Shown here: positions 1-64,000 of the stretch, piece after piece
How positions within the stretch are numbered: position 1 is the stretch's first letter
Layout: every line of letters begins with the position of its first letter
Assembly: GCF_003387075.1 (NCBI RefSeq)
Contig: NZ_QUMQ01000001.1
Coordinates: 4,030,001 to 4,094,000 of the forward strand
Source: Asanoa ferruginea
Lineage (GTDB): Bacteria > Actinomycetota > Actinomycetes > Mycobacteriales > Micromonosporaceae
DNA length: 64,000 bases
Reading direction: 5' to 3'
Program-made: the position numbers and the translations under genes
The notes under the pieces: generated by a model
What the model was told of the DNA's origin: nothing
The model's input: the letters and a program-made list of their open reading frames with translations, nothing else
Database searches by the model: none

Positions 1-282
1 GGTGCGGATCACACTCCGGGGGTACGCCGAGTCGGGCTCGGGCCAGACCTTCTCGTCATCGACGAACACCTCATATGGGGTGATCGCGTCGGCCGGCAAC
101 CCTTCGACGACGACCAGGGCATAGTGATGGTCGTACGCGGAGAAGGTGCGCGACTTACCTTCCGCGCCTCCCTCGGCACGCACGGTGACCACCGCGGGCC
201 CCGCCGTCTCGACCCAGATAGTCGCCCGGGTGTCGACGACCCGGCGTAGCACCGGACCGATCAGCAGACGTGCGCCCGACAT
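1..282 (-). CDS. PhoD-like alkaline phosphatase, N-terminal part (runs off window)
   Basis: Minus-strand frame open from an ATG at 282 to the window edge, 94 residues seen. It begins MSGARLLIGPVLRRVVD, then shows ATIWVET, YALVVVEGL and PYEVFVDD, ending in PPSVIRT. This resembles the N-terminal beta-sandwich domain that precedes the metallophosphatase domain in PhoD-type alkaline phosphatases of actinomycetes. The metal-binding catalytic part would lie outside the window, so activity cannot be judged. It is divergent from ftsY, and the 135-bp gap must hold both promoters. The family call is from memory of the domain pattern. Confidence 0.6.
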   Translation of the reverse strand, partial: MSGARLLIGPVLRRVVDTRATIWVETAGPAVVTVRAEGGAEGKSRTFSAYDHHYALVVVEGLPADAITPYEVFVDDEKVWPEPDSAYPRSVIRT

Positions 283-417
283 GCGTTTTCAACCTCCAGG
301 ACGGCAAACGAACGGGACCATCCTTTCTACCCAGGCGGCCCGGCGCCATAGTCGTCCGGCGCGACACCTCACACCGGCCGCCGCGTGAGTCTCCGGCGGG
401 CATGTCAGGATTTCGGT

Positions 418-1551
418 ATGGAATTTGTGATCCTCGGAATCGTCCTGGCCGGCGTGCTGCTGCTGGCTGGGGTCGGCCTGCTCGTGCCCCGGATCCGCCG
501 CCGGGCCGTGCCGCCGGCCCCGCCGCGCCCGACCGGCCCGTCCGAGGAGCCCGGCGAGGAGGCCGGGGTAGGGATTCTCGCCCCGGAACGGCCGGCAGAG
601 GCGCCACCCACCCCAGTCATCGAGACGCCGGCGCCCACCGCCGGGCGGCTGATCCGGCTGCGCGGGCGGCTGTCCCGCTCGCAGAACGTGTTCGGCAAGG
701 GCCTGCTCGCGGTGCTCGCCCGGGACCGGCTCGACGAAGATGCCTGGGAAGAGATCGAAGACAGCCTGATCGGCGCCGACGTCGGCGTCGAGGCGACCCG
801 GGAGATCGTCGACCGGCTCCGCGAGCGCACCAAGGTGCTCGGCACCCGCAGCCCGTCGGAGCTGCGCGGGCTGCTCACCGCCGAGCTCGTCGAGGCGCTC
901 GACCCGGCCATGGACCGCTCGCTCAAGGTCACCGGCAAGCCGTCGGTGCTGCTGGTGGTCGGCGTGAACGGTTCCGGCAAGACCACCACCTGCGGCAAGA
1001 TCGCCCGGGTGCTGATCGCCGATGGGCACACGGTGCTGCTCGGCGCCGCCGACACGTTCCGCGCCGCCGCGGCCGAGCAGTTGAGCACCTGGGCGGGCCG
1101 GGTGGGCGCCGAGGTGGTCCGCGGCCCCGAGGGCGCCGACCCGGCCAGCGTCGCGTTCGACGCGGTCAAGAAGGGCGTCGACACCGGCGTCGACACCGTG
1201 CTGATCGACACCGCCGGCCGGCTGCAGAACAAGGTCGGCCTGATGGACGAACTCAGCAAGGTCAAGCGGGTGGTGGAGAAGCACGGCCCGGTCGACGAGA
1301 CGCTGCTCGTGCTCGACGCCACCACCGGCCAGAACGGCCTGGAGCAGGCGCGGGTGTTCACCGAAGTGGTCGATGTGACGGGTGTGGTGCTGACCAAGCT
1401 CGACGGGACCGCGAAGGGCGGCATCGTGATCGCCGTACAGCGGAAACTGGGTATTCCGGTCAAGCTCGTGGGTCTCGGCGAGGGGCCCGACGACCTGGCG
1501 CCGTTCGAACCGGCGGCGTTCGTCGACGCGCTTGTTGGCACGGACGCGTAA
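418..1551 (+). CDS. ftsY: Signal recognition particle receptor FtsY
   Basis: SRP-pathway GTPase of 377 aa that docks Ffh-ribosome complexes at the membrane. Residues 2-23 form a hydrophobic N-terminal anchor followed by an Arg-rich stop, the usual actinobacterial membrane-anchored form with a short acidic linker instead of the long E. coli A domain. The NG domain shows the P-loop GVNGSGKTTT (about 182-191), DTAGRLQ (about 264) and TKLDGTAKGG (about 326). The ATG at 418 is chosen because it opens directly into the anchor; an upstream GTG at 385 would add 11 unlikely residues. The partner ffh is at 11.7 kb. Confidence 0.96.
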   Translation: MEFVILGIVLAGVLLLAGVGLLVPRIRRRAVPPAPPRPTGPSEEPGEEAGVGILAPERPAEAPPTPVIETPAPTAGRLIRLRGRLSRSQNVFGKGLLAVLARDRLDEDAWEEIEDSLIGADVGVEATREIVDRLRERTKVLGTRSPSELRGLLTAELVEALDPAMDRSLKVTGKPSVLLVVGVNGSGKTTTCGKIARVLIADGHTVLLGAADTFRAAAAEQLSTWAGRVGAEVVRGPEGADPASVAFDAVKKGVDTGVDTVLIDTAGRLQNKVGLMDELSKVKRVVEKHGPVDETLLVLDATTGQNGLEQARVFTEVVDVTGVVLTKLDGTAKGGIVIAVQRKLGIPVKLVGLGEGPDDLAPFEPAAFVDALVGTDA

Positions 1552-1599
1552 CCTCGGGTGACCTACCAGCCGCAGGCCTCCGGACTCGGGAGACCGTAC

Positions 1600-2388
1600 G
1601 TGACGCAACAGGAAGTTCCGCTGCGCGGAGGCAACGTCAGCACGGTCGTCCGTGTCGGCGACACCGTGCGGCGCAACGCCGGGCCGTGGACGCCGTCCGT
1701 GCACGCCCTGTTGCGCCATCTGGAATATGTCGGGTTCACCGGCTCACCCAGGGTGCTCGGGATGGACGAGCGCAACCGTGAGGTGCTCTCCTACCTCGAA
1801 GGCGAGTGCGGTGAATATCCGCTGGCCCCGCACTGGGTCACCGACGAGGCGCTGGTCACCGTCGCCACGATGTTGCGGATGTTCCACGACGCGCAATACG
1901 GCTTCGCGCCCCCGCCGACCGCCGTCTGGCGCTCGTTCGGGCCGCCCCCGCCGGACACCGAGGTGGTCTGCCACCACGACGCGGCGCCGCACAACGTGAT
2001 CTGGCGGCCCGACGGCACCCTGGCGTTGATCGACTTCGACCTGGCCTCGCCGGGCGCCCGGATCTACGACGTCGCCTATGCGGCCTGGACCTGGGTGCCG
2101 CTGTTCTCCGACCGCGACTCCTACACGCTCGGCTGGAAGCGGCCCAACCGGCCGCAGCGGCTGCGGATGTTCGCCGACGCCTACGGGCTGATCCCGCGCG
2201 ACCGGCACCGGCTGGTGCGCACGATCCGCAAGCGGATCGTCGACCACGTGGAGGGCATCCGCCGGATGGCGGCCGCCGGCGACCCCGCGTTCGTGCGGAT
2301 CGTGCACAAGGGTCACCTTCGGCGCCCGATGCGCGACCTCCGCCTCCTCGACTACGAACGTCACACTCTGGAGTACGCGCTGCGCTGA
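1600..2388 (+). CDS. APH-family phosphotransferase
   Basis: Kinase-fold protein of 262 aa. The Brenner-type catalytic loop HHDAAPHNV (about 125-133) and the metal-binding IDFD (about 144-147) are intact, so it should transfer phosphate from ATP to a small hydroxylated substrate. The family covers aminoglycoside, choline and homoserine kinases, and the substrate cannot be read from sequence. Start: the GTG at 1600 has GGGAG about 8 nt upstream; a GTG at 1558 in the same frame is an alternative. It lies 48 bp after ftsY and may be co-transcribed. Nothing nearby suggests a resistance cassette. Confidence 0.8.
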   Translation: MTQQEVPLRGGNVSTVVRVGDTVRRNAGPWTPSVHALLRHLEYVGFTGSPRVLGMDERNREVLSYLEGECGEYPLAPHWVTDEALVTVATMLRMFHDAQYGFAPPPTAVWRSFGPPPPDTEVVCHHDAAPHNVIWRPDGTLALIDFDLASPGARIYDVAYAAWTWVPLFSDRDSYTLGWKRPNRPQRLRMFADAYGLIPRDRHRLVRTIRKRIVDHVEGIRRMAAAGDPAFVRIVHKGHLRRPMRDLRLLDYERHTLEYALR

Positions 2389-2435
2389 CCCGTTCGTACC
2401 CGTCACCCGTCCGATGGGTTGACTGTGCGGGTTTC

Positions 2436-2472
2436 TTCACACGTACGAAACAACCCGTCACGCACCGGTAAC
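2436..2472 (+). promoter_or_regulatory. Candidate GlnR binding site upstream of amtB
   Basis: TTCAC-n6-GAAAC at 2436-2451 matches the actinobacterial GlnR a/b half-site pair (gTnAC-n6-GaAAC). It is followed after 5 bp by GTCAC-n6-GTAAC (2457-2472), a second pair with one mismatch. The position 112 bp before the amtB start fits nitrogen control of amtB-glnB-glnD. Spacing between pairs is 5 rather than the usual 6. Confidence 0.55.
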
Positions 2473-2583
2473 CGCTGCGCGACCTTTCGTGAAACAGCCG
2501 CCTTGGAAGCTTCCGCCCAACCGGCAATCGGGCGACGCTGCTCTGCCTGCCGGAGGGAGGAACCTACCGAGAGGAGGCAGCGC

Positions 2584-4319
<1,736 letters not shown>

Positions 4320-4329
4320 GAGTAAGACG

Positions 4330-6588
4330 ATGACCAGGGGATCGACGCGGGCGGACGCCGCCGGCGCCGATCCTCTGGTCGTTCCGGTCGCCGTTCGGGA
4401 AGGCATCGGCGGGCCTTTCCGGGCGGCGCGGGCCGACACGCTCGACGCGTGGCTGCGCTCGCTGTTCCCGAGTGGCACCTCGGGGGTGGCGTTGGTCGCG
4501 GTCGGCGGGCTCGGCCGGCGCGAGTGCGCTCCCTTCGGCGATCTCGACCTGGTGCTGCTGCACGCCGGCGTGCCGGGCATGGACGAGTTGGCCGCCTCGC
4601 TCTGGTATCCGATCTGGGATGCCCGGCTCGGCCTCGACCACTCGGTGCGCACCCTGCCCGAGGCGCTGTCGGTCGCGCACGACGACGTCAAGGTCGCGCT
4701 CGGCCTGCTCGACGCCCGGCACGTGGCCGGCGACCCGGCCCTGGCCGCTCAACTCGCCGATGCCGCGGCCGACCAGTGGCGGCGCACGGCGATCCGCCAG
4801 TTGCCGGCGCTGCGGGCGGTCACCACGGCCCGCTGGGAGGCACACGGCGAGCTGGCGTTCCTGCTGGAAGGCGACCTCAAGGAGGCGGCCGGCGGGCTGC
4901 GCGACGTCGGCGTGCTGCGCGGCATCGCGCGCTCCGGCGTCACCGACGCGCTGCGCCCGGCCGTCCGGGCCGCACACCTGCGGCTGCTCGACACCCGCGA
5001 CGCCCTGCACGTCACGGTCGGCCGGCGGGTCGACCGGTTGGTGGCGCAGGAGCGCGCGGCCGTGGCCCGGTTGTTGGGCCTCGACGACGGTGACGCGCTG
5101 TTGCGGCGGGTGGCCAGCGACGCGCGTACGGTCGCCAACGCCCTCGACGACGCCTGGCGGGCCGCCGACCGGGTCCGGGTGATCCGCCGGCGCGGCGCCG
5201 ACGGCAAGCCGGTCCGCCGCCCGGTCGCCCGTGACGTGGTCGAGCAGGACGGCGAGCTCGTGCTGGCCCGCACCGCGATCGGCGCCCGCCCCGACCCGGC
5301 CCTGTCACTGCGGGTCGCCGCGGCCGCCGCGACCACCCGGCTGCCGATCTCCCGGGCGACCTGCGAGTGGCTCGCGGCCTACTGCCCACCGCTGCCCGCG
5401 CCCTGGCCGCCGGCCGCGCGGGCCGCCCTGATCACCCTGCTCGGCTCCGGACCCGGTCTGGTGCCGGTCTGGGAAACCTGCGACCGATACGGGCTGGTCG
5501 ACGGCTGGCTGCCGGAGTGGGCCCGGATGCGCAGCCTGCCGCAGCACAACCCGGTGCACAAGTTCACTTTGGACCGTCACCTGGTGCAGGCGGCGGCCGA
5601 GGCGACCGGCTTCACCCGCGAGGTCGACCGGCCTGACCTGCTGCTGCTCGCCGCGTTCCTGCACGACGTCGGCAAGGGCCTGCCGGGCGACCACAGCACG
5701 GTCGGCGCGCCGGTCGCGGCGGCTGTCGCCGGCCGGATCGGGCTGCCGCCGGCCGACGTCGAGGTGATCGAGAAGCTGGTCCGGCTGCATCTGCTGCTCC
5801 CCGAGGTGGCCACCCGGCGCGACCTCTCCGACCCGAAGACCATCGCCGGGGTCGCTGCGGCCGTGGGCGATGCCACCACGCTCGACCTGCTGCACGGCCT
5901 GGCCCGCGCCGACGCACACGCGACCGGCCCGGCCGCCTGGTCAGACTGGAAGGGCCGGCTGATCGCCGAGTTGGTCCGCCGCACCCACACCGCGCTCGAC
6001 ACCGGGGTGCTGCCGGCGCTGCCGACCCCCGACCCCGGGTTGGTGGCGGGGCCGCTGCCGGCCATCCACCTGGAGGGTGACCGGGTCGCGGTGGCCGCGG
6101 CCGACCGGCGCGGGCTGCTCGCCGCGGTGGCCGGGTGCCTGGCGCTGCACCGCCTCGACGTGCTCGGCGCCGACGTGTCCACCGTGGAGGGTCGGGCGCT
6201 GGTCGAGTTTCTGGTGCAGCCGCGGTTCGGCGCGGCGCCCGATCCGATCGCGCTGTCAGCCGACCTGCGCCGTGCGGTGACCGGTGACGTGTCGGTGACC
6301 CAGCGGCTGCGCGGCCGCGGTGGCCGGTCGGCCGGGTCCGGTGCGCCGCCACGGGTCGTCTGGCACCGGGAGGCGGCGACCGACGCGGTCGTGCTCGAAC
6401 TGCGGGCGGCCGACTCGCCGGCGCTGCTCTACCGGGTGGCGGCGGCGCTCGACGAGGCCGGTGCGGCCGTGCGGGCGGCCCGGATCTCCACCCTCGGCGG
6501 CGACGTGGTCGACGCGTTCTATCTGGTCGGCACCGGCGCGGGGGAGCAGGCGGTCGAGGCCGCTGTGCTGAGCGCGGCGCAGTCCTAG
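4330..6588 (+). CDS. glnD: [Protein-PII] nucleotidyltransferase/hydrolase GlnD
   Basis: Bifunctional nitrogen sensor of 752 aa, ten bp after glnB. The nucleotidyltransferase motif GGLGRREC (59-66) followed by FGDLD (69-73) is present. The HD hydrolase motif FLHDVGKG is at about 443-450, with HNPVHKFTLDRH just before it. Two ACT-like domains occupy the C-terminus (roughly 575-640 and 665-745) and would sense glutamine. In Streptomyces and Corynebacterium the enzyme adenylylates rather than uridylylates PII, which is likely here. It is shorter than the E. coli enzyme (about 890 aa), as is usual in actinobacteria. Confidence 0.94.
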   Translation: MTRGSTRADAAGADPLVVPVAVREGIGGPFRAARADTLDAWLRSLFPSGTSGVALVAVGGLGRRECAPFGDLDLVLLHAGVPGMDELAASLWYPIWDARLGLDHSVRTLPEALSVAHDDVKVALGLLDARHVAGDPALAAQLADAAADQWRRTAIRQLPALRAVTTARWEAHGELAFLLEGDLKEAAGGLRDVGVLRGIARSGVTDALRPAVRAAHLRLLDTRDALHVTVGRRVDRLVAQERAAVARLLGLDDGDALLRRVASDARTVANALDDAWRAADRVRVIRRRGADGKPVRRPVARDVVEQDGELVLARTAIGARPDPALSLRVAAAAATTRLPISRATCEWLAAYCPPLPAPWPPAARAALITLLGSGPGLVPVWETCDRYGLVDGWLPEWARMRSLPQHNPVHKFTLDRHLVQAAAEATGFTREVDRPDLLLLAAFLHDVGKGLPGDHSTVGAPVAAAVAGRIGLPPADVEVIEKLVRLHLLLPEVATRRDLSDPKTIAGVAAAVGDATTLDLLHGLARADAHATGPAAWSDWKGRLIAELVRRTHTALDTGVLPALPTPDPGLVAGPLPAIHLEGDRVAVAAADRRGLLAAVAGCLALHRLDVLGADVSTVEGRALVEFLVQPRFGAAPDPIALSADLRRAVTGDVSVTQRLRGRGGRSAGSGAPPRVVWHREAATDAVVLELRAADSPALLYRVAAALDEAGAAVRAARISTLGGDVVDAFYLVGTGAGEQAVEAAVLSAAQS

Positions 6589-6672
6589 TCCGTTTTCTAC
6601 GTAGCCGGGCGTATGCGGGGTGCCGCTTTGGCTCGGACGCCCTTTTCCTGCGCGCCGGGCAGCGTATGGGGC

Positions 6673-7563
6673 ATGGAACCGGTGGTGTGCGAAAAGCTGA
6701 CGAAACGGTACGGCGAGGTGGTCGCCGTCCAAGATCTTGACCTGACCGTACGGGCCGGCGAGGTCTACGGCTTCCTGGGCCCCAACGGCGCCGGGAAGAC
6801 CACCACGCTGCGGATGCTGCTCGGGCTGATCAGGCCGAGCAGCGGTCGGGTGCTCCTGCACGGCAAGCCGCCCGGCGACCTGAGCGGCGTGGGCGCGATG
6901 ATCGAGGGCCCGGCGTTCTACCCCTACCTGAGCGGGCGCGACAACCTGCGGGTGCTGGCCCGCTACGCCGGCGTCGACGACCGGCGGATCGACGTGGTGC
7001 TCGACCTGGTCGACCTGGGCGGGCGGGCCAAGCACAAGTTCGGCACCTACTCGCTGGGCATGAAGCAGCGCCTCGGCGTGGCCGCGGCCCTGCTCAAGGA
7101 CCCGCAGTTGCTGATACTCGACGAGCCGACCAACGGCCTGGACCCGGCCGGCATGGCCGACATGCGCACGCTGATCCGCCGACTCGGGGCGGCCGGATCG
7201 ACGGTGCTGATCTCCAGCCACCTGCTCGGCGAGGTCGAGCAGATCTGCGACCGGGTCGGCATCATCGCGCGCGGCGCGCTGGTCGCCGAGAACACCGTCG
7301 CCGAGATGCGCAGCGAGGCCGGGCTGCGGATCCAGGCGGCGCCGCTGGACAACGCGGCCGCCTGGCTGCGGTTGGTGCTGGGTGCGGGCGCGGTGTCGGT
7401 GGTCGACGGCGCGCTCGACGTGACGGTCGAGCCAGCGCGGGCCGCCGAGCTCAACGAGTCGCTGGTCAAGGCGGGGATCTCGGTCAGCGAACTGCGTACC
7501 CGTGAACGCGATCTTGAACAGGTCTTCCTCGAGCTGACCGGAGGCGAGAGCAATGGTCGGTAG
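6673..7563 (+). CDS. ABC transporter ATP-binding protein
   Basis: ABC ATPase of 296 aa. Walker A GPNGAGKTT (36-44), signature YSLGMKQR (from 126), Walker B LLILDE (146-151) and a switch histidine in SSHLLGEVE are all intact. The C-terminal extension of about 80 residues is the type found in DrrA/YtrB-like exporters. The chosen ATG at 6673 begins MEPVVCEKLTKRYGEV; the open frame from 6613 adds an unconvincing leader. It overlaps the permease by 11 bp, and a two-component pair follows, which suggests a stress-responsive export or resistance system. The cargo is unknown. Confidence 0.9.
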   Translation: MEPVVCEKLTKRYGEVVAVQDLDLTVRAGEVYGFLGPNGAGKTTTLRMLLGLIRPSSGRVLLHGKPPGDLSGVGAMIEGPAFYPYLSGRDNLRVLARYAGVDDRRIDVVLDLVDLGGRAKHKFGTYSLGMKQRLGVAAALLKDPQLLILDEPTNGLDPAGMADMRTLIRRLGAAGSTVLISSHLLGEVEQICDRVGIIARGALVAENTVAEMRSEAGLRIQAAPLDNAAAWLRLVLGAGAVSVVDGALDVTVEPARAAELNESLVKAGISVSELRTRERDLEQVFLELTGGESNGR

Positions 7564-8374
7564 TTTCCGCGCGGAGCTGATCAAGCTCAACAAGCGCCCC
7601 GCGACGTGGCTGCTGCTCGGCATCGCGCTGGTGCTCGGTGCGCTGTTCGCCTATGTCATCCCCTACCTCGGTGCGACCACCGGCACCGCTGGGCCCACCG
7701 CCGACCGCGGCCTCGCCGCGACCCTGCCGGCCAACGTCGTGGGCAACACGCTGGGCGGCTACCCGGTCTTCCTCGGCGCCCTGCTGGTCGTGCTCGGCGT
7801 GCTGTTCGTCGGCGGCGAGTATGGCTGGGGCGCCTGGAAGACCGTGCTCACCCAGGGACCGTCGCGGAGCACCGTGCTGGCCGGCAAGTTCGGCGTACTC
7901 GCCGTGGCGGCGCTCGGCTTCGTCCTGGCGATCTTCGCGATGGGCTCCCTGGCGAGCGTGCTGATCGCGGCCGCCGAGAACCAGTCGATGGCGTTCCCGT
8001 CGGCGTTCGACATCCTCCGCGGCATCGGTGCGGGCTGGTTGATCGCGACGATGTGGACGGCGTTCGGCGCGGTGCTGGGCATCCTGCTGCGCGGCGTCGC
8101 GCTCGCGGTCGGGCTCGGCCTGGTCTGGATGCTGGCCGTGCAGAACCTGATCTCGGCGCTGGCCGCGCCGCTGCTGCCGTGGGTCGACTCGGCGCAGCGC
8201 GGCCTGCCCGGGCCGGGTGCCGGTGCGCTGGTGGCGGCGCTCGGCGCGCCCAGCGGAACGCCGGGCGTCGACTCGCTGATGGGCGGCGGACCGGCGGCGC
8301 TGGTGGTCGGGGCCTACCTGGTCGGTTTCGTCGCGCTCGGCACGGTGGTCCTGCGCCGCCGTGACATTCTCTAA
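7553..8374 (+). CDS. ABC-2 type permease
   Basis: Membrane protein of 273 aa with about six helices. The first is near residues 17-38, and the C-terminal helix ends in LRRRDIL, a common ABC-2 permease terminus. VGGEYGWGAWKTVLTQG is the cytoplasmic coupling-type sequence seen in this family. The start ATG lies inside the end of the ATPase gene, so the two are translationally coupled and should form an exporter of two ATPases plus two permeases. A tandem kinase and regulator follow within 20 bp, the usual neighbourhood for a regulated exporter. Confidence 0.88.
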   Translation: MVGSFRAELIKLNKRPATWLLLGIALVLGALFAYVIPYLGATTGTAGPTADRGLAATLPANVVGNTLGGYPVFLGALLVVLGVLFVGGEYGWGAWKTVLTQGPSRSTVLAGKFGVLAVAALGFVLAIFAMGSLASVLIAAAENQSMAFPSAFDILRGIGAGWLIATMWTAFGAVLGILLRGVALAVGLGLVWMLAVQNLISALAAPLLPWVDSAQRGLPGPGAGALVAALGAPSGTPGVDSLMGGGPAALVVGAYLVGFVALGTVVLRRRDIL

Positions 8375-8389
8375 CTCGTGGAGGCCGTG

Positions 8390-9553
8390 ATGAGCTCGTC
8401 TGCCCGCCTGCGTCGCTGGCTGGTCGACGGGCTCGTCACGGCGTTTCTGCTGCTCATCGGCGGGTTCGGCTCGCACTTCGCGCAGGAGAACCAGGAGGCC
8501 ACCGGCGCCCTGCGGACCCACCTCGACGTGCTCGGCTACGCGCTGATCCTGGCCGCCGCGGCGGCGACGATCACCCGCCGGCGCTGGCCGTTGCCGACGC
8601 TGGCGGTGGTGGCGGGGCTGACGGCCGCGTACCTCATCATCGGTTATCCCTATGGGCCGATCCTGATCAGCTTCGCGGTGGTCATCTACACGGTGGCCGT
8701 GGGGTTGACGTTGCGCCAGGCGGCCTGGGCGGGCGCGGCGGCGTTCGTACTCATGGCGTTGCATGCTTTCTTCCCCATCAGCGACTTCACCAACACGCAC
8801 TTCAACGGCCTGCTGCCGTCGGCTGCGTTCGTGGCGGTGCCGTTCGCGATCGGGGTGACGGTGCGGGTGAGCCGGGAGGCGGTGCAGCGCTCGCGGGCCG
8901 ACGAGGCCCGGCGGATCGCCGACGACGAGCGGCTGCGGGTCGCGCAGGAGGTGCACGACGTGGTCGGGCACGGGCTCGCGGCGATCAACATGCAGGCCGA
9001 GATCGCGCTGCACCTGCTGCCTCGCAAGCCGGAGGAGGCGGAGGCCGCGCTGACCCGGATCAGCCGCAGCAGCAAGGCGGCGCTCGACGAGCTGCGGGTC
9101 ACGCTGGGGGTGCTCCGCCAGCGCGGCGAGCGGGCGCCCGCGCCGGGCCTAGCCCAGTTGCCGGCGCTGCGCGACCGGCTGGCCGAGTCGGGGCTGCCGG
9201 TGCAGCTCGCGGTGGTCGGCGATGCGGTGGAGCTGCCGCTGGCGGTGGACCTGGCCGCCTACCGGGTGGTGCAGGAGTCGTTGACCAACGTGTTGCGGCA
9301 CGCCGGTGCCGCGACTGCGGCCGTGGTGGTCACCTATACCGCCGAGTCGGTGGTGGTCGAGGTGACCGACACCGGGCGGGGCGGTGCCGGGCCCGTGGCG
9401 GCGCCCGGGCATGGGCTGTCCGGGATGCGCGAGCGGGTAACCGCCCTCGGCGGGACGCTGTCGGCTGGCCCGCGCCCCGGCGGTGCGGGGTGGCGGGTGC
9501 ACGCGGAACTGCCGGTCTTGCCTCCGGCGTCGGACGAGGACGCGGGTTGGTGA
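8390..9553 (+). CDS. Two-component sensor histidine kinase (HisKA_3 type)
   Basis: Sensor kinase of 387 aa with several N-terminal membrane helices and almost no extracellular domain, so it probably senses a membrane signal. The dimerization motif ERLRVAQEVHDVVGHGL puts the phospho-accepting histidine at about H189. The HATPase part shows NVLRHAGA, DTGRGG and HGLSGMRERV. This is the NarL/DesK-like subclass that pairs with LuxR-type regulators, and such a regulator lies downstream. Start ATG 8390 is preceded by gtggaggccg; the GTG at 8378 contributes that SD itself and is rejected. Confidence 0.9.
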   Translation: MSSSARLRRWLVDGLVTAFLLLIGGFGSHFAQENQEATGALRTHLDVLGYALILAAAAATITRRRWPLPTLAVVAGLTAAYLIIGYPYGPILISFAVVIYTVAVGLTLRQAAWAGAAAFVLMALHAFFPISDFTNTHFNGLLPSAAFVAVPFAIGVTVRVSREAVQRSRADEARRIADDERLRVAQEVHDVVGHGLAAINMQAEIALHLLPRKPEEAEAALTRISRSSKAALDELRVTLGVLRQRGERAPAPGLAQLPALRDRLAESGLPVQLAVVGDAVELPLAVDLAAYRVVQESLTNVLRHAGAATAAVVVTYTAESVVVEVTDTGRGGAGPVAAPGHGLSGMRERVTALGGTLSAGPRPGGAGWRVHAELPVLPPASDEDAGW

Positions 9554-9663
9554 GACTCGCCCGGCGAGTGCTGCCGGACGGCGATGGCTGAGGGTGAGAC
9601 CGTGCCCGACGGGATCGGCGCCGGCGGCTGCGACGGACATCGGTGCCCGTCGAGGTGGGCGGC

Positions 9664-9760
9664 GATGGTGGCTGGTGCGGGCGTGCCGGGTGGCGTTGGT
9701 GTTCGGTGGTGTCCGGGGACGATGGTGGCTGGTGCGGGCGTCCCGGGTGGCGGTGGTGTC
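9664..9760 (+). repeat. Two-copy tandem repeat, 57-bp period
   Basis: The block beginning gatggtggctggtgcgggcg occurs at 9664 and again at 9721, with nearly identical sequence for about 40 bp. It fills most of the 233-bp gap between the kinase and regulator genes. A third gatggtggc-like stretch lies just upstream of the kinase stop side but is poor. I see no coding function. Confidence 0.7.
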
Positions 9761-9786
9761 GGGCGACGATGGGGGATGGTGGGACC

Positions 9787-10452
9787 GTGGCGGACGAGAT
9801 CGGTGTGCTGATCGCTGACGATCAGGATCTGGTGCGGATCGGGCTGCGGTCGCTCGTCGAGAGTGAAGACGGGATGCGGGTGGTCGGTGAGGCCGCCGAC
9901 GGTCTGGAAGTGGTCGCCCGTGCGGCAGCCACGGCGCCGGAGATCGTGCTCATGGACGTGCGGATGCCTGGCATCGACGGGATCGAGGCCACGCGGCGGA
10001 TCGTCGCTGACCCCGGGCTGGAACGGACCCGCGTGATCGTGCTGACGACCTTCGAGCTTGACGAGTATGTCTTTGACGCGTTGCGGCACGGCGCCAGTGG
10101 GTTCCTCACCAAGGACACCAAGCCGGCCGAACTGTTGCGGGCGATCCGGCTCGTGGCGGCTGGCGAGGCGCTGTTGTCGCCGTCGGTGACCCGCCGGGTG
10201 GTGCGGGAGTTCTCCACCCGGCCGTCGCGGACGCTTCGGCCGCATCCGCAGCTTGGGACCCTGACCGACCGGGAGCGGGAGATCGTCGGGTTGGTCGGTG
10301 AGGGTCTGTCCAATGAGGAGATCGCTTCGCGGTTGGTGGTCTCGCCTGCGACTGCCCGCACCCACGTCAGCCGGGCGATGATCAAGTTGGGCGCTCGGGA
10401 TCGGGCGCAGTTGGTGGTCTTCGCCTATCAGTCGGGGTTGGTCGCGCTCTGA
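9787..10452 (+). CDS. LuxR-family response regulator
   Basis: Response regulator of 221 aa. The receiver domain has the acidic pair ADDQD (10-14) and the phospho-acceptor Asp57 in LMDVRMPG, followed by LTTFELDEYV and FLTKDTKP. The C-terminal LuxR helix-turn-helix runs from LTDREREIVGLV to about residue 215. Start is taken at the GTG at 9787 because the receiver fold begins at once; an ATG at 9769 in frame would add six residues. It should be phosphorylated by the upstream kinase and probably controls the adjacent ABC exporter. Its 3' end overlaps the convergent toroid-protein gene by 25 bp. Confidence 0.9.
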   Translation: MADEIGVLIADDQDLVRIGLRSLVESEDGMRVVGEAADGLEVVARAAATAPEIVLMDVRMPGIDGIEATRRIVADPGLERTRVIVLTTFELDEYVFDALRHGASGFLTKDTKPAELLRAIRLVAAGEALLSPSVTRRVVREFSTRPSRTLRPHPQLGTLTDREREIVGLVGEGLSNEEIASRLVVSPATARTHVSRAMIKLGARDRAQLVVFAYQSGLVAL

Positions 10453-11405
10453 GCCCACGCGAGCACGCGGAGGGCGCGCAGCGTGTTCCAGCGGCTGGGC
10501 TGGCCGTCGCCGGCTTCCAGGGAGAAGAAGACCAGGCCGGGGTGGGTGTTTTCGAGTAGCCAGGTGCCGTCTGGCTGGCGCTTCGACTCGACCAGCTCGA
10601 CGGCCTCCTTGATCCTTGGGGCCGGCTTCTCGCCGGTGGCGCGGAAGTAGTCGAGGGCGCGGAGCACGTCGTAGTGCCAGCGGAACGGGAAGGAGAAGCC
10701 CAGCCAGTCTTCGTCGACCACCGCGCCGGTGGATTTGCGGCGGAAGAGGGATCGCTCGAGGAGGTATTCCTCGCCTCGGAGGCGGGCGGCTGACACGTCG
10801 TGTGTGCCGCCTGCCTGCTGGTAGGTGAGCAGGCCATCGAGCACGTTGATCGTGCTGGCGAAGGATGAGACCTTGGAGCCCCTTTCGAGCTCGCAGTTCC
10901 AGCCGCCGTCGGGGTATTGCTCGCGCAGCAACCGCTCGACGATGCCGTCGACGGGTTGGCCGAAGTAGGCGCCGATGCGCACGGTGCGGCCGTTGATGCA
11001 GGCCTCGACCTCACCGTCGAAGAACGCCTGGGAGTCGTGCTCCCACTTGACGTTGTCGCCGGCGGCCGTGACGGCCTTCTGGACCTGCTCGTCGTTGGGG
11101 TCGACGCCGAGCTCGACCAGCACGTCGAGCGTCGGGAGGGTGGAGACCCAGGGCTGGCCGTCTTCGCCGTTGGGCGGCGGCTCGTGGTCGGGGCCGGTGT
11201 GCCGGTAGCCACCGCCCGGGAAGCACGCCCCGCCGGCCCAACCGCCGCCGGCATCCTGGAGCGCGAGCAGCCGGGCACCCCAGCCTTCGCGGGCCACCCG
11301 GGCCCGCTCCGCGGCCACCGTGTCGGCCGGCGCACCGCCAAGATCACGCATTGCCTGCCATCGCACGGCAGGGTCGGAATCGAGCAACCAATCCATCACC
11401 GTCAT
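10428..11405 (-). CDS. Prenyltransferase/squalene-cyclase-like toroid protein
   Basis: Protein of 325 aa with repeated aromatic-glycine motifs such as ALQDAGGGWAGG, EQYPDGGWNCELE and RQPDGTWLLENT. These are QW-like repeats of the alpha/alpha toroid fold. No catalytic DxDD of squalene-hopene cyclases is visible, so an enzymatic role is unlikely or unknown. The N-terminus MTVMDWLLDSDPAVRWQAMRDL is a conserved opening of an uncharacterized actinobacterial family, as far as I recall. A second ATG at 11396 is an alternative start. It is convergent with the response regulator and overlaps its end. Confidence 0.75.
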   Translation of the reverse strand: MTVMDWLLDSDPAVRWQAMRDLGGAPADTVAAERARVAREGWGARLLALQDAGGGWAGGACFPGGGYRHTGPDHEPPPNGEDGQPWVSTLPTLDVLVELGVDPNDEQVQKAVTAAGDNVKWEHDSQAFFDGEVEACINGRTVRIGAYFGQPVDGIVERLLREQYPDGGWNCELERGSKVSSFASTINVLDGLLTYQQAGGTHDVSAARLRGEEYLLERSLFRRKSTGAVVDEDWLGFSFPFRWHYDVLRALDYFRATGEKPAPRIKEAVELVESKRQPDGTWLLENTHPGLVFFSLEAGDGQPSRWNTLRALRVLAWAQSATNPD

Positions 11406-11734
11406 CGCCAGAGGCTAACCGAACCCACCGACAATCCACGGCCCCGCGCAGACGGCGACCACCCATCCGTGGCCAGGCGGCCGGCGGGTTGATCAAGGGG
11501 TAAGAGGGACCGGCGGCGGACCTGGCAAGCGACGCGTCAGCGAGCGGTCCCCGGCGGGAGCGACGGTCGCGCCCACCGCGCGCCCGGGCCAGAGGTGTGG
11601 GTTTGACTCACGGGTTGGCTTCGGATGTTGGTTGGGCGGCTGGCGGAGCGGCCGTTGCGGGGTTGGCCGGATACCCTAACGGGGGTCCTTCCGGCCTGCT
11701 TCGCCCTTGGAACTATGACAAACGGGATGTTTAC
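11406..11734. other. Intergenic region before ffh
   Basis: This 329-bp gap lies between a divergent gene start at 11405 and ffh. It holds one copy of the dispersed intergenic repeat (about 11516-11590) and the ffh leader. The open frame extending upstream of ffh (from 11597) is not convincing as protein because it begins inside the repeat. Confidence 0.6.
11516..11590 (+). repeat. Dispersed intergenic repeat, copy 1
   Basis: Contains gcggacctggcaagcg, then gagcggtccccggcgggagc and gacggtcgcgcccaccgcg. The same order of blocks recurs at about 22257, 24704, 51270 and 54113, and in a partial form at 16038. Confidence 0.75.
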
Positions 11735-13291
11735 GTGTTCGACACCCTGAGCGACCGCCTCAACGGGATCTTCACCAAGCTCCGTGGCAAGGGGCGGCTT
11801 ACCGACGCCGACATCGATGCGACGGCGCGGGAGATCCGGCTGGCGCTGCTCGAGGCCGATGTCGCGTTGCCCGTCGTCCGGGCGTTCATCGCGCGGATCA
11901 AGGAGCGGGCGCGCGGTGCCGAGGTCTCCCAGGCGCTCAACCCGGCACAGCAGGTCGTCAAGATCGTGCACGAAGAGCTGGTCAACGTGTTGGGTGGTGA
12001 CACCCGGCGGCTTCAGCTCGCCAAGCAGCCGCCGACCGTTATCATGCTGGCCGGTCTCCAGGGTTCCGGTAAGACGACGCTCGCCGGCAAGCTGGCGCGC
12101 TTCCTCAAGGGGCAGGGCCACCAGCCGCTGCTCGTCGCCGCCGACCTCCAGCGGCCCAACGCGGTCACCCAGCTTCAGGTGCTCGGTGAGCGGGCCGGGG
12201 TCGAGGTCTTCGCGCCCGAGCCGGGCAACGGGGTGGGCGACCCCGTCGACGTGGCGCGGGCGTCGATCGAGCACGCCAAGCGGGTCGCGCGCGACGTGGT
12301 CATCGTCGACACCGCCGGCCGGCTGGGTGTCGACGCCGAGATGATGGCGCAGGCCGCCAACATCCGTGACGCGGTCGACCCCGACGAGGTGCTGTTCGTC
12401 GTCGACGCGATGGTCGGCCAGGACGCGGTCAACACCGCGCAGGCGTTCCGCGACGGCGTCGGCATCAGCGGCGTTGTGCTGTCCAAGCTCGACGGTGACG
12501 CCCGCGGTGGTGCGGCGCTGTCGGTGCGCGAGGTGACCGGGCAGCCGATCCTGTTCGCGTCGACCGGCGAGAAGCTGGAAGATTTCGACATCTTCCACCC
12601 CGATCGGATGGCGAGCCGGATCCTCGGCATGGGCGACGTTCTCACGCTGATCGAGCAGGCCGAGCAGGCCTTCGACGCCGATCAGAAAGAGAAGATGACC
12701 GCCAAGCTGATGGGCGGCGAGCAGTTCACGCTCGAAGACTTCCTCGAGCAGATGATCGCGATGCGGCGGATGGGTCCGATCGCCAACGTGCTGGCCATGA
12801 TGCCGGGCATGGGCCAGGTCAAGGACCAGTTGGCCGATCTCGACGACAAGCACTTCGACCGGGTCACCGCGATCATCCGCTCGATGACGCCGGGGGAGCG
12901 GGTCAACCCGAAGATCATCAACGGCTCGCGGCGGGCCCGCATCGCCAACGGCTCCGGGGTCACGGTGATGGACGTCAACCAACTGCTCAACCGCTTCGTC
13001 GAGGCGCAGAAGATGATGAAGCAGATGGGCGGGATGATGGGTCTGCCCGGGTCCCGGCGCAAGGCGACGAAGAGCCCGAAGAACAAGCGCAAGGGTACGA
13101 AGGGCGGCTCGCGCCCGCGTCCCGGTGCTGGCTTTCCGGGCGGCATGCCGGGTGGGATGCCGGGCCTGCCGCCGGGCTTCGACCCGTCGGCGTTGCAGGG
13201 TGGCGACGGGGCGCAGGGGCTGCCGCCGGGCTTCAAGCTACCGAAGATCGACTTCAACAAGCTGCGGAAGCAGGAAGGCAACGAGCAGTAG
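11735..13291 (+). CDS. ffh: Signal recognition particle protein Ffh (SRP54)
   Basis: SRP54 GTPase, 518 aa. The N domain begins VFDTLSDRLNGIFTKLRG. The G domain has GLQGSGKTT (107-115), DTAGRLG, and SKLDGDARGG, the usual Ffh variant of the guanine-specificity motif. The Met-rich M domain that binds 4.5S RNA and signal sequences follows (MGGEQFTLEDFLEQM, MMPGMGQVKDQL, GGMMGLPGSRR). The C-terminus is a Gly/Pro/Met tail after a Lys-rich stretch, a common actinobacterial addition. The GTG at 11735 is chosen because it matches the family N-terminus; a longer frame from 11597 exists. Confidence 0.96.
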   Translation: MFDTLSDRLNGIFTKLRGKGRLTDADIDATAREIRLALLEADVALPVVRAFIARIKERARGAEVSQALNPAQQVVKIVHEELVNVLGGDTRRLQLAKQPPTVIMLAGLQGSGKTTLAGKLARFLKGQGHQPLLVAADLQRPNAVTQLQVLGERAGVEVFAPEPGNGVGDPVDVARASIEHAKRVARDVVIVDTAGRLGVDAEMMAQAANIRDAVDPDEVLFVVDAMVGQDAVNTAQAFRDGVGISGVVLSKLDGDARGGAALSVREVTGQPILFASTGEKLEDFDIFHPDRMASRILGMGDVLTLIEQAEQAFDADQKEKMTAKLMGGEQFTLEDFLEQMIAMRRMGPIANVLAMMPGMGQVKDQLADLDDKHFDRVTAIIRSMTPGERVNPKIINGSRRARIANGSGVTVMDVNQLLNRFVEAQKMMKQMGGMMGLPGSRRKATKSPKNKRKGTKGGSRPRPGAGFPGGMPGGMPGLPPGFDPSALQGGDGAQGLPPGFKLPKIDFNKLRKQEGNEQ

Positions 13292-13360
13292 GCACGTTCG
13301 GGACAGCGGGCGATCATAGGAGCACCTAGGGTGACGGGCGACCACACCGAGGAGGAGCCT

Positions 13361-13945
13361 ATGTCCGCGGCACCGACCCTGCCCTCGCGGCAGGAGTGGA
13401 CGGTCGAGGACCTTGGCGAACTGCCCAGGGACCTCCGCTACGAACTGATCAACGGAAGGTTGATCGTGCCGTCCCCTGTCCCCGCACACCAGGATCTCGC
13501 GTTCGAGATCGGCTTCGCGCTCCGCGCTGCCTGCCCGCCCGACTTCCTCGTCAGCACCGACCAGTCGTTGCGGATCAACCGCCGCAACGAGCCACGACCG
13601 GATCTGGTCGGCATCCGCATCGAGCATTACGGCCGCACTCCGGTGCCCGTCGAAGACGCCGTGCTGGCCGTCGAGCTCGTGTCGGAGCATTCCGAGTTTC
13701 GCGACATGGTGGAGAAGGCCCGTGTCTACGCCGACGCGGGCCTGCCTGCCTACTGGGTGGTCGACCAGAACCGCCCGGAGATCTCGCTGACCGAGATGGT
13801 GCTCGGGCCCTCCAAGCGCAGCTACGAGATCAGCAACCACACGACCGGCGTGTTCTCCGTCGACGCACCGTGGCCGATCACCATCGACCTACCCCAGCTC
13901 AGTGCCCGGCGGGCCGCCATTCTGGAGCGCATCCGGCTCCGCTGA
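13361..13945 (+). CDS. Uma2 family (DUF820) endonuclease-like protein
   Basis: Protein of 194 aa. The opening WTVEDLGELPRDLRYELINGRLIV is the hallmark of the Uma2/DUF820 PD-(D/E)xK-like family. The nuclease-core-like residues appear in PRPDLVGIR and LAVELVSEHSE, followed by KARVYADAGLPAYWVVD. The family is often expanded in actinobacteria and cyanobacteria, and its cellular role is unclear. The ATG at 13361 follows gaggaggagcct; a GTG at 13331 would put that SD inside the gene. It stands alone between ffh and a VOC protein. Confidence 0.85.
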   Translation: MSAAPTLPSRQEWTVEDLGELPRDLRYELINGRLIVPSPVPAHQDLAFEIGFALRAACPPDFLVSTDQSLRINRRNEPRPDLVGIRIEHYGRTPVPVEDAVLAVELVSEHSEFRDMVEKARVYADAGLPAYWVVDQNRPEISLTEMVLGPSKRSYEISNHTTGVFSVDAPWPITIDLPQLSARRAAILERIRLR

Positions 13946-13983
13946 CGGCGGCCATTGTCGGTGGGCCCGCTTAGGATCGCCGG

Positions 13984-14412
13984 ATGGCTTACGAGTTTCA
14001 GGTGACGGTCGACTGCGCCGAGCCGCATGTGCTTGCCGAGTGGTGGGCTGACGCGCTCGGGTGGACGGTCGAGGCCCAGGACGAGGCCTTCATCCGGAAG
14101 ATGATCGAGCAGGGGCACGCCACCGAGGCCGAGACCACCCGGCACCGGGGCGCGCTGGTCTGGAAGAGCGGTGCGGCGATCCGCCATCCCGAGGGGCTGG
14201 AGCGGGCGCCGCGCCTGCTCTTCCAGGAGGTGCCCGAGCCCAAGACGGTGAAGAACCGGGTGCACCTCGACGTGCGCACCGGCGACGACCGCGACGCCGT
14301 CGTGGCCCGGCTGATCAGCAAGGGCGCCACCCACCTGCATGACGCGCGGCAGGGCCCGCACAGCTGGGTCACGCTCGCCGACCCGGAGGGCAACGAGCTG
14401 TGCGTGAGCTGA
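13984..14412 (+). CDS. VOC family (glyoxalase-like) protein
   Basis: Small protein of 142 aa. The start YEFQVTVDCAEPHVLAEWWADALGW and the end HSWVTLADPEGNELCVS are typical of the glyoxalase-like superfamily used widely in actinobacteria. A central segment NRVHLDVRTGDDRDAVVARL fits the second beta-alpha-beta repeat. Metal-binding residues are not conserved enough to name a reaction. It overlaps the next gene by 13 bp, suggesting translational coupling with the amidohydrolase, but no common pathway is evident. Confidence 0.8.
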   Translation: MAYEFQVTVDCAEPHVLAEWWADALGWTVEAQDEAFIRKMIEQGHATEAETTRHRGALVWKSGAAIRHPEGLERAPRLLFQEVPEPKTVKNRVHLDVRTGDDRDAVVARLISKGATHLHDARQGPHSWVTLADPEGNELCVS

Positions 14413-15491
14413 CCCCGCTGCACGTCCGCGGCGTGCTGCTCCCCGACGACACCACCCGCGACCTCTGGCTGGTCGGCGACCGGGTCACGTTCGAGCCAGT
14501 GGCCGGTGCGGAGACGATCAGCGACGGCGGGTTCGTGCTGCCCGGCCTGGTCGACGCGCACTGCCACATCGGCATCGCGGCCGGCGGCGCCCCGATCTCC
14601 ACCGTCGACCAGGCGCTGGCCGCCGCCGTCGTCGACCGCGACGCCGGCACGCTGGCGATCCGCGACGCGGGCTCGCCGTTTCCCTACCCGGAGCTCGACG
14701 ACCATCCCGACATGCCGCGGCTGTCGCGGGCCGGGCGGCACCTGGCCGCGCCGAAGACCCACCTCAAGGGCATCCCGATCGAGTGCTCGCCCGAGGAGTT
14801 GCCGGTCGCGGCGGCCGAGCAGGCCCGGGCCGGCAACGGTTGGGTGAAGCTGGTCGGTGACTGGCTCGACCGGTCGGTCGCTGATCTCGGCCCGACGTTC
14901 GAGCCCGACGTGCTGGCCGCCGCGATCGACGCGGCGCACGCCGCCGGCGCCCGGGTGGCCGTGCACACGTTCGGCGAGGCCGCGGTGTCCACATTGGTGC
15001 ACGCGGGTGTCGACTCGGTCGAGCACGGCACGGGGTTGTCGCTCGAAGACCTCGACGAGATGGCCCGCCGCGGCACGGTGTTGGTGCCCACGATGATCAA
15101 TATCGAGACGTTCGCCGACATCGCGGCCAGGGCGGAGGGCAAGTTTCCCGGGTACGCCTCCCACATGCGCGCCCTCCACGCCGGCTTCCCGGACGTGGTG
15201 CGCGCGGCCTACGAGGCGGGCGTGCCGATCCGGGTCGGCACCGACGCGGGCGGGGCGATCCCGCACGGCGCCTGCGCCGACGAGATGCTGATGCTGCACG
15301 AGCGGGCTGGCATGCCGGCAGTCGACGTGCTCGCGGCGGCGTCCTGGGCGGCGCGCGACTGGCTCGGCTTCCCGGGCCTGGTCGAGGGTGGGCTGGCCGA
15401 TCTCGTCGTCTACGAGGCCGACCCGCGCGCGGACCTGCGCGTGGTCCGGGCGCCGAAGCGCATCGTCCTGCGGGGGCGCGTCGTCCGCTGA
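14400..15491 (+). CDS. Amidohydrolase family protein
   Basis: Metal-dependent hydrolase of 363 aa. The HxH motif is in GLVDAHCHIG, a candidate bridging lysine in GNGWVKLVGDW, histidines in VAVHTFGE and SVEHGTGLS, and the catalytic aspartate in RVGTDAGGAIPHG. This is the layout of imidazolonepropionase-like and prolidase-like amidohydrolases. The substrate is unknown. The GTG at 14400 lies inside the VOC gene, giving a 13-bp overlap. The C-terminal part GLADLVVYEADP is the usual small beta domain end. Confidence 0.85.
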   Translation: MRELTPLHVRGVLLPDDTTRDLWLVGDRVTFEPVAGAETISDGGFVLPGLVDAHCHIGIAAGGAPISTVDQALAAAVVDRDAGTLAIRDAGSPFPYPELDDHPDMPRLSRAGRHLAAPKTHLKGIPIECSPEELPVAAAEQARAGNGWVKLVGDWLDRSVADLGPTFEPDVLAAAIDAAHAAGARVAVHTFGEAAVSTLVHAGVDSVEHGTGLSLEDLDEMARRGTVLVPTMINIETFADIAARAEGKFPGYASHMRALHAGFPDVVRAAYEAGVPIRVGTDAGGAIPHGACADEMLMLHERAGMPAVDVLAAASWAARDWLGFPGLVEGGLADLVVYEADPRADLRVVRAPKRIVLRGRVVR

Positions 15492-15641
15492 AGCGGCGCG
15501 CGCGGTAGGCGGCCCGGGCCGCCGCGCCGCCCCGAGGGCGATCGCCGTGGCGCGGCGGAGACGCCGCTGTGGCAGATCGCGGCGTCTCGCGACGCGCTGC
15601 GCTCGCCAACCGGCGAAGGCGCGCCAGCCTGGGCGGGCCAA

Positions 15642-16013
15642 TCAGGTGTCGGGGTGTTCGGCGAAGACGGCCAGGGCCGTTTGGTAACTGTCGAAGGCGC
15701 GGGCGGCCCCCGCGTAGGCCTCCAGGTGGATGAAGAGTTCCACGATCTCGGCCTTGGCCACGCCGCTCCGCAGGGCGATCCGCAACTGGCCGCGCAACGG
15801 CTCCTGGGTGCCCAGCGTCGCCGCGATGGTCACCGAGATCAGCGCGCGGCTGCGGTCGTCGAGACCCGGCCGGCTCCACGAGTCACCGAAGGTGTGCTCG
15901 GTGGCCAACCGCCGGAACTCGGCGCCGACCTCCGGCTCGCCCGGGCCCAGCGGCAGCACCAGCGGTTGGCCGAGCAGTCGTTCAGCGGTGTCGAGTGCGG
16001 CGGAATCGGTCAT
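15642..16013 (-). CDS. Carboxymuconolactone decarboxylase family protein
   Basis: Protein of 123 aa with the CMD/AhpD-like helical core: SRPGLDDRSRALISVTIAATLGTQEPLRGQLRIALRSGV, then EIVELFIHLEAYAGAARAF. The CxxC found in AhpD peroxidase partners is absent, so it belongs to the decarboxylase-like branch (PcaC-like). Whether it decarboxylates anything in the protocatechuate pathway is unknown, as no pathway genes are nearby. It is divergent from proS, and the 152-bp gap carries a partial copy of the dispersed repeat. Confidence 0.82.
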   Translation of the reverse strand: MTDSAALDTAERLLGQPLVLPLGPGEPEVGAEFRRLATEHTFGDSWSRPGLDDRSRALISVTIAATLGTQEPLRGQLRIALRSGVAKAEIVELFIHLEAYAGAARAFDSYQTALAVFAEHPDT

Positions 16014-16037
16014 AAATAGAGTTTACGGGTTATTTGG

Positions 16038-16120
16038 GGCCCACCGCGGACCCGGCAGGGCTGGCCCCCTTGTGGGGCCCGCCCGGTTTCGTGCCCACCG
16101 CGGACGTGCGCAAATGAATT
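16038..16120 (+). repeat. Dispersed intergenic repeat, partial/diverged copy 2
   Basis: The block cccaccgcggacccggca (16040) and again gtgcccaccgcggacgtgcg (16091) match the right-hand end of the repeat family. The rest is replaced by a short inverted motif (gccccc...tgtggggcc). It sits directly before proS. Confidence 0.5.
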
Positions 16121-16165
16121 GGCCGCCCGATAGACGGGAATCCCGCCTCGCTAGGATTCCCGGTT

Positions 16166-17572
16166 ATGGCTCGCGTGCTTACTCCCCGTGCGGAGGATTT
16201 TCCCCGCTGGTACCAGGATCTGATCGCCAAGGCGCAGCTCGCCGACAACGGGCCGGTGCGCGGGACGATGGTGATCCGACCGGCCGGGTACGCCATCTGG
16301 GAGCGCATGCAGGCCGAGATGGACGCGCGGATCAAGATCGCGGGAGCCGAGAACGCCTACTTCCCGCTGTTCATCCCCGAGAGTTACCTCAAGCGCGAGG
16401 CTGACCACGTCGAAGGCTTCTCGCCCGAGCTCGCGGTCGTCACCCACGGTGGTGGCAAGCCGCTGGCCGAGCCGGTCATCGTGCGGCCGACCAGTGAGAC
16501 CGTGATCGGCGAGTTCATGGCCAAGTGGGTCGACTCCTACCGCGACCTGCCGCTGCTGCTCAACCAGTGGGCCAACGTCGTGCGCTGGGAGCTGCGGCCG
16601 CGGATCTTCCTGCGGACCAGCGAGTTCCTGTGGCAGGAGGGGCACACCGCGCACGCCACCGACGCCGACGCGCATGACTACGCGCGCAAGATCCTGCACG
16701 AGGTGTACGAGGACTTCATGGTCGGCGTCCTCGGCATCCCGGTGGTGGTCGGGCGCAAGACCAACCGCGAGCGGTTCGCGGGCGCGACCAGCACCTACAC
16801 GCTCGAAGGCATGATGGGCGACGGCAAGGCGCTGCAGATGGGCACCTCGCACGAGCTCGGGCAGAACTTCGCCAAGGCGTTCGACATCACCTACTCCGCG
16901 GCGAGCGGCGGCGTCGAGCACGCCTGGACGACCTCCTGGGGCACGTCGACCCGGATGATCGGCGGCCTGATCATGAGTCACGGCGACGACAACGGGCTGC
17001 GGGTGCCGCCGCGACTTGCCCCGATCCAGGCGTACGTGATGGTCGTCAAGGACGGCGACGGCGTGACGGCCGCCGCGACCAAGCTGCGTGACGCGCTCCG
17101 CGACGCCGGCGTGCGGGTCGCGCTCGACGACCGGGTCGACACCGCGTTCGGGCGGCGGGCGGTCGACGCCGAGCTCAAGGGCTACCCGGTGCGGGTCGAG
17201 GTCGGCCCCCGCGACCTGACCGCCGGCAACGCCGTCGTCGTGCGGCGCTTCGACGGCAGCAAGACCCCCGTGCCGGTCGCCGACGTGGTCGGGCAGGTGC
17301 TGGCCGCGCTCGACGAGGACCAGCAGCGGTTGTACGACCAGGCGTTGGCCTTCCGCGAGTCGCACACCGTCGAGGTGTCCACTTTGGCCGACGCGATCGC
17401 GGCGACGGCCACCGGCTGGGCCCGGGTGCCGTGGTCGGCGGTCGGCGTCGAGGGCGAGGCCGAGGCCAACGGCCAGGGCGTGACCGTGCGCTGCCTGGTG
17501 CACGAAGACGGCTCGGTGCCCGACTCGCAGGACCTGCCGGACCTGGTCGCGATCCTCGGCCGCTCCTACTGA
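16166..17572 (+). CDS. proS: Prolyl-tRNA synthetase, eukaryote/archaeal-like type
   Basis: Class II synthetase of 468 aa charging tRNA-Pro. Family features are RPTSETVIGEFMAKWVDSYRDLP, LRPRIFLRTSEFLWQEGHTAH, and GTSHELGQNFAKAFDI. The protein lacks the editing-domain insertion of the longer bacterial ProRS (about 570 aa) and ends in a C-terminal tyrosine (GRSY), both marks of the eukaryote-like ProRS found in several bacterial groups including some actinobacteria. It is followed with a TGATG overlap by a DUF402 gene. No T-box-like leader is visible in the short upstream gap. Confidence 0.94.
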   Translation: MARVLTPRAEDFPRWYQDLIAKAQLADNGPVRGTMVIRPAGYAIWERMQAEMDARIKIAGAENAYFPLFIPESYLKREADHVEGFSPELAVVTHGGGKPLAEPVIVRPTSETVIGEFMAKWVDSYRDLPLLLNQWANVVRWELRPRIFLRTSEFLWQEGHTAHATDADAHDYARKILHEVYEDFMVGVLGIPVVVGRKTNRERFAGATSTYTLEGMMGDGKALQMGTSHELGQNFAKAFDITYSAASGGVEHAWTTSWGTSTRMIGGLIMSHGDDNGLRVPPRLAPIQAYVMVVKDGDGVTAAATKLRDALRDAGVRVALDDRVDTAFGRRAVDAELKGYPVRVEVGPRDLTAGNAVVVRRFDGSKTPVPVADVVGQVLAALDEDQQRLYDQALAFRESHTVEVSTLADAIAATATGWARVPWSAVGVEGEAEANGQGVTVRCLVHEDGSVPDSQDLPDLVAILGRSY

Positions 17573-18231
17573 TGGGGTTCGCCCCCGGCCGCCTGATCGT
17601 CCACCGCAACGTCCGGCACGACCGCCTGGGCTGGGTCCGCCCCGCCCGGGTGGTCAGCGACGACGAGCGCGGGCTGCTGGTCTGGATCGAGCGCGGCACC
17701 GTGGTCGCCTCGGAGGTCTCCGCCGACGGGCGCGGGATGCGGTCGATGCCGTTCGGCGAGTGGATCACCCTGTCCTATGCGCTGCGGGAGCACCCGTGGG
17801 CCGGGCCGGGCGTGTTGAAGTTTCACCCGGCCGGCGCGGACCATTCGGTCTGGTGGTTCCGGACGCCTTCGGGTGACTTCGCCAACTGGTATGTCAACCT
17901 CGAAGAGCGCGCCGTCCGCTGGGACGACGGCGACCTGGCCGGAATCGACGTGGTCGACCAGGACCTCGACATCGTGGTCGACCCGGACCTGTCGTGGCGC
18001 TGGAAAGACGAAGACGAGTTCACCGAGCGGCTGGCCTTTCCAGATCATTACTGGGTACGCGACGAGACGGCCGTCCGTGACGAGGGCTGGCGCATGGTCA
18101 AGCGGATCGAGGCGGGGGAGTTCCCGTTCGACGGCACCTGGACCGACTTCCGGCCCGATCCGGCCTGGGAGACGCCGACGACGCTGCCGGCTGGCTGGAA
18201 CCGGCCGGCCGCGGAGCGCCTTTCTCCGTAG
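17572..18231 (+). CDS. DUF402 (FomD-like) family protein, copy 1
   Basis: Protein of 219 aa of the DUF402 barrel family. The conserved part runs NWYVNLEERAVRW, then DLDIVVDPDLSWRWKDEDEF, with the acidic cluster thought to bind metal in nucleoside diphosphate phosphatases such as FomD. Its ATG overlaps the proS stop (TGATG), so it is probably translated with proS. A paralog follows 11 bp later. The shared substrate is unknown; a role near tRNA or nucleotide metabolism is only a guess from the neighbour. Confidence 0.8.
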   Translation: MGFAPGRLIVHRNVRHDRLGWVRPARVVSDDERGLLVWIERGTVVASEVSADGRGMRSMPFGEWITLSYALREHPWAGPGVLKFHPAGADHSVWWFRTPSGDFANWYVNLEERAVRWDDGDLAGIDVVDQDLDIVVDPDLSWRWKDEDEFTERLAFPDHYWVRDETAVRDEGWRMVKRIEAGEFPFDGTWTDFRPDPAWETPTTLPAGWNRPAAERLSP

Positions 18232-18242
18232 GCTGCGTCCCC

Positions 18243-18887
18243 ATGGGTTTCGAGGCGGGCCGCACGGTGCTGCGGCGGTATTGGCGCGGTGGACGGATCA
18301 GCTGGATCGGCTCCTACGTGGTGGTCGCCGACGACGAGCGGGGGCTGCGGATCTGGCAGCCGGCGGGGGTCTCCTACTGGCGGCTGATGACGCCGGACGG
18401 GCGCACCCACCACGACGGCACGATCGACGAACTCGGGCCGACGGAGTTGACCGCGCAGCCCTGGATCGGCGGGCCGGTCATGCCGTTCCACCCGGCCGAC
18501 GGCTCGCCCTGGTCGGTCTGGTGGTTCTTCGACGAGCAGGGCAACTTCGACAATTGGTACGTGAACCTCGAAGATCCGTTCCGCCGCTGGGACGACGGCG
18601 GGGTGGCCGGGATCGACACGGCTGACCACGCGCTCGACATCGTCGTCGCCCCCGACCGCTCCTGGCAGTGGAAGGACGAGGACGAACTCGCCGCCAAGAC
18701 CGGCAGCCGGCACTACTGGGACGCGGCCGGTGCGGCGACGATCCGGGAGAACGGGCTGGCGGTCATCGAGTTGATCGAGGCTGGCAAGTTCCCGTTCGAC
18801 GGCACCTGGTGCGACCTGCGGCCCGATCCGACCTGGCAGGTCCCCGCTGAGCGCCCGCCCGGTTGGGACCGTCCTCAGGCGGTCTGA
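18243..18887 (+). CDS. DUF402 family protein, copy 2
   Basis: Protein of 214 aa, clearly a paralog of the preceding gene. It shares WSVWWFFDEQGNFDNWYVNLE, ALDIVVAPDRSWQWKDEDEL and the ending FPFDGTWCDLRPDPTW with matching segments in copy 1. The acidic metal-binding cluster is kept, so both copies may be active. Copies diverge most in their N-terminal third, which may reflect different substrates. It is followed by a 218-bp gap before rpsP. Confidence 0.8.
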   Translation: MGFEAGRTVLRRYWRGGRISWIGSYVVVADDERGLRIWQPAGVSYWRLMTPDGRTHHDGTIDELGPTELTAQPWIGGPVMPFHPADGSPWSVWWFFDEQGNFDNWYVNLEDPFRRWDDGGVAGIDTADHALDIVVAPDRSWQWKDEDELAAKTGSRHYWDAAGAATIRENGLAVIELIEAGKFPFDGTWCDLRPDPTWQVPAERPPGWDRPQAV

Positions 18888-19105
18888 CCGGTTTCCTGGC
18901 GGGTCTGGGACACGTACGATTTCCCACCTCTCCTGACCCGGCGGATACGTCCTAAATCTGTCTGGCAGAATGGTTGGTTGGTATCCGGCACGCACCCGGC
19001 GCCCTCTACCCCGTGTGCGTCGCCAGTCCACGAACGGTCATCGGCTCAAACCCCACTGCGTCGGCCGACCGATCACCCACGTATCGCAACAGGAGCGAAC
19101 AGACT

Positions 19106-19582
19106 GTGGCCGTAAAGATCCGGCTTCTGCGGATGGGCAAGATCCGCAACCCGCAATACCGCATCGTCGTCGCCGACTCCCGCACCAAGCGTGACGGCCG
19201 GGCGATCGAGTACGTCGGCATCTACCACCCCAAGGAAGATCCGTCGCTGATCGAGGTCAAGTCCGACCGCGTCCAGTACTGGCTGTCGGTGGGTGCACAG
19301 CCGAGCGAGGCTGTGCAGCGGATCCTCGAGCGCACCGGCGACTGGCAGATGTTCAAGAACCTCCCGGCCCCGCCGCCGCTGCTTGTCGCCGCCCCGCGCG
19401 TCGACCGGCGCGAGGCCTACGAGGTCGAGGCGCGTGCCGCCGCCGGTCTGAGCGAGGCGCCGGCGCCGACCAAGGCCGCGAAGAAGGCGGCGAAGGCCGC
19501 GGAGCCGAAGGCCGAAACGCCGGCGGCTGAAGCACCCAAGTCCGAGGAGCAGGCGGTTGCGGACTCAGGCGAGCAGGCCTGA
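19106..19582 (+). CDS. rpsP: 30S ribosomal protein S16
   Basis: Small-subunit protein, 158 aa. The core [35 protein letters not shown] and the segment [22 protein letters not shown] are typical S16. The C-terminal 60 residues are an Ala/Lys/Glu-rich extension ([15 protein letters not shown]), common in actinobacteria and absent in E. coli. The GTG at 19106 follows aggagcgaacagact. It leads an operon rpsP-khpA-rimM-trmD with overlaps or 1-bp gaps. Confidence 0.96.
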
Positions 19583-19583
19583 C

Positions 19584-19817
19584 GTGGCACTCCGGCCCGC
19601 GCTGGAGCACCTCGTCAAGGGCATCGTCGATCACCCGGACGACGTGCGCGTCCGGTTGGTCGACTCGCGCCGCGGCAAGCGGCTCGAAGTGCGTGTCAAC
19701 CCGGAAGACCTCGGCACAGTGATCGGCCGTGGCGGTCGCACCGCCAAGGCGCTGCGCCAGGTCATCGGGTCGATCGGCGGGCGGGGCGTCCGGGTCGACA
19801 TCGTCGACGCCTACTGA
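19584..19817 (+). CDS. khpA: KH-domain RNA-binding protein KhpA
   Basis: Single-KH protein of 77 aa with the GxxG loop IGRGGRT in VNPEDLGTVIGRGGRTAK. It matches the KhpA/YlqC family that pairs with KhpB (Jag) as a global RNA binder in Gram-positives. It starts with a GTG 1 bp after the rpsP stop and ends overlapping rimM by 1 bp. The rpsP-khpA-rimM-trmD order is conserved across actinobacteria and Firmicutes, which links it to ribosome assembly. Confidence 0.92.
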   Translation: MALRPALEHLVKGIVDHPDDVRVRLVDSRRGKRLEVRVNPEDLGTVIGRGGRTAKALRQVIGSIGGRGVRVDIVDAY

Positions 19818-20347
19818 TGCTCCTCGTCGTCGGCCGGATCGGCCGACCTCACGGCATTCGTGGTGAGGTCACCGTCGAGGTTCGAACCGACGAGCCCGAG
19901 CAGCGGTTCGCCGTCGGATCGGTGTTACGCACCGACCCGGCGGCGTCCACCGCTGCGGCCGTGGTCCCGTCGACCCTGACCGTGGAAGAGGTCCGCTTCC
20001 ACCAGGGCCGCCCGTTGGTGCTGTTCGACGGCTACTACGAGCGCGACCTGGTCGAGAACCTGCGCAATGTGCTGCTCCTCGTCGACTCCGACGAGTTGGA
20101 TATGCCAGATGACCCGGACGAGTTCCACGACCTCCAGTTGGTGGGCCTGTCCGCGGTGAGCCCCGGCGGCGAGGTGCTCGGCACCGTCGCCCGGATCGAC
20201 CACGCCCCGTCTTCCGACCTGCTGGTCATCGCGCTGCCCGACGGCCGCTCAGGCCTGGTGCCGTTCGTGAAGGCGATCGTGCCCGAGGTAGACCTGACCG
20301 CCGGCAAGATCGTGGTCGACGCACCGGCGGGCCTGCTGGACCTGTGA
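19817..20347 (+). CDS. rimM: Ribosome maturation factor RimM
   Basis: Assembly factor of 176 aa for the 30S head, partner of S19. The N-terminal barrel begins [24 protein letters not shown], and the C-terminal PRC-barrel part has [14 protein letters not shown] and [22 protein letters not shown]. The start ATG overlaps the khpA stop (TGATG) and the stop overlaps the trmD start. Length and motifs are normal. Confidence 0.95.
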
Positions 20348-21081
20348 TGCGGGTCGACGTAGTCACCATTTTCCCCGAATATCTGTCGCCGCTGTCGCTG
20401 TCGTTGATCGGCAAGGCGCAGGCTTCCGGTTTGCTGTCGGTAGACGTGCACGACCTGCGTACATGGACGTCAGACGTCCACCGCACCGTCGACGACACGC
20501 CCTACGGCGGCGGTCCCGGCATGGTGATGCGCCCGGAGCCGTGGGGCCTAGCCCTGGACGCGCTGGCCACGCCGTCATCAAGGTTGGTGGTGCCGACGCC
20601 GGTAGGCGCGCCCTTCACCCAACGCACGGCTCATTCGCTGGCGGACGCGTCACATCTGATCTTCGCGTGCGGCCGCTACGAGGGAATCGACCAGCGAGTT
20701 TTGGACCACGCCTCGAGCCGGCTCCCGGTGACTGAGGTGTCGCTGGGCGACTACGTACTCTTCGGGGGCGAAGTAGCGGTCCTCGTCATCATGGAGGCCG
20801 TGGTGCGGCTGTTGCCCGGGGTGCTGGGCAACGCGGACTCGCTGGCGGAGGAGTCCCACGCGGCTGGGTTGCTCGAAGCGCCGGTCTACACAAAGCCGCC
20901 GGTGTGGCGGGACCTTGCGGTGCCGGACATCCTGCGCTCAGGCGACCACGGCCGAATCGCCCGCTGGCGCCGCGACGAGTCCTTGCGCCGCACGGCAACG
21001 CGTCGTCCCGACATGCTCAGCGGCCCTGAGGCGCCGGAACTGGACAAGGCCGACCGCGCCGTCCTCGACGACCTCGCCTGA
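20347..21081 (+). CDS. trmD: tRNA (guanine-37-N1)-methyltransferase TrmD
   Basis: SPOUT methyltransferase of 244 aa that makes m1G37 and prevents frameshifting. It begins [20 protein letters not shown]. The SAM-binding trefoil-knot motifs [15 protein letters not shown] and [13 protein letters not shown] are intact, and the tail [19 protein letters not shown] is the tRNA-binding part. The ATG at 20347 shares an A with the rimM stop; a GTG at 20344 is also possible. Downstream the usual neighbour rplS is displaced by a 1.4 kb repeat-rich gap. Confidence 0.96.
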
Positions 21082-21162
21082 ACGCACTGCCCTTCTGCGC
21101 CGCGAGCCGGTTCGGGCCTGACGTTTGTCTGTGAGACCGCCCAAAAGCCAACCCTCAACCGA

Positions 21163-21304
21163 GGGGCGGGTCCCGTTGTCGGGCGTAGCCCAAAGGTCAG
21201 GATGTTCGGGCGGTGACAAGGTGGAGCGCCCAACTGGACGAACGACCTTGTCACCGCCCGAAGATCCTGATGCCCTTGCGAAGACCGACAACGGGACCCG
21301 CCCC
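21163..21304. repeat. Long imperfect inverted repeat
   Basis: The left arm starts ggggcgggtcccgttgtcgg and the right arm ends ccgacaacgggacccgcccc. Inside, gttcgggcggtgacaaggt (left) pairs with accttgtcaccgcccga (right), around a loop of about 22 bp near 21223-21244. The overall hairpin spans 142 bp with a few bulges. It may be a MITE-like unit; no transposase is nearby. Confidence 0.75.
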
Positions 21305-21490
21305 GGACCTCCGGCTGGGTCCCCGCAGCTCGGTCGGGGTCCGGGGCAGCGCCCCGGTGGGGCTCCGGGGCAAAGCCCCGAAGGACCTAAGCCCAATCCA
21401 CGACGCACACGGCAGGGGCGGTGGGTGGTTCCCGGCGCTGCCGGTCGAACGCGCCGCTCCGGCAAGGGTCCGGGCCGTTGCCACGAGCAT

Positions 21491-21555
21491 TTGCTCTGCA
21501 CCCCTGTAGGAAACACCTAACGGTTAGAGGTGGTTCCTACAGGGGTGCAGAGCAA
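21491..21555. repeat. 65-bp near-perfect palindrome
   Basis: The arms ttgctctgcacccctgtagg and cctacaggggtgcagagcaa are perfect complements, continuing into aaacacctaac / gttagaggtggtt with mismatches, around a tiny loop (gg). This would form a long hairpin in RNA or DNA. There is no T-run on either side, so a simple terminator is not indicated. It resembles REP-like elements of actinomycetes. Confidence 0.8.
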
Positions 21556-21746
21556 GGGGCGCCAGTCGCGGGCGCTAGGCCCGCGGCGCGGCGGGTCAGG
21601 TTGCGCGGGTTCGTGAACCTGGGGGAGGGGTGCCCCGCTGTCGGGGCTGGTGATCTGTGGCCGGCGTGCCCCGCGGGGTCAGCGCGCTAACGAGGCCGGA
21701 ACACGTGGCGAGAGCGCCCCGAGCGGCATGCCAGGCCGACGCGGAC

Positions 21747-22010
21747 GCCACGCAGGGGCAGACCGCCCGGGGCCTCGTTGATGCGGACGCCAGGCCGAGC
21801 CGACGCAGACGGCACGCCGACGGCGACGGCGACGCGGACGCCGTGGCCGACGCGGACGCCGGGGTCCCCGATGTGGACGCCACGCAGGGGCAGACCACGT
21901 TGATGCGGACGCCAGGCCGAGCCGACGCAGACGGCAGGCCAACGGCGACGCCGTCTCGGACGCCGTGGCCGGCGCGGGCGCCGGGGCCCCCGATGCGGAC
22001 GCCCACGCCG
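21747..22010 (+). repeat. Two-copy tandem duplication, 132-bp period
   Basis: The block gccacgcaggggcagacc occurs at 21747 and 21879. Each is followed by ttgatgcggacgccaggccg and a GACGCC-rich stretch. The copies differ by a short deletion near the start and by point changes, which breaks any shared reading frame. Confidence 0.7.
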
Positions 22011-22256
22011 AGGCCGACGCAGGCAACGACGCAGGCGCCTGGGCCGCGTCGACGCAGAAGTCGACGCCGTGGCCCGGCGCGGGCGGGTCCTGCTGGTCGC
22101 GAACCAGCCGCGGCCCGCCGTGGGCGCTGGGCGATCCGTCTGGGGCGGCGGATCTGTAAGTTTCGGAGATCAACTCGACAGATCTGCCGCCCCAGATCAC
22201 TCCGGCCAGTCGTCGGGCTCGCCGGCGTGCCAGGTTTGGCTGGCGCGGCGCCAACC

Positions 22257-22333
22257 GCGGACCTGGCAGCGGAGCGAAGCGGAGCGGTCTCCGGCGGGAG
22301 CGACGGTCGTGCCCACGGCGGACCCGGGACCGG
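22257..22333 (+). repeat. Dispersed intergenic repeat, copy 3
   Basis: Clear copy: gcggacctggcagcggagcg, then gagcggtctccggcgggagc, gacggtcgtgcccacggcgg and acccgggaccgg. It lies about 190 bp upstream of rplS. Confidence 0.8.
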
Positions 22334-22520
22334 ATTTTGATCATGTCTTTGGGGTTGGTGGGTGATTTCCGGTGGCGGGGGTCGATATGGCAAAGTAGTG
22401 GGGTTGCTTGCCGCAGCCGCCACGCCGTGGTGGGTTGCGAGGGTCTTCTGGAGTGGTGGGAGATCAGGATCACCCGTCGCACGCCCCAAAGGGTGTGCCG
22501 TCATAGTCGAAGGAATAGCG

Positions 22521-22877
22521 ATGAACACCCTGGACGCCCTCGACGCCCAGTCGCAGCGGACCGACCTTCCTGATTTCCGCGCCGGTGACACCGTCAAGGT
22601 GCACGCGCGAGTCGTTGAAGGTAACCGCTCCCGTGTGCAGATCTTCCAGGGCGTGGTCATTCGCCGCCAGGGTGCCGGTCTGCGTGAGACGTTCACCGTC
22701 CGCAAGATGAGCTTCGCCGTTGGTGTGGAGCGCACCTACCCGATCAACAGCCCGGCGATCGACCGGATCGAGGTCGTGACGCGCGGTGACGTGCGGCGGG
22801 CGAAGCTTTACTACCTGCGTGAGCTGCGCGGCAAGAAGGCCAAGATCAAGGAGAAGCGCGAGAAGCAGCCCAGCTGA
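22521..22877 (+). CDS. rplS: 50S ribosomal protein L19
   Basis: Large-subunit protein of 118 aa at the 30S-50S interface. Diagnostic parts are [41 protein letters not shown], and the ending [20 protein letters not shown]. The ATG at 22521 follows gaagga; the frame is open upstream to 22362 but without L19-like sequence. It normally ends the rpsP-trmD operon, but here the 1.4 kb gap means it must have its own promoter. Confidence 0.96.
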
Positions 22878-22897
22878 AACTCGCCCTCCTGCGCCGT

Positions 22898-22931
22898 GGC
22901 CTCGTGCGGTTAGGCTAACGCCCACGAGGCC
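22898..22931 (+). terminator. Hairpin after rplS
   Basis: ggcctcgtg pairs with cacgaggcc around a 16-nt loop, 20 bp after the rplS stop. No T-run follows, so termination strength is uncertain. Confidence 0.4.
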
Positions 22932-22989
22932 TCTCGATCGGGATCCGTCTCGGCGTTGGGCTCTTGGCTGACCTGGGGAGAGGCGCGGC

Positions 22990-23880
22990 GTGGATCGAGA
23001 CACCAGCCAGGAACGGCGACGCCGGTTCCCGCGGCGCAAGGTGCAGATGCCCCTCTGGCAAGAGTTGCCGTTGCTGCTGGTCGTGGCATTCTGCCTGGCC
23101 GTGTTGATCCGCAGCTTCCTGCTCCAGGCGTTCTTCATCCCGTCGGGCTCGATGGAGAACACGCTGCTCGTCGGCGACCGGGTGCTGGTCAATAAGATCG
23201 TTTATGACGTACGGGATCCGAAGCGCGGCGAAGTCGTCGTGTTCCGTGGGCCCGAGGCCTGGGCGCCGCAGCCGGTCGACGACGGCAACACGAGCGTGCT
23301 CAGCAAGGTCAGCCGCACCATGGGTGACCTTGTCGGCATCTCCCGGCCGGGCGCCAAAGACTTCATCAAGCGGGTGATCGCGGTCGGCGGCGACCGGATC
23401 AGCTGTTGCGACGACCAGGGTCGCGTGATGGTCAACGGTAAGGGGCTCGACGAGCCCTATATTTTTGACAACTCGCCGCTCGACGTGCCGCCGGTGCCCG
23501 GTGAGTGCCGGTCCCGGCAGTTCGCCGAAGTCGTCGTGCCGCCCGGGCAGATCTTCGTGATGGGCGACCACCGCGGGGTATCGCAGGACGCCCGGTGTCA
23601 GGGTCCCGTGCCGGTGGAAAACGTGGTCGGGCGCGCGTTCGTCGTCGTCTGGCCGCAGGACCGGTGGGCCAACCTGTCAGTGCCCGACACGTTCGACGGA
23701 ATTCCACCGCCGGACGGTGGCGGTGAGGGCGGTGGTGCTGGGACGCCCCCGCCCGGGCAAGAGTCCCCAGTGCCTGGAAAGGGAGACATTGTCGTCACAA
23801 TGCCAATCTTCGCGTCCGTCCTTTTTCTGGCGCGTTCCCGACGCGGACTCCCAGACCGGCAACGTAGGCTCCGTCCGTGA
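22990..23880 (+). CDS. lepB: Type I signal peptidase, copy 1
   Basis: Signal peptidase of 296 aa. One N-terminal helix (about 25-42) precedes the catalytic serine in PSGSMENTL (Ser54); the general-base lysine is in DFIKRVIAVGGD (about Lys127). The box GQIFVMGDHRG (family MGDNR/MGDHR) is present. An insertion of about 30 residues between the two catalytic boxes contains SVLSKVSRTMGDLVG. After a Pro/Gly linker the C-terminus has a second hydrophobic segment VVTMPIFASVLFLA followed by Arg, giving a two-pass protein. GTG start; the stop overlaps copy 2 by 4 bp. Confidence 0.92.
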   Translation: MDRDTSQERRRRFPRRKVQMPLWQELPLLLVVAFCLAVLIRSFLLQAFFIPSGSMENTLLVGDRVLVNKIVYDVRDPKRGEVVVFRGPEAWAPQPVDDGNTSVLSKVSRTMGDLVGISRPGAKDFIKRVIAVGGDRISCCDDQGRVMVNGKGLDEPYIFDNSPLDVPPVPGECRSRQFAEVVVPPGQIFVMGDHRGVSQDARCQGPVPVENVVGRAFVVVWPQDRWANLSVPDTFDGIPPPDGGGEGGGAGTPPPGQESPVPGKGDIVVTMPIFASVLFLARSRRGLPDRQRRLRP

Positions 23881-24536
23881 TTGAGGAACAGGCCCCCCAG
23901 AAGCCGCCGCGCAGCAGCAGCTCGTCCTTCTGGAAAGAACTGCCGATCCTGCTCGGCGTCGCGATCCTCGTCGCCGTGTTGGTGCGGGCGTTCCTCTTGC
24001 AGACCTTCTACATCCCGTCGCCGTCGATGGAGCACACCCTCGACATCAACGACCGGGTGCTGGTCAACAAGATCGTTTATAACTTCCGGTCGCCCGAGCG
24101 CGGCGAGATCATCGTGTTCCGCGCGCCCTCCGAGTGGCGCAGCGGCCTCGACGACGAAGACTTCATCAAGCGGGTCATCGCCGTCGGCGGCGACCGGGTC
24201 GAATGCTGCGACGAGCAGAAGCGGCTGCGGGTCAACGGGCACTCGATCGACGAGCCCTACCTGTTCAACGAGAACGGCATCAGTGACCCGGCGGCCGACC
24301 AGCCGTTCGACTTCACGGTGCCGAAGGGCCGCCTCTGGGTGATGGGCGACCACCGCGCCGCGTCCGGCGACTCGCTCGAGCACTGGAAGCAGAGCGACGG
24401 CGACCCACTGATCTCGACGATCACCGAGGATTCGGTGGTGGGGCGGGCGTTCGTGGTGTTCTGGCCGGTTGGCCGGGCGAAGTGGCTCTCGGTGCCAAGC
24501 ACGTTCGACACCGTTCCGGCGCCGGCTTCGGGCTGA
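23877..24536 (+). CDS. lepB: Type I signal peptidase, copy 2
   Basis: Second signal peptidase, 219 aa, starting at a GTG that overlaps the stop of copy 1 (GTGA). One N-terminal helix (about 21-38), the catalytic serine in PSPSMEHTL (Ser50), and lysine in DFIKRVIAVGGD (about Lys98). The box WVMGDHRAASGDS is complete. It lacks the insertion and C-terminal helix of copy 1. Two or more tandem signal peptidases are normal in actinomycetes with large secretomes; division of labour is unknown. A clear terminator follows. Confidence 0.92.
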   Translation: MIEEQAPQKPPRSSSSSFWKELPILLGVAILVAVLVRAFLLQTFYIPSPSMEHTLDINDRVLVNKIVYNFRSPERGEIIVFRAPSEWRSGLDDEDFIKRVIAVGGDRVECCDEQKRLRVNGHSIDEPYLFNENGISDPAADQPFDFTVPKGRLWVMGDHRAASGDSLEHWKQSDGDPLISTITEDSVVGRAFVVFWPVGRAKWLSVPSTFDTVPAPASG

Positions 24537-24555
24537 GCTTTCTGGTTTGCGATCT

Positions 24556-24586
24556 GGGCCGGCTCCCCTTGGGAGCCGGCCCTTTT
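24556..24586 (+). terminator. Rho-independent terminator of the lepB operon
   Basis: gggccggctccc and gggagccggccc form a 12-bp GC stem with a 3-nt loop, directly followed by tttt. It begins 20 bp after the second lepB stop. Confidence 0.9.
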
Positions 24587-24703
24587 GCGTGTGGGCCCGC
24601 GGCCGTGCTGGGCGAGCACCTCGTGCAGCCCGGCCCGGGGTCGCGAGCGGTCGGCTCCCGCGGTCTGACGCCGGCGGCGGCCGGTGGCCGTTGGTCCTTG
24701 TTT

Positions 24704-24790
24704 CGCGGACCTGGCTCGACGCGCAAGCGAGTTTGCGCGCGGGAGCGTGCGGTCGTGCCCACCGCGGACGCGCGTAAATGAACCTGAATT
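24704..24790 (+). repeat. Dispersed intergenic repeat, copy 4
   Basis: Contains gcggacctggctcgac, a diverged middle with gcgcgggagcg, then ggtcgtgcccaccgcggacg and gcgtaaatgaa. The end matches the copies before proS and rlmN, which also read cg-n-gtaaatgaa or similar. Confidence 0.65.
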
Positions 24791-24854
24791 TAGATCTTGG
24801 AAGCTCTGATGGGTGCCTGATTCGCGTCTCATCCTTCGCGCCTAAGCTGGCTCG

Positions 24855-25313
24855 GTGACTGAGTACCGGCCGCGCCGTGCCGCGCGCGTGTTGGTGGTCG
24901 ACGACGCGGAGCGGGTGTTGCTGTTTCACGGGGTCGACCCGGGGCGGCGGGAGCATTACTACTGGTTCACGCCGGGCGGTGGGCTTTCGCCAGGCGAGTC
25001 GCCGCAGGCCGGCGCCGCGCGGGAACTCGCTGAGGAGACCGGGCTCGAGCGGGCGGCCGCGGATCTTGGCCGGCCGGTGTTCCAGGAGACGACGGAGTTT
25101 CCGTTCGACGGCGTCTGGTATCGGCAGGAGCAGGAGTTCTTTCTGCTGCGGGTGCCGTCGTGGGCGGTGGACACGGCTGGTTTCAACGAGGTCGAGCGGG
25201 ACTCGATCACCGACCACCGGTGGTGGTCGATTGACGAGTTGGAGCGTACGAAGGAGCGGTACTACCCCGACGAGTTGCCGACCGTGTTGCGTCGCGCGCT
25301 CGGGAAGGACTGA
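24855..25313 (+). CDS. NUDIX hydrolase
   Basis: Protein of 152 aa with the Nudix box GGGLSPGESPQAGAARELAEETGL (about 41-64), matching Gx5Ex7REUxEExGU. The family hydrolyses nucleoside diphosphates linked to another group X; the substrate here is unknown. The second half contains DSITDHRWWSIDELE, a common Nudix C-terminal element. GTG start at 24855. Six bp separate it from rnhB, so co-transcription is likely. Confidence 0.88.
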   Translation: MTEYRPRRAARVLVVDDAERVLLFHGVDPGRREHYYWFTPGGGLSPGESPQAGAARELAEETGLERAAADLGRPVFQETTEFPFDGVWYRQEQEFFLLRVPSWAVDTAGFNEVERDSITDHRWWSIDELERTKERYYPDELPTVLRRALGKD

Positions 25314-25319
25314 TCCGTT

Positions 25320-26117
25320 GTGCTGACACCACCGCGCACCGTGGTACGCCGGGAGGGTGGCCTCTATGCCCTCGAGCGGGCGTTGCAGCGGCGCGGTTTC
25401 CGGCACGTCGCCGGCGCCGACGAGGCTGGGCGGGGCGCGTGTGCCGGCCCGCTGGTCGCCGCGGCCGCGATGCTGCCCGAGGGCAAGCGCGGCGAGATCG
25501 AGGGCCTGGCCGACTCGAAGTTGCTGACGCCGCTGGCCCGGGAACGGATCTACGAGCAGGTCGTGAAGCGGGCCCTGGCCTATTCGGTGGTGATCATCCC
25601 GGCGGCCGAGGTCGATGCCCGCGGCCTGCACGTGTGCAATCTGCTGGCGATGAGGCGCGCGCTGGCGTCGCTGCCCGTCGGGCCGGAGTATGTGCTGACC
25701 GACGGGTTCCCCCTCGATGGGATGGGGGTGCCCGGGCTCGCCGTGTGGAAGGGCGACCGGGTAGCCGCCTGCGTGGCCGCCGCCAGTGTGCTGGCCAAGG
25801 TGACCCGGGATCGGATCATGGTCGAGCTCGACGGGCAGTTTCCGGATTATGGGTTTTCGGAACACAAGGGGTACGTGACTCCCGAGCACAGCGCCGCCCT
25901 CACCGAGCATGGGCCGTGTGCCGAGCACCGGTTCTCCTATATCAACGTGGCGAATGCTTCCGGGCGCGACTCCCGGCCGCCGCGGAGCCGGCGGCCGCGG
26001 GTGCTGACGGATCCGTCCAAGCTGGCCGGTGAGGTTGTCCCTGATCTTGATCCTGCGGTTGATCTTGAGGGTGAGCTGGGCCTGGTGGATCTTGATCCTG
26101 AGGTCGAGCAGGGTTAG
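25320..26117 (+). CDS. rnhB: Ribonuclease HII
   Basis: RNase HII removing ribonucleotides from DNA, 265 aa. The catalytic pair is in GADEAGRG (Asp34, Glu35); the third acidic residue is in YVLTDGFPL; ASVLAKVTRDRIM and HKGYVTPEH are the family blocks. The last 50 residues are an extension rich in Pro/Arg and then Asp/Leu/Glu repeats (LDPAVDLEGELG, LVDLDPEVE), not part of the fold. GTG start. It lies in the usual rnhB-DUF2469 pair but with a 424-bp gap. Confidence 0.94.
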   Translation: MLTPPRTVVRREGGLYALERALQRRGFRHVAGADEAGRGACAGPLVAAAAMLPEGKRGEIEGLADSKLLTPLARERIYEQVVKRALAYSVVIIPAAEVDARGLHVCNLLAMRRALASLPVGPEYVLTDGFPLDGMGVPGLAVWKGDRVAACVAAASVLAKVTRDRIMVELDGQFPDYGFSEHKGYVTPEHSAALTEHGPCAEHRFSYINVANASGRDSRPPRSRRPRVLTDPSKLAGEVVPDLDPAVDLEGELGLVDLDPEVEQG

Positions 26118-26541
26118 CTGGGGTCGGGTTTGGCTTTTGGCGCCGGGTGATCGCCGAGGCCCTGATGAGACGTGGTTTGCGTCACTGCCTCCGTGGGCTC
26201 TTCAGCTGGGCGGGCGGGAGCCTTGGCGGGTTCGGAAGTTGACGTAGATCGTGGTCCGGAGGGCCGTGATTCGGACGGTCCGGGGCGTTGGGTCCGATCT
26301 GGATCGACCGGTTCGTTCGGATCTTGATCCGGGCGTGGCCGGGCCGTTGCGATGTCGTTTTTCGCGCCCGATCCGGTCCCTCTGGGGCCCGTTCCAGACG
26401 GCCCTTCGGGTGACGTTTCGGCCTGCGCCGATCCGGTAGGGCGCCCCGAGCCCCCAGGGGGTACCGTCGGCGTGGCGTCCGGCGAGCGGCTTCGCCGCCC
26501 ACGCCGGTGGGGGAAGATGGTGCCATGAAGGGCGGAGAGCG
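26118..26541. other. Intergenic region between rnhB and the DUF2469 gene
   Basis: 424 bp of GC-rich sequence with several short GATCTTGAT / GATCCGGTC-type repeats continuing the pattern at the rnhB 3' end. No convincing open frame, RNA or terminator was seen. The DUF2469 ribosome binding site (gggcggagagcg) is at its end. Confidence 0.55.
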
Positions 26542-26865
26542 ATGAGCGCAGAGGATCTCGAGAAATACGAGACCGAGATGGAGCTGCAGCTCTACCGGGA
26601 ATACCGCGATATCGTCCGCCAATTCTCCTATGTCGTCGAGACCGAGCGCCGCTTCTACCTGGCCAACCAGGTCGACCTGCACGTGCGCAACTCAGACGGC
26701 GAGGTCTATTTCGAGGTCGAGATGCACGACGCGTGGGTCTGGGATATGTACCGTCCTGCGCGCTTTGTGAAGAACGTCCGCGTAATGACCTTCAAAGACG
26801 TCAACGTCGAAGAGCTGGAGAAGCCCGACATCTCGCTCCCGGCCGATTCCGGCTTCGGCGGCTAA
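26542..26865 (+). CDS. DUF2469 family protein
   Basis: Conserved actinobacterial protein, 107 aa, starting MSAEDLEKYETEMELQLYRE with FSYVVETERRFYLAN and FEVEMHDAWVWDMYRP. The family has no known function but is strongly conserved next to rnhB. It is acidic, soluble, with no signal or membrane helix. Sequence and context make identification safe; function is unknown. Confidence 0.92.
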   Translation: MSAEDLEKYETEMELQLYREYRDIVRQFSYVVETERRFYLANQVDLHVRNSDGEVYFEVEMHDAWVWDMYRPARFVKNVRVMTFKDVNVEELEKPDISLPADSGFGG

Positions 26866-26973
26866 GGCCTCACCCGCTTAGCACATCCGCCCGTCCGCCG
26901 GACGTTATCCACAATCCACAGGCCGCCACACACCGCGTTGCCGCTCCTCCCGGCCACGACGAGGCTGCCATGC

Positions 26974-27930
26974 ATGAATTGGTACGCACTCCGTAACGCA
27001 GCGTTGTCCCTCCTGGTCATCGTCCTGGTTTCCGCGGTGGCCCTCGTCGTTCCCGCCGGCCGCCTCCTCCCATCGCGCGACGCGTCCTGGGGTCGGGCGG
27101 TCGGCGGTTCCGGTCTGGGCGCCATCCATCAGGGCGCCGGAGTCCGCGGCAGCCCGGTTCTTGTCTCCTTCCCGTCGCACTCCCTTGGCGTCGATCCTGG
27201 TGGCGTGGATGCCGGGTGGTTCACCGTCGGCGCTGAGGCGAAGATCAACCCAGCTGGGCCGCGAGCACCATGGCTCCGCACCGTCGCATCGGAGCCGAAA
27301 GCGGCGTCAACGATCGTCACCGCGGTGGTTGGTCGCGCTGGCGTCGCACCGGAGCCCGTGGCCGCGTCGATGGCGGCCGGCGCGGTGGTTGGTCGCGCTG
27401 GCGTCGCGCGGGAGCCCGTGGCCGCGTCGACGACGGCCGCCGTGATGGTTGGTCGCGCTGGCGTCGCGCCGGAGCCCGTGGCCGCGTCGACGACGGCCGG
27501 CACGGTCGCCGGTCGCGGCCCGGGAAGCCCGTTCCGGCCGCCTCTGGAGCCGCCGCTGAGGGTGACCCGGCGGTTCGACGGACCGCCCAGACCGTGGCTG
27601 CCCGGCCACCGCGGCGTCGACCTCGCCTCCGCGCCCGGTGCGACGGTGTGGGCCGCGGGCCTGGGCGAGGTCGTGTTCGCCGGCCCGGTGGCCGGGCGGT
27701 CGGTGGTCAGCATCCAGCACCCCGGCGGCCTGCGCACCACCTATGAGCCGCTGACCCCGGTGGTCCGCCGGGGCGACCAGGTGGCCGCCGGCGACCCGAT
27801 CGGCACGCTCGACGCCGGCCATCCCGGCTGCCCGGCCGCCGCCTGCCTGCACTGGGGGCTGCGCCGCGACGCCGAATACCTGGACCCGCTGCTGCTACTC
27901 GGCTTCCGGGTCCGCCTCCTGCCGCTCTAG
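26974..27930 (+). CDS. M23-like peptidase with N-terminal anchor and internal repeat
   Basis: Protein of 318 aa. Residues about 8-30 are a membrane anchor or signal peptide (LRNAALSLLVIVLVSAVALVV). Residues about 110-180 are a linker built from 20-residue repeats (VVGRAGVAPEPVAAS). The C-terminal M23 domain keeps the metal ligands in GHRGVDLA (H212, D216) and CLHWGLR (H293). The first His of the usual HxH is Cys291, so peptidase activity is doubtful; a cell-wall-binding role is possible. This gene lies close to rpsB/yraN in many actinobacteria. The start ATG at 26974 gives the anchor directly. Confidence 0.82.
   Translation: MNWYALRNAALSLLVIVLVSAVALVVPAGRLLPSRDASWGRAVGGSGLGAIHQGAGVRGSPVLVSFPSHSLGVDPGGVDAGWFTVGAEAKINPAGPRAPWLRTVASEPKAASTIVTAVVGRAGVAPEPVAASMAAGAVVGRAGVAREPVAASTTAAVMVGRAGVAPEPVAASTTAGTVAGRGPGSPFRPPLEPPLRVTRRFDGPPRPWLPGHRGVDLASAPGATVWAAGLGEVVFAGPVAGRSVVSIQHPGGLRTTYEPLTPVVRRGDQVAAGDPIGTLDAGHPGCPAAACLHWGLRRDAEYLDPLLLLGFRVRLLPL
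27301..27510 (+). repeat. In-frame 60-bp tandem repeat (about 3.5 copies)
   Basis: The block ggttggtcgcgctggcgtcg recurs at 27328, 27388 and 27448 with an exact 60-bp period, and the flanking gagcccgtggccgcgtcga recurs at 27352, 27412 and 27472. The period is a multiple of three and codes for a 20-residue linker unit. Confidence 0.92.
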
Positions 27931-29120
27931 CGCGACGACGAACCCAGGAGGGAGGTGAGTGCTTCGGCGAACCGGTCGTACTCCTCGGCGCGGTTGTAGA
28001 CCTGGCCGCAGATCCGCAGCCAGCCACGGCCGTTCCAGGCGTTGAGACTGACCTCGGTCTTGAGCTCGTCGGAGATGCGCTCGCGCAGGGCGACCGCCTC
28101 CGGGTAGGTGGTCGCCACGCCGGCCGGCAGCGGGATCAGGCGCATGGGCACGTCGGGTCCGCCCGGGTCGGGCAGGTCGTCCGGCGCGACGCCCAGGGCG
28201 GCGCCGATCACCCGCTGGCCGTACGCCGCCAGCGCGGCGTTGTGCTCCCGCACCCGGTCGACGCCAAGGCTGCGCAGCGTGAACAGGCCGACGGGTGCGG
28301 CCAGCCACGGCGTGTAGTCGAGCGTCGCCTGGAACTCGACGTTGTCGGGGAAGCCGTTCGGCTGCTGCCACGACACGACGAGCGGCTCGATCTGGTCGAC
28401 CCAACGCTCGGCGACGGTCAGCACGGCGGTGCCGCGCGGCGCGTACGCCCATTTGTGGAAGTTGCCCACCCAGAAGTCGGCGCCGATGCGGTCGACCTCG
28501 ATCGGCAGCATGCCGGGGGCGTGGGCGCCGTCCACGAGGACGGCCACGCCCAGCCGGGCCGCGACCGTGGCGATCGTCGCCACCGGAAGCTGCCAGGCGG
28601 TCGCCGACGTGACCTGGTCGACGATCAGCAGCTTGGTCCGGCCGGGGTGCAGTGCGGCGCGGATCTGGGCGACGACCTGCGTCTCCGACGCGCGCACCGG
28701 CAGGTTGACGACACCGGCCGTGGCGCCGGTGCGGGCGCATTCGCGGGCGACGGCGAAACCGATCGACCCGTACCCGTGATTGGTGGTGAGGATCTCGTCG
28801 CCCGGGCCGAGCCGCAGTGACTGCAGCGCGATCGCGATGCCCGTGGTCGCGTTGCCGACGAGCGCGGTGCGCTCGGGGCTGGCGCCGAGGAACGTCGCCA
28901 AGTGCCGGCGGGTGTGCGCGATGCGGTCGAAGAAGCCGCGGTCGAAGAAGCGCAGCGGGTTGCTCTCGAGCTCGTCGCGCAGCCGCTGCTGTGCGCGCTG
29001 CACGTTGATCGGCACGGCGCCGAACGAGCCGTGGTTGAGATGCGCGACGGAAGGGTCGAGCGAGAACAACAACCGGGCGCCGGGGATCGGGGTGGGCGGC
29101 TCAGGCTCAGCCACGCGCAT
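27927..29120 (-). CDS. Aminotransferase class V-fold (isopenicillin N epimerase-like)
   Basis: PLP enzyme of 397 aa. The N-terminus has LNHGSFGAVP, the Asp contact is in AVLVDGAHAPGM, and the PLP lysine is in NFHKWAYAPRG. NATTGIAIALQS and TTNHGYGSIG fit the phosphate-binding region. These are the signatures of the isopenicillin N epimerase/cysteine desulfurase-like group, of which the function in non-beta-lactam producers is unknown. Its stop overlaps the end of the convergent M23 gene by 4 bp. Confidence 0.88.
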   Translation of the reverse strand: MRVAEPEPPTPIPGARLLFSLDPSVAHLNHGSFGAVPINVQRAQQRLRDELESNPLRFFDRGFFDRIAHTRRHLATFLGASPERTALVGNATTGIAIALQSLRLGPGDEILTTNHGYGSIGFAVARECARTGATAGVVNLPVRASETQVVAQIRAALHPGRTKLLIVDQVTSATAWQLPVATIATVAARLGVAVLVDGAHAPGMLPIEVDRIGADFWVGNFHKWAYAPRGTAVLTVAERWVDQIEPLVVSWQQPNGFPDNVEFQATLDYTPWLAAPVGLFTLRSLGVDRVREHNAALAAYGQRVIGAALGVAPDDLPDPGGPDVPMRLIPLPAGVATTYPEAVALRERISDELKTEVSLNAWNGRGWLRICGQVYNRAEEYDRFAEALTSLLGSSSR

Positions 29121-29199
29121 ACCTCATACCGATGATCGTACGAGCCGCGCTGGCCGCAGTGCCGCAACAACGGGACACGGTCGGCATAGGCTGCGGTTC

Positions 29200-29697
29200 A
29201 TGCCGACCCGCGACTCGCACTGCTCGTTCTGCGGCGCCGCCTTCGCACCCGACCAGACGTGGCCCCGGGTGTGCGCGGCGTGCGGCGAGACCACCTACCG
29301 CAACCCGGTCCCGGTCGCCGTCGCGGTGCTGCCGGTCGACGACGGCGTCCTGGTGATCCGGCGCGGGATCCCGCCGCGGGTGGGGCTCCGGGCGCTGCCG
29401 GGCGGCTTCGTCGACCACGGCGAGTCGTGGCAGCGGGCCGCGGTGCGGGAGCTGGTCGAGGAGACCGGGATCGTCGCCGCCGAGGCCGACGTCCGCCTGT
29501 TCGACGTGCACAGCGCGCCCGACGGGACCGTGCTCATCTTCGGCCTGCTGCCGCCGATGGCCGCCGCCGACCTGCCACTCTCGACGCCCAACGCCGAGGT
29601 CGCCGGCTGGGAGGTCGTCCGGGACACCGCCGAGATGGCGTTCGACCTGCACGCGCGGGTGCTGACCCGCTACCTGGCGGAGCGGATCGCGGCCTGA
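29200..29697 (+). CDS. NUDIX hydrolase with N-terminal zinc ribbon
   Basis: Protein of 165 aa. A zinc ribbon of the NudC type, HCSFCGAAF then VCAACGETTYRNP, precedes the Nudix box GGFVDHGESWQRAAVRELVEETGI. The arrangement resembles the C-terminal half of NADH pyrophosphatase NudC, but the SQPWPFPxS signature of NADH hydrolases is not present. The start ATG at 29200 opens directly into the ribbon. It is divergent from the aminotransferase and convergent with xerC. Confidence 0.88.
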   Translation: MPTRDSHCSFCGAAFAPDQTWPRVCAACGETTYRNPVPVAVAVLPVDDGVLVIRRGIPPRVGLRALPGGFVDHGESWQRAAVRELVEETGIVAAEADVRLFDVHSAPDGTVLIFGLLPPMAAADLPLSTPNAEVAGWEVVRDTAEMAFDLHARVLTRYLAERIAA

Positions 29698-29703
29698 GCG
29701 GGG

Positions 29704-30639
29704 TCAGGCGCGCGGGTGGGCCTGCCGATAGGCGGCCCGCAACCGCTCCATGGAGACGTGCGTGTAGATCTGCGTCGTCGCGAGCGACGCGTGACCGAGG
29801 AGCTCCTGCACCGCCCGCAGGTCGGCGCCGCCGTCGAGCAGGTGGGTCGCGGCCGAGTGGCGCAGCCCGTGCGGCGTGGTGTGGGGGAGGCCGGCGGCCC
29901 GGGCATAGCCGCTGACCAAGCGCCGGACCACGGTCGGCTGCAACCGCCCGCCGCGCGCCCCGAGGAACAGGGCGTCACCGCTGGCGGCGACGGCGAGCGA
30001 CGAGCGGCCCAGCCGCAACCAGTCGTCGAGCGCCTCCTGCGCCGGCTGTCCATAGGGGACCGAGCGCTCCTTGTCGCCCTTGCCGATGACCCGGACCACC
30101 CGCCGGCCGCCGTCGACATCGGCGCGGTCCAGGCCGCACAGTTCGCTGACCCGGATGCCGGTCGCGTAGAGCATTTCGAGGACGGCGCGGTCGCGCAGCA
30201 GGGTCGGTGCCGCCTCTTCGCCCGGTGCCAGCACCAACTCGGTCGCCTGGTCGGCGCGGAGCACCGTGGGCAGGTCGCGGTTGGCCTTGGGAGTGGCGAG
30301 TTGCGCGCCGATGTCGGTGGTGAGCAGGCCGCCGCGGTGGGCCCACGCGCTGAACGTGCGGGCCGCGGCCGCTCGGCGGGCCAAGGACGAGCGGGCGCCG
30401 CCGAGGGTACGCAGCCGCGCCAGCCAGCTTCGCAACACGGAGATGTCGAGTTCACCAGGGGCCGCGCAGCCCATCCGGACGGCGTGGTCGAGCAACGAGA
30501 CCACATCACCGACGTACGCGCGTACGGTGTGTGTCGATCGGTTCTCGACGTGTGACAGGTGGCGGGCGAACTCGTCCACCGCCTCGCGCATCGGGTGCGG
30601 GAGCGTTTCATGCAGGGCCTGCGTCGACCGTCCCATCAC
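29704..30639 (-). CDS. xerC: Tyrosine recombinase XerC
   Basis: Site-specific recombinase of 311 aa acting with XerD at dif to resolve chromosome dimers. The N-terminal SAM-like domain contains FARHLSHVENRSTHTVRAYVGDV. The catalytic residues appear in order: ATGIRVSELCGL (Arg), GKGDKERSVP (Lys), HGLRHSAATHLL (HxxR), GHASLATTQIY (His, Tyr). The position between DUF2469 and rpsB is conserved for xerC in actinobacteria, so it is the chromosomal enzyme and not the element's integrase. Confidence 0.93.
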   Translation of the reverse strand: MMGRSTQALHETLPHPMREAVDEFARHLSHVENRSTHTVRAYVGDVVSLLDHAVRMGCAAPGELDISVLRSWLARLRTLGGARSSLARRAAAARTFSAWAHRGGLLTTDIGAQLATPKANRDLPTVLRADQATELVLAPGEEAAPTLLRDRAVLEMLYATGIRVSELCGLDRADVDGGRRVVRVIGKGDKERSVPYGQPAQEALDDWLRLGRSSLAVAASGDALFLGARGGRLQPTVVRRLVSGYARAAGLPHTTPHGLRHSAATHLLDGGADLRAVQELLGHASLATTQIYTHVSMERLRAAYRQAHPRA

Positions 30640-30686
30640 CCGCGACGGTCACCGCCACACCGGTGCGCCGTCAAGCCGCCGCGCCG

Positions 30687-31538
30687 TCAGGCGGCGGCCA
30701 GGCCCGCGGCGATGATCAGGCCGAGGCCGACGACCAGGTAGACCGCGGGCGGACGCAGCCAACCGCCGGGGCCCTCGACCCGGGCGCCGCCGGTCGTCGC
30801 GCCATACATCCCGACGGCGAGCATCGGCAGGCCGGCGATCAGGAGCATGCCCGCGACGATGCCGGAGATGACCAGGTCGCCGGTGAACATCGAGTCGAAG
30901 AAGATCCGCAGTGCACCGATCTCGAAGATGACCGTGAGCACGCCGTAGACCAGCGCCAACGCCGGGCGGCGGGTGCGGTAGACGCCGTCGCTGGCCGGTG
31001 CGGCCGGCGCCGCCGGCGTGCCGAAGAGCGCGGTGCGGTCGGCCGGCGCGCCGGGGAAGCGCGGTGCGTCGTCGCGCGGTGTTATGGGCGGCATCACGCC
31101 GGTGGGTGCGTTGAGGCCGGCGGGCGCCTCGACCGGATCGGGCAGCGGCAGCGGCGCGGGCACCGGCTCGCCGATCGGGAAGCGGGTCTCCATCGAGATC
31201 GAGCGGGCGAGCTCGCCGGTCGCCGGTCCGGCCGCTTCCGGTGCGTACCCCCGCTGGGGTGGCTCGTCTAGCTGACGCCGCACGCTGTCGGCCGGCAACG
31301 GCCGGGCGGAGGTGTTCCACGACGGCTGTTCCGGCTGGCTGTCGGGCCAGCGGTCGTCTTCGCCGAAACCGGCCGCGAACCCGTTGAACGACGGCTCGGC
31401 GCCGCGGTCGGCCGTGTCGTTGCGGGGTTCCGGAACCCGGTAGGCACCGTCGCGCCACCCTGGGCCGCGATCGTCGTCGTTCCAGCGGGGTTGCTGGTCG
31501 TCGTCGGGGTAACCACGTCGTCCGTCCACGTGCCGCAC
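30687..31538 (-). CDS. Membrane protein with long disordered N-terminus
   Basis: Protein of 283 aa. The first 170 residues are hydrophilic and rich in Pro, Arg, Asp and Ala. Then come three hydrophobic segments: RRPALALVYGVLTVIFEIGAL, LVISGIVAGMLLIAGLPMLAVG, and AVYLVVGLGLIIAAGLAAA. I do not recognise a named family; similar proteins sit beside xerC and yraN in related genomes as far as I recall. Start ATG at 31538 gives MRHVDGRRGYPDDD. No enzymatic motif is seen. Confidence 0.7.
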   Translation of the reverse strand: MRHVDGRRGYPDDDQQPRWNDDDRGPGWRDGAYRVPEPRNDTADRGAEPSFNGFAAGFGEDDRWPDSQPEQPSWNTSARPLPADSVRRQLDEPPQRGYAPEAAGPATGELARSISMETRFPIGEPVPAPLPLPDPVEAPAGLNAPTGVMPPITPRDDAPRFPGAPADRTALFGTPAAPAAPASDGVYRTRRPALALVYGVLTVIFEIGALRIFFDSMFTGDLVISGIVAGMLLIAGLPMLAVGMYGATTGGARVEGPGGWLRPPAVYLVVGLGLIIAAGLAAA

Positions 31539-31732
31539 GCTATTCGAGGTGCCTGCGGCCCTGCCAGCCGGGTTTCCGAATTGCGGGCTTTAGGCGCCGT
31601 GATTCCTGATCACGATCAAGAGAACTAGCACGTCGTACGCCCTGCGACGGCGATTTCCACACGTGGCGTTGTCCACAGGAGAGAAACGTATCGCTGTCCC
31701 GTCCGGCCGCGGCGGAGGTCATCGTCGGCCGC

Positions 31733-32092
31733 ATGACGGTGGCACGACAGACAGTGGGCGCCTGGGGCGAACGGCGCGCGGCGCAGCATCTCACCGACGA
31801 CAACTTCCGGGTGGTCGCGCGCAACTGGCGATGCCCGATCGGTGAGATCGACATCATCGCCTGGGATGGCGACACGCTGGTCTTCTGCGAGGTCAAGACG
31901 CGTCGCGGGCTCGGCTTCGGGCTGCCGGCCGAGGCGGTGGTGGCCGCGAAGGCCCGGCGATTACGCCGGCTCGGCGCGCGCTGGCTCGCGGCCAACAGCG
32001 TGCACCCGAGGGAGATCCGGTTCGACGTGATCGCCGTGCTGATCCGGCGTCCTGAGTCCGTCGAGATCGATCACATCCGAGGCGCCTTCTGA
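31733..32092 (+). CDS. yraN: YraN family (UPF0102) nuclease-like protein
   Basis: Protein of 119 aa with the Holliday-junction-resolvase-like fold: TVGAWGERRAAQHL, then VARNWRCPIGEIDIIAWDG and VFCEVKTRR, which carries the PD-(D/E)xK-type acidic residues and lysine. It is typically co-located with comM and dprA, as here (77 bp before comM). A role in DNA processing is inferred from that context. Confidence 0.92.
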   Translation: MTVARQTVGAWGERRAAQHLTDDNFRVVARNWRCPIGEIDIIAWDGDTLVFCEVKTRRGLGFGLPAEAVVAAKARRLRRLGARWLAANSVHPREIRFDVIAVLIRRPESVEIDHIRGAF

Positions 32093-32168
32093 CTCGCGTT
32101 ATCCACAGCCGCGCAGTTATCCACAGGCCTCGGCGGCACCCGCCGCCGATCCGCCACTGTCTTCCCTC

Positions 32169-32837
32169 GTGAGCTACGCGAAGGTGCTGTCCGTCGGACT
32201 GGTGGGAGTCATGGGACACCTCGTCGAGGTCGAAGCCGATCTCTCCGCCGGGCTGCCCGCCGTCGTGATGTCCGGCCTGCCGGACACGGCTCTCAACGAG
32301 GCCCGCGATCGGGTGCGGGCAGCGGTCGTCAACTCCGGTGAGCGCTGGCCAAACCGGCGCATCACCGTCAACCTGCTGCCCGCCACCCTGCCCAAACACG
32401 GTTCTGCCTTCGACATGGGGATCGCGGCCGCGCTGTTGGGGGCGGCCGGCGAGCTACCGCTGGCCGCCCTCGACGGTGTCGTGATTCTCGGCGAGCTCGG
32501 GCTCGACGGGAGCGTCCGCCCGATCCGGGGCGTGCTGCCGATGGTGGTCGCGGCCCTGCGCGCCGGCGTGCACCACGCGGTGGTCCCGCTGGCCAACGCC
32601 GCCGAGGCCGCCGTGGTTCCGGGCATCACGGTCAAGGCCGTCGAGACCCTGCACCGGCTGGTGGCGTTCGTCCGGTCCGGCGCCGCGCTGCTCGATCCGC
32701 CCGCCGACCGGCCACCGCCCGAGTCGCCGATGCCCGACCTGGCCGACGTGGCCGGCCAGGCGCTGGGCCGGCGCGCGATCGAGGTGGCCGCCGCGGGCGG
32801 GCACCACGTGGCGATGTTCGGGCCGCCCGGGGCCGGC
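32169..32837 (+). pseudogene. comM: comM (YifB, Mg-chelatase-like ATPase), 5' part split by the element
   Basis: The first 223 codons of a ComM/YifB AAA+ protein: SYAKVLSVGLVGVMGHLVEVEADL, VVMSGLPDTALNEARDRVR, and the N-lobe of the ChlI-like domain. The sequence ends in AMFGPPGAG, the start of Walker A, and there the mobile element begins. The frame continues without a stop into the integrase, so the translated product here is a 752-aa fusion. Joining to the 3' part at 42728 restores GPPGAGKTMLAERLP and a 509-residue protein, the normal length. ComM is a helicase for branch migration in natural transformation. Confidence 0.93.
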
Positions 32838-32840
32838 ATG
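32823..32840 (+). other. Left attachment junction (attL) in comM
   Basis: Host sequence ccgcccggggccggc (P-P-G-A-G) is followed at once by element sequence atgccgtcagatac. The right junction shows ccacctggagcggga then aag. The two differ at most third codon positions, so the identical core is only 2 bp, which is usual for serine integrases. The exact crossover dinucleotide cannot be fixed by eye. Confidence 0.75.
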
Positions 32841-34427
32841 CCGTCAGATACAGTCCTGCTCATGATCACCGAGTACCTGAGCGGCTACGTCCGCTTGAGC
32901 AAGGAGCACGGCGACACCAACGTCAGCCTTGCGGGCATGGTTGCCGACGTGGTCGCCATGGCAGAGCGCTACGGCTATGCCCTCGCTCCGCATCCTGGCC
33001 CCGACTGCCCGGAATCGTGCCAGGGGCAGCCTGTACACGTTGACGACGGCATCAGCGGTGCCGTCCGCAACCGGCCGGCATTCCTAGCGTGGCTCGCCGA
33101 CGGGCGCTCAGGTGCCGCTTCCGCCCTAGGCACCTGGCACACCGACCGCCTGACGCGTGAGGGCGTCAACGCTGGCGCGCTGGTCCTCGACGTTGTGGAA
33201 GGCAAGGACCCGCTAACGGGGCGCGTCGTCTTCCCGCCCGTTCGGTTCCTGGGGAGCGACGGCACCGACTCCCGCGACGAGTCGGCGTTCCGGTTCCGGT
33301 TCGTGATCGATGCCGAGGTGGGCAGGGCCGAGCGCGCTCGAATCTCCGCACGGAACCGCGCGAAGGATGCCCGGCTGCGCGCTGCCGGCCGGTTCGCAGG
33401 TGGAGGCGCGCCCTACGGGTACCGCGTGGTCCCAGCGCCGGACGGCAAGGGCAAGGCATTGGACATTGAGCCCGTAGAGGCCGCCGCAATCCAGCAAGCG
33501 GCATCCATGATCCTCGCCGAGGATGGCACCACCCTTGGGGATGTCACCCGATGGATGACCGCCAATGCGCCAGCCCGCCGCACGTCCGGCTGGTCCCGCT
33601 CGACGCTCAAGCATTGTTTGACCAACTACGCCCTTACCGGTGCCGTCATGGTCCGACCCCGCGACGCGGCCGGCAACCGGGCGACCAACAACCGCGAGAC
33701 GCAACCACTGCTCGACGACGCCGGCAACGTCGTTCGCCCCTGGCCCCAGATCCTCTCGCCCGCGACCGTGGAGGCCGTACGGACAGCCCTGTCCGGCCGT
33801 CGCGGTGGCGCCCGACGCGGCGCCGGCCGAGCCCCCGCCCACCTGCTGACCAACCTCATGAGCTGTTCGGGCTGCGGTCGCCCAATGAACATCTGGTACG
33901 CCCGGAAACGGCAGTACTTTTGCCCGTCGGACCGCCTCAGCCTGTTCTGCCCGCGCCGCGTGAGCATCCAGGCCGACATTGCCGAGGCGTACCTAGTTGG
34001 CCTCTACCTCGGCGCGGTGGGTGACAACGAGATGCAAGCCCCGGTGGTCACCGTGGCCGGTGGAGGCGAGCGCGAACGCGTCGAGTCGGAGCTAGCCGAC
34101 GTCATGCGCGCACTGTCCCGTCAGATCACGCCCGAGCTGGTCGCCCGGATCACCGATCTTCAAACCGAGCGTGACGCCCTGGCCGCCATGCCGGTGCAGC
34201 GGCACACCGAGTGGCGCCCAACCGGCCGCACGTTTCGTGAGGAGTGGGAGCGGCGCGCCGACGACGTACTGTGGCGCCGATCGCTGCTGGCCGAGGCATT
34301 CGCCGAGCTGACCGTGTTGCCCGGCCGCATGCCGGTCGCCCAGCGCATCCGCTATCGCTGGTCGGACATCGAACCATTCGCCACGCTCGCCGAACTCAAA
34401 CGCGATCTGGAGTGGTACGGCGGCTGA
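32838..34427 (+). CDS. Large serine integrase of the element
   Basis: Recombinase of 529 aa. The resolvase domain has the catalytic serine in GYVRLSKEH (Ser21), then VHVDDGISGAVRNRPAFLAWL and WHTDRLTREG. The recombinase domain follows (GGAPYGYRVVP), then a zinc ribbon CSGCGRP...FC...FC (from Cys343) and a coiled-coil-like region. The ATG at 32838 is exactly at the junction. In the excised circle the element's right end would place ggagcgggc before it, a good ribosome binding site; in the integrated state this is lost and the gene is fused in frame to comM. An internal ATG at 32862 is an alternative start. Confidence 0.92.
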   Translation: MPSDTVLLMITEYLSGYVRLSKEHGDTNVSLAGMVADVVAMAERYGYALAPHPGPDCPESCQGQPVHVDDGISGAVRNRPAFLAWLADGRSGAASALGTWHTDRLTREGVNAGALVLDVVEGKDPLTGRVVFPPVRFLGSDGTDSRDESAFRFRFVIDAEVGRAERARISARNRAKDARLRAAGRFAGGGAPYGYRVVPAPDGKGKALDIEPVEAAAIQQAASMILAEDGTTLGDVTRWMTANAPARRTSGWSRSTLKHCLTNYALTGAVMVRPRDAAGNRATNNRETQPLLDDAGNVVRPWPQILSPATVEAVRTALSGRRGGARRGAGRAPAHLLTNLMSCSGCGRPMNIWYARKRQYFCPSDRLSLFCPRRVSIQADIAEAYLVGLYLGAVGDNEMQAPVVTVAGGGERERVESELADVMRALSRQITPELVARITDLQTERDALAAMPVQRHTEWRPTGRTFREEWERRADDVLWRRSLLAEAFAELTVLPGRMPVAQRIRYRWSDIEPFATLAELKRDLEWYGG

Positions 34428-34519
34428 CCGCCGGCCCCCAAATAAGCGCCCGAGCGCCAGGGTTCCCGCCCCGACGCCCGGACTAGATCACCCACCAGAC
34501 TCAACCTGGAGGCAACCCA

Positions 34520-34846
34520 ATGAACGACGCTACCGGTTCAACCCCGATGCACCCTGACCAGCACGTTCCCCCGACTGCGCCGGCTGACGAACTGGCCGCG
34601 ACCGCCGTCGAGATCCTGGCCGAGTGGAACGCGGAAGGCCTGCGGCCCGCCGAGCGCCGAGCCGTGAACGCCATCCGCGTCCGCGTTGTGAGCGCGACCG
34701 TCGTCGAAGCAAGCGGCGAAGACGACTTCTGGCCGAGCGAGTTACTGACTACCGCCGCCGAGCAGCACGACCTGCCCGGCGCGCCGTGGCGCGTCTCGAA
34801 GACGCCGACGGTCTACCGCTTCGACGCATGGCCGGTCGCGCTGTGA
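34520..34846 (+). CDS. Hypothetical element protein, 108 aa
   Basis: Unrecognised acidic protein starting MNDATGSTPMHPDQHVPP behind a good GGAGG (gaggcaaccca). The middle contains LAATAVEILAEWNAEGLRPAERRAVNAIRVR, probably helical. The end, LPGAPWRVSKTPTVYRFDAWPVAL, is beta-like. No cysteines, membrane helix or HTH is evident. Directly downstream of the integrase it could be a recombination directionality factor, but nothing in the sequence proves this. Confidence 0.65.
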   Translation: MNDATGSTPMHPDQHVPPTAPADELAATAVEILAEWNAEGLRPAERRAVNAIRVRVVSATVVEASGEDDFWPSELLTTAAEQHDLPGAPWRVSKTPTVYRFDAWPVAL

Positions 34847-34888
34847 ATGACCGCGTGACCGCCTGAGCGCGCCGCAGGCGCCCCCGAA

Positions 34889-34924
34889 CGCCCGGCCCCT
34901 ACACACCCCGTAGGCCGCCGGGCG
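34889..34924 (+). terminator. Hairpin after the 108-aa gene
   Basis: cgcccggc..cctac pairs with gtagg..gccgggcg with a two-base mismatch in the stem and a loop of about 8 nt. No long T-run follows, so it is only a candidate terminator. Confidence 0.4.
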
Positions 34925-35087
34925 TCTTGGCGTCTCTGGGCTTCTGGACGCCGGCCGCACACCTCGCCGCGCCGAGGCCCCCTAACTGGGTGAGACATAC
35001 CGGCCAGAAGCCGCACACATGGCAGGGCTGAGGCGCAGTAACTCTATGTGCGACACAGAGTTTCTCCACCGGAGAGGGAGGCCCGAA

Positions 35088-35243
35088 ATGCACTGTTCCG
35101 AGTGCTCGCACCCTCTTCCGCATAGGAGTGCCAGTTACCACCGCCGGACGTGCTCCGCGCGCTGCCGCTCCCGCCGCAGCCGCCGGCTGCGCGCCGTCGA
35201 GTTGACCGAGCTGCGCGCCTGGCGCGCTGAGCTGGCCGCGTAA
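35088..35243 (+). CDS. Small zinc-ribbon protein, 51 aa
   Basis: Short basic protein: MHCSECSHPLPHRS then RRTCSARCRSRRSRRLR. Two Cys pairs (CxxC and CxxxC) separated by about 16 residues suggest a zinc ribbon, followed by an Arg-rich helix that could bind nucleic acid. The ATG at 35088 follows gagggaggcccgaa; the frame is open upstream to 35019. Proteins of this type recur in actinobacterial mobile elements. Role unknown. Confidence 0.6.
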   Translation: MHCSECSHPLPHRSASYHRRTCSARCRSRRSRRLRAVELTELRAWRAELAA

Positions 35244-35439
35244 ACCACTGACTTCCCCGCCATCGTCGGACGCGACGACGGCGAAGGAACACCCACCACC
35301 GCGCCACCGTATCGCCGGCAGGTTCCGGCACCGCGACCCGGCGCAACCCCGCCACCCGCACGCAGGCGTGCGTACCGGCAAACCAGCAGGTCTGGGCAGA
35401 TCGATCAGCCTCACTCTGTCTAGATTGGACAACACTCTC

Positions 35440-36342
35440 ATGGCGAACACCCTCGTCAACTACAGCAACAACCTCGCTCAGGTCGTCTCGGCTCTGGTCA
35501 CCAGGGATCTCCGCGTGGCCTCACTGGTCAACCGCGAGTTCTCCACGGAGTTCGAAGGCACGCGCGGCGGGTCGGTTAACGTCCGCATCCCGGCGAGCCT
35601 CACGGCGCAGTCCCGGAACCTGGGCGTGCTGACGGCGTACCAGACTTCGGACCTGGTCCAGGCGACGCAGCCTGTCGTGCTCACGAACGACTTCTACAGC
35701 CGCGTCGCGCTCGCCGACTCGGACCTGACGCTGAGCGTCACGAGCTACGCCCGCGACGTGCTGCTTCCGCAGAGCCTCTCGATCGCTGCTGGCGTAGAGA
35801 ACATGGTCGTCTCGAAGCTCCAGACGGTCGCCGCCGACACCACCCTCGGCAGTGCCTACGACCCCACCGACAAGGCCCAGGTGCTCGACTTCCTGGTCGA
35901 CGTGCGGGCGGCGCTGCGCGCGCTCAGCGCTCCTGAAACCGGCCTCAACGTCGTTCTGAGCGTCCCGGCCTACGCCGCGATGCTCAAGGCGATCGGCGGT
36001 GCCTCTTACGACCAGGGCGTTGGCGACCTCGCTAGCGGCAAGGTCGTGCGGGTGGCTGGCCTCAACGTGGCCGAGTCGAACCGACTCGACACGGGCGAGG
36101 CCATCGCGTTCCACCGCGACGCGATCACCCTCGCGATGCAGGCCCCGGCCGCCGCGCGCGGCGCCGACTCCGCCAACGGGCAGGCCGACCAGTCAGTCCC
36201 GATCCGCATCGTGCGGGCGTTCGACAACGCGACCGGCGCGCACGTCTCCCTCGTGAACGTGTTCGCGGGTACCGCGCTGATGACCGCCAACGTCGAAGGC
36301 ACCAGCAAGAACTGGACGATTCGGGTTGAGGCTGCGGGCTGA
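35440..36342 (+). CDS. P22-coat-like major capsid protein
   Basis: Protein of 300 aa starting MANTLVNYSNNLAQVVSALV. Its layout (N-terminal helix, VNREFSTEFEGTRGGSVNVRIPASL, then VLTNDFYSRVALADSDLTLS, and a central insertion-like region) matches my recollection of the P22 gp5-type coat family with the HK97 fold. The Ala/Thr/Val-rich, cysteine-free composition fits a capsid. The ATG at 35440 lies 196 bp after the previous gene without a strong SD. A strong terminator follows. No scaffold, portal or terminase is adjacent, which is odd for a capsid gene. Confidence 0.65.
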   Translation: MANTLVNYSNNLAQVVSALVTRDLRVASLVNREFSTEFEGTRGGSVNVRIPASLTAQSRNLGVLTAYQTSDLVQATQPVVLTNDFYSRVALADSDLTLSVTSYARDVLLPQSLSIAAGVENMVVSKLQTVAADTTLGSAYDPTDKAQVLDFLVDVRAALRALSAPETGLNVVLSVPAYAAMLKAIGGASYDQGVGDLASGKVVRVAGLNVAESNRLDTGEAIAFHRDAITLAMQAPAAARGADSANGQADQSVPIRIVRAFDNATGAHVSLVNVFAGTALMTANVEGTSKNWTIRVEAAG

Positions 36343-36413
36343 CCGCCGCCCCTAGTGGACATCCGCAAGTTCTGACGGCTGGCACCGTCCGAGCACGCAT
36401 ACGCAAGAGCTTG

Positions 36414-36461
36414 AGCCCCTCGGGCAGGTTGTGCCAGCAACCCGCCCGGGGGGCTCTTTTC
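36414..36461 (+). terminator. Strong rho-independent terminator after the capsid gene
   Basis: gagcccctcgggcaggttg and caacccgcccggggggctc form a stem of about 18 bp with a short loop (tgccag), directly followed by tttt. It starts 72 bp after the capsid stop. Confidence 0.92.
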
Positions 36462-36484
36462 GTTACCACACAAGGAGATCCGAC

Positions 36485-36850
36485 ATGGCCACGCACATCA
36501 GCGCACCGACCGGAAGGAAGTTCCCTCCGATCGTCATCACGCGCATCATCATCTTCCCCGCCGCCGAGGACCGGCCCGCCATCCGCATGGGCTACGGCTA
36601 CGGCACGAACGGCCGGACCGGCCCCGACGGTCAGCGCCGCGACCCGTTCCGTTTCGGACTGGGCGAGGTCGGTACGCCGATCGGCCCCTATCTGGGCCTG
36701 CACGGGCGTTCGATCGTCAAGCTGCCGGACAGTGCTGACGACCTGTCCATTTTGCTCGCGCGCCACAGCCCCACCGGAGAGCGCCTTCCGATGGGGCGCG
36801 GCAACCTGGCCGACCTGGAGGCGCCCGACCTGATTGTGGAGCCCGCATGA
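36485..36850 (+). CDS. Hypothetical element protein, 121 aa
   Basis: Unrecognised protein starting MATHISAPTGRKFPPIVITR with a good SD (aaggagatccgac). It is rich in Gly/Arg/Pro, with RMGYGYGTNGRTGPDG and GTPIGPYLGLHGRSIVKLP. No membrane helix and no Cys. It directly follows the capsid terminator, and its stop overlaps the next ATG (ATGA), so it starts a new transcription unit with the two small genes after it. A structural or head-decorating role is possible but unsupported. Confidence 0.6.
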   Translation: MATHISAPTGRKFPPIVITRIIIFPAAEDRPAIRMGYGYGTNGRTGPDGQRRDPFRFGLGEVGTPIGPYLGLHGRSIVKLPDSADDLSILLARHSPTGERLPMGRGNLADLEAPDLIVEPA

Positions 36851-37014
36851 GCACCCAACGCGCCGACGAACTGATGGTGATCGCGGTCGCTATCTACATC
36901 GTGGCCGATTCGGCCCCCGGTGACCCGGCCGACCCCGACGGTCTGCCGGCCGCTCTCTACGCCGAGGCCGACGCCGCGTACGACGTCGCGTTGGCGATGG
37001 GCGCTAGGCCCTGA
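36847..37014 (+). CDS. Very small protein, 55 aa
   Basis: Starts MSTQRADELMVIAVAIYIVAD, overlapping the previous stop by 4 bp (ATGA). The product is short and acidic, ending in YAEADAAYDVALAMGARP. GC at third positions is high, consistent with coding. Function unknown. Confidence 0.55.
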   Translation: MSTQRADELMVIAVAIYIVADSAPGDPADPDGLPAALYAEADAAYDVALAMGARP

Positions 37015-37053
37015 AACCCACCCATCCACCCGCCTTGGTACTGAGGAGCACCA

Positions 37054-37239
37054 ATGTCTACCAGCGACGAACAACCCCGGCCCCGCCGCCGGGGCGGTCG
37101 CCGCGTGCAGCGCGCCAGGCGCACCGCTGAGCGCCACGCTGCCGCCCGCGCCACTGCCGCCACCGTCGCAACCATCGCCGCCGCAGCGCACCGCGCGCCG
37201 GCCGTCCAGGAGCCCCCTAGTGTGGACCACACCCCGTAG
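37054..37239 (+). CDS. Very small basic protein, 61 aa
   Basis: Begins MSTSDEQPRPRRRGGRRVQRA behind gaggagcacca. The N-terminal half is Arg-rich and the rest Ala/Thr-rich. It overlaps the start of the HNH gene by 20 bp in another frame. It may bind nucleic acid; function unknown. Confidence 0.5.
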   Translation: MSTSDEQPRPRRRGGRRVQRARRTAERHAAARATAATVATIAAAAHRAPAVQEPPSVDHTP

Positions 37240-37840
37240 CCTGCCGCCAGATTGGGCGGCCCGCCGCTCGACCGTCGCCCGCCTTCACGACTATCGATGC
37301 GCCATCTGTGCGCGCGACACGACCGACTACGACGTTCCCGACGGCGAGACCGACCACGTCGGCGATCGCGACGACCATCGAATCCGTTCGCTCCGATGGC
37401 TCTGCGCCGCCTGCCATGCCAGCCGCACCGCCGCGCAGGCCGCTACCGGCCGCCATGGCCGCATCTGCCAGCAATGCGCCGCCGAGATGCCGCAGCGACC
37501 GCCCAAGCGCGGTAGGCCGCCCGTCTGGTGCTCGCCCGCTTGCCGCCGCGCTGCCCGCACCGCCCACGAACGCGCGAGCCACAACGCCCGCGCCGAATGG
37601 GCCACGGCCGAGCAGGCCGCCGCGTTGGCAGGCATGGCCGCCATTGCAGCCGTCCGCCAGATTGAAGCCGAGTACGCCCACGTGATGGACCGCGCCCACA
37701 CCGCCCGCCGCCTGCTCTCCGCGCGCTACACGTCCGCCTGGCTTGCCGCCGAGCAGGACGCCGCCCGCCAAGCCGCCCTCCGCCACGACGCCGCCAACGC
37801 CGCCCGCGCTGAGGCCGCCTCGTCACGCCGACGCGGCTAG
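37220..37840 (+). CDS. HNH-type endonuclease-like protein
   Basis: Protein of 206 aa. The N-terminal half has an HNH-like layout: YRCAICARD (Cys27, Cys30), GETDHVGD (Asp45, His46), and LCAACHAS (Cys62, Cys65, His66). A second zinc ribbon follows (CQQC at 83-86, CSPAC at 104-108). The C-terminal half is an Ala/Arg-rich helix, probably a coiled coil. The GTG at 37220 lies inside the preceding small gene; the frame is open further upstream but out of the HNH pattern. HNH proteins near capsid genes often help packaging in phages with a terminase, which is missing here. Confidence 0.72.
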   Translation: MWTTPRSLPPDWAARRSTVARLHDYRCAICARDTTDYDVPDGETDHVGDRDDHRIRSLRWLCAACHASRTAAQAATGRHGRICQQCAAEMPQRPPKRGRPPVWCSPACRRAARTAHERASHNARAEWATAEQAAALAGMAAIAAVRQIEAEYAHVMDRAHTARRLLSARYTSAWLAAEQDAARQAALRHDAANAARAEAASSRRRG

Positions 37841-38207
37841 CGCCCTCACTGAATCCGGGAGAACTGGCGACCCGCCCGGAACCTCTCCAGTTGACGACAT
37901 CTGTCACTTAATCCCGCCCACCGCGGACCAACCCGCGACCAGGCGTTTCGCGCTCTACCGAACTCCGATCTCAGCCGTTCGGCTAGTAGTCCCGTCTGTC
38001 ACTTAATACGACGCGGAGAGGCCCCGTCCCGCTCGCGATCCCTGCTCGGGTGGTGTGTCAGGTGCCTTCTGAGGGCTGAGCCGAGAGGAATCCAATAGGC
38101 GTCTGTCACTTAACCGCTGCCAGCCGGGCGCCCCTGGCAACCCGCCCATTCACGCCCGCTTCTCGCGGAGACCAGACGCCCGCCCGATCTCCCGAGGAGC
38201 ACCGCCC
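37841..38207. other. Non-coding stretch with three direct repeats
   Basis: 367 bp between the HNH gene and the next small gene. It contains tctgtcacttaa three times, at 37900, 37995 and 38102, on the plus strand. A strong SD (gaggagcaccgccc) precedes the next ATG. I see no gene in it. Confidence 0.65.
37900..38113 (+). repeat. Three exact 12-bp direct repeats TCTGTCACTTAA
   Basis: Copies at 37900-37911, 37995-38006 and 38102-38113. The last two extend to cgtctgtcacttaa. Spacings are 95 and 107 bp. A 12-bp exact repeat three times within 214 bp of GC-rich DNA is unlikely by chance. Confidence 0.85.
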
Positions 38208-38723
38208 ATGACCGCCTTGCACGCCTACGCCGCCCGCTGGGCGGACGAGTACGCCGCCGCGCTCGCCATCGAGCTGGACGCCGCCTCCGCACATCCCTAC
38301 GCCGCCGCGTACGTGACCGCCTGCGATGAATGCCCGCCCCCGCTCGACTTCGACCCGCTCGACCGCCAGGACGCCCGCCGAATCGCGCGTGCAGACGTCC
38401 ATCGCCGCCTGGGGTCGCGGCATGACGGCGCCCGCCCGCTGTGGGCGTTGCCGTCGCGAACCGCCCGCGCTCGGGCGTACCCGCTGTGCCTCATGCGCAG
38501 CACGGGACGCCGCCGAGCAGCGCGCCCGCCGCGACCTTGCCCGCGCCGCCGGTCTGTGCACGACGTGCTGTCTACGACCGCCCGACGCCGGAATGGCGCA
38601 GTGCGTCAGTTGCCGCGCATATGGCCGCGCACGCGACCGATCCAACCGCCTCGACAAGACGACCTAGGAGACACCAACCCATGGCAAGCACCGACCTCTT
38701 TGCGGCCTACGGCCGCCGCCTGA
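38208..38723 (+). CDS. Hypothetical element protein, C-terminal part uncertain
   Basis: Frame starts MTALHAYAARWADEYAAALA after cgaggagcaccgccc. The first 70 residues look like a real Ala-rich helical protein with CDECPPPLDFDP. From about 38422 the coding signal appears to move to another frame, that of the cysteine-rich gene. The remainder of this ORF (Arg/Pro-rich) may be a passive overlap, or a frameshift may join both. Total open length is 171 aa. Confidence 0.45.
   Translation: MTALHAYAARWADEYAAALAIELDAASAHPYAAAYVTACDECPPPLDFDPLDRQDARRIARADVHRRLGSRHDGARPLWALPSRTARARAYPLCLMRSTGRRRAARPPRPCPRRRSVHDVLSTTARRRNGAVRQLPRIWPRTRPIQPPRQDDLGDTNPWQAPTSLRPTAAA
38422..38667 (+). CDS. Cysteine-rich double zinc-ribbon protein, 81 aa
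   Basis: Begins MTAPARCGRCRREPPALG and has eight cysteines in four pairs: CGRC, CASC, CTTC and CVSC, so two ribbons of CxxC-n-CxxC separated by an Arg/Ala-rich helix. It overlaps the previous frame from 38422. This arrangement suggests a small nucleic-acid-binding protein. No family name is offered. Confidence 0.6.
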   Translation: MTAPARCGRCRREPPALGRTRCASCAARDAAEQRARRDLARAAGLCTTCCLRPPDAGMAQCVSCRAYGRARDRSNRLDKTT

Positions 38724-38917
38724 CCGACGCTGGCCTTGCGCTGGCCGCACTGCCTTCTCAGGACGCCCCCGACACCGCCGCCGCCTGGCACGAATTCACC
38801 GAGGCAAAGGCCGCGCTGCTGTCGCTGGTCCAGTCCGTGGACTACCAGACGACGCAGGCGTACGCCGTCCTTCCGTCCCGGCTCGCACCGGCGCCGGCCG
38901 CGCCGAGCGACGCCTAA
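38681..38917 (+). CDS. Hypothetical element protein, 78 aa
   Basis: Starts MASTDLFAAYGRRLTDAGL with a good SD (ctaggagac). Mostly helical: TAAAWHEFTEAKAALLSLVQSVDYQTTQAYAVLP. No cysteines or membrane helix. It lies 13 bp after the cysteine-rich gene. Function unknown. Confidence 0.65.
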   Translation: MASTDLFAAYGRRLTDAGLALAALPSQDAPDTAAAWHEFTEAKAALLSLVQSVDYQTTQAYAVLPSRLAPAPAAPSDA

Positions 38918-38930
38918 CGGACCGCCCGCG

Positions 38931-39167
38931 CTAGATGTTGTTCACGACCACAGTCTGAGGCGGATTCGGCCCTTCCAGCAGCACGCGCAGGGCGCCGGCA
39001 AACTGCTCGCACAGGACGCTCGCATCCGCCGGGCAGCTAGGGCACCACCGCGCACCAACCGGCTTCGGTGGCCCGTACATCCCGAGGTGCGCACCGACCG
39101 TGTAGCCGGCCTGCATGTGCGCCCAACCCCAAGCGAACCGATCGACGTCCGTACGTGGATCTCCCAT
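38931..39167 (-). CDS. Hypothetical element protein, 78 aa
   Basis: Minus-strand gene starting MGDPRTDVDRFAWGWAHMQAG, then GAHLGMYGPPKPVGARWCPSC, and ending TVVVNNI. The single CPSCP pair could belong to a zinc site. The frame is open upstream to 39278 but with lower coding character. It is divergent from the GntR-type regulator, sharing the intergenic region with tandem 9-mers, so it is a likely target of that regulator. Confidence 0.55.
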   Translation of the reverse strand: MGDPRTDVDRFAWGWAHMQAGYTVGAHLGMYGPPKPVGARWCPSCPADASVLCEQFAGALRVLLEGPNPPQTVVVNNI

Positions 39168-39322
39168 GCCGCCCGGCCCCCTCTGCTTGCGGCATGGCCG
39201 GCTGGGCCTCGCAGGCAGCCAGCCGACCACGCCCGTTTGGGCGGGCCGCAAGGAGTCATCCCTGTGGATGTGGGGCATCCTGCCACGGATTACTCACACG
39301 CCCCTTGCGGCCCGCGATCGAC

Positions 39323-39367
39323 AGTAGTGCCAGTAATGCCAGTAGTGCAATGGGTGCAAGTAGCGCC
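39323..39367 (+). promoter_or_regulatory. Five tandem 9-bp repeats upstream of the GntR gene
   Basis: Units agtagtgcc, agtaatgcc, agtagtgca, atgggtgca and agtagcgcc run without spacing from 39323 to 39367, 22 bp before the regulator start. They are candidate operators for the regulator acting on itself and on the divergent gene. Confidence 0.6.
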
Positions 39368-39388
39368 TACGGTGGGTAGGCGCAGCCT

Positions 39389-39610
39389 GTGGGCGTGCCG
39401 ATTCCTCACACCGCCCAAGAGATCGAAGACGATCTCTTGCGACGGATCGGCGCTGGCGAGTTTCGGCGCGGAGAGCGCCTCCCGACCTACGACGAACTAG
39501 CCGCCGAGTACGGCTCGGCCCGGCGCACCGTCGCCCGCGCGATCGACGCTCTCAAGGCGCGCGGCATCGTGGTCGGCGTCCAGGGGTCCGGCACATACGT
39601 CGCCGAGTAG
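39389..39610 (+). CDS. Small GntR-family transcription regulator
   Basis: Protein of 73 aa. It is almost only a winged helix-turn-helix: AQEIEDDLLRRIGAGEFRRGERLPTYDELAAEYGSARRTVARAIDALKARGIV, then GVQGSGTYVAE. This is the GntR DNA-binding domain with no C-terminal effector domain, so it cannot sense a ligand in the usual way. Such truncated GntR regulators control transfer or maintenance genes on actinomycete mobile elements. The GTG at 39389 is the only start that keeps the first helix. Confidence 0.85.
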   Translation: MGVPIPHTAQEIEDDLLRRIGAGEFRRGERLPTYDELAAEYGSARRTVARAIDALKARGIVVGVQGSGTYVAE

Positions 39611-39863
39611 TTCGGCCCCTCGCGGGCGACCCGGCCGCACGACACGACCGTCCGCGGGTCACCGTGCATGTGCATTGCGTTACTAGCGACAGCGACGAAT
39701 ACCCGCAGGTCAACGAGTTTTGGCACGTCGATTCTGTCGACCAGGGCGACGCGTCCGCGTCTGCGCGACCCGCTCGCCGACATGGCCGCTGGCCGCGCCG
39801 CTGTGCGCCAACGCCGCATCACTTTGGATGCCGGGGAGCCAAGCAAGTCCGCCGGACTTAGAA

Positions 39864-39881
39864 TGCCAAGTGCACTTGGCA
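39864..39881. promoter_or_regulatory. Perfect 18-bp palindrome
   Basis: tgccaagtgcacttggca reads the same on both strands with no spacer. It is a candidate operator for a dimeric regulator. Confidence 0.7.
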
Positions 39882-40311
39882 CTCTGCGCTAGGCAGTCGG
39901 CCTATAGCTGATTGCGTAGCGCGACCAAGTGGGCGAAGACGCCCCCGCCGACTTTCTCAGGGCTGACGGGGGACGCCTTCATCGGATGGTGGTCTCGTCT
40001 GAGCTGTGAGGCTTAGACGAGGCCGCTCCCGCTGAGCAGCGACACGAGCTGCACGACGAGAGACGCAGTCTGAATCAGGCTGCGAGCCCACCCCCCTCGC
40101 GAGCAATCACAACGGTGCTTGCCGCGATGGCGGAGTTGGCGCGGGGGCATTCCTGGCCTCCTTGTGAGTCCACACCACGGCGGACCTTTGCCCGCCGCTG
40201 CTTCTGGGGCCTCCTTTGCGTGTGAGGGCTCGGGGCTTGATTGGACTACACCCGCGTAACTTCCGCCCCGACAGCGTATCGGCACATCGGGCTGAGGGCC
40301 TGGCGACATCA

Positions 40312-40466
40312 TGACGACGTCTTGCTTGGCGGCATAATGACGTCACGGCCGCGTGAGGTTGACGCCTATCTCGCGCGCCTGACCCGTCGGCCGCCGTGCT
40401 TTTGCTGACGCTGCCCGACGTCATTGGCCTGTCCGCTGACGTCATCGCGCCACCAAGTGACGCCAC
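40312..40466. promoter_or_regulatory. Cluster of TGACGTCA-like palindromes
   Basis: Exact TGACGTCA at 40338-40345 and 40437-40444; partial copies tgacgacgtc (about 40312), cgacgtca (40416-40423) and gtgacgccac (about 40457). Five sites in about 155 bp, upstream of the gene at 40641. Confidence 0.65.
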
Positions 40467-40640
40467 ATCGGTGGCCATGGCAACCCGCCGGCCAGTACCT
40501 GGCTGAGCAATTCCTCGGCGTAGTCCTGCGAGTGCAGGAATCCCGGCATACCAGGAGATCCACTCCGACCGTCCGGTGCGTCAACCGCCGCCCTCTCCGG
40601 TCGCTGCTCGTTAGCACACGCGTTCGATTACGCTGGCGGC

Positions 40641-40958
40641 GTGGAAGCAAGGGGCATCCCGCAGACGCGTGCGTCGGCATGGCTGATGACGACCGACCGG
40701 CCGCCGACCGCGCTTGCCCTCGTGCAGCTCCAAGAGCGGATCGAACGTCCGTGGGGATGGGACCTGCTCGTGTACCGCTGCGCCGACTACCCGGGCGCAC
40801 CGGCCGAGCAGACGCAGCGCGCCACCTACCCGCCCGAGGCTGAGGCGGACGCCTGGGCGGACTACTACGCCCTCATCGACGAGGGCCGATCGCTGGGTCG
40901 CTGGCAGCACAACCGCAGGTACGTCGAGGGGCCATTCGTCGCCCCGCCGGACGACTAA
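40641..40958 (+). CDS. Hypothetical element protein, 105 aa
   Basis: GTG start at 40641. The sequence ALVQLQERIERPWGWDLLVYRC and EAEADAWADYYALIDEGRSLGRWQHNRRYVEGPF looks like a compact soluble protein with many aromatic residues. No known motif. Its size and position beside a cluster of palindromic sites would suit a DNA-binding or directionality factor, but this is inference only. Confidence 0.6.
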   Translation: MEARGIPQTRASAWLMTTDRPPTALALVQLQERIERPWGWDLLVYRCADYPGAPAEQTQRATYPPEAEADAWADYYALIDEGRSLGRWQHNRRYVEGPFVAPPDD

Positions 40959-41494
40959 GGACGCCCGGGCCGTTCACTCCGCCGATTGTGGCCGGCGAGG
41001 CCGCGCCCGCCCCGGCGCTGGTATCGGTGCGGTCCGTGCGCGGTTTGACTCACGCGCTGAGCGGAGCTGAGCGCATGGCCATCACGCGCAGTAGTGCCGA
41101 GCCATCTAGCGCTTCCGATGTTGTGGATGCGACGTGAATCAATGTCACGTTCGGTCATCTCATTACGATGACTCTTCGTGACCATTAAGCAGGTCGATGG
41201 CATATTATGCAGCGATCTGGACGGCGACGAACCTCAATGTCTACGCAGCGCGACGTTGATTCAAGCGACGTTTGCCTATTTACCCAGCTCAGGATGGGTG
41301 GGGGACAACCCCCTAACGCTCCGGATACCCGGACCACGGAGTGGGCAGCTCTCATTTTGTACGGGCATACAAATTTTTATGCATGTACGGGCAGCACGCT
41401 CTGTAACCAAGCCCGGCAGTGCCGCGATTGGCACCTACCCTGCGCTACGTAACGCCGGGTGGCATCGACCCGCATCAACGAAAGGACACGCCCC
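40959..41494. other. Stretch with lower-GC patches, no clear gene
   Basis: 536 bp. The frame 41178-41498 (starting MTIKQVDGILCSDLDGDE) is open but its third positions are not GC-rich, so coding is doubtful. Two exact copies of tgtacgggca flank a short AT-rich tract at 41358-41393. This patch is among the least GC-rich parts of the window and may be more recently acquired or hold a promoter. Confidence 0.5.
41358..41393 (+). repeat. Direct repeat TGTACGGGCA flanking an AT tract
   Basis: tgtacgggca at 41358-41367 and 41384-41393, separated by tacaaatttttatgca. Spacing is 26 bp start to start. It may be a regulator binding site or an AT-rich unwinding element. Confidence 0.6.
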
Positions 41495-41713
41495 GTGACG
41501 TCGAACCCCATCGATCCCGGAGCCAGCCTGAGCGTGTCGGCAACCATCGATGCTGATCTCGACCTTGACGATACGGCAGACCTCGACTCGACGCCGCGCC
41601 AGACCGCACGCCGGAACGCGCGGCGCGACGCGGAGCGTGCGGGTCGGCAGTCGACCGCCGCTGAACTCGACCGAGCCGTGCGCGACGCGCAGCGGCGCCG
41701 ACCGGCCCGCTGA
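41495..41713 (+). CDS. Hypothetical element protein, 72 aa
   Basis: GTG start at 41495 after gaaaggacacgcccc. The first half is acidic (ATIDADLDLDDTADLDS), the second very basic (TARRNARRDAERAGRQS). Possibly a nucleic-acid- or protein-binding linker. It is convergent with the abortive-infection gene, with only 10 bp between the stops. Coding is likely but not certain. Confidence 0.5.
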   Translation: MTSNPIDPGASLSVSATIDADLDLDDTADLDSTPRQTARRNARRDAERAGRQSTAAELDRAVRDAQRRRPAR

Positions 41714-41723
41714 GCCGCCGTCG

Positions 41724-42617
41724 CTACGGCCCGGCCGCCGCTGGCGCCGCAGCCGGCGCGGCTGTCCGCCACGGCGCGCCCGGGTCGGCAAAGGTGTCGA
41801 GCACCAGTTGGCACCACACGTGCGCGGCGCCCACAGCGAGCACGGCATGGCGACGGTGCAGCCCAACTCGCGGAGCTGCCGGCGCGTGGCCCGTGCCGTA
41901 TCCCTCGTTCCGCAGCTCGACAAGGCCCATCGCGATCCCGGACAGCCCGCCGAGGATGCGCTTCACAGCCTGGCTTCCGTCCGGTCCGGGCGCGAGGGTC
42001 TGCGGGTGCAGGTGCAGCTCCCGCTGCGTCGTATCCACGAGCCACGGCAGCTTTACGGTCCTGTCGTCGAACGGCACGCCCCGCTCGCCGAGCACGGTCT
42101 TCGCGGTTGCCTCGATCAGCTCCTTGGCCGACCCGATCGCCTGCGCCGGGTCGTCGGGCAGCGCGCGTGCGATCCGGTCGAACGAGTCGAGGATCATCGA
42201 CGGATCGCGAAGGGCGCTCAGCGACGCCGGAGGCTGAGGCACCGACTTTCGCGGCTTTGGCGCCCAGGTGCGCCGCGAATCGATCATCCCGTTTGGATAC
42301 ACGACGAAATCGTGTCGGCGCAGCGCCGCGCGCGCCGCCTTCAGCTCGTCCTTCGTGAGCTGTCCTTCGTCGAGCAGGTGCTCGTAGACCTTCAGCACGC
42401 GGCGCGCGTCCGCCGGGTCCATCCAATCAACGCCGTCCTCATAGCGACGCCAGCGCGACCGTCGCTCACCGGACTCGTCGTTCGGCACGTCGGACAGCGC
42501 GAACCCGTGGTCCCGCCACATGCCGTCGATCTTTCCCAACGTCGAGTGTGAGGAGGACAGGTCCCTGAAGTACCGCCGCACCGGCAGCGGGATCAGATCG
42601 GCGTCGGTCACGAACAC
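41724..42617 (-). CDS. Abortive-infection (Abi_C domain) family protein
   Basis: Protein of 297 aa at the right end of the element. The C-terminal region from about residue 140 fits the abortive-infection C-terminal domain: AIGSAKELIEATAKTVL, then SGIAMGLVELRNEGYGTGHAP, then RRHAVLAVGAAHVWCQLVLDTF. This is a HEPN-like layout with an Arg-His pair (R236, H244; seven residues between, slightly wider than the usual four to six). The N-terminal half contains LRRHDFVVYPNGMIDSRR. It is probably a phage-defence cargo gene. GTG at 42617; GTG 42611 is an alternative. It faces away from the comM 3' part. Confidence 0.72.
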   Translation of the reverse strand: MFVTDADLIPLPVRRYFRDLSSSHSTLGKIDGMWRDHGFALSDVPNDESGERRSRWRRYEDGVDWMDPADARRVLKVYEHLLDEGQLTKDELKAARAALRRHDFVVYPNGMIDSRRTWAPKPRKSVPQPPASLSALRDPSMILDSFDRIARALPDDPAQAIGSAKELIEATAKTVLGERGVPFDDRTVKLPWLVDTTQRELHLHPQTLAPGPDGSQAVKRILGGLSGIAMGLVELRNEGYGTGHAPAAPRVGLHRRHAVLAVGAAHVWCQLVLDTFADPGAPWRTAAPAAAPAAAGP

Positions 42618-42706
42618 AAAGGGTAGCCAGCCGACGCTTCCGCGCCGACACCTTTACGAGTGGACCTTCGCCGCCGGCCACGGTAACGGTTCATCCATCA
42701 TTTGGC

Positions 42707-43588
42707 GTGTTGCCACCTGGAGCGGGAAAGACGATGTTGGCCGAGCGGCTGCCGTCGGTGCTGCCGTTGCTCGACGACGAGTCGGCGCTGGAGGTCTCCG
42801 CGCTGCACTCGGTGGCGGGCCTGCTCCCGGCCGGCGGCCGGCTGCTCCGCCGGCCACCGTTCCAGGCACCCCACCACTCGGCGACGCTGGCCGCCCTGGT
42901 CGGCGGCGGTTCCGGCCTGGCCCGACCCGGCGCGGTCTCGCTGGCACACCGAGGCGTGTTGTTTCTGGATGAAGCCCCCGAATTCGCCACGAGAGCCCTC
43001 GAAGCGCTGCGCCAGCCGCTCGAGTCGGGCCGGGTGCTGCTGAGCCGCACTGGCGGCACCACCGAATATCCGGCGCGGGTCCAGTTGGTGATCGCGGCCA
43101 ACCCCTGTCCATGCGCGCAACCACAGGGCGACGCGCGCTGTGAGTGCACGCCGGTCGCCCGCCGCCGCTATCTGGGCCGCCTGTCCGGCCCGCTGCTCGA
43201 CCGCATCGACGTGCAGCTCGAGCTGATGCCGGTGACCGCGGCAGACCTGTTCACCGCGAGCCGGGCCGGCGAGCCGTCGGCTGACGTGGCCGAGCGGGTG
43301 GCCAAGGCCAGAGCCGCGGCGTGGGCCAGGTGGGCGGTCGACGGCTGGCGGGTCAACGCCGACGTGCCGGGCCCGCAACTGCGCCAACCACCATGGCGGT
43401 TGCCGCTGCGCGACACCAAGGAGCTTCGCAGACGCCTCGACAGCGGCGGTCTGTCGGCCCGGGGCTTCGACCGGGTGCTCCGCATGGCGTGGTCGATCGC
43501 CGACCTCGACGGCCGAGACCGTCCGATGGCCGGCGACGTTGACGAGGCGCTGGCCCTGCGCACCGGAGGGCGGCGGCTCCATGTCTGA
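42707..43588 (+). pseudogene. comM: comM (YifB) 3' part, with a start created at the right junction
   Basis: Encodes from LPPGAGKTMLAERLPSVLPLL to the end of ComM. It has Walker B RGVLFLDEAPEF, the Arg-rich SGRVLLSRTGG, a Cys-rich stretch CPCAQPQGDARCECTP, and the C-terminal helical bundle. A GTG at 42707, partly from element sequence, opens the frame just before the P-loop, so a 293-aa protein with an intact ATP site but without the N-terminal lobe could be made. Whether it is active is unknown. It overlaps the dprA start by 8 bp. Confidence 0.88.
42713..42730 (+). other. Right attachment junction (attR) in comM
   Basis: Element sequence ccacctggagcggga runs directly into host aagacgatgttggccg. 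The element end itself encodes P-P-G-A-G with other codons than the host copy at attL, so the P-loop is rebuilt here. Confidence 0.75.
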
Positions 43589-44777
43589 CACCGAGATCAA
43601 GCTCGCCCGGATCGCATTGACGATGCTGGCGGAGCCCGGCACCCGGGCGGTCTACCGGCTGGTGGCCCGGCATGGCCCGGTCGACGCGCTGACGATGACG
43701 CTGGCGGGCGAGATCCGCGACCAGCCGACCCGTGAAGCCGTCCAGGCCCGGCTCGGCGCCGGCGATCCCCGTCCGCTGGCCGAGACGGCGTTGGCGACGG
43801 GTGAGCGGCTCGGCGCGCGCCTGGTGGTCCCCGAAGACGACGACTGGCCGAGGCAGGTGTCGGCGCTCGAACACATCCAGCTACCCGGTGCCGACCGACG
43901 CGTCGACCGCGAGTTGGCGCCGCCGCTGTGCATCTGGGTACGCGGCGAGTGGCCCCTGGCCGAAGCGTTCGACCGCTCGGTGGCGATCGTGGGATCGCGG
44001 GCGTCGACGCAATATGGCGAGCACGTCGCGACAGACCTGGCCTATGGCCTGGCCGAACGCGAGTGGACGATCGTGTCGGGCGGCGCATTCGGCATCGACG
44101 CGGCCGCCCATCGCGGTGCGCTGGCGGCAGGCGGGCTGACGATCGCGGTCCTCGCGTGCGGCATCGAGCGGGCCTATCCGGTCGCGCACACGGCCCTCTT
44201 CGACCGCGTGGCCGAGACCGGTCTGCTGATCACCGAGTGGCCACCGGGTGCCGACCCGCTGCGGCCGCGTTTCCTGATCCGCAACCGGGTGATCGCCGCC
44301 GCCACCCGTGGCACTCTCCTGGTCGAGGCGGCGGCCCGCAGCGGCGCCACGCAGACCATGCGCCGGGCGCTGGCCCTGCGCCGCCGGGCGCTGGTGGTCC
44401 CCGGCCCGGTCACGTCGGCGATGTCGGTCGGCTGCCACGAGATCCTGCGCCAGCACGCGTCGGCGCGGCTGGTGACCAACGTCAGCCAGGTCCTCGAAGA
44501 GGTCGGCCGGATCGGCTCCGACCTGGCGCCGGTGCCGCAGGGGCCCCAACGCCCGCGCGACCAACTCGATGACCAGGCCAGCTTCCTGCTGGAGTCGATG
44601 CCCCGGCGGGGAGCGATCAGCCCTGACACGGTGGCCACCCGCGCGGGCGTCGACATCCGCACGGCGCTGCGCAAACTCACCCTGCTGGAAGCGCTGGGCT
44701 TCGTCATTCGCCGCGACGGCGGCTACGCCCTGGTGACGACCCGCCGCCGCGCCGCCACCGAGGACGATCCGCCATGA
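43581..44777 (+). CDS. dprA: DNA-processing protein DprA
   Basis: Protein of 398 aa that loads RecA on single-stranded DNA. The Rossmann-like domain shows SVAIVGSRASTQYGEHVATDL, IVSGGAFGIDAAAHRGAL, and FLIRNRVIAAATRGTLLVEAAARSGAT. The C-terminal winged-helix part has GAISPDTVATRAGVDIRTALRKLTLLE. The ATG at 43581 overlaps the comM stop, so the pair is translationally coupled; insertion of the element in comM may lower dprA expression. Confidence 0.94.
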   Translation: MSDTEIKLARIALTMLAEPGTRAVYRLVARHGPVDALTMTLAGEIRDQPTREAVQARLGAGDPRPLAETALATGERLGARLVVPEDDDWPRQVSALEHIQLPGADRRVDRELAPPLCIWVRGEWPLAEAFDRSVAIVGSRASTQYGEHVATDLAYGLAEREWTIVSGGAFGIDAAAHRGALAAGGLTIAVLACGIERAYPVAHTALFDRVAETGLLITEWPPGADPLRPRFLIRNRVIAAATRGTLLVEAAARSGATQTMRRALALRRRALVVPGPVTSAMSVGCHEILRQHASARLVTNVSQVLEEVGRIGSDLAPVPQGPQRPRDQLDDQASFLLESMPRRGAISPDTVATRAGVDIRTALRKLTLLEALGFVIRRDGGYALVTTRRRAATEDDPP

Positions 44778-44968
44778 CGGTGTCTTCAGCGGCGGGTGCT
44801 GCCGGCGATGAACGCCGGTGGGGTGGCGCTGTCTGCTGGCTGAGCGGCGCCGGGCGGCATCGCGTGCGGACGCGTGGGTTGGCCGTGCGGGCCTTGGCGG
44901 TGCGGGCCGTCGTCGTCGATGTCATCGAACTGGTCTGTGTGGCCCGACCGCAACACGGGGAGGTTGGG

Positions 44969-45190
44969 ATGGATGAGAGAGCTGCGTCGAGTTTCCTGAC
45001 GGAGGCCGAGTTGCAGGAGCGGCTGCGGGCCGGGCGGGATGCGGCCGTGCGGCGGCGGTCGGAGCGGCTGCGACTGCGCGCGGCGTTCGCCGCTACGCGC
45101 TGCGTCGGCCTGCAGGAGAGGCACGCGACCAAGCTCGCGCGGTTGGACCGGGAACTCTCCGATCTGGCTGACCCGGGCCTGCCACCTTGA
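44969..45190 (+). CDS. Hypothetical protein, 73 aa
   Basis: Small soluble protein starting MDERAASSFLTEAELQERLRAG with a good SD (gggaggttggg). It is rich in Arg/Ala/Glu and likely helical (RSERLRLRAAFAATRCVG). The frame is open upstream to 44774, overlapping dprA by 4 bp, but that part is low in coding character. No family recognised. Confidence 0.5.
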   Translation: MDERAASSFLTEAELQERLRAGRDAAVRRRSERLRLRAAFAATRCVGLQERHATKLARLDRELSDLADPGLPP

Positions 45191-45527
45191 TCGACGCGAT
45201 CCGGACCTTCATCGCAACAGCAGCGAAAGGCGGCATCCGACAACTGACCGCATATCTGGCTCAAGAGCATTACTTGCCCTGGTGGAAGCGCCCACCGAGG
45301 CGGGGAAGGAGCGCAGTGATAGACCGCGTACACTTGGGTTTTGGCGACCGCCGCAGGGCGGTCGACCTCGCGCGCCCTTCTCGCATCCGGGTCCTTGTGG
45401 CCCGAGGTGAGCGACGGTCCCCTGGTCCCGATCTTGATTGGGCCCACCATGACCGGCGGCCGGGCGTCAGGACGCTCGGCCAGCCGGCCGGCGTGACAAC
45501 CAGGGACAACACGAGGAGTACCCCACC
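45191..45527. other. Leader region of rpsB
   Basis: 337 bp. The hairpin cgaccgcc-gca-gggcggtcg lies at about 45345-45364. A frame from a TTG at 45187 (TTGA overlap with the previous stop) to 45537 is open but overlaps the rpsB start and has weak codon bias, so I do not call it. The rpsB SD (gaggagtacccc) is at the end. Confidence 0.5.
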
Positions 45528-46391
45528 ATGGCCGTAGTGACCATGCGTCAGCTGCTGGAGAGCGGTGTCCACTTCGGGCACCAGACCCGGCGCTGGAACC
45601 CGAAGATGAAGCGCTTCATCTTCACCGAGCGTAACGGCATTTACATCATCGACCTGCGCCAGACGCTCGACTACATCGAGAAGGCCTACGAGTTCATCCG
45701 CACCACCGTCGCCGAGGGCGGCAGCGTGCTGTTCGTGGGCACCAAGAAGCAGGCGCAGGAAGCCATCTCCGAGCAGGCCTCGCGGGTCGGCATGCCCTAT
45801 GTCAACCACCGCTGGCTCGGTGGCATGCTCACCAACTTCCAGACGGTCTACAAGCGGCTCCAGCGGATGAAGGAGCTCGAGGCGCTCGGCGACCTCAGCG
45901 GCACCGCCGCCGGCTACACCAAGAAGGAGACCCTGCAGCTCTCGCGCGAGAAGGACAAGCTGACCCGCACCCTGGGCGGCCTGCGCGACATGCAGAAGAT
46001 CCCGGCCGCTGTCTGGATCGTCGACACCAAGAAGGAGCACATCGCGGTTGACGAGGCCCGCAAGCTGGGCATTCCGGTCATCGCGGTGCTTGACACCAAC
46101 TGCGACCCCGACGAGGTCGACTTCCCGATCCCGGGCAACGACGACGCGATCCGGTCGGCCGAGCTGCTGACCCGCGTGGTCGCGGCCGCCGTCGCCGACG
46201 GGCTCATCTCTCGTTCGGGCCGTGGTCGTGGCGGCGACGAGAAGCCGGAGCCGGGCGTTGTCGGCACCGACGAGCCGCTGGCCGAGTGGGAGCGCGAGCT
46301 CCTCGAGGGCGCTGACAAGAAGGCCGACGAGAAGGCCGAGCCGAAGGTCGAGCAGAAGGCCGACGAGTCGGCCGCTGTCGCCGCGGAATGA
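45528..46391 (+). CDS. rpsB: 30S ribosomal protein S2
   Basis: Small-subunit protein of 287 aa, a neighbour of S1 on the ribosome. It begins [27 protein letters not shown]. Other family blocks are [35 protein letters not shown] and [22 protein letters not shown]. The tail of about 50 residues is a Lys/Glu/Ala extension, common in actinobacteria. Good SD (gaggagtacccc). Confidence 0.97.
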
Positions 46392-46400
46392 GCTGGTTCC

Positions 46401-46425
46401 GAGCCCGCCCCGATCGGGCGGGCTC
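46401..46425 (+). terminator. Hairpin between rpsB and tsf
   Basis: gagcccgccc and gggcgggctc form a 10-bp GC stem with a five-nt loop, 9 bp after the rpsB stop. There is no T-run, so it may act as an attenuator or RNA-processing site giving more S2 than EF-Ts. Confidence 0.6.
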
Positions 46426-46462
46426 GGCCCCACGACCCCACTAACCATCAAAAGAGAGAGTC

Positions 46463-47299
46463 ATGGCTGACTTCACCGCCGCGGACGTCAAGAAGCTCCG
46501 CGATCTCACCGGCGCCGGCATGATGGACAGCAAGAAGGCGCTGACGGAGGCTGACGGCGACTTCGACAAGGCCGTCGAGGTCCTGCGGATCAAGGGCGCG
46601 AAGGACGTCGGCAAGCGTGCCGGGCGCACCGCCGCCAACGGTCTGGTCGCACACTCCGGCACCGCGCTGCTCGAACTCAACTGTGAGACCGACTTCGTCG
46701 CGAAGAACGCCGACTTCGTCGCGCTCGCCCAGCGTCTGGTCGAGCACGCCGCGGCGGCCGGTGTCACCGACGTCGAGGGGCTGCTCGCCAGCAAGCTGGC
46801 CGACGGCACCACCGTCGCTGACACGATCCAGGAGGCTTCCGCCAAGATCGGCGAGAAGCTGGTGCTCAACCGGTTCGCGGTGCTCGACGGCGACGGCTCG
46901 GTGGCCGTCTACATGCACCGCAAGAGCCAGGACCTGCCGCCCGCGGTGGGTGTGCTCGTGCAATACACCGGCAAGAGCGACGAGGCCGCCGACGCCGACG
47001 CGCGTGGCGTCGCGATGCAGATCGCCGCGATGCGGCCGAAATACCTCACCCGTGACGAGGTGCCGGCCGACGTGGTCGAGTCCGAGCGCCGCATCGCCGA
47101 GGAGACCGCTCGCGAAGAGGGCAAGCCGGAAGCCGCGCTGACGAAGATCGTCGAGGGGCGCACCAACGCGTTCTTCAAGGACTTCGTGCTCCTCGAGCAG
47201 GCGTCGGTCGCCGACAACAAGAAGACCGTCAAGCAGGTCGTCAGCGAGGCTGGCATCGCCGTGACGCGGTTCGTCCGCTTCGAGGTCGGCCAGGCCTGA
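46463..47299 (+). CDS. tsf: Elongation factor Ts
   Basis: EF-Tu exchange factor of 278 aa. The N-terminal UBA-like part is [33 protein letters not shown]; the core includes [17 protein letters not shown] and [21 protein letters not shown] gagagag precedes the ATG. Length and motifs are normal for the group; the position between rpsB and pyrH is canonical. Confidence 0.97.
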
Positions 47300-47310
47300 G
47301 TCCGGCTGCC

Positions 47311-47337
47311 GCGCCCCCGTCGAGCTGACGGGGGCGC
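47311..47337 (+). terminator. Hairpin after tsf
   Basis: gcgcccccgtc and gacgggggcgc form an 11-bp stem with a five-nt loop, starting 12 bp after the tsf stop. No T-run follows; it likely separates rpsB-tsf from pyrH-frr. Confidence 0.65.
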
Positions 47338-47562
47338 GCCACCGGCCGGGGCGCCGGTGGCCAGGGAGGCAATACGCTCCAGGTGGCACCGGACAGGTGC
47401 CGCCGCGAGGCGCACCGCGGAAAGCACGGACCGGTGCGAGGTGACAAGCACCTGAGGGTGTGGCCGCGGATCCGCACCCGGCGGTGCGGACGCGGAACCG
47501 GACCCGACGGTGCCAAGGCAACGAGCACCGGATCGGTGCCGAGGCGGACGAGAGGCGGTCGG

Positions 47563-48333
47563 ATGGCCCACGTGGCAGACGAGTCAGCGCGGGTGGTCGA
47601 GGACCCCACCGCACCACCTCCGGGCCGGCCCCGCCGGGTCGTTCTGAAACTGTCCGGCGAGGTGTTCGGCGGAGGCATGGTCGGTGTCGATCCCGACGTC
47701 GTGCAGGCCGTAGCCCGCCAGATCGCGTCCGTCGTCCGTCGTGGCGTCCAGGTCGCCGTCGTCGTCGGCGGTGGCAACTTCTTCCGCGGCGCCGAGTTGC
47801 AGAAGCGCGGCATGGACCGCGCCCGGGCCGACTACATGGGCATGCTCGGCACGGTCATGAATTGCCTGGCCCTCCAGGACTTCCTGGAGAAGGAAGGCAT
47901 CGAGACCCGGGTGCAGAGCGCGATCACGATGGCCCAGGTCGCCGAGCCCTACATCCCCCTGCGCGCGATCCGCCACCTGGAAAAGGGCCGCGTGGTGATC
48001 TTCGGCGCGGGCGCCGGGATGCCTTACTTCTCCACCGACACCGTCGCCGCCCAGCGCGCGCTGGAGATCCGCGCCGACGTGGTGTTGATGAGCAAGAACG
48101 GGGTTGACGGGGTCTACACCGCCGATCCGCGCACCGACCCGACGGCCAGCAAGTTCGACTCGGTCACGTTCGCCGAGGTGCTTCGGCGTGGCCTGCGGGT
48201 CGCCGACGCGGCCGCGTTCAGCCTCTGCGAGGAAAACGGCCTGCCGATGCTGGTGTTCGGCGCCGAGGGCGACGACACGATCATGCGGGCCGTCGCGGGC
48301 GAGCGCATCGGCACCTTGATCACAGCCAACTGA
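47563..48333 (+). CDS. pyrH: Uridylate kinase
   Basis: UMP kinase of 256 aa, hexameric enzyme of pyrimidine synthesis. Blocks seen: [50 protein letters not shown], and [16 protein letters not shown]. The ATG at 47563 follows gagaggcggtcgg and gives an N-terminal extension of about 25 residues before the core, usual in actinobacteria. The stretch 47383-47562 is open but consists of GC-rich near-repeats (gcggatccgcacccgg), so it is taken as leader. Confidence 0.95.
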
Positions 48334-48366
48334 GAGCCACATCCCCAGAAGGAGGCGACGGACCAG

Positions 48367-48924
48367 GTGATCGACGACACACTCTTCGAGGCCGAAGAGA
48401 AGATGGATCGCGCGGTCGACCACGCCAAGGAGGAGTTCGCCGCGATCCGCACCGGGCGAGCCAACGCGGCGATGTTCTCGAAGATCGTCATTGACTACTA
48501 CGGCACCCCGACGCCGCTGACCCAGATGGCGTCCGTGGGCACCCCGGAGCCGCGGATGGCGATCATCAAGCCTTACGACAACTCGCAGATCAATGCGATG
48601 GAGAAGGCGATCCGCGACTCGGACCTCGGGGTCAACCCCAACAACGAGGGCAACCAGCTGCGCATCAACCTCCCGCAGATGACCGAGGAACGCCGCCGCG
48701 AGATGATCAAGGTCGCGCGGGGCAAGGCCGAAGATTCCAAGGTCGCCATCCGCAACGTACGGCGTAAGGCCAAGGAAGAGCTCGACCGCCTGGTGAAAGA
48801 CGGCGAGACCGGGGAAGACGAGGGGCGACGGGCCGAGAAAGATCTCGACGACCTGACTCACCGCTACACCACACAGATCGATGAACTCCTCAAGCACAAG
48901 GAAACCGAGCTGCTCGAGGTCTGA
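48367..48924 (+). CDS. frr: Ribosome recycling factor
   Basis: Protein of 185 aa that splits post-termination ribosomes with EF-G. Family sequence: [71 protein letters not shown], and the C-terminal helix. GTG start with gaaggaggcgac upstream. The order pyrH-frr-cdsA is the standard one. Confidence 0.97.
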
Positions 48925-49041
48925 GCTGGAGGCGGCCGCGAGTGCAGTAGGCTCGGCACGATTCCTCCTGGTCAGGAGATCGATACGCGAAGGGGGGCTC
49001 GGCGACATGCGGCGTTCAACGGCGAGCCCGGTTACGGCGTG

Positions 49042-50235
49042 ATGTCCTACTCCGACCCCTATTCGAGCGTTGATCCGCGTCGGGCGCGACACCCAGGTGT
49101 CGCGCCCGAGGATTACGACCCGGGCTTCCCCGCCAACCTCGATGTCCCGGGCTGGGCCGGCCCCACGCAACCCGGGTTCCAACAGCAGCCCGAGCCCGAC
49201 CCCGACCCGAGGCACGAGCCCGAGGTCAACGGCTACACGGCCGACACGACCCAGCTCCCGGTCGTCGCCCCCCGCGACGACGACCGCCGCCGCGGCGAGC
49301 CGCGTCCCGACGCCGACCGTCGCCGCGCGCGATCCGACGACGAGCCGTCCGACCCACCCCAGCGTCGCCGCGGGCCGGGCAAGCGCCGGGCTGGCCCCGG
49401 CCGGCCGCCGACGTCCCAGAAGCCCAGCCGCGCCGGCCGCAACCTCCCCGCCGCGATCGGCGTGGGCGTCACGCTCGGCGGGGTCCTGGTCGCTTCGCTC
49501 TACCTCTACAAGCCGGCCTTCCTCGGCGTGCTCGCGCTCGCGGTCGCCATCGGCATCTGGGAGGTCAGCCGCGCCACCCGCGAGGTCCGCGCGCATCCGC
49601 CGACCATCCCGCTGATCGCCGGCGGCATCCTGATGGTCGGCCTGGCCTGGTACGCCGGTGCCGACGCCCTGCTCCTCGGCCTGGTGGCGACGCTGTTGGC
49701 CGCGGCCGTCTGGCGCTTGGCCGACGGGACCAAGGGCTTCAAGCTGGACATGACCGTGTCCACCCTGATAGCGGTTTACGTCCCGTTCCTAGCCGGCTTC
49801 GCCGCCCTGCTGGCGGTCCCGGAAGACGGCGCCGACCGGGTCCTGGTGGTGCTGATCGCGGTGGTGCTGTCAGACACGGGCGGCTACGCGGCCGGGGTCT
49901 TCTTCGGCCGGCATCCCATGGCACCGACCATCAGCCCGAAGAAGTCCTGGGAAGGCTTCGGCGGCTCGGTGGTAGCGGCCGCCGTCGGCAGCGCACTGAC
50001 CTGCTACTTCCTGCTGAACATCGACTTCTGGTGGGGCGCCGTCTTCGGCGTGGCGATCAGCGTGGCAGCAGTCCTCGGCGACCTGGGCGAATCAATGCTC
50101 AAGCGTGACCTGGGCGTCAAAGACATGAGCCGCCTGCTCCCGGGCCACGGCGGCCTGATGGACCGCCTCGACTCGATCCTGTTCGCGGTACCCACCGCTT
50201 ACCTGCTCCTGTCGATCTTCGCCCCGGTCCGCTGA
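49042..50235 (+). CDS. cdsA: Phosphatidate cytidylyltransferase
   Basis: CDP-diacylglycerol synthase of 397 aa. The first 130 residues are a long, charged, Pro/Arg/Asp-rich cytoplasmic tail, typical for actinobacteria. Then follow about eight membrane helices and the signature around LKRDLGVKDMSRLLPGHGG, LMDRLDS, close to the family consensus S-x-x-K-R-x-x-x-K-D-x-x-x-x-x-P-G-H-G-G-x-x-D-R. It provides the precursor for all membrane phospholipids. ATG at 49042 is used; a GTG at 49039 in frame would only add one residue. Confidence 0.95.
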   Translation: MSYSDPYSSVDPRRARHPGVAPEDYDPGFPANLDVPGWAGPTQPGFQQQPEPDPDPRHEPEVNGYTADTTQLPVVAPRDDDRRRGEPRPDADRRRARSDDEPSDPPQRRRGPGKRRAGPGRPPTSQKPSRAGRNLPAAIGVGVTLGGVLVASLYLYKPAFLGVLALAVAIGIWEVSRATREVRAHPPTIPLIAGGILMVGLAWYAGADALLLGLVATLLAAAVWRLADGTKGFKLDMTVSTLIAVYVPFLAGFAALLAVPEDGADRVLVVLIAVVLSDTGGYAAGVFFGRHPMAPTISPKKSWEGFGGSVVAAAVGSALTCYFLLNIDFWWGAVFGVAISVAAVLGDLGESMLKRDLGVKDMSRLLPGHGGLMDRLDSILFAVPTAYLLLSIFAPVR

Positions 50236-50319
50236 CCCCGGCGCCGTCCGCTTCGGCGGCGGCCACTACTGCCTGCCCCGACGCGGTGACCGCGCCGTTG
50301 ACCTCGGGGCACTCACCAT

Positions 50320-50810
50320 TACCGCGGCGACCGCGGTGGCACGACAGCTGTGACCGCACCGATGACGGCGACCGCCATCAGGCCGGCGGCGATCGTGGCG
50401 ACGGCGGTGGCGCGGCGAAGGCGCGGACCGCGGCCCTGATGTCGGCGCCTGCCATTACCGCGGCGACCGCGGTGGCACGACAGCTGTGACCGCACCGATG
50501 ACGGCGACCGCCATCAGGCCGGCGCCGATCGTGGCGACGGCGGGGGCGCGGCGAACGCGACCGCGGTGCTGCGCCGGCTGTACTCGTCGGTGACCGCGGC
50601 GGCAAGGCACCCCTGTGGGGCAACCATCTTCGGTGCGGCGAAATCGCGGACGATCCCGTCGCAGGCCAAGGCGCGGACCGCGGCCCTGATGTCGGCGACC
50701 GCCAATACCGCGGCGACCGCGGTGGCACGACAGCTGTGACCGCACCGATGACGGCGACCGCCATCAGGCCGGCGGCGATCGTGGCGACGGCGGGGCCGCG
50801 GCGAAGGCGC
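50320..50810 (+). repeat. Three-copy long direct repeat (about 90 bp each)
   Basis: The block taccgcggcgaccgcggtgg, continuing with cacgacagctgtgaccgcac and cgatgacggcgaccgccatc, occurs from 50320, 50456 and 50706. Copies are almost identical over about 90 bp; the spacers differ (about 45 and 160 bp). Variable spacer length and lack of CRISPR-like short units rule out a CRISPR array. Confidence 0.85.
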
Positions 50811-51269
50811 GGACCGCGGCGATCGTGGCGACAGTCGGGGGATGACGGCTGTGGCCGCGGCGATCCGGCCGACGCGCCGACGGTGGCGATGGCTGTGACC
50901 GCGCCGAACGCCGGTGGGGACGACCGCGATGAGGCCCGTGGCGAATTAGGGCGTGACCGCGGCGACAGCGCAAACCCCGCCGATGGCGGCGGCGGCGATG
51001 ACGGCGCGCCGGCGACCACGCCGGCGACTCTCGAGGCGATGACCGAGGCGACTGATGGGACGGGGCGGCCTCGTTGGGCGCCGTGCTGGCCGGCGCCCAA
51101 CGAGGCCGGCGGGGAGCGGGCCGCAGCGGCAGGAACGGGTTGCCGATGGGTTGGCGGGTCGGGGCGCGGCGGAGTTGGGGAAAGTGATGTTTCGGAAGTG
51201 GTGTGCGGTAAAGCGCAATTAGTCGGTGCCGGTGGCAATTCGATCGGGGTTCGGGTTACTGATTGTGTG

Positions 51270-51345
51270 CCGCGGAGTCGGCAGCGAAGCGGTGCGCGCG
51301 GGAGCGAGCGGTCGCACACCCGACGGACGTGCGTCGATGAATTGG
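51270..51345 (+). repeat. Dispersed intergenic repeat, copy 5
   Basis: Contains gattgtgtgccgcggagtcg, gcagcgaagcggtgcgcgcg, ggagcgagcggtcgcacacc and cgacggacgtgcgtcgatga. It shares the leading gattgtgtg with copy 6. Confidence 0.65.
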
Positions 51346-51422
51346 TATTGGATCTTCGTATTTGTGTTCCGGCACCCGGGCAGGTGAAGGTGATCGACCA
51401 GTCGTGGGAGACTGGAGCGGCC

Positions 51423-52544
51423 ATGACGAGTCTGCCCATCATTCAGCCCAAGACCGCGACCGCCGGGCGGCGTGCGGCCATGCCGCCGCGCCACCTTGCC
51501 GATCTTGATGTTGCGGGGCGTGAGGCCGCGTTGGTCGCGCTCGGTGAGCCTCGGTTTCGGGCCCGGCAGCTTTCGACCCATTACTTCGGGCGGTTGGTGC
51601 GGGACCCCGACGCGATGACCGACCTGCCGGCGACCAGTCGGGCGAAGATCGCGACGGATCTGTTGCCGCTGTTGTTGACGCCCGTTCGCGAGACGGCCAC
51701 CGACGACGGCACCACCCGCAAGGCGTTGTGGCGGCTGCACGACGGGGCGCTCGTCGAGAGCGTGCTGATGGGCTACCCCGACCGGGTCACCGTCTGCATC
51801 TCCAGCCAGGCGGGATGCGGCATGGCGTGCCCGTTCTGCGCCACCGGTCAGGCCGGCCTGACCCGCAACCTGTCCACCGCGGAGATCGTCGACCAGGCCG
51901 TCTACCTGGCGGGGGTCGCGGCGTCCGGTGCGATGGAGGGGTCGCCTACGCGGCTGTCGCATGTCGTGTTCATGGGCATGGGCGAGCCGCTGGCCAACTA
52001 CAACCGGGTGTTGGCGGCCGTGCGGCGGCTGACGTCGCCGGCTCCCGAGGGGCTCGGGCTCTCCCAGCGGCACATCACGATCTCCACGGTCGGGCTGGTG
52101 CCGGCGATGCGCAAGCTTGCCGAGGAAGACCTCGCGGTGACTCTTGCGCTGTCGCTGCACGCGCCCGATGATGATCTGCGCGATGAACTGGTGCCGGTCA
52201 ACCAACGGTGGAAGGTGGCCGAAGTGCTTGACGCCGCGTGGCATTACGCGGATCGCACGGGGCGCCGTGTTTCCGTCGAATACGCGATGATCAAAGACGT
52301 GAACGACCAGCCGTGGCGAGCTGATCTGCTCGGGCGTCTGCTGGCCGGGCGGCTCGCGCACGTCAACCTCATCCCGCTCAACCCGACGCCGGGGAGCAAG
52401 TGGGATGCCAGCGCCAAGCCGGTCGAGCGCGAGTTCGTCCGGAGGCTGCGCGCGGCGGGCGTGTCGACTACCGTGCGTGACACCAGAGGTCGCGAGATCG
52501 ACGGTGCGTGCGGCCAGCTTGCCGCTGCTGAGGTGACGACATGA
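51423..52544 (+). CDS. rlmN: 23S rRNA/tRNA adenine-C2 methyltransferase RlmN
   Basis: Radical SAM methyltransferase of 373 aa that makes m2A2503. The CxxxCxxC cluster is in [14 protein letters not shown]. Also seen: [54 protein letters not shown], and the methyl-carrying cysteine in [27 protein letters not shown]. The ATG at 51423 is the family N-terminus; the open frame from 50736 runs into repeats. It is followed by a DivIVA-like gene, a common actinobacterial pair. Confidence 0.96.
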
Positions 52545-52587
52545 CCGCGTTCGGGGCCGCGGCCGAGCGAACTAACCAGGAGACATA

Positions 52588-53724
52588 GTGGCGAGCCAGG
52601 GTCAACGATTCCGCCGTCGGGCGCTCCGTCGCGGCTACAAGGTCGACGAGGTCGACGCGTTCCTCGACCGCGTCGAGGCGACCCTTGCTGGCGACCCGGT
52701 CGGCCAGCCGGTTGGCGCGCAGGAAGTACACGACATCGTCTTCCGGGTCCGCTTCGGCGGATACGACGAATGGCAGGTCGACCTGCACCTCGACCGGGTC
52801 GAGCGGCAGGTCGGCGAGCTCGAGGAGCGCAACGGGCGTGCCGGCGGCCCAGACCGGATGGGGCTGCCGGACCGGATGGGCGGTCCGTCCGGACCTCTCG
52901 GCCCGCCCGACCGCTTCGGGCCGCCGCCGGACCGCATGGGTCCGCCCGATCGCATGGGTCCGCCCGACCGGATGGGTCCGCCGATCGCGGCGCCGCCCCC
53001 GGGCTCTTTCGGCCCGCCGGACCGGATGGGTCCGCCCGACCGGCGCGCGGCCGCCATGGGTGGCGGTCCGCTGCCCACCCGCCCGTTGCCCAACGACGAC
53101 CCCTACGCGCGTCCCGGCCCGCCGCCGCCCTACGGTGGCGGATTCGACGGCCCGCCGCCGCGCGGGTATGACGGTGCTCCGGCCGGACCGCCCCCGCCGA
53201 TGGGTGGGCGTGGTCCCGGGTTCCCGCCGGACGACCGCTACGACGGCCCGGAGCAGCCGGGTCGGCGCGCCAAGATGGACATGACCGCCGAGATCCGCAT
53301 GCCGGAGCGGGGTGACCTGGGCCGCGGCGGCCCGGCACACCCCGGTGGTGGCGGTCCCGGCATGGGCCCTGGTCCCGGTGGTCCCGGGATGGGTGGCGGC
53401 CCCGGACTCACGATGGGCGGCGCGCCCGGCGGTGCACCCGGTATGGGCGGTCCGCCGCTCATGGGTCCGCCCGGAAGCGACCTCGCGCGGGTCGACCAGA
53501 TGCGGCGGGCGTTCCAGGTGCGTCGGTTCGGCAGCGGGTATGACCCGGCTCAGGTCGACCGGTTCTTCGAAGATGTGCTGACCGGCATGACGGGTCGTGG
53601 TCCGATCCCGATCACTGACGCCGATTTCGACGCTACGCAGTTCGGTCTGGTGCCTGGTGGTTATTTCGAGGCTGAGGTCGAGCAGGCGCTGATGGAGGTT
53701 CGCGACATCGTTCGGCGGCGCTGA
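52588..53724 (+). CDS. DivIVA-domain protein with low-complexity centre
   Basis: Protein of 378 aa. The N-terminal domain (FRRRALRRGYKVDEVDAFLDRVEATL) and the C-terminal part (MRRAFQVRRFGSGYDPAQVDRFFEDVLTGM) both resemble the DivIVA N-terminal membrane-binding motif. Between them lie about 200 residues of Pro/Gly/Met/Asp with units such as PPDRMGPPDRMGPP. DivIVA-like proteins mark cell poles and septa in actinobacteria; the coiled coil of true DivIVA (Wag31) is lacking, so this is a second DivIVA-domain protein. Good SD (ccaggagacata) before the GTG. Confidence 0.75.
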   Translation: MASQGQRFRRRALRRGYKVDEVDAFLDRVEATLAGDPVGQPVGAQEVHDIVFRVRFGGYDEWQVDLHLDRVERQVGELEERNGRAGGPDRMGLPDRMGGPSGPLGPPDRFGPPPDRMGPPDRMGPPDRMGPPIAAPPPGSFGPPDRMGPPDRRAAAMGGGPLPTRPLPNDDPYARPGPPPPYGGGFDGPPPRGYDGAPAGPPPPMGGRGPGFPPDDRYDGPEQPGRRAKMDMTAEIRMPERGDLGRGGPAHPGGGGPGMGPGPGGPGMGGGPGLTMGGAPGGAPGMGGPPLMGPPGSDLARVDQMRRAFQVRRFGSGYDPAQVDRFFEDVLTGMTGRGPIPITDADFDATQFGLVPGGYFEAEVEQALMEVRDIVRRR

Positions 53725-53733
53725 GGGTTTTCT

Positions 53734-53778
53734 TCCGTCCCGCTCGTCGGTCAACTGACCGGCGGGCGGGACGTTTGT
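53734..53778 (+). terminator. Terminator after the DivIVA-like gene
   Basis: cgtcccgctcgtcggtca and tgaccggcgggcgggacg form a long stem with a 2-nt loop and a small mismatch, followed by tttgttt. Confidence 0.85.
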
Positions 53779-54112
53779 TTGTCCGCACCCGCTTGGCTGC
53801 GCGGCGCCGGCTCCGGCTCCTCGGTCGTGGCAGCGCCGGCATGGGCGGCGGTCGCTGAGCGCGGCTGGCGGCGCCTTCGCTTTGTCTCGCGCCGGTCGGG
53901 GCCCGATCGTTGTGGTATGTCGCCGACGCGTGCGCTGGGCGATGGTCTTCGGTCGTGCTCGGGCTGGATGGCGGGGTCGCGAGCGCTGGTCATCGGGGCG
54001 GTCGTGCTCGGGGCCGGGAGTGCCCGTCGCGTTGTTCCCGTTTGCCGCGGCAGCATCTGGGCGATGAAGCCCATCGCCCCCCGCAGACCTGTTCGGGTCG
54101 CGGCAGGGGTGA

Positions 54113-54200
54113 TTGTGTGGCGCGGGCCTGGCAGCGGAGCGCAGCGCAGCGGTCCCCGGCGGGAGCGACGGTCGTGCCGCCGACGAGCCCGGGACCGGTT
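54113..54200 (+). repeat. Dispersed intergenic repeat, copy 6
   Basis: Clear copy: gattgtgtggcgcgggcctg, gcagcggagcgcagcgcagc, ggtccccggcgggagcgacg, gtcgtgccgccgacgagccc and gggaccgg. Confidence 0.8.
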
Positions 54201-54235
54201 GCTGCTTGGGCTTTGCGGCTTTCCGGCTTCTCCGG

Positions 54236-54466
54236 TTAGGAGGAGGAGCGGAGGCCGTTGCGGCGGAGGACGGCGTCGCCGATGACCGCGAGGATGAGGC
54301 CTGCGGCGATGCCGTTGAGCCAGATGCGCTCGACGCCGGAGACCTCGTTGTTGCAGAACTGCATCAGCACCAGGGAGATCGCGACGACGACGGCACCGAT
54401 CTGGCCGCCCTTGCGGTGACCCGGCTTCTTCTGGTCGGGGGCGATGACCGGCTCGTGCTCTGCCAC
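54236..54466 (-). CDS. Small membrane protein, 76 aa
   Basis: Minus-strand gene, GTG start, good SD (gagggaggagccacgag). The product VAEHEPVIAPDQKKPGHRKG has a short charged N-terminus and then two hydrophobic stretches: GAVVVAISLVLMQFCNN and WLNGIAAGLILAVIGDAV. It ends in RRNGLRSSS. I do not recognise a family; it stands alone before a divergent MBL-Rieske gene. Confidence 0.7.
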   Translation of the reverse strand: MAEHEPVIAPDQKKPGHRKGGQIGAVVVAISLVLMQFCNNEVSGVERIWLNGIAAGLILAVIGDAVLRRNGLRSSS

Positions 54467-54599
54467 CTCGTGGCTCCTCCCTCGGATGGATCGGAGATCA
54501 GTGTGGCACGCCCGTGGCGTCGAGGATCGGGCACCCCGGCTCGTCGGGTAGCGTTTTCGCCGTACACGACGATGCTTTTGATCTTGGGGGTTTGCTGCC

Positions 54600-56198
54600 G
54601 TGCGAGTGACCGGGACGGGACACGCCAGCATGCGGATCGACACCCCAGCGGGGAGCATTCTGTGCGACCCCTGGGTTAATCCCGCCTATTTCGCGTCGTG
54701 GTTTCCCTTCCCCGACAACTCGCTGCTCGACTGGGAGACGCTCGGGCAGGTCGACTACCTGTATCTGAGCCACCTGCACCGCGACCACTTCGACGCCCCG
54801 CACCTTAAGCGGTTTGTCTCGAAGAAGGCGCGCGTGCTGCTGCCGGAGTATCCGACCAGTGAGCTCGAGGACCAGCTTCGCGAGCTCGGGTTCACCGACT
54901 TCATCAAGACCGTGTCCGAGGAGGTCGTCGAGCTCGACGGCGGTCTCAAGGTCATGATCCAGGCGTTGACGTCGCCGACGGACGGGCCGATCGGTGACTC
55001 GTCGCTCTGGGTCGAATATGACGGGGTGCGGCTGCTCAACCAGAACGACGCGCGGCCGACCGACCTGTCACTGTTCACCTCCCTCGGGCACGTGCACGCG
55101 CACATGCTGCAGTTTTCGGGCGCGATCTGGTATCCGATGGTCTACGAGCTGCCGCAGTCGGCGAAGACCGCGTTCGGTAAGCAGAAGCGCGATCGGCAGT
55201 TTGACCGGACCTGGCGCTACATCGATGACCTGAAGGCGTCGCACGTCTTCCCGATCGCCGGGCCGCCGTGCTTCCTCGACGACGAGTTGTGGCAGTTCAA
55301 CGACATCTTCGGCGACGAGGGCAACATCTTCCCGGACCAGTCGGTGTTCATGAAGGAGTACGCCAAGGTCGGCGGCACCAACGCCATCGTTCTGCTGCCC
55401 GGCAGCGTCACCGAGGTCACCGAGTCGTCGGCCGAGACCACGCACCCCACCGATGTCGACGAGTTCTTCGCCAACAAGGTGGCCCACCTCGAAGAGATGC
55501 GCGAGCGCAAGCGCCCGATCATCGTGGCCGAGAAGGCGTCGTGGCGGCACCCCGAGATCGACGTGCTCAAGGAGATGAAGCGCCGCATCGAGCCGCTCCT
55601 CGAAGAGTCGATCTACCTGGCCAAGGGCGTCGGTGGTCCGGTGCGCTTCGACCTGGTCGGCTACGACGGCGAATCAGTCGAGTCGATCGTGGTCGACTTC
55701 CCGGGCAAGGAGGTCCGGCGGTATGCGGACGAGAAGGTCCGCTATCGCTTCCGCACTGAACGGGCGCTCGTGGAGCACCTCCTTTTCATCGACGAGGTCG
55801 ACTGGGTCAACTCGCTGTTCCTCTCCTGCCGCTTCTCGGCGGCGCGGATCGGGCAATACAACGAGTTCGTGTATGCGTTCTTCAAGTGCCTGTCGGAAGA
55901 GCGGCTGCAATACGCCGAGGGCTGGTATGACGAGCACGAGCGCACCACCGACGCCGAAGACGTCACCCTCGGCGACTGGGTCGTCCAGCGGCGCTGCCCG
56001 CACCTCAAGGCCGACCTGACCCGCTTCGGCATCGTCGACGGCGATCAGCTCACCTGCCAGCTGCACGGATGGCGCTTCGACCTGCCGAGCGGGCGCTGCC
56101 TGACCGGTGTCGGTCACCAGATCCGCGCGCGCCGGGTCGGCGAGCCCGCACCCAGCACCGAGGGCGACACGCCGGAAGCAGCGGCGACGCCGGCCTAA
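54600..56198 (+). CDS. Metallo-beta-lactamase-fold protein with C-terminal Rieske domain
   Basis: Protein of 532 aa. The N-terminal part has the MBL motif SHLHRDHFD (57-65) and upstream GTGHASMRID. The C-terminus has the Rieske [2Fe-2S] ligands: CPH (466-468) and CQLHGW (486-491), spaced as C-x-H-x17-C-x2-H. The combination recalls CMP-N-acetylneuraminate hydroxylase (CMAH)-like proteins, though the substrate in bacteria is unknown. Actinobacterial homologues exist as far as I recall. GTG start at 54600. It stands alone. Confidence 0.8.
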   Translation: MRVTGTGHASMRIDTPAGSILCDPWVNPAYFASWFPFPDNSLLDWETLGQVDYLYLSHLHRDHFDAPHLKRFVSKKARVLLPEYPTSELEDQLRELGFTDFIKTVSEEVVELDGGLKVMIQALTSPTDGPIGDSSLWVEYDGVRLLNQNDARPTDLSLFTSLGHVHAHMLQFSGAIWYPMVYELPQSAKTAFGKQKRDRQFDRTWRYIDDLKASHVFPIAGPPCFLDDELWQFNDIFGDEGNIFPDQSVFMKEYAKVGGTNAIVLLPGSVTEVTESSAETTHPTDVDEFFANKVAHLEEMRERKRPIIVAEKASWRHPEIDVLKEMKRRIEPLLEESIYLAKGVGGPVRFDLVGYDGESVESIVVDFPGKEVRRYADEKVRYRFRTERALVEHLLFIDEVDWVNSLFLSCRFSAARIGQYNEFVYAFFKCLSEERLQYAEGWYDEHERTTDAEDVTLGDWVVQRRCPHLKADLTRFGIVDGDQLTCQLHGWRFDLPSGRCLTGVGHQIRARRVGEPAPSTEGDTPEAAATPA

Positions 56199-56208
56199 GC
56201 CCCGCGGC

Positions 56209-56697
56209 CTAGCGGAGCAGGAACGCGAGCTCCATCTCCCACTTGTCGATGGGCACCTCCACAGGGTTGGAGTGGTAGAACTCGAGCCGGCAGCGCCAGA
56301 CGTCGCCGGCTGGTGAGTCGTGTCGGTCGAACTCGAGGTCGCGACCGTGTGCCCAGCCGAGGAAGTCGCCGGTCACCTGGAGCAGGTCGTCGGGGTGGCC
56401 GACGTGGGTGACGGTCGCGTAGCGGCCCGCCGGCAGGACGCCCGCGAAGATCTCGCCGCTGCCCTCGACGGGCGCTCTGACCGGGACGCCGGCCTCGATC
56501 TCCAGCTCGCGCTCCATGTCGATCACGTTGTATTTGAGGAACGGTGCGCCGGCCGGTTGGATGCCGCGTTGGCCCAGCCAGACGAACAGGTCGGGGATGC
56601 GATCGGCGATGTCGGCGATGGAGGCCATCGTGACCGTGCGTTTGATGCCGACATAGTCCTGCGTCGGGCGGTCGGTGACAGTGGGCTCGATGGTCAC
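56209..56697 (-). CDS. GyrI-like/effector-binding-domain protein
   Basis: Protein of 162 aa beginning VTIEPTVTDRPTQDYVGIKRTV, with a start GTG preceded by aaggaggaaccggcc. The pattern (PDLFVWLGQRGIQPAGAPFLKYNVIDMERELEIEAGVPV, then LPAGRYATVTHVGHPDDL, then CRLEFYHSNPVEVPIDKWEMELAFLL) is that of stand-alone GyrI-like domains related to the effector-binding part of AraC/BmrR regulators. It has no HTH. It may bind a drug-like ligand; the nearby TetR/MmpL pair fits a drug-response locality. Confidence 0.82.
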   Translation of the reverse strand: MTIEPTVTDRPTQDYVGIKRTVTMASIADIADRIPDLFVWLGQRGIQPAGAPFLKYNVIDMERELEIEAGVPVRAPVEGSGEIFAGVLPAGRYATVTHVGHPDDLLQVTGDFLGWAHGRDLEFDRHDSPAGDVWRCRLEFYHSNPVEVPIDKWEMELAFLLR

Positions 56698-56774
56698 GGC
56701 CGGTTCCTCCTTCGTGGCTGGATGCGACCGGACCATTATGTGTGGGGGCTCCGACAGAAAATCGGCCCGCGCGC

Positions 56775-57509
56775 TCAGGCCTTGCCGGCGTGTGGGGTGA
56801 ACTGGTCGACGTAGGCGTGCAACTCCATCTCGAAGAGCGCACCCGGGTCGGAAACGGCCCAGCGCAGGTGGTGGAAGACCTCCATGGAGACCAGGCCGTA
56901 AAGCCGTGACCAGCCACTGAGGAACGCCCACGCCACCTCGATCGGCACCTCTTCGCCGTGGCTGGCGCGCAACGGCTCCAGGTGGGCGGCGAGGCGCTCC
57001 TCCATCAGCGACCGCGGCGGGGTGGGGTAGGGATCGCGCAGCCAGAGGACGTTGATCGTCTCCATGAACGGGCGGCCGAACTCGACGCCAGGGTGATGCT
57101 CGTCGTCGCAGTTTTCCTGGAACGCGACGATGCCGGGCAGCGGATTGCCGAGGATCAGCGCGAACTCGGCCGGGTGTGCCACCGACCAGTCGCGGAACGC
57201 GCGCGCCATCGCCTTGAGCTGCTCGAGCGGGTCGTCGCCGGCGTCGGCCTTGGCGGCACCGACGACGGCGGACAGCTCGATGTAGAGATCGCCGGCCAGG
57301 GCCTCGATCAGCGCGTCGAGACTGTCGAAATAGCGGTAGATCGCGGGGGCTGTCATGCCCATCTCGCGGGCGATGGCGCGCAGCGAGATCGCGTCGGGAC
57401 CGCCGGTGACCAGCAGCCGGCGCGCCTCTTCCTTGATCTCGGAGAGGGTTGACGTGCGCAACCGTTCACGGCGTGTCGGCGCGCTCAACCGCGAACCCCC
57501 TTGACTCAC
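56775..57509 (-). CDS. TetR-family regulator next to MmpL transporter
   Basis: Protein of 244 aa. The HTH is in EIKEEARRLLVTGGPDAISLRAIAREMGMTAPAIYRYF, and the C-terminal region resembles the WHG-type TetR ligand domain (WAFLSGWSRLYGLVSMEVFHHL). I choose the GTG at 57509 because it leaves all three palindromic sites (57513-57557) outside the gene and gives the usual short N-terminus; an ATG at 57542 would put two operators inside the coding region. It probably represses itself and the divergent MmpL gene. Confidence 0.85.
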   Translation of the reverse strand: MSQGGSRLSAPTRRERLRTSTLSEIKEEARRLLVTGGPDAISLRAIAREMGMTAPAIYRYFDSLDALIEALAGDLYIELSAVVGAAKADAGDDPLEQLKAMARAFRDWSVAHPAEFALILGNPLPGIVAFQENCDDEHHPGVEFGRPFMETINVLWLRDPYPTPPRSLMEERLAAHLEPLRASHGEEVPIEVAWAFLSGWSRLYGLVSMEVFHHLRWAVSDPGALFEMELHAYVDQFTPHAGKA

Positions 57510-57512
57510 GAG

Positions 57513-57557
57513 AACAGCGTTGCCATAGTTAACGCCGTTCATCTTCCTAACGCTGTT
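57513..57557. promoter_or_regulatory. Three TetR operator-like palindromes, 18-bp spacing
   Basis: aacagcgtt (57513-57521), aacgccgtt (57531-57539) and aacgctgtt (57549-57557) share the pattern AACGnnGTT or its complement. Centres lie exactly 18 bp apart, in the divergent promoter region of the TetR and MmpL genes. Confidence 0.75.
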
Positions 57558-57588
57558 CGTAGTTTTGCACAGATCTCTGGGGGGATCC

Positions 57589-59766
57589 ATGTTCGCCTGG
57601 TGGGGGCGCGCAGTGGTCCGGTTCCGTTGGCTGGTGCTGACGGCCGCGGCGGTGCTGGTCGTGGTGGGCGCGGCGTGGGGCACGGGGGTGTTCGGTGCGC
57701 TGACCGGCGGCGGGTTCGAAGACCCGAAGGCCGAGTCGACCCAGTTCCGCGAACGCACGATCGCCGAACTCGGCAACCAGGACGTCGACGTGCTGGTGCT
57801 CTATTCGAACCCGACGGCGGTGGTCGACGACCCCGCGTTCCGTGATCCGGTGACCGCGACCCTGGCCAAGGTCCGCGCCCTGCCCGAGGTGGCGAGCGTG
57901 GTCAGCTTCTACGACGCGCAGGCGACGGCGCTGGTCTCCAACGACCGGCACGCGACCTACGCGATGGTGCAGCTCAAGGCGCTCGACCCGGATGCCAAGA
58001 GCTCTGCCTACGAAGCGATCGAGCCGACGTTGACCGCTCCCGGCATCACGACGCGGACCGGCGGCACGATCCCGTTCCTGCACGAGGCCAACACGCAGAC
58101 CAGTGCCGATCTGGCACGGGCCGAGACGTTCTCGTTGCCGGTCCTGCTCGTCCTGCTGGTGCTGATCTTCGGTGGCCTGGCGGCGGCCGCCACTCCGTTG
58201 ATGATCGGCGGGATCGCGATCCTCGGCTCGCTGGTGGTCGTCCGGCTGCTCAACATGGTCACCGACGTGTCCGTCTTCGCGGTCAACATCATCACGTTGA
58301 TCGGGCTAGGCATGGCGGTCGACTACGCGCTGTTCATCGTCAGCCGGTTCCGCGAGGAGTTGGCCGGTGGACACGCACCTCCTGCGGCGATCGCCCGCAC
58401 GATGGCCACCGCGGGTCGCACGGTCCTGGTCTCGGGCCTGACGATCGCGCTGGCGCTGGCCAGCCTGTTGATCTTCCCGCAGACGTTCCTGCGGTCGATG
58501 GGCTTCGGTGGCCTCGCCGCCGTGCTCGTCGCGATGCTGGCTGCCCTGACGGCTCTGCCGGCCCTGCTGGCGGTGCTCGGTCACCGGATCAACGCGCTGC
58601 GCATCCCATTGCCCTGGCGGCGGGGCCGGGAGCGCACCACCGGCGACGGCGCTTGGGCGCGGATCGCCAGGAGCGTGATGCGACGACCCATCGTGTACGC
58701 CGCCGGCGTCATCGTCATCCTCGCTGTCCTGGCGTCGCCGGTGCTGCGGATCGGGTTCGGTGGGTTCGACGAGCGGGTGCTGCCGCCCGGCGCCGAGCCG
58801 CGGGCGGTGTCCGACGCGATCAGCGCCGACTTCCCGGGCGGCACGATCGGGCCGGTCGAGGTGCTCGTGTCCGGCGGCGGCCAGGCTGGGGCGCAGCAGT
58901 TCGCGTCGACCATCGGCAGCCTGCCCGACGTGACCGGCGTTCAGGTCACCGCAGCGCGGGGCGAGACGTCATTGCTCACTGTCACCTACCACGGCGAGTC
59001 GACCGGCGACGCGGCGCAACAGGTGGTCCGGGCGATCCGCGATCTGCCGGCGCCGGCCGGGTCCGACGTGCTGGTCGGCGGGCGCACGGCGGCCGACCTC
59101 GACCTGATCGACAGCCTGATCTCACACCTGCCGTGGATGGCCCTGATCATGGCCGCGGCGACGCTGATCCTGCTGTTCTTGGCGTTCGGCTCGATCGTGC
59201 TGCCGATCAAGGCGGTGCTGATGAACCTGGTCTCGATCGGGGCCTCCTTCGGCGTGGTGGTCTGGGTCTTCCAGGACGGGCACTTCGCCGACTTCCTCGG
59301 GTTCACGCCGACCGGCTTCATCGAGCCGAGCAATCCGATCCTGATGCTGGCCGTCCTGTTCGGACTCGCGACCGACTACGAGGTGTTCCTGCTGTCCCGA
59401 GTCCGCGAAGAGTGGGACCGCACCGGCGACAACACCGCATCGGTGGCCACGGGTCTGCAACACACGGGGCGGATCATCACGGCGGCCGCGTTGCTGTTGA
59501 TCGTGGTTGTGGCCGGGTTCGCCAGTGGGGGGATCGCTTTCATCAAGCTGATCGGCGTCGGCATGATCGTGGCCATCATCGTCGACGCCACGCTGGTGCG
59601 ACTGCTGCTGGTGCCCGCGACGATGCGACTCCTCGGGCGCTGGAACTGGTGGGCACCGGGTCCGCTGGGCGCGGTCTACCGGCGGTTCGGGATCCGCGAA
59701 CTCGAGCCAGGCCCGGACACCGCCGTGAAGGAGGATGCGCTGGCCGGCCGTGGCCGATCGGGCTGA
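57589..59766 (+). CDS. MMPL family transporter
   Basis: RND-superfamily membrane protein of 725 aa with two halves of about six helices each. The first helix is RWLVLTAAAVLVVVGAAWG. Two exporter domains follow: TLIGLGMAVDYALFIVSRFREELAGG in the first and LAVLFGLATDYEVFLLSRVREEWDR in the second, both with the conserved acidic residue-tyrosine-FLLSR pattern used in proton coupling. The ATG at 57589 follows ggggggatcc; the frame is open to 57565. Adjacent TetR and triple operator imply induction by a substrate, probably a lipid or drug. Confidence 0.9.
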   Translation: MFAWWGRAVVRFRWLVLTAAAVLVVVGAAWGTGVFGALTGGGFEDPKAESTQFRERTIAELGNQDVDVLVLYSNPTAVVDDPAFRDPVTATLAKVRALPEVASVVSFYDAQATALVSNDRHATYAMVQLKALDPDAKSSAYEAIEPTLTAPGITTRTGGTIPFLHEANTQTSADLARAETFSLPVLLVLLVLIFGGLAAAATPLMIGGIAILGSLVVVRLLNMVTDVSVFAVNIITLIGLGMAVDYALFIVSRFREELAGGHAPPAAIARTMATAGRTVLVSGLTIALALASLLIFPQTFLRSMGFGGLAAVLVAMLAALTALPALLAVLGHRINALRIPLPWRRGRERTTGDGAWARIARSVMRRPIVYAAGVIVILAVLASPVLRIGFGGFDERVLPPGAEPRAVSDAISADFPGGTIGPVEVLVSGGGQAGAQQFASTIGSLPDVTGVQVTAARGETSLLTVTYHGESTGDAAQQVVRAIRDLPAPAGSDVLVGGRTAADLDLIDSLISHLPWMALIMAAATLILLFLAFGSIVLPIKAVLMNLVSIGASFGVVVWVFQDGHFADFLGFTPTGFIEPSNPILMLAVLFGLATDYEVFLLSRVREEWDRTGDNTASVATGLQHTGRIITAAALLLIVVVAGFASGGIAFIKLIGVGMIVAIIVDATLVRLLLVPATMRLLGRWNWWAPGPLGAVYRRFGIRELEPGPDTAVKEDALAGRGRSG

Positions 59767-59814
59767 GCGCCGTCTTCGGGGGTTCAAGTAGGCCAGCGGC
59801 GGCGCGTGCCGGGC

Positions 59815-60651
59815 TCAGGTGGTCTGGAGGAGGGCGGCACGGCGAGGGGTCATGGCCTCGTTCAGCGCCAGGGTTCCGGAATAGCCGGCCAGGACGATGA
59901 CGTGGAACAGGTAGAGCCACAGCAACACCGCGACCACGGCGCCTACGGGGTCGAAGCCGCCGAAGGGGATCCCCAGGTCGAGGGGGAAGGAGGCGAACAG
60001 GACGAAGCCGTGCAGGAAGCCGGAGAGGTTGGCTGCCGTGAACGAGCCGACCAGGGCAGTTGGCCGCCAATCGGGACGGCCGGGGCCGACGACGCGGTAG
60101 ACCCAGATCAGCACCGGAGTCAGTACCAGCCAGACGGCCAGGAACGAGAGAACCACGCCCAGCACGAGGGCCCAGCCACCGCGACGGACCAGCCCGGTGG
60201 TGTAGGGGAGGGCGGCGATCGTGGCCAGGACGAGTGCCGGTGCCGGCGCCAGCAGGGGAAGCAGGAGCAGGCGGCCGCGCCAGCCGATCAGGCGTTCGGC
60301 TCCCGGCTGCGCCACGGAGACGAAGGCCCGGCGCAGGCCCTCGCCGTAGAAGGACGCAGGCAACAGCGACGCCAGGGCCAGCCAGGGCGTGAGGCTGACG
60401 CCGGCCTCGACGAGAGCGGCGGCCGCGCGGTCGGCGCCGATCGAGCTGGGCAGGGTGTCGGTCGCGTATGAGGTCAGCCGGCGCACCCGGTCGGCTCCGA
60501 CGAGGAGGGCGGTGAGCCACAAGGCAAGCAGTGAGACCGGCACGATGGCGATGGCGCCGTAGAACGTGATCGCGGCGGCGTGCAGCGACAGGTCCCGCCC
60601 GCGCATGGGTGCGAACGCCGAGCGCGCCACCCTTCGCAAGCCCTCGACCAT
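59815..60651 (-). CDS. YihY/BrkB-type membrane protein
   Basis: Protein of 278 aa with about six helices: LHAAAITFYGAIAIVPVSLLALWLTALL, WLALASLLPASFYGEGLRRAF, and others ending in VLLWLYLFHVIVLAGYSGTLALNE, a well-known YihY/UPF0761 pattern. ATG at 60651, with gtgagggc before it. Function of the family is not established despite the BrkB name. The stop is 48 bp from the MmpL stop (convergent). Confidence 0.85.
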   Translation of the reverse strand: MVEGLRRVARSAFAPMRGRDLSLHAAAITFYGAIAIVPVSLLALWLTALLVGADRVRRLTSYATDTLPSSIGADRAAAALVEAGVSLTPWLALASLLPASFYGEGLRRAFVSVAQPGAERLIGWRGRLLLLPLLAPAPALVLATIAALPYTTGLVRRGGWALVLGVVLSFLAVWLVLTPVLIWVYRVVGPGRPDWRPTALVGSFTAANLSGFLHGFVLFASFPLDLGIPFGGFDPVGAVVAVLLWLYLFHVIVLAGYSGTLALNEAMTPRRAALLQTT

Positions 60652-60701
60652 GCCCTCACTTTCCCTGGAAGGGCGTTCGACACTCCCTAGGATTCCCGGA
60701 C

Positions 60702-61244
60702 ATGACGGTCTTCGAGACGGATCGGCTGGTCGTTCGGCAATGGACGGAGAGCGACACCGATGTCGCCCGCGTCTTCGACATGCTGTCCCGCTGGGAGGTC
60801 GCCCGATGGTTGGGCGCCCAGCCGCGGGTCCTGGAGACCGAGGACGAGGCGCTCGCAGCGATCCGTCGTTGGCGGGGCCGCGCGTCCGCCGACGGACTGC
60901 ACGGGGTCTGGGCGGTCGACGTCCGCGACACCGGCACGACCGCGGGCTCGGTCCTGGTGGTTCCGTTGCCGGGCGTCGACAGCGAGCCCAGCGCCGATAT
61001 CGAGGTCGGCTGGCACCTGCATCCCGACTCGTGGGGCCACGGCTACGCGACCGAGTCGGCGGCGGTGGCGATCGAGCGGGTGTTCGCCGCGGGCCTGCCG
61101 GAGATCTACGCGGTGATCCGGGAGGGCAACACACCGTCGACCGCGGTCGCCCGGCGGCTGGGCATGAGCCCGATCGGGATCCAGCGTCGGTGGTACGGCG
61201 GCATCGAGTTGGACACCTACCGACTGGCGGCGAACGACCGCTAG
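60702..61244 (+). CDS. GNAT family acetyltransferase (RimJ/RimL-like)
   Basis: Protein of 180 aa starting MTVFETDRLVVRQWTESDTDV, typical of the RimJ/RimL group. The acetyl-CoA site is in IEVGWHLHPDSWGHGYATESAAVAI and the last part NTPSTAVARRLGMSPIG fits motif B. The acceptor may be a protein N-terminus or a small molecule; nothing indicates which. It is divergent from the YihY-type gene with 50 bp between starts. Confidence 0.88.
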   Translation: MTVFETDRLVVRQWTESDTDVARVFDMLSRWEVARWLGAQPRVLETEDEALAAIRRWRGRASADGLHGVWAVDVRDTGTTAGSVLVVPLPGVDSEPSADIEVGWHLHPDSWGHGYATESAAVAIERVFAAGLPEIYAVIREGNTPSTAVARRLGMSPIGIQRRWYGGIELDTYRLAANDR

Positions 61245-61744
61245 CGTCGCGACTTCCGGCGGGTGACCGCTGGCGGGGTCGCATGGCGGGCGACCGCCGG
61301 CGCGGCGGCCTCTGGTGAGTGGCTGTTAGCGCGGCGCCGTCTGAAGGGCGGCAGGTCGCGCAGCAGCGGTTCGAGGTCGGCCACCGCCCGATTCTCGCCG
61401 CTGGCGGGCCGCATCCGCCCACGACCGCTGACGCGGCGGCATCTGGCGGGCCCTGCCAGCCTGCGGCGTCGGGCGGGTGGCAGTAAGCGCGGTGCGCGTC
61501 TGGCGGGCGACCGCCAGCGCTGCGGCGTTGGGGCGGGCGGCAATCGGCGCGGCCACAATCTCGCGGCAGGCGGCGGACCGTGCCCGTCGTCGTCTGGCTG
61601 ACCATGCGGCCCTTCCCGCCCATACCCGTGCCCGCCCCGCCGAGCGGAGCAGCGTAGCGACCTGGCCGACCGGTGACCAGGTGCGCCTCGATGACCGAGG
61701 CTCCTGGGCATGACCTCGAACCTCGCTGGATCTACCCTCCTTCG
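61245..61744. other. Low-complexity intergenic region
   Basis: 500 bp with many cggcgggcgaccgcc-type partial repeats (for example near 61256, 61287, 61501). Frames on both strands give Arg/Ala/Gly-rich products of different lengths, so no gene is called. The end contains the leader of the 160-aa gene. Confidence 0.55.
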
Positions 61745-62227
61745 ATGCGCATCGTCATCACGGCCCGGCCGGATCCGCGGCGGGTGCCGGCGGCCGTTCG
61801 TTGGGTGTCGCGGTGGCTGTTCCGCGCGTTTTACGTGGTGGGCGCGGTCGTCGTCGGCTTAGGCGTGTTCAGCGCGGTGGCCCTCCCCGGCGACCCGGTG
61901 CTCGACGGCGCGATCATCGTGCTCGGTCTGTTTTGTTTGGCCTACCCGTTCGGGGTGGTCGCGGCGGCCCGGCGGCAGCAGGGGCGATACCAGCCGATGA
62001 CCATCCGCTATGAGATCGACGACGACGGGGTGCTGACCGCGCACGAGCTCGGGGAGTCGACCCTGGAGTGGCCGGCGATCGAGCGCGCGGCGCTCACCAC
62101 CGACTTGTTGCTGATCTGGGTGGGCAAGCGCCAGTACTTTCCGATCCCGGTCACCGACCTCTCCAAGACCCACCGGCGCGAGCTGCGTGACCTGCTTCAG
62201 GAGCAGGGACTACTGCGGCGGTCGTGA
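61745..62227 (+). CDS. YcxB-like membrane protein
   Basis: Protein of 160 aa starting [21 protein letters not shown]. Two helices (about 22-44 and 56-76), then a soluble domain [51 protein letters not shown], the pattern of YcxB-like C-terminal domains. Function unknown. It lies 53 bp upstream of dxr and may be co-transcribed. Confidence 0.75.
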
Positions 62228-62280
62228 ACCCGCCTGTGGACAACTTCGGACCCCGAGCCCCGATAGGGGAGAATGGCCGA

Positions 62281-63507
62281 GTGAGCCAAGCCAACCGGGC
62301 CGCGCCCCGCGAGATCGTCCTGCTCGGCAGCACCGGGTCTATCGGCACGCAAGCCGTCGACATCGTGCGCCGCAATCCCGACCGGTTCCGGGTCGTGGCG
62401 TTGGGCGCCGGTGGGGGCAATGTCGCCCTGCTCGCCGCGCAGGCGCTGGAGCTCGGTGTCGAGGCGGTCGGTGTCGCCAAGGCGTCCGCGGCGCAGGACC
62501 TTCAACTCGCTTTCTACGCGGAGGCGGCCAAGAAGGGCTACGCGACCGGCGACTTCCGCATCCCCAAGATCCTCGCCGGCCCCAATGCCATGGCCGAGCT
62601 GGCCGAGTGGCCCGCTGACCTGGTGCTCAACGGGGTGGTGGGTTCCCTGGGGCTGGCGCCGACGCTGGCCGCGCTCAAGGCCGGTCGCACGCTGGTGCTG
62701 GCCAACAAGGAGTCCCTCATCGCCGGCGGCGGGTTGGTCAAGGCCGCGGTGACCCGGCCCGGGCAGATCGTCCCGGTCGACTCCGAGCACTCGGCGCTCG
62801 CGCAGTGCCTGCGGTCCGGTGCCGACCGTGAGGTGCGCAAGCTGGTGCTGACCGCCAGCGGCGGGCCGTTCCGGGGGCGGCGGCGCGACGAGCTGACCGC
62901 GGTCACGCCGGCCGAGGCATTGGCCCACCCGACCTGGAACATGGGGCCGGTGGTCACGATCAACTCGGCCACCATGGTCAACAAGGCGCTTGAAGTGATC
63001 GAGGCGCACGAGTTGTTCGACGTCGACTACGACCACATCCAAGTGGTGGTGCATCCGCAGTCGGTGATCCACTCCATGGTGGAGTTCGTCGACGGGTCGA
63101 CGATCGCGCAGGCCAGCCCGCCCGACATGCGGCTGCCGATCTCGCTCGGTCTGGGCTGGCCCGACCGGGTCGCCGACGCCGCGCGGCCGGTCGACTGGAC
63201 CACCGCGCACACCTGGACGTTCGAGCCGCTCGACGAGGCCGCCTTCCCGGCCGTCGAGTTGGCCAAGGCGGCGGGCCGAGAGGGTCGCTGCCGGCCGGCG
63301 ATCTACAACGCCGCCAACGAGGAATGTGTGGCGGCGTTCACGGCCGGTCGGCTGCCTTTCCTCGGCATAGTGGACACCGTGGCCCAAGTCCTCGCAGCAG
63401 CACCCGATTTCGACGAACCAGGTACCGTCGAGGACGTGCTCGCCGCGGAGAACTGGGCCCGGGGGCAGGCGCGGGAGCTGATCGGATCAGCGGTGAGGGG
63501 AGCTTGA
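62281..63507 (+). CDS. dxr: 1-deoxy-D-xylulose 5-phosphate reductoisomerase
   Basis: MEP-pathway enzyme of 408 aa making 2-C-methyl-D-erythritol 4-phosphate for isoprenoids. The NADPH motif [11 protein letters not shown] is at about 15-25. Further blocks are [24 protein letters not shown] (metal ligands), [42 protein letters not shown] and [12 protein letters not shown]. The GTG at 62281 is preceded by ggggagaatggccga; a GTG at 62224 in frame, overlapping the previous stop, is an alternative. Its stop overlaps the next gene's ATG. Confidence 0.96.
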
Positions 63508-64000
63508 TGCTGTATCTGATCGGGGTTGTGGCCTTCGCCCTTGGCATCCTGATATCGGTCAGCCTGCACGAAGCCGGGCACATGGTCACCGCCAAGGCCT
63601 TCGGCATGAAAGTCACCAAATACTTCGTCGGCTTCGGGCCGACGTTGTGGTCGTTCAAGCGCGGTGAGACCGAATACGGCGTCAAGGGCATCCCGCTCGG
63701 CGGGTTCTGCAAGATCGTCGGCATGACGCCGCAGGACGACGACGTCGACCCGGCCGACGAGCCGCGCGCGATGTGGCGGTTCCCGCTGTGGAAGCGCACC
63801 GTCGTGATGAGCGCCGGCTCGGTGACCCACTTCCTGCTGGCGATCGTCACGCTCTGGCTGGCCGCGATCTTCATGGGCCTGCCCAACCCGGCGCTCGACA
63901 AGCCGCAGGCGGCCTACGTCAAGGTCACCAACTGTGTGGTCGTCGACGCGCAAAACCGCGACTGCACCGCGACCGACCCCGCCGGCCCGGCCAAGCAGGC
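63507..64000 (+). CDS. rseP: Site-2 protease (RseP-like), N-terminal part (runs off window)
   Basis: The first 164 residues of an intramembrane zinc protease. The first helix contains SVSLHEAGHMV (His21, Glu22, His25), the HExxH active site. Also present are GFGPTLWSFKRGETEYGVKGIPLGGFCKIVGM and the helix TVVMSAGSVTHFLLAIVTLWLAA. The PDZ domain and the last catalytic part are outside the window. The pair dxr-rseP is canonical for actinobacteria; ispG usually follows. Confidence 0.93.
   Translation, partial: MLYLIGVVAFALGILISVSLHEAGHMVTAKAFGMKVTKYFVGFGPTLWSFKRGETEYGVKGIPLGGFCKIVGMTPQDDDVDPADEPRAMWRFPLWKRTVVMSAGSVTHFLLAIVTLWLAAIFMGLPNPALDKPQAAYVKVTNCVVVDAQNRDCTATDPAGPAKQ

What the first reader, a model, noticed from the sequence alone, without database searches (positions are those of the whole stretch)
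32823..42730. Serine-integrase element inserted in the Walker A motif of comM
Seen: comM is cut after P-P-G-A-G and resumes at K-T-M-L 9.89 kb later; rejoining gives a 509-residue protein of normal length. The element's end itself encodes P-P-G-A-G with different codons, so attP mimics the P-loop. This gives an integration site under strong protein-level conservation, which should be present in nearly every host of the clade. comM is a known island target in Acinetobacter, but there with other integration machinery.
Basis: partly seen in the sequence, partly recalled or inferred. Interest (0 to 1): 0.85.

Follow-up and report, generated by a model that had tools for sequence, protein, structure and literature searches.

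The report
Integrase element splits comM's ATP-binding site
A 10-kb mobile DNA element has used a serine integrase to insert itself into the ATP-binding motif of the competence-related gene comM in a soil actinobacterium; the insertion is real and precise, but comM was already known as a favourite target of such integrases.

Summary
Confirmed: comM (509 codons when its flanks are joined) is cut at the P-loop glycine codon (GPP-G-AGKT) by a 9,890-bp element whose PhiC31/Samy-like serine integrase starts 7 bp from the likely crossover. In Asanoa hainanensis a 96% identical integrase, with the same attP over the central 18 bp, sits in another gene while comM is intact. This fixes the element ends and weakens the claim that the site serves nearly every host. 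LSR elements in comM are a known kind: Durrant 2022 gives Mg-chelatase homologues as target of 12.4% of site-specific LSRs, and Wolbachia phage WO uses the same gene. New here is a partial site map in actinomycetes: 12 insertions with an LSR near the break, at Walker A (2), a LAH-RG motif (2) and Walker B (8). A distant LSR in G522 hits the same Walker A Gly-Ala codons in the opposite orientation, and that comM is cut twice. The element carries a lone phage capsid gene and HNH, GntR and Abi_C genes; the last three and the integrase are under purifying selection, so a small phage-related satellite is likelier than debris. Interest is moderate.

The parts
32169..32830 (+). comM 5' part (ChlI domain up to the G of GPPG); attB left half
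32829..32830 (.). attL crossover dinucleotide GG (most likely position, inferred)
   Evidence: comparison of both ends with the A. hainanensis element
32831..42720 (.). integrated element, 9,890 bp
   Evidence: ends shared with the A. hainanensis copy (10,083 bp)
32838..34427 (+). large serine integrase (529 aa); open in frame with the comM 5' part (752-aa ORF 32169-34427)
   Evidence: Pfam Recombinase/Resolvase, phrog_95 2.8e-52, ORF, tree
34520..34846 (+). 108-aa ORF of unknown function, conserved in the A. hainanensis element (dN/dS 0.30)
35440..36342 (+). major capsid protein (300 aa); no match in the A. hainanensis element
   Evidence: phrog_283 6.9e-35; 36-37% to Arthrobacter phage MCPs in the rows listed; no hit in L044
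36485..36850 (+). 121-aa ORF, unknown
   Evidence: no family hit
37220..37840 (+). HNH endonuclease (206 aa)
   Evidence: phrog_333 1.3e-12; dN/dS 0.37
37898..38113 (.). three copies of CRTCTGTCACTTAA, spacing 95 and 107
38931..39278 (-). 115-aa ORF, conserved in the A. hainanensis element (dN/dS 0.25)
39389..39610 (+). small GntR-type HTH regulator (73 aa), dN/dS 0.07
40641..40958 (+). 105-aa ORF, conserved in the A. hainanensis element (dN/dS 0.23)
41724..42617 (-). Abi_C-domain protein (297 aa), dN/dS 0.16
   Evidence: Pfam Abi_C 3.6e-19
42719..42720 (.). attR crossover dinucleotide GG (inferred)
42719..43588 (+). comM 3' part (P-loop G to the end); attB right half

Best explanation
A small phage-related integrative element integrated by its own large serine integrase: one crossover between attP (..TGCCACCT-GG-GGCCGGCATG..) and attB in comM (..GGGCCGCCC-GG-AGCGGGAAAG..), GG being the first two bases of the P-loop glycine codon. 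[Shown: ends, integrase gene, intact comM in relatives, a second copy with the same attP core. Inferred: that this integrase did it, the exact dinucleotide, that excision would restore comM.] In this genome comM is split and most likely inactive, since neither piece holds the N domain together with a whole ATPase domain. A likely reason for the site is that DNA coding for catalytic AAA+ motifs of a single-copy, nearly universal gene changes slowly, so distinct LSRs have converged on it (inference). The capsid, HNH, Abi_C and regulator genes, with no portal, terminase or replication gene recognised among the ORFs scanned, suggest a satellite that depends on a helper phage, or a reduced prophage.
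For: Ends from two copies. comM intact in A. hainanensis and the P-loop kept in all five congeners searched. dN/dS between the two copies: integrase 0.10, GntR 0.07, Abi_C 0.16, four others 0.23-0.37. A. hainanensis attP is an imperfect inverted repeat (14 of 20), the window's 11 of 20. 11 more LSR-flanked comM insertions in 10 genomes: junctions, integrases. The G522 Walker A integrase is about 26% identical to this one and falls in another part of the tree, yet breaks comM in the same Gly-Ala codons. MCP and HNH by PHROGs. comM N half: dN/dS 0.077-0.111 against 0.083-0.122 for intact pairs; C half 0.112-0.164 against 0.064-0.153: a recent insertion, or a comM still used when the element is out.
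Against: No reads or circular form were available; no exact 21-bp attP match in viral contigs. The A. hainanensis copy sits at a site that matches attP poorly (6 of 18; 49% of window positions do as well) with a core AG against GG, so the integrase is not strictly comM-specific, and with two copies in two sites comM cannot be proved the primary attB. Of 17 loci with this integrase or its 36-46% relatives none has comM beside it (2 of the 17 are A. hainanensis; 10 have at most 1.5 kb of flank). In an alignment of 29 comM proteins Walker A ranks 4 of 504 six-residue windows for conservation, but LAH-RG only 56 and Walker B 68 (Walker A is favoured by how sequences were picked), so conservation alone does not single out the sites. 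MCP against its G031 relative has dN/dS 0.48, weak constraint. No helper phage was sought.
Confidence: 0.88

Rival explanations
1. The comM insertion is itself an off-target event: the integrase's normal attB lies elsewhere, and both known copies are strays.
For: Two copies, two sites. Integrases of 36-46% identity lie beside other genes: pirin-like proteins (L054, L056, L059; recognised by eye and recall) and comEC. The integrase of phage Samy (38%) uses a radical-SAM gene (PMC12924846 passages).
Against: attP matches the comM site at 12 of 18 against 6 of 18 for the other site; the core GG agrees exactly only at comM.
Confidence: 0.2
2. Regulated gene integrity: the element leaves to restore comM when it is needed, as with the comK prophage of Listeria (recalled).
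For: Clean in-frame crossover, no stop in either comM half, N-half dN/dS as in intact pairs; integrase frame open.
Against: The window copy has no match to the DUF2637 gene (phrog_733, labelled excisionase) of the A. hainanensis copy; its attP is less symmetric; C-half dN/dS tends to be higher.
Confidence: 0.2
3. Blocking transformation: the element gains by inactivating comM, because transformation could delete it (hypothesis of Croucher 2016).
For: Competence genes recur: comM here, comEC for the 46% relative in G056; PMC4774983 passages; enrichment of competence genes in PMC10083194 section 6.
Against: Natural transformation is not established in these actinobacteria (recalled); slow change of the DNA may suffice to explain the choice.
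Confidence: 0.25
4. Degenerate prophage remnant: capsid and HNH genes are left-overs of a deleted prophage.
For: Six family genomes (G244, G279, G313, G316, G342, G344) match both the integrase and the MCP; in 5 of the 6 the two lie 14-18 kb apart on one contig. Whether these are whole prophages was not examined. MCP dN/dS 0.48 against G031.
Against: Two elements of 9.9 and 10.1 kb share much of their backbone and both ends, with seven genes at dN/dS 0.07-0.37.
Confidence: 0.3

Closest known systems
LSR elements in magnesium chelatase/ATP-dependent protease genes (Durrant et al. 2022, PMC10083194, section 6 read)
   Same: Serine integrase, same target gene family; 12.4% of predicted site-specific integrases
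   Different: The section read does not say where in the gene; here the site is Walker A
Phage WO sr1WO prophages of Wolbachia (PMC9203015, passages read)
   Same: Serine recombinase, Mg-chelatase gene split on both sides, one prophage at a secondary site
   Different: Prophage of an endosymbiont; the site within the gene was not compared here
Islands in comM of Aggregatibacter, Acinetobacter, Mannheimia, Francisella, Pseudomonas (Croucher 2016, PMC4774983, passages read)
   Different: Other integrase (CF65_00446-like); other hosts; site not compared here
Streptomyces phages Samy and Dubu (PhiC31-like; Samy called related to PhiC31 in the abstract of PMC12924846)
   Same: Integrase family: 38% to Samy, 40% to Dubu
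   Different: Whole phages; Samy attB lies in a radical-SAM gene (PMC12924846 passages)
MulchRoom/MiniFlayer satellites and cf-PICIs (PMC10690885 passages)
   Same: Satellites with capsid and HNH genes
   Different: Those have terminase, portal and further head genes; here only MCP and HNH were recognised

Membership tests
Large serine integrase | Resolvase catalytic domain, Recombinase domain, zinc ribbon | tested here: met
   Pfam Resolvase 4e-7, Recombinase 5.7e-9, Zn_ribbon_recom 3.8e-4 (the last below its curated cut-off); phrog_95
Large serine integrase | Recombines attP with attB at a 2-bp core | not testable with these tools
   Core GG inferred from two copies; activity untested
LSR element in comM/Mg chelatase | comM split by an element with an LSR at one end; empty site in relatives | tested here: met
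PhiC31-like integrase clade | Groups with PhiC31 integrase | tested here: inconclusive
   Groups with integrases beside pirin-like genes in a tree of 18 (support values not examined, PhiC31 not included); 38-40% to phages Samy and Dubu
Capsid-forming PICI | MCP, portal, protease, connectors, both terminase subunits, HNH | tested here: not met
   Only MCP and HNH recognised; not every short ORF was scanned
Actinomycete integrative conjugative element | FtsK-like translocase and replication initiator (recalled) | tested here: not met
   No such family among the ORFs scanned, apart from weak matches of the GntR protein's HTH to replication-initiator profiles
Regulated gene integrity element | Excision restores the gene under a given condition | not testable with these tools
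   No reads or expression data

The most novel reading that the evidence does not exclude
DNA encoding the catalytic AAA+ motifs of comM is a general landing platform on which distant serine integrases have converged almost base for base (Walker A Gly-Ala codons twice, Walker B Asp-Glu codons eight times in this survey), and here the insertion also puts the integrase in one open frame with the first 220 or so residues of ComM, so that the host's comM promoter and translation start could drive the integrase or a ComM-integrase fusion, tying mobility to comM expression.
Probability: 0.12. Interest if true: 0.65.

Novelty: new member of a known kind. Interest (0 to 1): 0.4.

Why it matters
It puts a known trend, serine integrases targeting comM, at near base resolution: LSRs from several parts of the tree strike codons of Walker A and Walker B. 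It shows that nearly the same element can sit elsewhere while comM is intact, a caution for predicting attB from protein conservation, and it offers an integrase whose attB can be tested as a genome-engineering tool.

Tried and rejected
Rejected: assembly artefact (one-contig genome, sister copy with the same ends). Rejected: crossover in the alanine or second glycine codon, because the two copies stop agreeing after CCACCTGG on one side and before GGGCCGGC on the other; a core one base further right (GG against GA here, GG against GC in A. hainanensis) cannot be excluded. Rejected: 'any P-loop will do': CCNCCNGGNGCNGGNAARACN occurs once in the own genome without mismatch, at attR itself. Rejected: the comM-integrase open frame as a conserved design; in A. 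hainanensis the integrase lies antisense to the gene it interrupts, and in G049 the comM frame ends at L046:4131, in another frame than the integrase. Led nowhere: attP pattern in viral contigs (0 hits); MCP in viral contigs (3 stretches, 0 confirmed); integrase in viral contigs (4 loci at 37-40%, not followed); Rfam (0 matches); PADLOC for five ORFs (only weak HTH matches of the GntR ORF). The conservation ranks are biased for Walker A: sequences were picked with a P-loop pattern (28 of 29 loci gave one; 29 rows with the window). Papers: searches; the 2020 'regulated gene integrity' paper is not held; Integrase-On-Demand main text has no whole word comM, yifB or chelatase, nor has the Mycobacterium prophage paper PMC10654092.

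Full report
What is there. The window lies in a one-contig genome of 9,071,909 bases. Its congener G003 has a contig of the same length (808,383) carrying the same integrase as Asanoa hainanensis CGMCC 4.5593, so I take the host to be an Asanoa species, Micromonosporaceae; this is inferred. comM is named by Pfam; the neighbours look like yraN and dprA (recalled, not tested).

The split. comM begins at GTG 32169. Codons run to GGG CCG CCC GG at 32830; then the element starts with GGCCGGC and the integrase ATG at 32838. On the right the element ends ..TTGCCACCTGG at 42720 and comM goes on A GCG GGA AAG ACG ATG. Joined flanks give 509 residues. A. hainanensis comM aligns over both halves, and all five congeners keep GAGKTMLAERLP.

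How the ends were fixed. Of 101 genomes searched with the integrase 5 matched at E<=1e-20, own included; of 354 family genomes 10 at E<=1e-60. Only G003 is close (96%). Its element is 10,083 bp and lies in another gene, comM being intact. The copies agree up to CCACCTGG on one side and from GGGCCGGC on the other; their attP strings agree at 18 of 18 bases around the core and 48 of 52 further out. The end of the interrupted gene has relatives in 53 of 354 family genomes at E<=1e-12, itself included. In one search all 14 homologues keep one frame across the joined point; 5 (L072-L076) have a two-residue gap there and L081 a one-residue gap a few residues before, the rest none at the point. In that frame the empty site has AG where attP has GG, so a core mismatch must have been resolved. 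attP matches the comM site at 12 of 18 bases, the A. hainanensis site at 6 of 18, and A. hainanensis comM at 11 of 18. Why comM was not used there is unexplained; it may be chance.

The element. Recognised: integrase, MCP, HNH, GntR regulator, Abi_C protein. dN/dS between the two copies is 0.07 to 0.37 for seven genes. The A. hainanensis copy has a DUF2637 gene (Pfam; phrog_733, labelled excisionase) in a stretch with no match in the window copy, and no MCP hit. A 62% relative of the MCP lies in G031 on an 8.7-kb contig with an HNH-like ORF and a frame break; dN/dS over its first 204 codons is 0.48, so constraint on the MCP is weakly supported. The G056 relative (46%, 43%) has on one side comEA and what look like the first codons of comEC (recognised by eye and recall), and the comEC body (PF03772) about 10 kb away on the other, so it appears to split comEC.

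Other insertions in comM. Of 101 relatives 99 matched the C half; G049 and G063 have comM split on one contig with an LSR beside the break, and G045 has contig ends at the same Walker B codons. Of 393 genomes of the class, drawn by the tool and overlapping the first set, 377 matched (its list of places was cut). 23 of them had two or more matches: I re-searched 16 with weak best scores and left 7 (G439, G463, G511, G512, G575, G663, G672) whose best match looked whole. With 5 genomes having one weak match, and G063 and G045, one search covered 23 in all (G049 is among the 16). I fetched 11 besides G049, G063, G045; 9 (G452, G539, G573, G687, G424, G471, G410, G535, G675) were not followed. An LSR lies in the fetched flank in G522 (two), G713, G445, G570, G772, G520, G505, G497, G049 and G063: 11 insertions in 10 genomes, 12 in 11 with the window. 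The G522 Walker B integrase is about 1.1 kb from the break, the others closer. The comM pieces lie about 6 to 229 kb apart; for the far ones (G505, G063) one single element is not shown. G408 has an insertion with no LSR seen by three queries; G651 and G724 were not resolved.

Where they hit (read by eye): Walker A in the window and G522; a LAH-RG motif in G772 and G520; the Asp-Glu(-Ala) codons of Walker B in G049, G063, G522, G713, G445, G570, G505, G497. In G522 attL reads CCAGGCGCAGGTACACAG and attR TGTGTACCAGCGGGCGCCGGC, sharing GGCGC, so the crossover lies in the glycine and alanine codons; the centre of the inverted repeat TGTGTACC..GGTACACA falls on the same GG as in the window. Its integrase has the other orientation and groups with Walker B integrases (G049, G713, G522), away from the window's (18 proteins, one run, support values not examined; the G522 Walker B protein kept an untrimmed N-terminal extension).

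State of comM. No stop in either half. N-half dN/dS is like that of intact pairs, C-half tends higher. This fits a recent insertion or occasional restoration; it does not decide.

In print. Durrant et al. [quoted passage not shown] Most sr1WO recombinases of phage WO integrate into the Mg-chelatase gene of Wolbachia, with one secondary site described (PMC9203015, passages). Croucher et al. (PMC4774983, passages) list islands in comM and argue that such insertions block transformation. I saw no statement of a Walker A or B position in the listings of searches or in the passages read; supplements were not readable here.

Verdict. The finding is real and well described.

Noticed in passing
window 35440-36342: Lone major capsid gene in a 10-kb integrative element with HNH but no recognised portal, terminase or protease; a 62% relative in G031 (L106, from 3559, with a frame break) lies on a small contig with an HNH-like ORF.
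   Followed up: partly
L147 and L148 (G522): comM cut twice, at Walker A and at Walker B, by two different serine-integrase elements.
   Followed up: partly
L111 (G056): A 46% relative of the integrase in a roughly 10-kb insertion that appears to split comEC a few codons in, next to comEA.
   Followed up: partly
L044 11713-12951 (A. hainanensis element): DUF2637 gene, labelled excisionase in PHROGs, in a stretch missing from the window copy; possible directionality factor.
   Followed up: no
window 37898-38113: Three copies of a CRTCTGTCACTTAA repeat about 100 bp apart downstream of the HNH gene.
   Followed up: no
L149 and L150 (G408): Insertion in comM at Walker B whose ends carry a short inverted repeat (TTTAGCGACC); no serine integrase seen in the fetched flanks.
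   Followed up: no
window 42707-43588: The element end supplies GTG and TTG codons in frame before the comM 3' part, so a truncated ATPase could be made.
   Followed up: no
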